This document shows, in pieces, positions 1-20,725 of a stretch of 20,725 nucleotides of DNA. This DNA comes from a virus, in the IMG/VR virus record IMGVR_UViG_3300032462_000679, positions 1-20,725 of that record; one strand, given 5' to 3'. The notes under the pieces are model-generated. The model was not told the DNA's origin, made no database searches, and saw nothing but the letters and a program-made list of their open reading frames with translations. The position numbers were made by a program, and so were the translations under genes. Numbering within the stretch: the stretch's first letter is position 1; each line of letters opens with the position of its first letter.

Positions 1-2
1 AC

Positions 3-503
3 GAGTTTACTAAAGCAAGACTAGATGCTATTAAAGCAGGTAAAGATTCATTTACTGTTGATGGTAAAACATACTCAGTGTCTGGTGACACAGCACAGGA
101 GAAAAATATGAACGAAGATATCAATGTCAGCATTACTGCTAATGGAGAACAAGATGCACTTAATTTACTTCGTAAACTATCTGGCATGCCAGAAGTTACT
201 GGTGTTGCTATACCAGTAGGTGAAGAGGACGATTTAAGCCCAGTAGGCAGTACAGAAACTTGTGACATTTGTGGGTGTGAACCATGCGGGTGTGAACAAG
301 TAGAAGAAGAACGCGATATTGAATACACTAACACTCCACATGAAGAAACAGCGCCAGTAAGTGCTGTAACATCAGCCGCTGGCGGTGGACTTGGTGGACC
401 TAAAAAACAATATCCGTTAGCCGCTAATCGTGGTGCTAACCCTATAGAAGAAGATCTATGGTCAGCATACGAAAGCATGGTTGACGAAGTTAAAAAAGTC
501 TAA
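3..503 (+). CDS. Putative virion/head protein, 5' end missing
   Basis: The reading frame is open from the left edge (first full codon at base 3), so the gene starts outside the window. A GTG at 78 is in frame but has no ribosome site and is probably internal. The visible part holds a predicted mixed segment (TVDGKTYSVSGDT), then DINVSITANGEQDAL followed by LLRKLSGM (165-188), a cysteine cluster C-x2-C-x-C-x2-C-x-C (261-293), an acidic stretch, a Gly-rich linker and a C-terminus containing EEDLWSAYESMVDEVKK. I do not recognise a named family; the text resembles conserved hypothetical proteins of marine T4-like phages. Its place upstream of the terminase suggests a head or packaging role. The next gene starts one base after its stop, so translation is probably coupled. 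Confidence 0.7.
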   Translation, partial: EFTKARLDAIKAGKDSFTVDGKTYSVSGDTAQEKNMNEDINVSITANGEQDALNLLRKLSGMPEVTGVAIPVGEEDDLSPVGSTETCDICGCEPCGCEQVEEERDIEYTNTPHEETAPVSAVTSAAGGGLGGPKKQYPLAANRGANPIEEDLWSAYESMVDEVKKV

Positions 504-504
504 G

Positions 505-891
505 ATGAAAATTAAGGAAGTTATTGTTGAAGACAATAAACGAGCCGATTTTTCAAATTTAGAAGCAGACCAACAAGCTAGTATCAGAAGTGCTATTAGC
601 CTGCCTGGCATTAGTATAAATCATCCCAATGGCAGTCCATACACAGCTTACCGCTTTGGATTAGCTATGGCCGGAGCTCCAGACTTCCCTACAAAAGCCG
701 CAGGCGCAATTGCAGGTGACCCTTTGTTATCATGTTACACTGATCAAGAATTAGAGATCATTAACAGTGCCGCCAAGATGGTAGGTGCTGGCAAGGTTAA
801 AAGATTATCATCTAATCGCAGTGAAGAACTAAGTAATACTAACAAGCAGAGCCCAATGCCTGCTAAGAGGAAAAATAAATATGGCGTCTAA
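505..891 (+). CDS. Conserved hypothetical phage protein, probably virion-associated (128 aa)
   Basis: Start chosen at the ATG at 505, one base after the upstream stop. An in-frame TTG at 481 would add eight residues but lies inside the previous gene and has no ribosome site. The N-terminus MKIKEVIVED matches the pattern M-[KR]-x4-[IL]-x-E9 of T4-type capsid-targeting sequences, although residue 10 is Asp rather than Ala or Gly. The middle has SPYTAYRFGLAMAGAP and AAGAIAGDPLLSCYTDQE; the C-terminus is basic (KRLSSNRSEEL, then PAKRKNKYGV). No catalytic motif is visible. It overlaps the next gene by 11 bases and sits just upstream of the terminase, so a head, neck or small-terminase-like function is possible, but no specific function can be assigned. 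Confidence 0.75.
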   Translation: MKIKEVIVEDNKRADFSNLEADQQASIRSAISLPGISINHPNGSPYTAYRFGLAMAGAPDFPTKAAGAIAGDPLLSCYTDQELEIINSAAKMVGAGKVKRLSSNRSEELSNTNKQSPMPAKRKNKYGV

Positions 892-1189
892 ACAATATGT
901 AGTTCGCACACAAGACTACACCAACGAAGGAATTGATGATGCAGTCCTAGACGACGCTGATCCGATACACGAGATCAAACGCCTTGCTGGGTTAGGCAAT
1001 AACAATATAGGAACGTTACAGGAATACACAGGACCTGATAGTGTTAGCACAGAAGGTAGCAATCCTAGCATCACCGCCAACGAAAAAATAAAATATCAAC
1101 AAGAAAACGACATCAAACCTGGCACTCCTGAATGGTTTAGACTTTGGTTTTCCTTGCCAAAATTTATGGGCGGAGAGACTCCTTGGTAA
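881..1189 (+). CDS. Small hypothetical protein upstream of terminase (102 aa)
   Basis: ATG at 881, preceded by AGAGGAAAAA, a reasonable ribosome site at 867-876. The protein has an acidic N-terminal half with the motif EIKRLAGL (971-994), related to the LKRLSGM motifs of neighbouring proteins. Its C-terminus is aromatic and well defined: KPGTPEWFRLWFSLPKFMGG. It overlaps the upstream gene by 11 bases. In T4 the small terminase gp16 is directly upstream of gp17, so a terminase small subunit is a position-based possibility, but this protein is shorter than T4 gp16 (164 aa) and I see no clear resemblance. Hypothetical head-region protein is the safe call. Confidence 0.7.
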   Translation: MASKQYVVRTQDYTNEGIDDAVLDDADPIHEIKRLAGLGNNNIGTLQEYTGPDSVSTEGSNPSITANEKIKYQQENDIKPGTPEWFRLWFSLPKFMGGETPW

Positions 1190-1217
1190 GTTAAACTTAT
1201 TAAAACCTTTGCTAACA

Positions 1218-1225
1218 GATAAATA
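1218..1225 (+). promoter_or_regulatory. T4-type late promoter box GATAAATA
   Basis: GATAAATA differs from the T4 late consensus TATAAATA at one base and is followed by ACTAT, close to the extended consensus TATAAATACTATT. The box ends exactly five bases before the GTG start at 1231. Confidence 0.6.
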
Positions 1226-1230
1226 ACTAT

Positions 1231-1959
1231 GTGTTAGAAAACAAATATACTTCCTATTATAATAGTATCATCAACAAAGCTAAAAATCGTCTGACGGATG
1301 GGTATTATGAAACTCATCATATTGTTCCTAAATCATTAGGCGGTAGTAATCTTAAAGAAAATCTTGTCAATTTAACAGCCAGAGAGCATTTTATTTGTCA
1401 TCTTCTCCTTACAAAAATGTACGAAGGTAATGCTAAAAAGAAAATGGTATATGCCGCCTGGGCTATGGCAACTTTAGAAAACAATAATCAACAAAGATAT
1501 AAAATAACATCAAAAATATATGAATCTTTGCGTATCAAATATGCTACTTTAAGATCAAAATCACTCAAAGGTAAACCTGGCAGAAAGCACTCAAAAGAAA
1601 CTAAAATTAAATTATCTTTAGCTCATATGGGTAAGAAAAGAAAACCAATGAGTGAAGAATCTAAAAGAAAACTATCTGAATCTATGAAAGGTAAAAATAT
1701 AGGAAAAAAACGCACAGAAGAACAACGTATAAAACAATCTTTAAGACAACTTGGAAGGAAAGGTAATCCTCATTCTAAAGAAACAAAAGAGAAATTAAGA
1801 TTGGCTAATTTAGGAAAAAAGAAAGGGCCTGATAGTGTAGAAACGAAATTAAAAAAATCAACAGCATTAAAAGGTAGAATTAAATCACCTGAACATATTG
1901 CAAAACAAAGACAATCACTACTCAGATACTACTCAAATAAGAAACAGATGGTTAAATAA
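1231..1959 (+). CDS. Free-standing HNH homing endonuclease with NUMOD3 repeats
   Basis: Residues 25-60 carry an HNH-type core: tandem His 29-30 in ETHHIVPKSLGG, then SNLKENLVNLTAREH with Asn 40/44/47 and His 53/57. From about residue 112 to the end there are five to six repeats of roughly 20 residues of the form SxETKxKLSxxxxGKK, typical of the NUMOD3 DNA-binding module of phage homing endonucleases. Start is the GTG at 1231; the ATG two bases earlier is out of frame and stops at once. There is no ribosome site; a late-type box sits five bases upstream. The gene is rich in AAA/AAT/TTA codons and looks more AT-rich than its neighbours. It lies between two intact genes, so it is inserted and free-standing rather than intron-encoded, and probably promotes its own spread at the terminase locus. 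Confidence 0.88.
   Translation: MLENKYTSYYNSIINKAKNRLTDGYYETHHIVPKSLGGSNLKENLVNLTAREHFICHLLLTKMYEGNAKKKMVYAAWAMATLENNNQQRYKITSKIYESLRIKYATLRSKSLKGKPGRKHSKETKIKLSLAHMGKKRKPMSEESKRKLSESMKGKNIGKKRTEEQRIKQSLRQLGRKGNPHSKETKEKLRLANLGKKKGPDSVETKLKKSTALKGRIKSPEHIAKQRQSLLRYYSNKKQMVK
1952..1958 (+). promoter_or_regulatory. Late-promoter-like box TTAAATA before terminase
   Basis: The sequence TTAAATAATACTATG (1952-1966) ends in the terminase start codon and is identical to 20192-20206 in front of the small membrane protein. TTAAATA keeps the TAAATA core of the T4-type late promoter. The box ends five bases before the ATG and overlaps the stop of the endonuclease gene. Confidence 0.55.
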
Positions 1960-1963
1960 TACT

Positions 1964-3532
1964 ATGGCTACAGCTAGAGGTACAGATTCCGTATTAGTAA
2001 AAAAACCTCATCAGAGGGAATCCTTTACGGAAAAACAATTACAAGAGTTTGCTAAATGTGCAAATCCTGTAACAGGTCCTGAATATTTCATGAGTAATTA
2101 CTTTTATATACAGCACCCTACCAAAGGACGAATGTTGTATAAACCTTTTGAATACCAAAAGCGATTGATACACTCATACCACAATTACAGATTCAGCATA
2201 TCCTTAATGCCCAGACAAACAGGGAAGTCCACTTCAGCCGCGGGCTACTTGCTATGGTACGCTATGTTTGTCCCTGACTCAACTATCCTAATCGCCGCAC
2301 ACAAATATACAGGCTCGCAAGAGATCATGCAACGTATACGATACACATATGAGTCAGTTCCAGACTTCATACGTGCTGGTGCAGTTAGTTACAACAAAGG
2401 TAGTATAGACTTTGACAACGGCAGTCGTATAGTAAGTGCTACAACAACTGAAAACACTGGACGGGGTATGAGTATATCGCTACTGTACGCAGATGAGTTT
2501 GCGTTTGTCCGCCCTACCATAGGCCGTGAGTTTTGGACGTCAATATCACCTACATTAGCAACTGGCGGTAAGTGTATTATTACATCAACTCCTAACAGTG
2601 ATGAAGACCAATTTGCCACATTGTGGAAAGGTGCCAACAAGTGCTTTGATGCAAGTGGTAACGAAACAGAATTAGGCATCAATGGGTTTAAAGCATTCCG
2701 CAGTTATTGGAACGAGCATCCAGATCGTGATGAAGCATGGGCTATAGAGACTCGAGCACAATTAGGTGATGAACGATTCCGTAGAGAAATGGATTGTGAA
2801 TTTATCATCTGGGATGAAACATTAATTAATCCTGGTTACTTAATTGAGTTAGATGGAAAAGATCCAACTGAAAGGCAAGGACAGGTACGGTGGTACAAGC
2901 GTCCAGATCCCACACAAACGTATTTGGTTGCATTAGACCCGAGCCTTGGCACAGGGGGCGATCCTAGCGCCATACAGGTCTTTGAAGTTCCTAGCTTCGT
3001 ACAAGTTGCAGAATGGCGAGACAATAGAACACCAGTGCAACAACAGATAGGTATATTGTTAGAGATCACAAAATACCTAGCAGAGACCGTGCCAGTGAAC
3101 AGCATCTATTATAGCTTAGAAAATAATACTTTGGGTGAAGCCGCGTTAATTAGTGTGTCAGAAATCGGCGAAGAGAACATAAAAGGCACGTTCCTGAGCG
3201 AACCCGCCAGGGCAGGGAATACTCGCAGGTATCGAAAAGGATTTAACACATCAAACAAACCAAAAATTACCGCTTGTGCTAAACTTAAGAGCCTGATTGA
3301 AAGCAAACGCATGACCATAAACAGCAAGCCGCTAATATCAGAACTTAAAACGTTTGTGGCCAGCGGTAGCGGATTTGCGGCCAAACCCGGCGAAACTGAT
3401 GACTTGGTAATGAGCCTCGTGTTGATAGTGCGAATGGCCATGCTGTTACAAACGTATGACGCTAATTTAGACAACGCGATGAAAGATGGTCATGACGATT
3501 TTGTAGAACCCATGCCATTTATAATGTTGTAG
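1964..3532 (+). CDS. terL: Terminase large subunit, T4 gp17 type (522 aa)
   Basis: ATP-driven DNA packaging motor and head-filling nuclease. The N-terminal ATPase has a Walker A variant MPRQTGKST (residues 82-90, Lys 88), Walker B LLYADEFAF (Asp 177, Glu 178) and coupling motif TSTPN. The C-terminal RNase H-like nuclease shows ALDPSLGTGGDPS (Asp 325), SLENNTLGE (Glu 386) and ETDDLVMS (Asp 479/480), the expected acidic triad of gp17. Length is shorter than T4 gp17 (610 aa) but complete. The ATG at 1964 was chosen; an open frame extends upstream to 1898 but lies inside the endonuclease gene and is not conserved-looking. No Shine-Dalgarno sequence precedes the start; a late-type box lies five bases upstream. 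Confidence 0.96.
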   Translation: MATARGTDSVLVKKPHQRESFTEKQLQEFAKCANPVTGPEYFMSNYFYIQHPTKGRMLYKPFEYQKRLIHSYHNYRFSISLMPRQTGKSTSAAGYLLWYAMFVPDSTILIAAHKYTGSQEIMQRIRYTYESVPDFIRAGAVSYNKGSIDFDNGSRIVSATTTENTGRGMSISLLYADEFAFVRPTIGREFWTSISPTLATGGKCIITSTPNSDEDQFATLWKGANKCFDASGNETELGINGFKAFRSYWNEHPDRDEAWAIETRAQLGDERFRREMDCEFIIWDETLINPGYLIELDGKDPTERQGQVRWYKRPDPTQTYLVALDPSLGTGGDPSAIQVFEVPSFVQVAEWRDNRTPVQQQIGILLEITKYLAETVPVNSIYYSLENNTLGEAALISVSEIGEENIKGTFLSEPARAGNTRRYRKGFNTSNKPKITACAKLKSLIESKRMTINSKPLISELKTFVASGSGFAAKPGETDDLVMSLVLIVRMAMLLQTYDANLDNAMKDGHDDFVEPMPFIML

Positions 3533-3539
3533 ATAAATA
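3532..3539 (+). promoter_or_regulatory. T4-type late promoter GATAAATACTATT
   Basis: GATAAATACTATT (3532-3544) matches the T4 extended late consensus TATAAATACTATT at 12 of 13 positions and runs directly into the ATG at 3545. Its first base is the last base of the terminase stop codon. Confidence 0.75.
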
Positions 3540-3544
3540 CTATT

Positions 3545-6376
3545 ATGAGAGAAATTAACAAAATTGCAGAAGGACTGTTTGAAAAAATCCGTGATAGATT
3601 TGAGGAAGTAAGTCTTGGTGACGAAAACGCTAAAGCCACACAAAACCCCGAAGATGCACGATTTTTTAACTTTGATTACACAGTAGACGGACACAACCAC
3701 GGCAACATCACAATGAGTCTCATTGATGAAACTAGCCTAAAGATATATTTTAGTAAAAATATCAGTGACGACCTTGACGAAGACCATAAAAAAGACTGGT
3801 ACACGTTTTTAAGAGAGCTTCGCGAGTTTGCCCGTAGAAATCTATTGAGCTTTGAACCACGCGACATAACACGAAGCACGCTAAAACATCGAGACATCCA
3901 GCAACAGAGCAAGGCTGACAACACCTACAGCGCAGACGATGTTGTATCCGAAGGCAAAATGTACGGCACAAAGAACCGTAGCTATGAGAGCTTTGGTCCA
4001 GTGCGCATCAAATTACAGCATAGCAAACCCATCGTCGATGAAGTCCATGGCTCCCGTAGCCGCAACATCGACTCGGTGTTCATCGAAAATGTAGAAGGCG
4101 AAAGATTTAAACTTCCGTTCAATAACCTAACAGGTGCACGTGCCATGGCACGACATGTTTCGGCTGGTGGCATTCCCACTGATGAGTTAGGCCAGCATAT
4201 AACTGAAATGGTTGGAGAAATGATGACATTACGCCCTTTCGTCCGCGGGATGTCACGCAGAACATTTGAGGACACTGTCACTCTAGAGATGGTAGAATCA
4301 GCGTTTGGATATCACGGCCTGCTTAAAAATACCCTAAAGAAAATGAAGGGCAAGCGTGGCTACACAGAATTTAAAGAGAACTATACACCTGCTCTGGTAG
4401 AAGATGAAGCGGATATAGCAGATCTAAAAGAATTGTTTGTCAAGAAAACACTTGACGAGCGCATTGAACAAGCACTACCACTCGTACATAAGGCACACAC
4501 GATCATGAGAGAAAACAACAACCCGTTTGCACAACAATTTGAATCCTGGGCACAAAGAGTATCAGAAGGTACTTGGGCGATCCCAGAAACAGAAGAAAAC
4601 ATTGCAAAACTTAACGAATTACTTAAAAAACCATTGCCAGCAGGCGTAGATGGTGCTAATGCTACTGGTGCGTTAGGTGACCTCATTGGTGACGATGTGC
4701 TATGGGACAACATTGGCGATCTAGGAGATATAGATCCAGAAGCAGACACTAGAGGCCTGATTGTACAATGGGTTGATGACAACATGCCAGAAATCATGGA
4801 CCAATTGAAAGGTAAATCAGGATTTGTACAAATGGATGAAGCTACAGATGATGATTATTCAGTACATGTTGGTGCAAAAGATGGATTAGAGATATTTAAA
4901 AACAATGAGCCACAGTATTGTATGAACTGCCATAATCTAAGTCATATGTATGCTGAGATTGCAGATCCAGAAAATCCAACAGATGGATTACCTGAAGGTG
5001 AAGCAGAAGTAGTATGTCCAAATTGCAAAAGCCCATCTTATTTTATTGCTACAGAAAAAGAGATCGAAACATACGGCCCGCCAAAAGATAATATTGAGTT
5101 AGATGAAGCAACAGATGATGACTACGATGCACAAGCAGATCAAGATGCTATGGACTATGAAGCTGACATCAATTTAGGTGATAATGACGATCAGGCTGAT
5201 GCAGTATACGATGCTATCCTTCGACGTTTTCAAGGCAATCTAGATCTAGTTATCAAAGTAGGTGGTCCTCGAGAAACAATGGCCGCTATCCAGGATTACG
5301 TTGACAGCGAAGATTGGAGTGATCTACAAGAGATTGGTTCCAGTGATGTAAGTGCTTGGGTTGATAATATTGTTAAACAACATTCAACCCCTGACAATTT
5401 AGAAAGACTCAAACGCCTAAGTGGAATGGAAGTAAAAGAAGGCAGAATGAAAGAACTACATTATGATTTGGAAAATGCATCAGACGAAGAGTTTGAAAAA
5501 AATTGGAAATCTAAAAAATCAGATTGGCAAGAAGTTAAAACACCAGGACTAGCAAAAGACCCAAACAAACCAGCATACATCGGCAAAATGAAAATGCACG
5601 AAGAGAAACCAGTATACGAAGCACACGAAAAATTAGAAAAACTAGTAGGACAGCGAGTATATGTTAAGAATAAAGGACAAACAGGTACAGTGGATCAAGT
5701 GTCTACTACTCATAGCAACGCCTTAGTAGTTGATATGGATAATGGACAGACTACGGTATCACACTTTACTGATTTAACCAGTGAAGATGAAAAACCTAGC
5801 ACACTCACAAGATATCTTGACATGCTGAAAGACGTATTAGATTTACATGGGCGTGGAGCAGTACATAAGAAAGGCTTACCAGCAAAATCATATGACGCAA
5901 TGGAAGAATCAACAAACGAAACAGAATATCAATTATGGTGGAACGGCGAAGAAATTGATTCTTTTGCCAGTAAAGAAGAAGCTGTAGCAATGCAAAAAGA
6001 ATATGAAATGGCTTATAAAGGTGGCGTTTCAATTAAAAAAGCAAAAGTAAAAGTAGAAGAAGCTAGTGACACACACTGTTCAGATAAATGCTGTGGTAGT
6101 GATGTAAAAGCAGAAGATTGTGGCTGCCCACCAGATTGCCCGCACTGTAATTGTAACGCTAAACTAGATGAAGCAGAAAAATACACACAAGATGACGTCA
6201 ACGCCGCAATTAAAATAGCAAACAGTTCAACAGGTAACATGACAGATGCTGTTGACAGGATTGAATCAATCGAAGATGGATTGTCTGACCAGCCTCAAGT
6301 AGCAGATGCACTTAAAAAGGCAAACGAAAGTGTACAAGAAATGACATCACTTAAGAGATTATCGGGAATTAACTAG
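3545..6376 (+). CDS. Large modular protein, probable packaged head protein (943 aa)
   Basis: Not recognised as a named family. The N-terminus MREINKIAEG resembles the T4 capsid-targeting sequence (cleavage expected after Glu 9). The first ~300 residues look like a conserved folded region. The rest is acidic and modular: two copies of DEATDDDY (431-438 and 520-527) flank a zinc-ribbon-like C459-x2-C462...C491-x2-C494; LKRLSGM is at 622-628; a Cys-rich patch is at 845-870; and the protein ends SLKRLSGIN. Strict [LI]-x-E-[AG] sites, the T4 gp21 protease pattern, occur at Glu 9, 484, 521 and 876. No enzyme motif, signal peptide or membrane segment is visible. The late-type promoter with no ribosome site and the location beside the terminase support a virion role (inference). 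A terminator follows. Confidence 0.85.
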   Translation: MREINKIAEGLFEKIRDRFEEVSLGDENAKATQNPEDARFFNFDYTVDGHNHGNITMSLIDETSLKIYFSKNISDDLDEDHKKDWYTFLRELREFARRNLLSFEPRDITRSTLKHRDIQQQSKADNTYSADDVVSEGKMYGTKNRSYESFGPVRIKLQHSKPIVDEVHGSRSRNIDSVFIENVEGERFKLPFNNLTGARAMARHVSAGGIPTDELGQHITEMVGEMMTLRPFVRGMSRRTFEDTVTLEMVESAFGYHGLLKNTLKKMKGKRGYTEFKENYTPALVEDEADIADLKELFVKKTLDERIEQALPLVHKAHTIMRENNNPFAQQFESWAQRVSEGTWAIPETEENIAKLNELLKKPLPAGVDGANATGALGDLIGDDVLWDNIGDLGDIDPEADTRGLIVQWVDDNMPEIMDQLKGKSGFVQMDEATDDDYSVHVGAKDGLEIFKNNEPQYCMNCHNLSHMYAEIADPENPTDGLPEGEAEVVCPNCKSPSYFIATEKEIETYGPPKDNIELDEATDDDYDAQADQDAMDYEADINLGDNDDQADAVYDAILRRFQGNLDLVIKVGGPRETMAAIQDYVDSEDWSDLQEIGSSDVSAWVDNIVKQHSTPDNLERLKRLSGMEVKEGRMKELHYDLENASDEEFEKNWKSKKSDWQEVKTPGLAKDPNKPAYIGKMKMHEEKPVYEAHEKLEKLVGQRVYVKNKGQTGTVDQVSTTHSNALVVDMDNGQTTVSHFTDLTSEDEKPSTLTRYLDMLKDVLDLHGRGAVHKKGLPAKSYDAMEESTNETEYQLWWNGEEIDSFASKEEAVAMQKEYEMAYKGGVSIKKAKVKVEEASDTHCSDKCCGSDVKAEDCGCPPDCPHCNCNAKLDEAEKYTQDDVNAAIKIANSSTGNMTDAVDRIESIEDGLSDQPQVADALKKANESVQEMTSLKRLSGIN
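4835..5125 (+). repeat. Direct repeat encoding DEATDDDY, flanking a zinc-ribbon-like module
   Basis: Bases 4835-4858 and 5102-5125 encode the same eight residues DEATDDDY with a few silent differences. Between them lies the four-cysteine module (codons at 4919, 4928, 5015, 5024). The arrangement looks like a duplicated linker bordering an inserted domain. Confidence 0.7.
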
Positions 6377-6396
6377 AGCGTAGTTAGTATTATGGG

Positions 6397-6425
6397 AAGG
6401 CACTTTTTTAGGTGCCTTTCTTTTT
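6397..6425 (+). terminator. Rho-independent terminator after the 943-aa gene
   Basis: AAGGCAC (6397-6403) pairs with GTGCCTT (6412-6418) across an eight-base loop and is followed by a T-rich run (6417-6425, interrupted by one C). It separates the head-region genes from the gp32 operon. Confidence 0.85.
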
Positions 6426-6459
6426 GGCTAAATTGATTTAAAATATTATATAATACCAG

Positions 6460-6488
6460 TTGCAGACTAAATAATAGTAGCGTATAAT
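6460..6488 (+). promoter_or_regulatory. Sigma-70-like promoter for the gp32 operon
   Basis: TTGCAG (6460-6465), 17-base spacer, TATAAT (6483-6488). The -10 is perfect and the -35 matches four of six bases. Predicted start near 6495 gives a leader of about 60 bases before the gp32 ATG. A second TATAAT at 6449-6454 lacks a good -35. Confidence 0.6.
6467..6473 (+). promoter_or_regulatory. Late-promoter-like box CTAAATA upstream of gp32
   Basis: CTAAATA keeps the TAAATA core seen before other genes here. It lies in the spacer of the sigma-70-like promoter and about 80 bases from the gp32 start, so gp32 could be transcribed both early and late. Weak on its own. Confidence 0.35.
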
Positions 6489-6504
6489 ACAAGAGTGTTA
6501 TACG
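6481..6504 (+). repeat. Inverted repeat CGTATAA...TTATACG in the gp32 leader region
   Basis: A perfect 7-bp inverted repeat (6481-6487 with 6498-6504) with a ten-base loop, extendable by a G-T and an A-T pair. It overlaps the -10 element, so it could be an operator. It could also form an RNA hairpin in read-through transcripts, since T4 gp32 is autoregulated through a 5' RNA structure. Confidence 0.5.
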
Positions 6505-6554
6505 TTTTATAGACACATCATGGCAAACAATGACAAACATATAGGAGAAACATC

Positions 6555-7559
6555 ATGGCAACATCATTAGCCGAAATTAGAGCAAAGTTACAAGCAACAG
6601 AAAATCGCGGTACAGGCGGCAATTCACAAGGTGGTGGCGATAACGCTATCTACGCACACTGGAACATCCAAGAAGGTCAAACAGCAAGAATAAGGTTTCT
6701 ACCTGACGCAAACAAAGATAACACATTCTTTTGGGTTGAGAGAAACATGATCAACTTAGCTTTTGCCGGCATCAAAGGGCAAGGCGACAGTAGACCTGTA
6801 ACTGTACAAATACCGTGTATTGAAATGTGGGGAGAATCATGCCCAATCTTGGCAGAAGTAAGAACATGGTTTAAAGATCCATCATTGGAAGACATGGGCC
6901 GTAAGTATTGGAAAAAGAAATCATATCTATTCCAAGGCTTTGTTAAAGAAAATCCAATCACGGACGACAAAACACCGGAAAATCCAATCCGTAGATTTAT
7001 CATTAGTCCACAAATCTTTAACTTAATTAAATCAGCTTTGTTAGATCCAGAACTAGAAAACTTACCAACAGACTATCAAGGTGGTTTAGACTTTATTGTT
7101 ACTAAAACATCAAAAGGCGGTTATGCTGATTATTCTACTTCAAAATGGTCACGTAAAGAATCAGCACTAGACGCGGCAGATTCAGCGGCTATCGAACAAT
7201 TTGGTCTTCACAACCTAGCTGACTTTCTTCCTAAGAGACCAAGCGAAGTTGAACAAAAAGTAATGAAAGAAATGTTTGAAGCATCAGTAGATGGGCAAGC
7301 ATATGATGCAGAACGTTGGGGTAATTACTACAAGCCAAGAGGCCAGTTTAATGCTCCTGCGACAGCAACACCAAATGCGTCTGCAGAAGTTGCGGCAACA
7401 CCAGCACCAGCAGTAGTGGCCCCTGTAGCTGAAACTGTAGTGGCTCCTGTAGCCGAAGCAGTACTAGCTCCTACAGCACCGATCGAAACACCAGCTAGCG
7501 GTGGACAGCGTGCAGAAGACATTCTAGCGATGATTCGCAATCGACAGAAAACATCTTAA
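6555..7559 (+). CDS. 32: Single-stranded DNA binding protein, T4 gp32-like (334 aa)
   Basis: Coats single-stranded DNA in replication and recombination and works with UvsX/UvsY encoded just downstream. The match to T4 gp32 is clear at GQTARIRFLP (residues 41-50) and around MWGESCPIL (91-99), which aligns with T4 DYDSCPVC. Of the T4 zinc ligands (His 64, Cys 77, 87, 90) only two cysteines are visible here, Cys 88 and Cys 96; the second cysteine of SCPVC is replaced, so the zinc site looks degenerate. The C-terminal third is an Ala/Pro/Val linker with tandem repeats, ending AEDILAMIRNRQKTS instead of the acidic tail of T4. AGGAGA (6542-6547) precedes the ATG by seven bases. Confidence 0.9.
   Translation: MATSLAEIRAKLQATENRGTGGNSQGGGDNAIYAHWNIQEGQTARIRFLPDANKDNTFFWVERNMINLAFAGIKGQGDSRPVTVQIPCIEMWGESCPILAEVRTWFKDPSLEDMGRKYWKKKSYLFQGFVKENPITDDKTPENPIRRFIISPQIFNLIKSALLDPELENLPTDYQGGLDFIVTKTSKGGYADYSTSKWSRKESALDAADSAAIEQFGLHNLADFLPKRPSEVEQKVMKEMFEASVDGQAYDAERWGNYYKPRGQFNAPATATPNASAEVAATPAPAVVAPVAETVVAPVAEAVLAPTAPIETPASGGQRAEDILAMIRNRQKTS
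7413..7484 (+). repeat. Three 24-base tandem repeats in the gp32 linker
   Basis: Three consecutive 24-base units encode VVAPVAET, VVAPVAEA and VLAPTAPI. The first two differ by only a few bases; the third has diverged. This is a flexible Ala/Pro linker that could vary in copy number between related phages. Confidence 0.75.
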
Positions 7560-7570
7560 TAAGTAAAGGT

Positions 7571-7603
7571 GAAGGGTAGGGGTTACTCCCTACCTCTAAC
7601 TTC
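7571..7603 (+). promoter_or_regulatory. Strong hairpin between gp32 and uvsX
   Basis: GGTAGGG (7575-7581) pairs with CCCTACC (7588-7594), with a further G-T pair closing a TTAC loop; GAAG (7571-7574) can pair with CTTC (7600-7603) below a small bulge. No T-run follows, so it is probably not an intrinsic terminator. It may stabilise or attenuate the gp32-uvsX mRNA. The uvsX ribosome site GAGG (7607-7610) lies just downstream. Confidence 0.6.
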
Positions 7604-7617
7604 AATGAGGACAAATT

Positions 7618-8742
7618 ATGGCAAAACCATTTGATATATCGAAATTTAGGAAGTCAATTACCAAAAGCATTGAAGGGTTAGGTATTGGCTTTAACGACCC
7701 AACAGATTGGGTTTCAACAGGTAACTACACATTAAACTATTTAATCAGTGGAGACTTTAACAAGGGTATTCCGCTAGGTAAAGTAACAGTGTTCGCCGGC
7801 GAATCAGGTGCAGGCAAGAGTTACATCTGTTCAGGAAACATTGTTAAGCACGCACAAGAGCAGGGAATATATCCTATCTTGATTGATACAGAAAATGCTC
7901 TTGATGAGAAATGGTTGATAGCACTAGGAGTTGACACCTCAGAAGACAAGTTGCTGAAACTTAACATGGCCATGATCGACGATGTTGCTAAAACAATATC
8001 AGAGTTTATGAAAGAGTATAAACTAATGCCAGATGAACAAAAGCCAAAGGTATTATTTGTCATCGATTCGTTAGGCATGATGTTAACACCTACAGATGTT
8101 AACCAATTTGAAGCAGGCGACATGAAAGGTGACATGGGTCGTAAGCCTAAAGCACTAACCTCATTGGTGCGTAACACTGTTAACATGTTTGGTAGTCATA
8201 ATGTGGGCATGGTATGTACAAATCACACATACGCCTCACAAGACATGTTTGATCCAGATGATAAGATATCAGGTGGACAAGGTTTTATCTACGCATCAAG
8301 TATTGTTGTTGCAATGAAAAAACTTAAACTAAAAGAAGATGAGGATGGTAACAAGATATCAGAAGTTAAAGGTATCCGTGCTTCATGTAAGATTATGAAA
8401 ACACGATATAACAAACCGTTTGAGTCAGTACAAGTTAAGATCCCATACGAAACTGGAATGAGTCCATATTCAGGACTTACTAACATGCTTGAAAACAAAA
8501 AACTGTTAGGTAAAGAAGGCAACAGTCTTGTTTATACAACAGCAGATGGAACTGTTATTAAGAAATTCCGCAAGGGTTGGGAAGCCAACGATGATGGTTG
8601 TTTAGATGTTGCAATGAAAGAAATTAGTTCTAGCCTAAAAAGACTAAGTACAGATGTTGAAGAACCTGCACAAGAAACAGTACCAATGGTTGAAGTAACA
8701 GCAGGTGCTACCGAAACACATATTGAGGAAAACGCAGAATGA
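7618..8742 (+). CDS. uvsX: UvsX, RecA-family recombinase (374 aa)
   Basis: Strand-exchange protein of T4-type recombination-dependent replication. Walker A GESGAGKS is at residues 61-68, the RecA-type catalytic Glu 93 sits in LIDTENALDEKW, and Walker B VLFVID ends at Asp 150. KISGGQGFIYASSIV and a C-terminal region typical of UvsX follow, then an acidic Thr/Glu-rich tail. Length is close to T4 UvsX (391 aa). The ATG at 7618 has GAGG seven bases upstream. It is followed by an overlapping small gene and the uvsY-like gene, forming a recombination operon with gp32. Confidence 0.95.
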   Translation: MAKPFDISKFRKSITKSIEGLGIGFNDPTDWVSTGNYTLNYLISGDFNKGIPLGKVTVFAGESGAGKSYICSGNIVKHAQEQGIYPILIDTENALDEKWLIALGVDTSEDKLLKLNMAMIDDVAKTISEFMKEYKLMPDEQKPKVLFVIDSLGMMLTPTDVNQFEAGDMKGDMGRKPKALTSLVRNTVNMFGSHNVGMVCTNHTYASQDMFDPDDKISGGQGFIYASSIVVAMKKLKLKEDEDGNKISEVKGIRASCKIMKTRYNKPFESVQVKIPYETGMSPYSGLTNMLENKKLLGKEGNSLVYTTADGTVIKKFRKGWEANDDGCLDVAMKEISSSLKRLSTDVEEPAQETVPMVEVTAGATETHIEENAE

Positions 8743-8984
8743 CAATAGATGTTGATAGCCTTAGTGACTTATGGATAACTGTTAAGGAATACATTCCTAG
8801 CAAAGATAGACAAACAGCCGCAGACCATGTTGTTAGTGTGGTTGCTGATAGTGGACTTAGCGAAGATGATCTTAAAGCATTTGGTGGGACGGATGCATAT
8901 CTGACCAGAGCAGTAAGAGATGTTCTGGGTGAAGAAGAAGTTCCTGAAGAAGAAGATGATGTTTATGGAAGTGATGACTATTAA
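8739..8984 (+). CDS. Small acidic protein between uvsX and uvsY (81 aa)
   Basis: ATG at 8739 overlaps the uvsX stop by four bases (ATGA), and its own stop overlaps the next start (TAATG), so the three genes are translationally coupled. The N-terminal 60 residues look like a small helical domain (SLSDLWITVKEYIPSKDR, then ADHVVSVVADSGLSEDDL); the tail is strongly acidic (GEEEVPEEEDDVYGSDDY). No known motif. The acidic tail could mimic the acidic C-terminal tip that is missing from the gp32 of this phage (speculation). It may be an accessory factor of UvsX/UvsY; function unknown. Confidence 0.85.
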   Translation: MTIDVDSLSDLWITVKEYIPSKDRQTAADHVVSVVADSGLSEDDLKAFGGTDAYLTRAVRDVLGEEEVPEEEDDVYGSDDY

Positions 8985-9439
8985 TGTGGTATAGTCGAGT
9001 AGTTGCTAGTTTAGGCTCAATTCCTGACATGATTCTCTTTTACGAAGGAGAGTTAGATGATGCTAAACGAGAGATCGCTATACATGGCAATATAGAAAAA
9101 TCATTGGCACAACTGCCAGGCATTACCGAACATCGATTTAATCAACTACAAGAAATTGAAGCAGTTTTAAATTTTCTCAACATCCAACTGAGAAAACTTA
9201 GACGCAAATACTTCCAAAAGTATCTTGAAGCCTACAACAGAGCATTAACGTCGAGAGACGCAGAAAAATATGTAGACGGAGAGGACGAAGTAATTGATTT
9301 TGAAACTATTATCAACGAAGTAGCACTACTGCGTAACAAGTGGTTGGGTGTTATGAAGGGCATTGAAAGCAAAAACTTTATGCTTGGGCATGTTACACGA
9401 TTAAGGACAGCAGGCATGGAGGATTCATCAATTGGCTAA
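8984..9439 (+). CDS. uvsY: UvsY-like recombination mediator (151 aa)
   Basis: UvsY loads UvsX on gp32-covered single-stranded DNA. The assignment rests on position, size (T4 UvsY is 137 aa), predicted all-helical composition, and the C-terminal segment MKGIESKNFMLGHVTRLRTA. This aligns with T4 LDAIKSRGFAIKHIQDMRAF, sharing the I-x-S-x-x-F-x-x-x-H-x-x-x-x-R spacing. A basic helix (LRKLRRKYFQKYLEAY) is in the middle. The start overlaps the upstream stop (TAATG) and no separate ribosome site is seen. The N-terminal half differs from T4, so similarity is partial. Confidence 0.75.
   Translation: MWYSRVVASLGSIPDMILFYEGELDDAKREIAIHGNIEKSLAQLPGITEHRFNQLQEIEAVLNFLNIQLRKLRRKYFQKYLEAYNRALTSRDAEKYVDGEDEVIDFETIINEVALLRNKWLGVMKGIESKNFMLGHVTRLRTAGMEDSSIG
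9418..9423 (+). promoter_or_regulatory. Ribosome binding site GGAGGA supporting a TTG start
   Basis: A perfect GGAGGA lies eight bases before the TTG at 9432, inside the end of the uvsY-like gene. It supports TTG as the true start of the methyltransferase gene, since the next in-frame ATG is far downstream past motif I. Confidence 0.7.
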
Positions 9440-10346
9440 TTATCACGATAGTTGGGCGACACTCAAGTTAATATACGGCTATGATACTTTTTTAGAAAGT
9501 CTTAAAACAGTCTGTGACATGGGCTGTGGTGATGGTAGCGACATGACATGGTGGGCTACCTTAGAAAGCAAAGATGACACCCCAATACCATACAATTATA
9601 AATGCTATGCAGTTGATAAAGATATTAATAGATTGAATAAGGTTCCTGACCTTACAAATATATACAAGATTAATAGAGACTTTACTGAAAAAAGAATAAT
9701 TCCAGTAAGCATTGATCTAATGTGGGCACATGACAGCTTACAATACAGTATCAATCCATTGGAAACTTTGCGTTTTTGGAACGAGCAAATGACAGTCAAT
9801 GGAATGTTGGTATTACACGTGCCACAATCTAACGGTGTACACAATAACAAATACTATGCTGATACCCACAGTGGGTGTTATTATAATCACACCCCAACCA
9901 GTTTAATTTATATGCTAGCTGTAAATGGATTTGATTGTAGGGATTTTTATTTAAATAAAACATGGCAAGACCCATGGATAAAGATTGCTGTATATAAATC
10001 AGATATAGAACCAATGGATCCTAAGACTACCAGTTGGTATGACCTAGCAGAAAAAGGATTATTACACGATAGTATAGTTAACAGTATTAATAGATATGGA
10101 TACCCAAAACAAGAAGAAATTGTTGTGAACTGGTTAGATCGAGAAAACTATTATATTGATTGGGTTATGCCAGCTACACAAATACCTGAAAGTGCCGGAG
10201 AGCCAACTATAACCGGAAAAGTTAATCAAACGGTTAAATCAAAAACAAAGAAAGTAGCACAACCACCAAAGCACACTAAATCAACGAAGTTACTTACTCC
10301 TGTTGGCATCATGCGAGCACCTAAAGGTCAGAGCTTTACAAAATGA
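9432..10346 (+). CDS. SAM-dependent methyltransferase, class I (304 aa)
   Basis: Rossmann-fold methyltransferase. Motif I is VCDMGCGDGSDMTWW (27-41), the acidic end of strand 2 is YAVDKD (59-64), and a later motif is LMWAHDSLQYSINPLETLR (97-114), as in small-molecule or sugar methyltransferases of the Methyltransf_11/25 type. The C-terminal ~50 residues are a basic, Lys/Thr/Pro-rich linker (VKSKTKKVAQPPKHTKSTK), which may be a tether. Start is the TTG at 9432 with a strong ribosome site; it overlaps uvsY by eight bases and the next gene by four. The substrate is unknown. Its product S-adenosylhomocysteine would be a substrate of the hydrolase encoded at 17977. Confidence 0.8.
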   Translation: MANYHDSWATLKLIYGYDTFLESLKTVCDMGCGDGSDMTWWATLESKDDTPIPYNYKCYAVDKDINRLNKVPDLTNIYKINRDFTEKRIIPVSIDLMWAHDSLQYSINPLETLRFWNEQMTVNGMLVLHVPQSNGVHNNKYYADTHSGCYYNHTPTSLIYMLAVNGFDCRDFYLNKTWQDPWIKIAVYKSDIEPMDPKTTSWYDLAEKGLLHDSIVNSINRYGYPKQEEIVVNWLDRENYYIDWVMPATQIPESAGEPTITGKVNQTVKSKTKKVAQPPKHTKSTKLLTPVGIMRAPKGQSFTK

Positions 10347-10771
10347 CCAACAAGGTTGTTCTAGTAACAGGAGGATTTGATCCTCTACACCGCGGACATA
10401 TAGAATACTTGTTGGCCGCCCGTAAATTAGGTGACATATTAGTAGTTGGTGTAAACTCAGATGCTTGGCTTGTCCGTAAAAAAGGGCGTGCTTTTATGCC
10501 TAGCATTGATCGAGTAGCAATATTAGAAAATTTAAGAATGGTAGATCATTGCGTGTTGTTTGATGACTCTGATGACAGTGCCATACGTGCCATACAAAAT
10601 GTCAAATTACTGTATCCTGCAGGTCAGATCATTGTAGCCAATGGTGGAGATCGCACAAGAGATAATATTCCTGAACTGTCAGAACCCGATGTTACATTTG
10701 TGTTTGGTGTTGGCGGAACCACTAAGAGTAATTCAAGCTCATGGTTACTAGACAAGTGGAAGTCCAACTAA
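10343..10771 (+). CDS. Cytidylyltransferase-family nucleotidyltransferase (142 aa)
   Basis: HIGH-type nucleotidyltransferase. GGFDPLHRGH (residues 10-19) is the ATP/CTP-binding signature shared by glycerol-3-phosphate cytidylyltransferase (TagD) and the adenylyltransferase domain of HldE/RfaE. VVGVNSDAWLVRKKG and IDRVAILENLRMVDHCVLF follow the family pattern; the C-terminal NSSSWLLDKW replaces the usual ISSTxxR segment. It would join a nucleotide to a sugar- or alditol-phosphate and could feed the glycan genes downstream, although the 455-aa gene lies between. It overlaps the methyltransferase by four bases (ATGA). Nucleotide and sugar specificity cannot be told from sequence. Confidence 0.85.
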   Translation: MTNKVVLVTGGFDPLHRGHIEYLLAARKLGDILVVGVNSDAWLVRKKGRAFMPSIDRVAILENLRMVDHCVLFDDSDDSAIRAIQNVKLLYPAGQIIVANGGDRTRDNIPELSEPDVTFVFGVGGTTKSNSSSWLLDKWKSN

Positions 10772-10772
10772 C

Positions 10773-10780
10773 GATAAATA
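10773..10780 (+). promoter_or_regulatory. T4-type late promoter box GATAAATA
   Basis: GATAAATA, one base from the T4 consensus, then CACTATC and the ATG at 10788. It starts right after the stop of the upstream gene. No Shine-Dalgarno sequence separates it from the start codon. Confidence 0.65.
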
Positions 10781-10787
10781 CACTATC

Positions 10788-12155
10788 ATGAGACTACAAC
10801 ATATATTACTAGAAGCAAAGGGAATTTTTGGTCGCCTGGCAGGTGACAAGTTCGTTAATGCTACCGGCCAAGAAGCAGAATTTATTCGAGTTGATTCCTA
10901 TCCAGAACCCAATACTGCACAATTTGACAATCCAGAACAACGAGACGAAACACTCGCACAGTACGAACAAGACATGCACGGTAAGATTGTGTGGACTAAT
11001 TCTCCCAACGCAGGCAGTCTAGCATTTGCCGTAGCGGTGTTAGATAACATGGATGGTGGTGTTATACTATGGGGCAGATACCTACAAAAGACCAAACACG
11101 ACATGATGAGCGTATGGTCAAACAAAGACATACCTACAGGATGGAGTTTAGCAACCAAAGGTGCTATTAAAATGCAAGTGGGATATGATCCACAGAACCT
11201 AATTAAAACTGAAAATGTATTCATGACTGCCGCCCAGGTAATTGATACTGTGGGCAAGAACGCCCCTCCCGAAGTTGCTCCAGTCTTAACAGATATATTA
11301 TATGGGCTGGCGACAGGACAACCAAGGACTGTGTTCAAGGGCATGGCTGATCATATGGAAGCCTTACGTGACTACTTTGGTGAGATCATGCAACCCGTCG
11401 CATTGGAAGGTGGAGTTATCTTAGGGCAAGCAGAAGAAGCAAGAAAAGTATTAGCTGGTGGAGCAGAATGGTCGCAGTGCAAGATGATGTGGCCAATGAG
11501 CATGAACGCGGCCTTGTGCGACAGTTTCTTGATTGCTCCAAATGGTCAAGAAATCGGCATCAGTTCAAAAGGTGGCGCGGGTGCCAAGGCATCAGCTAAG
11601 AACTTACATGACGCTTATCTAAAAGCAGAAAAAGAAGGAAATACTGATTTAATTGAAACAGCGAAATATTGTATTACTGTGGTCAAAGTAATAGCAGAAC
11701 AAACAGCTAAAGCTGGTCCTATCACACTAGGTAAAATGTTACAGATACCTGGAGTTGATGAAACATTAGGTGCCGAAATTGACAACTACATAAACACAGG
11801 CAAGCGAGATTTTGAAGGTGTTAGTCCAACTGCCCGAGCATTATTAGGAAACTTTAAAGTTAATAATGAGGTTAAAGGATTTAACACAGGATATGCTATC
11901 ATGGCCGCAGTGGCAAAGACAGTAGCTAAAGCAATTAACAAGAATCCAGAATTTGCTACAGGTGCTATCGCATTATTAAATCAATCATCAATTATTCAAA
12001 TATACACATCAATGGTTAAGAAGGGCGACGATGCTGTTCTTAAAGACTTCCGTGCAGTTTACCCACCAAATTTTGAAGGACATATCCTAGTAGATGGGGG
12101 TAAAAGCTATTACTCATCTCGCATAGGTGGAAAATTGGCATTTAGCTTCGGGTAA
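10788..12155 (+). CDS. Unknown protein, predicted packaged head protein (455 aa)
   Basis: Family not recognised. The N-terminus MRLQHILLEAKGIFG matches the T4 capsid-targeting pattern with [LI]-x-E|A cleavage expected after Glu 9, as in the 943-aa protein. The body is rich in alanine and glycine and looks globular: SPNAGSLAFAVAVLD (72-86), GGVILWGRYL (90-99), a probable core segment around CDSFLIAPNGQEIGISSKGG (244-263), and AMAAVAK-type helices near 370-385. There is no signal peptide or membrane segment. A nuclease of the PD-(D/E)xK type was considered around Asp 245-Lys 261, but the spacing is not convincing. It has its own late-type promoter although its neighbours are recombination and sugar genes, which supports delivery in the virion (inference). 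Confidence 0.8.
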   Translation: MRLQHILLEAKGIFGRLAGDKFVNATGQEAEFIRVDSYPEPNTAQFDNPEQRDETLAQYEQDMHGKIVWTNSPNAGSLAFAVAVLDNMDGGVILWGRYLQKTKHDMMSVWSNKDIPTGWSLATKGAIKMQVGYDPQNLIKTENVFMTAAQVIDTVGKNAPPEVAPVLTDILYGLATGQPRTVFKGMADHMEALRDYFGEIMQPVALEGGVILGQAEEARKVLAGGAEWSQCKMMWPMSMNAALCDSFLIAPNGQEIGISSKGGAGAKASAKNLHDAYLKAEKEGNTDLIETAKYCITVVKVIAEQTAKAGPITLGKMLQIPGVDETLGAEIDNYINTGKRDFEGVSPTARALLGNFKVNNEVKGFNTGYAIMAAVAKTVAKAINKNPEFATGAIALLNQSSIIQIYTSMVKKGDDAVLKDFRAVYPPNFEGHILVDGGKSYYSSRIGGKLAFSFG

Positions 12156-12169
12156 ACACTATCCTATAA

Positions 12170-12191
12170 TTTTTACATGCTGTTGTAAAAA
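12170..12191 (+). repeat. Inverted repeat TTTTTACA...TGTAAAAA overlapping a promoter
   Basis: A perfect 8-bp inverted repeat (12170-12177 and 12184-12191) with a six-base spacer, extendable with a one-base bulge. Its right arm covers the -35 hexamer of the promoter at 12183-12211. No T-run follows, so an operator is more likely than a terminator. Confidence 0.55.
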
Positions 12192-12211
12192 GTTAAATAC
12201 TAGTATATAAT
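12183..12211 (+). promoter_or_regulatory. Sigma-70-like promoter for the glycan cassette
   Basis: TTGTAA (12183-12188), 17-base spacer, perfect TATAAT (12206-12211). The predicted start is near 12218, just before the ribosome site AAGGGA of the cupin gene. Confidence 0.7.
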
Positions 12212-12216
12212 AAATA
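12209..12216 (+). promoter_or_regulatory. Late-promoter-like box AATAAATA
   Basis: AATAAATA is one base from TATAAATA and overlaps the -10 hexamer. If active it would start transcripts near 12222, still leaving room for the ribosome site of the cupin gene. The overlap with an AT-rich -10 makes chance likely. Confidence 0.3.
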
Positions 12217-12234
12217 GTCAAACAAGGGAAAAAT

Positions 12235-12702
12235 ATGTCCGTAGATTTTCAAAAATTAGAAGATTGCCACGTGGTGCATAAACCATGGGGAACAGAAACA
12301 TGGTTACAAGGTGGCGATGATGTTTACCCGTTTGCACTTAAAGAATTACTCCTCAAAGCAGGGTTCGTAACTAGTTTACAAGTGCATCAATTCAAATCAG
12401 AAAGCATACACCTACACATAGGCAATGGTGCGTTAGCATATCATCCAGGCCCGTTTGACTGTGAACGTTTTCTCGCTGGCGGATATACTGTAGAAGAGAT
12501 TGATAAAATTAAAAGCGAATTAATAGTACAGGAACTAGCGCCAGGCGCAGTATTTCATACTCCCCCAGGCACGATACATAGAATGATCGCCCATGACGAT
12601 TTGCATTACACTGAAGCAAGCACTACTCAATTAGATGACGTTATACGTTTAGAAGACTCAAGCAATCGAGGTCATGGGAGGATTGATGCCGAACACAAAT
12701 AA
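12235..12702 (+). CDS. Cupin, sugar isomerase/mannose-6-phosphate isomerase type II-like (155 aa)
   Basis: Single cupin domain. HKPWGTETWL (15-24) and SLQVHQFKSES (47-57) match the HKPWG...SLQxHxxRxE signature of the C-terminal domain of GDP-mannose pyrophosphorylase/phosphomannose isomerase. Candidate metal ligands are His 51, Glu 56, His 108 and His 115 (FHTPPGTIHRM). The C-terminal DDVIRLEDSSNRGHGR recalls the DDVVRLxDxYGR ending of these cupins. It probably binds or isomerises a phosphorylated sugar in the cytoplasm. AAGGGA sits eight bases before the ATG. First gene of the glycan cassette; it overlaps the next gene by 17 bases. Confidence 0.8.
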   Translation: MSVDFQKLEDCHVVHKPWGTETWLQGGDDVYPFALKELLLKAGFVTSLQVHQFKSESIHLHIGNGALAYHPGPFDCERFLAGGYTVEEIDKIKSELIVQELAPGAVFHTPPGTIHRMIAHDDLHYTEASTTQLDDVIRLEDSSNRGHGRIDAEHK

Positions 12703-14311
12703 ACTTACGGTACTAATATTAGCCGCAGGATACGGTCGCAGGATGGGACAGTTCAGCCGCATGGTCCCCAAGGCACTTATACCCTATAACAACAAACCTT
12801 TGATCAGCCACATAATGGAAAAATTTGACATATCTACTAGATTTGTCATAGCGTGCGGCCACATGGGGCAACACGTCAAAGACTATGTTTCAGTGGTCCA
12901 TAAGGATAAAGATATCGTGTTCGTTGACATTGACAACTATGCGGAAGGCGACACCGGACCGGCAACAACAATCCAAATGTGCGAGAAGTATCTCCACGGT
13001 GGGTTCATGTGGTTAGCTTGCGATACTCTATTTGATTTTAATTATAAAGATAAACTAGATCACAACTGGATCGGAGTACATCCAGTGGACGGCGCGATAG
13101 CACAGGATTATCATTGGGTTGAGCGCGATGGCGAGCAGTTAATTAGGATCATAGACAAACAACCTAGCACACATGCTGTTGATGCGTTCGTTGGATTAAT
13201 GTATGCCAAAGACGATGAGTATCTAAGCAATCTTAAAGACAGAAAGGCCAAGCAAACACCAGAAGGCTTTGCAGGCATGGATCTTAAAGTACACTCTATT
13301 AAAGAATGGAAAGACTTTGGCACTTATGAAAAATGGGAAGAACATTCGGCACACTTAACTGATGTTAGTTTTCCTAAGCCAAACGAATTGTTCTATAATG
13401 ATAATAAAAAAATTATTAAATTTTGGACAGAATCTAAACATGCAGATTTACGTGTACAGCGTGCTCTTTGCAATCCAGACGCAATGCCTCACAATGTTGA
13501 ACAATCAGGTAATTTCTTAATACATGATTTTGCTAAAGGTGATATAGTTTATAATCAATATACTCTACCTTTATTTGATAAGATGTTAGATTGGTGCGAA
13601 AAATTGTTATGGAAACCAGCCCCCGACTCAATCACCCAAGAAGACAAATATAAAACATGTTATAAGTTCTACCATGACAAGACCATGGAACGGGTTGACA
13701 TGATACGTGCAAAATACAGTGACTGGTCAGAACCCTGTGTGGTCAACGGCAAGGAAGTGTTAAGTATTGATCAATATCTAGAAAAAATTGATTGGAAATG
13801 GTTATGTACAGAAACCAGTTGGAAGTTTGTACATGGTGATTTACATTTTGACAATACAATATACAAATATTATCCATACACTGGTTCCCCAGACCCTATG
13901 TCTATTATGAACAGGACTTGGTGGGATGAGATTGAAGGTAAAGGCCGTCACGAATTTACCGCAATTGATTGGCGAACAGACTTTGGTGGTGAGCTGTATG
14001 GTGATCAATATTATGACTTAGCTAAGATGTTAGGTGGACTTCATCAGAGTTATAAAGACATCAAGAGTAATTTATACAAGTACAATGAAAAGGATGACTA
14101 CGCTACTATAGAATGTCCGAGTATTGAGAATGTTAAAGAATACGAACTACGATTACAACAGTGGGTTAACGCAAATGGTCTCGATTGGAAGAAAGTTAAA
14201 CTGCTAGTGCCAATCATCTATTTGAACATGAGCCCATTGCACGAAGCACCATTTGACAAGTTCTTGGTAGCCCTAGCACAATTACATTTTTCAAAGGTAT
14301 TAGATGTATAA
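12686..14311 (+). CDS. Bifunctional sugar nucleotidyltransferase-kinase (541 aa)
   Basis: Fusion of two enzymes. Residues 9-30 (LILAAGYGRRMGQFSRMVPK) are the NTP-binding signature of GT-A-type sugar-phosphate nucleotidyltransferases. From about 240 an aminoglycoside-phosphotransferase/choline-kinase-like fold follows, with the catalytic loop HGDLHFDN (383-390; Asp 385, Asn 390), the metal-binding Asp 428 in AIDWR, and GDQYYDLAKMLGG. Together they would phosphorylate a sugar or small alcohol and activate it with a nucleotide, comparable to AmgK/MurU or LicA/LicC pairs. Start: ATG at 12686 with GGGAGG (12676-12681) four bases upstream; the ATG at 12674 would put that site inside the gene. It overlaps the phosphatase gene by eight bases. 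Substrates unknown. Confidence 0.87.
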   Translation: MPNTNKLTVLILAAGYGRRMGQFSRMVPKALIPYNNKPLISHIMEKFDISTRFVIACGHMGQHVKDYVSVVHKDKDIVFVDIDNYAEGDTGPATTIQMCEKYLHGGFMWLACDTLFDFNYKDKLDHNWIGVHPVDGAIAQDYHWVERDGEQLIRIIDKQPSTHAVDAFVGLMYAKDDEYLSNLKDRKAKQTPEGFAGMDLKVHSIKEWKDFGTYEKWEEHSAHLTDVSFPKPNELFYNDNKKIIKFWTESKHADLRVQRALCNPDAMPHNVEQSGNFLIHDFAKGDIVYNQYTLPLFDKMLDWCEKLLWKPAPDSITQEDKYKTCYKFYHDKTMERVDMIRAKYSDWSEPCVVNGKEVLSIDQYLEKIDWKWLCTETSWKFVHGDLHFDNTIYKYYPYTGSPDPMSIMNRTWWDEIEGKGRHEFTAIDWRTDFGGELYGDQYYDLAKMLGGLHQSYKDIKSNLYKYNEKDDYATIECPSIENVKEYELRLQQWVNANGLDWKKVKLLVPIIYLNMSPLHEAPFDKFLVALAQLHFSKVLDV

Positions 14312-14774
14312 AAGATTTATATTAGATGTAGATGGAGTCCTCAATGATGGCATGCTATATTGGGGTGTTGATGGCAAACCATTCAAAGCGTTTGGTAATT
14401 ACGATCATGATGGCCTCAAACAGTTAAGAGAGTTCATTGATATAGAATTTATCTCAGCTGATAAACAAGGCTGGCCAATTACCGAAAGCCGTATAGTACA
14501 ACACATGAAGTTTCCGTTAACGTTAGTTAAAGAAGCAGATAGAAATGCTTTTATTTTAAACAAAGGCAATCCAGAAGAAACAGTGTTTATGGGCGACGGT
14601 CCATATGATGCTATGATATTTCCAAATGTAGGATTAAGTATCGCGCCAGCGCAGGCGTGGAGAACCGCAATAGAAAATGCAGACTATGTAACTCCTCGAG
14701 CGGGGGGTAAAGGCGCAGTATTAGATGCCTGTGTTTATATAATGGATAAGATGGGGATTAAACATGAATTTTAA
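14304..14774 (+). CDS. HAD phosphatase, KdsC-like (156 aa)
   Basis: C0-type HAD phosphatase. The nucleophile motif is ILDVDGVLNDG (Asp 8 and Asp 10), close to KdsC DVDGVLTDG; motif II is ISADKQ (Ser 51); Lys 76 follows; motif III is MGDGPYDAM (Asp 98, Asp 102). The C-terminal GLSIAPAQAW...ADYVTPRAGGKGAVLDAC is characteristic of the KdsC/YrbI group. KdsC removes phosphate from KDO-8-phosphate; related enzymes act on nonulosonic or other sugar phosphates. The absence of a cap domain fits the short length. It overlaps the kinase gene upstream and the aldolase gene downstream by 8 and 11 bases. The substrate is probably the sugar phosphate made or used by its neighbours (inference). Confidence 0.88.
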   Translation: MYKRFILDVDGVLNDGMLYWGVDGKPFKAFGNYDHDGLKQLREFIDIEFISADKQGWPITESRIVQHMKFPLTLVKEADRNAFILNKGNPEETVFMGDGPYDAMIFPNVGLSIAPAQAWRTAIENADYVTPRAGGKGAVLDACVYIMDKMGIKHEF

Positions 14775-15747
14775 ATTAGGGTTTGGCCCAATGAGCCGCG
14801 AAGTTATAACTTCAATAGCAACCTATTCTAAAGAAAAGAACGAGCCATTGATGCTGATAGCCAGCCGAAATCAAGTTGACGCTGAGTCGGGCTATGTTAT
14901 GACAACCCCCGAACTGCGACAGTTATTGTCTACACTGCCAACAGAGAACTTATGGATATGCCGCGATCATTGTGGACCATACTTCCTAGACGTTGAGAAG
15001 GGATTACCTTTGCGTGATGCAGTAGAAGCTAGCAAGAAAACTATTGCATACGATATAGAACAGGGATTTGACCTAATACACATTGATACTTCACGTGTAG
15101 ACGATACCTATGGAATCGCAGAAGAATTATTTGATTTTTCTTATAAGAAGAACCCCAATGTGCGCTTTGAGTTCGGCACTGAAGAGAACGTGGGGGTGGC
15201 CGCTGGCATAATACAGTATAAGAAAGATGTCGCGTTTGCCAAGAACATGCCAAACATATACACAGTGGTAGCACAGACAGGAAGCCTATGCCATGAGGAT
15301 CATCAACACGGTGAATTTAATTATCAAGCCGCCATTGAGCTAGTACAAGTCGCCAATGAAAATGGCGTTAAACTGAAAGAACACAACGCAGACTACCTGA
15401 CAGCCGCAGAAGTAAGAATGAGAAAAGATGCCGGAGTGCATACCTTAAACATAGCACCACAGTTAGGAGTAGCACAAACTAAATTGTTAAGAGTGTTAAG
15501 CAGTAAGCATGCCCCCAACGAATGGCAACAGTTTGCTGACGTGGTATTAGCAAGCGGTAAATGGTCAAAATGGACTGATCTCGTTGACCCCACACAGAAG
15601 GTTAGCGTAGCAGGACACTACTGTTACAGTTCTCCAGAATATCAAACGTTAATTAACAAATTAATCAATGCAGGTGTTAACTGGCAACAAGAAGTTGACT
15701 CTGTAATATATGACATCCTTGGCACGTACACTGTAAATCTTAGATGA
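14764..15747 (+). CDS. GatZ/KbaZ-like aldolase family protein (327 aa)
   Basis: TIM-barrel protein related to the so-called non-catalytic subunit of class II tagatose-bisphosphate aldolase. Matches to E. coli GatZ include ASRNQVDAESGY-MTTPELR (GatZ: NQVNQFGGYTGMTPADFR), ICRDHCGP (GatZ GGDHLGP), GFDLIHIDTS (GFSKIHLDAS), FEFGTEENVG (VIGTEVPVP) and LKEHNADYLT (YEAHSTDYQT). It is shorter than GatZ (about 420 aa), and no GatY/KbaY partner is encoded in the window, so it may act alone in making or cleaving a sugar phosphate. GGGGAT precedes the ATG, and the start overlaps the HAD gene by 11 bases. The aldolase, HAD phosphatase and kinase-nucleotidyltransferase form a plausible sugar-activation route. 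Confidence 0.85.
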   Translation: MNFKLGFGPMSREVITSIATYSKEKNEPLMLIASRNQVDAESGYVMTTPELRQLLSTLPTENLWICRDHCGPYFLDVEKGLPLRDAVEASKKTIAYDIEQGFDLIHIDTSRVDDTYGIAEELFDFSYKKNPNVRFEFGTEENVGVAAGIIQYKKDVAFAKNMPNIYTVVAQTGSLCHEDHQHGEFNYQAAIELVQVANENGVKLKEHNADYLTAAEVRMRKDAGVHTLNIAPQLGVAQTKLLRVLSSKHAPNEWQQFADVVLASGKWSKWTDLVDPTQKVSVAGHYCYSSPEYQTLINKLINAGVNWQQEVDSVIYDILGTYTVNLR

Positions 15748-16835
15748 TCGTATTATTCAATGTAAAAATAACTGACATCAAAATGTCATATCCTTATGCT
15801 GGTACAACCTATGTACGAGCACCATGGTTCCCTGTAAGTAATAGATTTGACATCTTTAAATATTGTTTGGCTAGTCGTGCCGTGATGTCACCAGTTGTAG
15901 ACAAATTTGTGTTCTATATTGATCTAGCCGAATTTAGTCCCCGCAGGGAAGAGCTAGAAGAATACATGTATTCCATATTTCCCAAAGATAAATTAGAACT
16001 CAATTGGTATAGGATTGACAGTACACAAAAATGGCGAGCTCTTTGTGATGAAAGATTTGCTGATGACGATCAATTGGTCTGGTATGAAGGCAATGATGAT
16101 CATATCTTTATAGACAGTAATTTGGACATGATACGTGCAAGCATCGCAACATTAAATGCTGACCCCGATCCGTTGGCAGTTATGTATTATAGCCATTGGC
16201 CTGAACAGATGCGTATGAGTTTAGCCCTCAACGGTGAACTAACTGAAGACGGAAATTTTATTAAATTCCAATGGGACACTGTTGATTCACTCTTACTAAT
16301 GAAAGCTGGTAGATTTAAAAAGTATTGGTTTGATACAGATTGCGGTGAGGACAGCATGTATCGTTCCGACCCATTGGGGTGGCATTATGGATTTAAAATA
16401 CCTGGCACAGTGTACTCCCCTACTAAAGAATTGATCCGACACTATGATGGCTACAGCCACGTTGGTGAACTGTTGGGTACTATTGCACCTCCATTGTTCG
16501 TACCACCAGGGTTTTTAGAAAAAGATATGAAAATACGTATTGGGTATCCGGAACGTAAAGACGGGTGGACTAATTTATATTCTGCCGCAGAAAGATTACA
16601 CAGTGTTGACCCACATGGAGTAGAACATCGTTGGTGCATTGAGGACCTTCCAATGTTTTGGCACCCATATACAACAGAAGTAGACGTTAACCTTAATCAG
16701 GATATCCAGACATTAAAACAGGCACGCAATTCAGCAATGTTGGCCATGACTAGAATTCCAATGAACGCCCATGGGCATGTGTTTAATTATGAATGCCACC
16801 CAGCAGAATTTTTTACTAAACATTTATTAACATAG
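15744..16835 (+). CDS. Glycosyltransferase-like protein (363 aa)
   Basis: Start ATG at 15744 overlaps the aldolase stop by four bases. The sequence looks like a GT-A-type or GT-related fold: an N-terminal alpha/beta region (FDIFKYCLASRAV, VDKFVFYIDL), then LVWYEGNDDHIFIDSNLDMIR with an acidic DDH/D-S-N segment that could be the metal/nucleotide site, and a later FDTDCGEDSMYRSDPLGWHYGF. No signal peptide or membrane segment, so it would act in the cytoplasm. Family assignment rests on general pattern and cassette context rather than on a diagnostic motif; a hypothetical protein of another fold is possible. Confidence 0.55.
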   Translation: MIVLFNVKITDIKMSYPYAGTTYVRAPWFPVSNRFDIFKYCLASRAVMSPVVDKFVFYIDLAEFSPRREELEEYMYSIFPKDKLELNWYRIDSTQKWRALCDERFADDDQLVWYEGNDDHIFIDSNLDMIRASIATLNADPDPLAVMYYSHWPEQMRMSLALNGELTEDGNFIKFQWDTVDSLLLMKAGRFKKYWFDTDCGEDSMYRSDPLGWHYGFKIPGTVYSPTKELIRHYDGYSHVGELLGTIAPPLFVPPGFLEKDMKIRIGYPERKDGWTNLYSAAERLHSVDPHGVEHRWCIEDLPMFWHPYTTEVDVNLNQDIQTLKQARNSAMLAMTRIPMNAHGHVFNYECHPAEFFTKHLLT

Positions 16836-16843
16836 GAGTCACA

Positions 16844-17035
16844 ATGGCAACAAACAGCAGTTTTAAATTACACAAAGAATTCAAAAGAATGGTATCATCT
16901 GGGCCATTCAAGATGAGATCAATAACAAAAAAATTATTCTTAGAGGCAAACGAGGCTTACAATCAAGGAAAGAATCGTAAGTTCAGTGACCCAGCAACAT
17001 CGCAGAAGTCTAGGAAAGGAATAACAGATAAATGA
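16844..17035 (+). CDS. Small basic protein (63 aa)
   Basis: ATG at 16844 has a good ribosome site (AGGAG, 16833-16837). The protein is lysine/arginine-rich (FKLHKEFKRMV, MRSITKKLFLEANEAY, SQKSRKGITDK), with one likely helix in the middle and no membrane segment. It overlaps the next gene by four bases (ATGA). It may bind nucleic acid or the neighbouring protein; no family recognised. Confidence 0.7.
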   Translation: MATNSSFKLHKEFKRMVSSGPFKMRSITKKLFLEANEAYNQGKNRKFSDPATSQKSRKGITDK

Positions 17036-17955
17036 TATATGTGTTTGGGTGTAGTATGACCAATTGGTACTGGCCTACTTGGGCTGACTGGTTACAAGTT
17101 TATACAAATCAACCAATGATTAATTTAGCATTTAAAGGATATTGTCATTCTCATCCGTATTGGCAACTGATGGAAAATCGCAATAAAATTACCAAAGATG
17201 ATCAAGTTCATATAATGTGGACACATCCGTTTAGACAAACATTTTGGTATGACCAAGAATGGGTTGAAAAGTATCAATGCCACAACTTCTTCCCACAAAC
17301 AGATGGTAAACTATGGTTTACAGAAGATACTCCTTTTCTTGGTATGTACCGCGTGCATCCAGACCACGACATTAGTTTTACTCATGGTATTATTTCTGGA
17401 TTTGAAACAATACACAATACACAATTATTACTAGATACTATCGGGTGTGATTATACTATGGCGTTTGTACAAAATCCGTGGATAGATGCTAGACCCACAT
17501 ACAAACCTTCATTTACGACTAAGTGGGATAAAATTGACTATGTGTCTGATTTAGAAATTGAAAAATCAGCTCAAACAATGTCACTTAGACCGGTAACCCA
17601 ATTATTAAAAAATATCAAATGGAATAAGTTTATTGACCAACCTAATAGTATTTCTAATATTGAGCAGTATCCGGGTATGTGGGAGTATTATGTTAGTAAA
17701 AAAGAATATATATTATATAAACATGATTATGATCAGCATCCGTGCTCGTTAGCACATCATGATTATGCTGTTGAAAAAGTATTAGGTATGAATCCTAAGA
17801 ATGGTAAACACAGAGACTTGGCTAAACAAATTAGTTATGATGCTATAAGTTTGCCTATTCCAGAATTTACACAAAACGATTACGTTGCTGATACAAATGA
17901 TTCGATATTAAACAGTAAATTAAAAGAAATGCTATCTCGCACAGAAAATTTTTAG
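17032..17955 (+). CDS. SGNH-hydrolase-like protein (307 aa)
   Basis: The N-terminus MIYVFGCSMTNWYW places a Gly-Cys-Ser at residues 6-8 after a hydrophobic strand, as in the block I (GDS/GCS) nucleophile of SGNH-type proteins found in many marine phages. Near the C-terminus DYDQHPCSLAHHDYAVEKVL offers the Asp-x-His-Pro block V pair. The middle is aromatic-rich (HIMWTHPFRQTFWYD). This would be an esterase or O-acyl-modifying enzyme, which fits a glycan-decorating cassette, but similarity is limited to these two blocks. No signal peptide. Codon use is more AT-rich toward the 3' half. Confidence 0.5.
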   Translation: MIYVFGCSMTNWYWPTWADWLQVYTNQPMINLAFKGYCHSHPYWQLMENRNKITKDDQVHIMWTHPFRQTFWYDQEWVEKYQCHNFFPQTDGKLWFTEDTPFLGMYRVHPDHDISFTHGIISGFETIHNTQLLLDTIGCDYTMAFVQNPWIDARPTYKPSFTTKWDKIDYVSDLEIEKSAQTMSLRPVTQLLKNIKWNKFIDQPNSISNIEQYPGMWEYYVSKKEYILYKHDYDQHPCSLAHHDYAVEKVLGMNPKNGKHRDLAKQISYDAISLPIPEFTQNDYVADTNDSILNSKLKEMLSRTENF

Positions 17956-17976
17956 TAATTAACAATAGGAAAAGTA

Positions 17977-19263
17977 ATGGATTATAAAATTAAAGATATA
18001 GAATTAGCAGGGTGGGGGCATAAAGAAATCGCCATTGCAGAGACTGAAATGCCTGGTTTGATAGCTGTTAGAGACGAATTTAAGGGAAAACAACCACTCA
18101 AAGGTGCTCGTATTACAGGTAGCTTACACATGACAGTACAAACTGCTGTGCTAGTTGAAACTTTAATTGCTCTAGGTGCAAGTGTACGATGGAGCTCATG
18201 TAACATATACTCCACACAGGATCATGCCGCGGCTGCATTGGCTGAACAGGGTATTCCTGTGTTTGCTTGGAAAGGTGAAACAGAACAAGAATACTGGTGG
18301 TGTATAGAACAAACGCTGGAAGGCCCAGATGGTTGGAAGCCAAACATATTGCTAGATGACGGACACGACCTAACTGGGTATATCATGGACAAGCGTCCAG
18401 ACTTGTTAGACGGTATTGTGGGTGTAACAGAAGAAACTACAACGGGCATACACAAGATACTAGAACGCATCGAAGCAGGCACAATGCTAATGCCAGCTAT
18501 CAATGTTAACGATAGCGTAACTAAATCAAAATTTGATAACTTGTATGGTTGCCGTGAAAGTTTAGTTGATGGTATCAAACGTGCCACTGACGTGATGATA
18601 GCAGGTAAGACTGCTGTGGTATGTGGCTATGGTGATGTTGGCAAGGGTTCAGCACAAGCACTAGCCGCCCTGTCAGCTCAAGTATGGGTAACTGAAGTAG
18701 ATCCAATCTGTGCCTTACAAGCCGCAATGGAAGGCTTCAAAGTAGTTACTATGGATTATGCTAAAGATAAAGCAGACATCTTTGTAACAGCAACAGGCAA
18801 CATTGATATTATTACTAGAGAACACATGCTAGCTATGAAACACAATGCTATCGTATGCAACATTGGACACTTTGACTCTGAAATAGACATCGCTGGTATA
18901 CAAGATTTAGATTGGGACGAGATTAAACCACAAGTGGATCATGTAACACTACCAAATGGTAACAAGATTATTGTGTTGGCTAAGGGTAGATTAATTAACC
19001 TAGGTTGTGCAACAGGGCATCCAAGTTATGTTATGTCAAACTCATTTACTAATCAAGTGCTAGCACAGATAGAACTGTTTAATAATCCTAACAACTACGA
19101 AACAGGTAAACTGTATCTCTTGCCTAAGCACCTAGATGAAAAAGTAGCAGAACTACATCTGGCTAAAGTGGGTGCGGAGTTGACTAAACTGTCTAAAGCA
19201 CAAGCGGACTATATTGGCGTTAGTACTACAGGGCCATTTAAAGTAGATACCTACAGATACTAG
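17977..19263 (+). CDS. ahcY: S-adenosyl-L-homocysteine hydrolase (428 aa)
   Basis: Splits S-adenosylhomocysteine into adenosine and homocysteine with bound NAD, relieving product inhibition of methyltransferases. Family landmarks are all present: HMTVQTAVL (His 51), [15 protein letters not shown] (Cys 75), [21 protein letters not shown] (Glu 152), [19 protein letters not shown] (Lys 183, Asp 187, Cys 192), the NAD motif [10 protein letters not shown] (217-226), [14 protein letters not shown] and the conserved C-terminal FKVDTYRY. It appears full length and lacks the extra ~40-residue insertion of many bacterial forms. ATAGGAAAA precedes the ATG. As a host-type metabolic gene in a phage it is an auxiliary metabolic gene, possibly paired with the methyltransferase at 9432. 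Confidence 0.97.
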
Positions 19264-19271
19264 TATAAATA
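19264..19271 (+). promoter_or_regulatory. Perfect T4-type late promoter box TATAAATA
   Basis: TATAAATA matches the T4 late consensus at all eight positions and begins immediately after the ahcY stop codon. The predicted start near 19277 leaves a leader of about 26 bases with an AGGAAA ribosome site before the porin ATG at 19303. Confidence 0.75.
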
Positions 19272-19275
19272 TTAG

Positions 19276-19285
19276 GTAATATTAC
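19276..19285 (+). repeat. Palindrome GTAATATTAC at the porin promoter
   Basis: A perfect 10-bp palindrome lies at the predicted transcription start of the porin gene. It could be a protein-binding site or a chance AT-rich sequence. Confidence 0.35.
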
Positions 19286-19302
19286 TTAGGAAAATAATAA
19301 TA

Positions 19303-20073
19303 ATGAAACAAGTTCTATTAGCAACACTCTTAGCAACATCAACTCTATATGCAGTAGAAGAAACAACTGCTCCTTTAGACATATCCTTAGGTGAACTTTC
19401 AGGATCCGTTGGGGTTTATTCAGAATACCTATTCCGCGGGCTGAAACAGACTGCTGGGGATCCAGCATTACAAGCAAACATAGATTACACATTAGATAAT
19501 GGTCTTTATGTAGGTGCTTGGATTTCAAACACTAAGTGGACAGAAGATGGCGGTTATATGAATAACAATGATGTTGAAACTAACATCTATGCAGGTTACG
19601 CTGACACATTTGGTGACACAGGCATTGGTTATGACGTTGGTGTGTTACAGTACTGGTTCCCAGGCAATACAACAAACGGGCAATCAGGAACAGATACAAC
19701 AGAGTTATACGCTGGTGTTAACAAAGATGTTTTTGGTACTAACATAGCACTTAAATACTCACATGCAATCACAGAAGATGTGTTTGGCATTGGTAATGCT
19801 AGCGGTAGTGACTATACCGAAGTTAATTGGACAGTTCCAGTAACAGAACAGTTAACAGCAATAGCACACGTGGGACGTAGTACATTTGATGGACTAGGTA
19901 ATGGCGTGTATGATTATACAGATTCCAAAGTAAGTTTAGAATATGCGTACACTGATGCTGTTACAGTAGGTGCTGGTTACTCAATGACTAACGCGTCTGA
20001 AGCAAACTGGACTATTAAAAATGAATACTTAGGTGAGTCACAAGCACTTGCTTGGTTAACATATTCATTCTAA
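19303..20073 (+). CDS. TorF-family putative porin, outer-membrane protein (256 aa)
   Basis: A Sec signal peptide is clear: MKQVLLATLLATSTLYA, with cleavage likely before VEE (residue 18). The mature start GSVGVYSEYLFRGLKQTAGDPALQ is typical of the TIGR02001/Gcw_chp (TorF) group, as are NGLYVGAWISNTKW and the repeated amphipathic strands (TNIYAGYA, TELYAGVN, KVSLEYAYTDAVTVGAGYS). It ends LAWLTYSF with the C-terminal Phe recognised by the BAM machinery. It should form a beta-barrel in the host outer membrane. Ribosome site AGGAAA (19287-19292). It has a late phage promoter upstream and a terminator downstream, forming its own transcription unit. A host-type outer-membrane protein in a phage is unusual. 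Confidence 0.9.
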   Translation: MKQVLLATLLATSTLYAVEETTAPLDISLGELSGSVGVYSEYLFRGLKQTAGDPALQANIDYTLDNGLYVGAWISNTKWTEDGGYMNNNDVETNIYAGYADTFGDTGIGYDVGVLQYWFPGNTTNGQSGTDTTELYAGVNKDVFGTNIALKYSHAITEDVFGIGNASGSDYTEVNWTVPVTEQLTAIAHVGRSTFDGLGNGVYDYTDSKVSLEYAYTDAVTVGAGYSMTNASEANWTIKNEYLGESQALAWLTYSF

Positions 20074-20086
20074 ATTATTTAGAACT

Positions 20087-20114
20087 AAAGGCACTCTACG
20101 GAGTGCTTTTTTTT
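20087..20114 (+). terminator. Rho-independent terminator after the porin gene
   Basis: GCACTC (20091-20096) pairs with GAGTGC (20101-20106) around a TACG loop, extended by a G-T and three A-T pairs, and ends in eight T residues (20107-20114). Confidence 0.93.
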
Positions 20115-20168
20115 GGCTAACAGTTCTTGAATTATCTGCAAAACTGTAATCGTTTTGTAATCTTTAGG

Positions 20169-20177
20169 TGTTATAAT
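20169..20177 (+). promoter_or_regulatory. Extended -10 promoter TGTTATAAT
   Basis: TGTTATAAT has the TG-n-TATAAT form of an extended -10 sigma-70 promoter; no good -35 is seen at 17 bases. The predicted start is near 20184, upstream of the small membrane protein gene. Confidence 0.5.
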
Positions 20178-20191
20178 TTAGTTTTAATAGA

Positions 20192-20198
20192 TTAAATA
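20192..20198 (+). promoter_or_regulatory. Late-promoter-like box TTAAATA
   Basis: TTAAATAATACTATG (20192-20206) is identical to the sequence at the terminase start. The box ends five bases before the ATG at 20204, and no ribosome site is present. Confidence 0.5.
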
Positions 20199-20203
20199 AT
20201 ACT

Positions 20204-20413
20204 ATGAAACGACTACTGTCACGTACTGTACTTTGGTTTTGCATCTTACTATTCTTTGCGATATGGTATCAAATCATATCTAAAATTGCATGCAACTTTG
20301 TATGCCAGGATGAGTCTGAACAAGTGCAAGAAGAAGTTGTTGATTATGAAAACATGTCGCCAGAAGAACTCCAAGCGGCATTTCTAAAACTACAAAAGAA
20401 GAGACAAGAATGA
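20204..20413 (+). CDS. Small single-TM membrane protein (69 aa)
   Basis: One hydrophobic segment (about residues 8-27, TVLWFCILLFFAIWYQIISK) follows a short basic N-terminus, so it is probably anchored in the inner membrane. The C-terminal part is acidic and then helical (MSPEELQAAFLKLQKKRQE). Two cysteines (CNFVC) lie just after the membrane segment. It overlaps the following secreted-protein gene by four bases (ATGA), so the two are coupled. It resembles small host membrane proteins; an i-spanin role was considered, but the overlapping partner lacks a lipobox. Confidence 0.7.
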   Translation: MKRLLSRTVLWFCILLFFAIWYQIISKIACNFVCQDESEQVQEEVVDYENMSPEELQAAFLKLQKKRQE

Positions 20414-20725
20414 AAAAAATAATAACTGTAGCAATAGCAGTAGCTCTAACATTACCATTACAGGCAGTAGAAAAAGCTGGATACTATTCAGGTATTAAAT
20501 TAGGTGTAGAAGAAAGCAATACTGGCGGAAGTGATAGTACTCAATGGGCAATGACATTTGGTAAGCACATTAACAACTATATTGACGCTGAACTGTACAC
20601 AAGAACAAAAGACAAAGACTCTGGCGGAAATGACACAAGAGTAGAAGCGGCAGTGATTGGCAAGTACAAACTAACAGATGATTGGTCAACTAGTCTTAGA
20701 GTTGGCGCTGGTAACAAGTACACAC
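20410..20725 (+). CDS. Secreted beta-barrel-like outer-membrane protein, 3' end missing
   Basis: The ATG at 20410 overlaps the previous stop. The frame is open to the window end (105 codons seen). MKKIITVAIAVALTLPLQA is a typical Sec signal peptide with cleavage likely before VEK; no lipobox cysteine. The mature part has alternating-hydrophobicity strands with Gly and aromatic residues (GYYSGIKLGVEES, TQWAMTFGKHINNYIDAELYTR, TRVEAAVIGKYKLTDDW, TSLRVGAGNKYT) separated by polar Gly/Asp/Ser turns, as in small outer-membrane barrels. It is a second envelope protein in the same region as the porin. Exact family cannot be set from the partial sequence. Confidence 0.75.
   Translation, partial: MKKIITVAIAVALTLPLQAVEKAGYYSGIKLGVEESNTGGSDSTQWAMTFGKHINNYIDAELYTRTKDKDSGGNDTRVEAAVIGKYKLTDDWSTSLRVGAGNKYT

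Follow-up and report, generated by a model that had tools for sequence, protein, structure and literature searches.

The end of a 20.7 kb IMG/VR virus record (IMGVR_UViG_3300032462_000679, analyzed over all 20,725 nucleotides and called the window here) encodes a porin of the TorF family that appears to descend from the nitrogen-starvation operon of Methylophilaceae and to have been moved behind a phage late-type promoter. The best reading of this gene, held with about as much confidence as doubt, is that it provides a nitrogen-linked nutrient channel under phage control and is one of several swappable porins. It lies in a cargo slot that opens after an S-adenosylhomocysteine hydrolase (SAHH) gene, and is followed by a second unit encoding a protein with one transmembrane helix (one-TM protein) and a second barrel:

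17977 to 19263, plus strand: SAHH gene (PF05221, E 1e-127), left border of the cargo slot
19264 to 19271, plus strand: TATAAATA, late-type promoter box, directly after the SAHH stop and 31 nt before the porin start codon
19303 to 20073, plus strand: TorF/Gcw_chp-family porin, 256 aa (PF09694, TIGR02001), with signal peptide and a predicted 12-strand barrel
20087 to 20110, plus strand: intrinsic terminator, a 10-pair stem then eight T
20169 to 20177, plus strand: extended -10 promoter-like site TGTTATAAT, a consensus match only, at chance frequency
20204 to 20413, plus strand: 69-aa protein with one N-terminal transmembrane helix, of no known family
20410 to 20725, plus strand: second secreted outer-membrane beta-barrel (small OMP), first 105 aa, truncated at the window end

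The porin with its signal peptide, C-terminal Phe, upstream box and downstream hairpin, and the one-TM protein and second signal-peptide barrel behind it, are present as the original prediction described them. The porin matches PF09694 (E 1.6e-39, 136.7 bits against a curated cut-off of 24) and TIGR02001 (E 1.3e-38, 132.9 bits against 47.15) over its full length. Its N-terminus (MKQVLLATLLATSTLYA) and its C-terminus (...LTYSF, ending in Phe) read as the signal peptide and last residue of a secreted outer-membrane beta-barrel, and the signal peptide, MKQVLLATLLATSTLYA-VEE, lacks the lipobox cysteine of a superinfection-exclusion lipoprotein of the Llp/Cor type. An AlphaFold2 model built from 37 aligned sequences (pLDDT 91.7) has twelve strands. 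No sequence match to the porin was found in the PDB by sequence search, and no PHROG family matches either it or the second barrel. Among solved structures, KdgM (Z 17.4) and NanC (Z 17.1), both monomeric specific porins, come nearest to the model, with rmsd values of 2.3-2.8 over 168-191 residues at 10-13% identity, followed by FapF, the COG4313 channel and Tsx. KdgM and NanC offer the closest solved fold, a monomeric 12-strand porin, but their substrates differ (oligogalacturonate and sialic acid). The dN/dS values of 0.07-0.3 correspond to purifying selection and argue against decay, although the TorF pair, with a dS of 1.2, comes close to saturation. The computed picture is of a predicted secreted, intact and conserved channel of nitrogen-operon ancestry.

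The window also carries genes for a large terminase, a gp32-like ssDNA-binding protein and UvsX, and a nucleotidyl-/sugar-type gene set. The best terminase matches in the phage collection are PA5oct-group jumbo phages, at 55% identity, and viral contigs related to the window reach 354 kb. Porin_4 proteins of sister phages share 64-68% identity with porins from Methylophilaceae of ~1.3 Mb, and the second barrel matches a protein from such a genome at 31.7%, so that a streamlined Methylophilaceae host is likely. The phage itself belongs with the large, jumbo-related, T4-like phages. Upstream of SAHH (window 12235-16835) lie NTP-transferase, HAD phosphatase-like and GatZ/KbaZ-like genes in an order common to only ~5 related contigs, which looks like a sugar-nucleotide or surface-modification cluster. 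A free-standing ORF directly 5' of the terminase gene (window 1231-1959), which many relatives lack, resembles the HNH/NUMOD-type homing endonuclease encoded at 4757-5341 of a second viral contig, L384.

That the cassette sits inside a phage genome, as the original prediction had assumed, is concluded with high confidence. L384 opens with the same 69 bases that close the window, an exact match; it completes the second barrel and runs on within 100 nt into the genes for the sliding clamp gp45, the clamp loader (gp44 and gp62) and RegA. The join rests on this 69-base overlap, and the two are taken to be the same or nearly identical phages. Phage genes also lie to the left of the cassette. The closest porin homolog in any collection, at 57% identity, is in a phage contig (L341), where an ATAAATA box again precedes the gene by ~35 nt, and the closest cellular copies are only 42-43% identical. 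Host sequence joined onto the end of a phage contig by the assembly would account for cassette genes at a contig end and for a sister contig (L002) without them, but it is hardly credible given that L384 links the same barrel to core phage replication genes, that a phage motif is located at the junction, and that no cellular copy is nearer than those at 42-43%.

The exact TATAAATA box occurs once in the window, below the 2.1 copies expected by chance. This count alone is uninformative, and the 7-mer core ATAAATA was therefore tested against permuted controls. The core is found six times on the plus strand of the window and never on the minus strand, with five of the six copies in the 3% that is intergenic. 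Across nine lineage contigs, a gene start follows 28 of the 37 copies at a distance of 7-130 nt; when five A and two T are put in any other order the share is 5-31%, so the motif is real. Judged by its placement, it behaves as would be expected of a T4-type late promoter. The terminator stretch behind the porin has a predicted folding energy of -15.4 kcal/mol (z -3.6). Phage promoters had been proposed for all of these genes, and this holds for the porin and its late-type box; the second unit has no late box, and its sole promoter-like site is the chance-frequency extended -10.

The origin of the porin was traced in a tree of 118 TorF proteins, with SH-aLRT support from a quick search. The window and L341 porins are sisters (99) that adjoin Methylophilaceae AH-578 (95) inside a Methylophilaceae clade (99). 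Of the 80 best-scoring cellular relatives, torF adjoins glnK and/or amtB in 66, in almost all cases with these genes immediately downstream, and 52 of 65 such loci have a sigma-54 -24/-12 site matching at least nine of ten consensus bases, a score reached by 0.6% of shuffles and by none of 61 control stretches. In the printed examples this site lies 57-95 nt before torF, and the four Methylophilaceae copies shown are perfect. Because of this neighborhood and promoter, cellular torF would be part of a nitrogen-starvation operon, a role read from genomic context; the literature searched named no solute for a TorF porin. The phage porin shares with the TorF of the cellular torF-glnK-amtB operon of Methylophilaceae and other Betaproteobacteria (L261, L262, L276) a subclade, a signal peptide, a barrel and full-length homology at 38-44% identity. 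Unlike in that operon, the phage gene stands alone behind a late-type box. Other genes, and neither glnK nor amtB, adjoin it in the window and L384, and no -24/-12 site was found within 300 nt upstream of the window or L341 copy. No amtB was found in 21 related records searched, L342 excepted, and no glnK in the lineage loci examined. The L342 contig, labeled viral and carrying torF-glnK-amtB, was set aside as probably bacterial DNA or a prophage flank. By these comparisons, the phage copy appears to have lost its glnK/amtB neighbors and sigma-54 promoter and to have gained a late box.

Under the favored nutrient-channel reading, the cassette would be host-derived outer-membrane cargo in a T4-like phage infecting streamlined Methylophilaceae, and the source of its first gene would be the channel of the host torF-glnK-amtB operon. 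The phage would have kept the channel only, dropped the nitrogen-controlled sigma-54 promoter, and given the gene a phage late promoter in front and a terminator of its own behind. The porin would then be expressed in the late phase, exported by Sec and inserted in the outer membrane by Bam, where it may widen the entry of a nitrogen-linked small solute, most likely ammonium or methylammonium, that the host's own AmtB would carry over the inner membrane. The benefit would be nutrients that keep flowing into the infected cell, with a gain in nitrogen supply. Against this reading, a gene switched on by a late promoter has little time in which to bring a metabolic benefit, unless the late phase of infection is a long one.

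SAHH has 71 viral relatives (92-93% identity in L002 and L026) and is common in related phage contigs. As a rule, a small conserved gene (MFDSIEIRK...) and an epimerase delimit the slot 3' of SAHH in these relatives. In the window's phage, gp45 takes the place of the epimerase behind the slot. The cargo varies between a small OMP (PF13505), Porin_4, peroxiredoxin, other enzymes or nothing, and also includes Porin_4 with PstS and/or phosphate-selective Porin_O_P with a metallophosphatase. A TorF of separate origin occupies the corresponding region of L205. Several slots retain the TATAAATA box, 38 nt downstream of the SAHH stop. Loci anchored on the epimerase, and hence not selected for barrels, have a barrel gene within 6 kb in 19 of 32 cases, an approximate fraction since some loci are near-duplicates, and some of these barrels lie beside PstS and a metallophosphatase. 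The porin, PstS and phosphate-selective porin of sister slots give this position the look of an exchangeable nutrient-channel locus. The mixed cargo of other sisters (peroxiredoxin, a formate dehydrogenase-like molybdopterin oxidoreductase, other enzymes) means that not all of it concerns nutrient entry through the outer membrane. A broader proposal, put forward tentatively, is that this Methylophilaceae T4-like lineage has a dedicated late-expressed slot in which channels for limiting nutrients (TorF for nitrogen, Porin_O_P with PstS for phosphate, a general porin) would be swapped according to habitat and would remodel the outer-membrane permeability of the infected cell.

The slots of L180 (2716-7777), L190 and L186 contain Porin_4, Porin_O_P, a calcineurin-like phosphoesterase and a PstS-family protein, with PstS and porin apparently fused or truncated in L186. 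In L209 a calcineurin-like phosphoesterase is paired with a GT4 glycosyltransferase, perhaps for PlcP/Agt-type lipid remodeling under phosphate limitation. The slot after SAHH in L026 (11310-12491) has, behind a ATATAAATA box, an open fragment of 394 aa whose domains (Fer2, NADH-G and molybdopterin) are typical of an NAD-dependent formate dehydrogenase alpha subunit, which fits a methylotroph host; the contig ends soon after the fragment, so a chimera is possible.

Porins are common phage receptors. Barrels made late could consequently replace or mask the receptor, leading to superinfection exclusion or keeping progeny from adsorbing to debris, with their exchange reflecting competition for receptors. 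Both the late-type promoter and the swapping of slot barrels among sister phages fit this explanation. It is nonetheless unlikely, since the porin descends from a nitrogen-operon clade, barrels in sister slots are paired with PstS and a phosphate-selective porin, and dN/dS (0.07-0.3) gives no sign of diversifying selection over whole genes. The functions preferred by the original prediction, namely receptor masking, permeability before lysis and cargo for the virion, find no specific support here; the neighborhood and sigma-54 promoter of the relatives, the phylogeny, and the PstS and phosphate porins carried by sister phages favor nutrient uptake over these.

The second unit is best explained as contributing a small OMP from the same Methylophilaceae host lineage as the porin. 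As completed by L384, the second barrel is 188 aa long and ends in Phe. Its first 105 aa align by hhalign with the OMP196 family of sister phages (probability 92.8, E 4e-7), and the full-length protein does so with E 5e-28. Its start overlaps the one-TM gene by 4 bases. The one-TM protein (hydropathy peak 2.0 over 19 residues), for which no relative was found in any related locus fetched, could be a translationally coupled inner-membrane partner. Such a partner would suit a mechanism in which late over-production of open barrels raises permeability or loads Bam and thereby helps lysis, as would the late promoter, the 4-base overlap and the lysis role proposed for the phage-encoded CsgG of methylophage Melnitz (PMC9004378). 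A contribution of this kind is very unlikely, because the predicted porin fold is a narrow, substrate-specific channel and the one-TM gene was found in no related locus.

TorF is rare in this phage lineage: 100 related records have no copy, and a further 48, some of them shared with the 100, have two. This rarity would fit genes captured recently, conferring no benefit and heading for loss. That explanation is improbable, as the porin has an intact frame, promoter and terminator, selection has been retained, its ancestor is shared with a second phage contig at 57% identity, and a TorF of separate origin occurs in the slot of L205. Scanning viral contigs with the single porin sequence, which detects close relatives only, gave no match, and an alignment scan found TorF relatives in 39. 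Other viral contigs hold more distant TorF clades, and ten of these contigs have a terminase scoring above the cut-off. At least two deeply separate clades can be distinguished (L345, L347 and L351-L356; L343 and L349-L379). The four phage-collection matches belong to "Acinetobacter phage MD-2021a" contigs and were not counted as phage evidence; the one opened contains catechol-degradation genes and looks like mislabeled bacterial DNA.

Most nutrient genes known from phages work within the cell or at its inner membrane. If the exchangeable outer-membrane channel locus is real, phages would also control what crosses the outer membrane of the infected cell, and the flow of carbon and nitrogen through streamlined aquatic methylotrophs could be affected. 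The apparent exchange of a nitrogen-starvation promoter for a late promoter would offer a direct test case of a virus removing a host gene from host control, and the phage porins are named, testable candidates for the question of what TorF proteins carry.

Host-type barrels had been thought to be rarely described in phages, a view contradicted by the 39 viral contigs with TorF relatives, by the phage OMPs and porins annotated in a library of predicted viral protein structures, and by viral glnK-amtB-ompL contigs from the Pacific oxygen minimum zone, whose porin is Bacteroidetes-derived and OmpL-like (PMC8115048). The latter also encode an outer-membrane porin linked to ammonium transport, whereas the porin described here is a Methylophilaceae TorF without glnK/amtB in a jumbo-related T4-like phage. 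The CsgGF pores of methylophage Melnitz and pelagimyophages (PMC9004378, PMC7029224) are likewise outer-membrane pores encoded by T4-like phages whose hosts are streamlined aquatic bacteria, among them Methylophilales, but CsgGF is a curli secretion pore of an unrelated family and TorF belongs to a solute porin family. Phage-borne porins as such were already known, and the literature searched for them yielded no cases beyond those cited here; what is new is the TorF family in a phage, the exchange of promoters and a slot that holds one or another barrel. In L372-L375, a CsgG gene is found 1-2 kb away from TorF. The fiber genes csgA and csgB are said to be missing from published phage curli loci (PMC9004378, PMC7029224), and in L341 (13707-15750) the CsgF (PF10614) and CsgG (PF03783) genes precede one for a secreted protein of 257 aa that has curlin-like repeats and no Pfam match.
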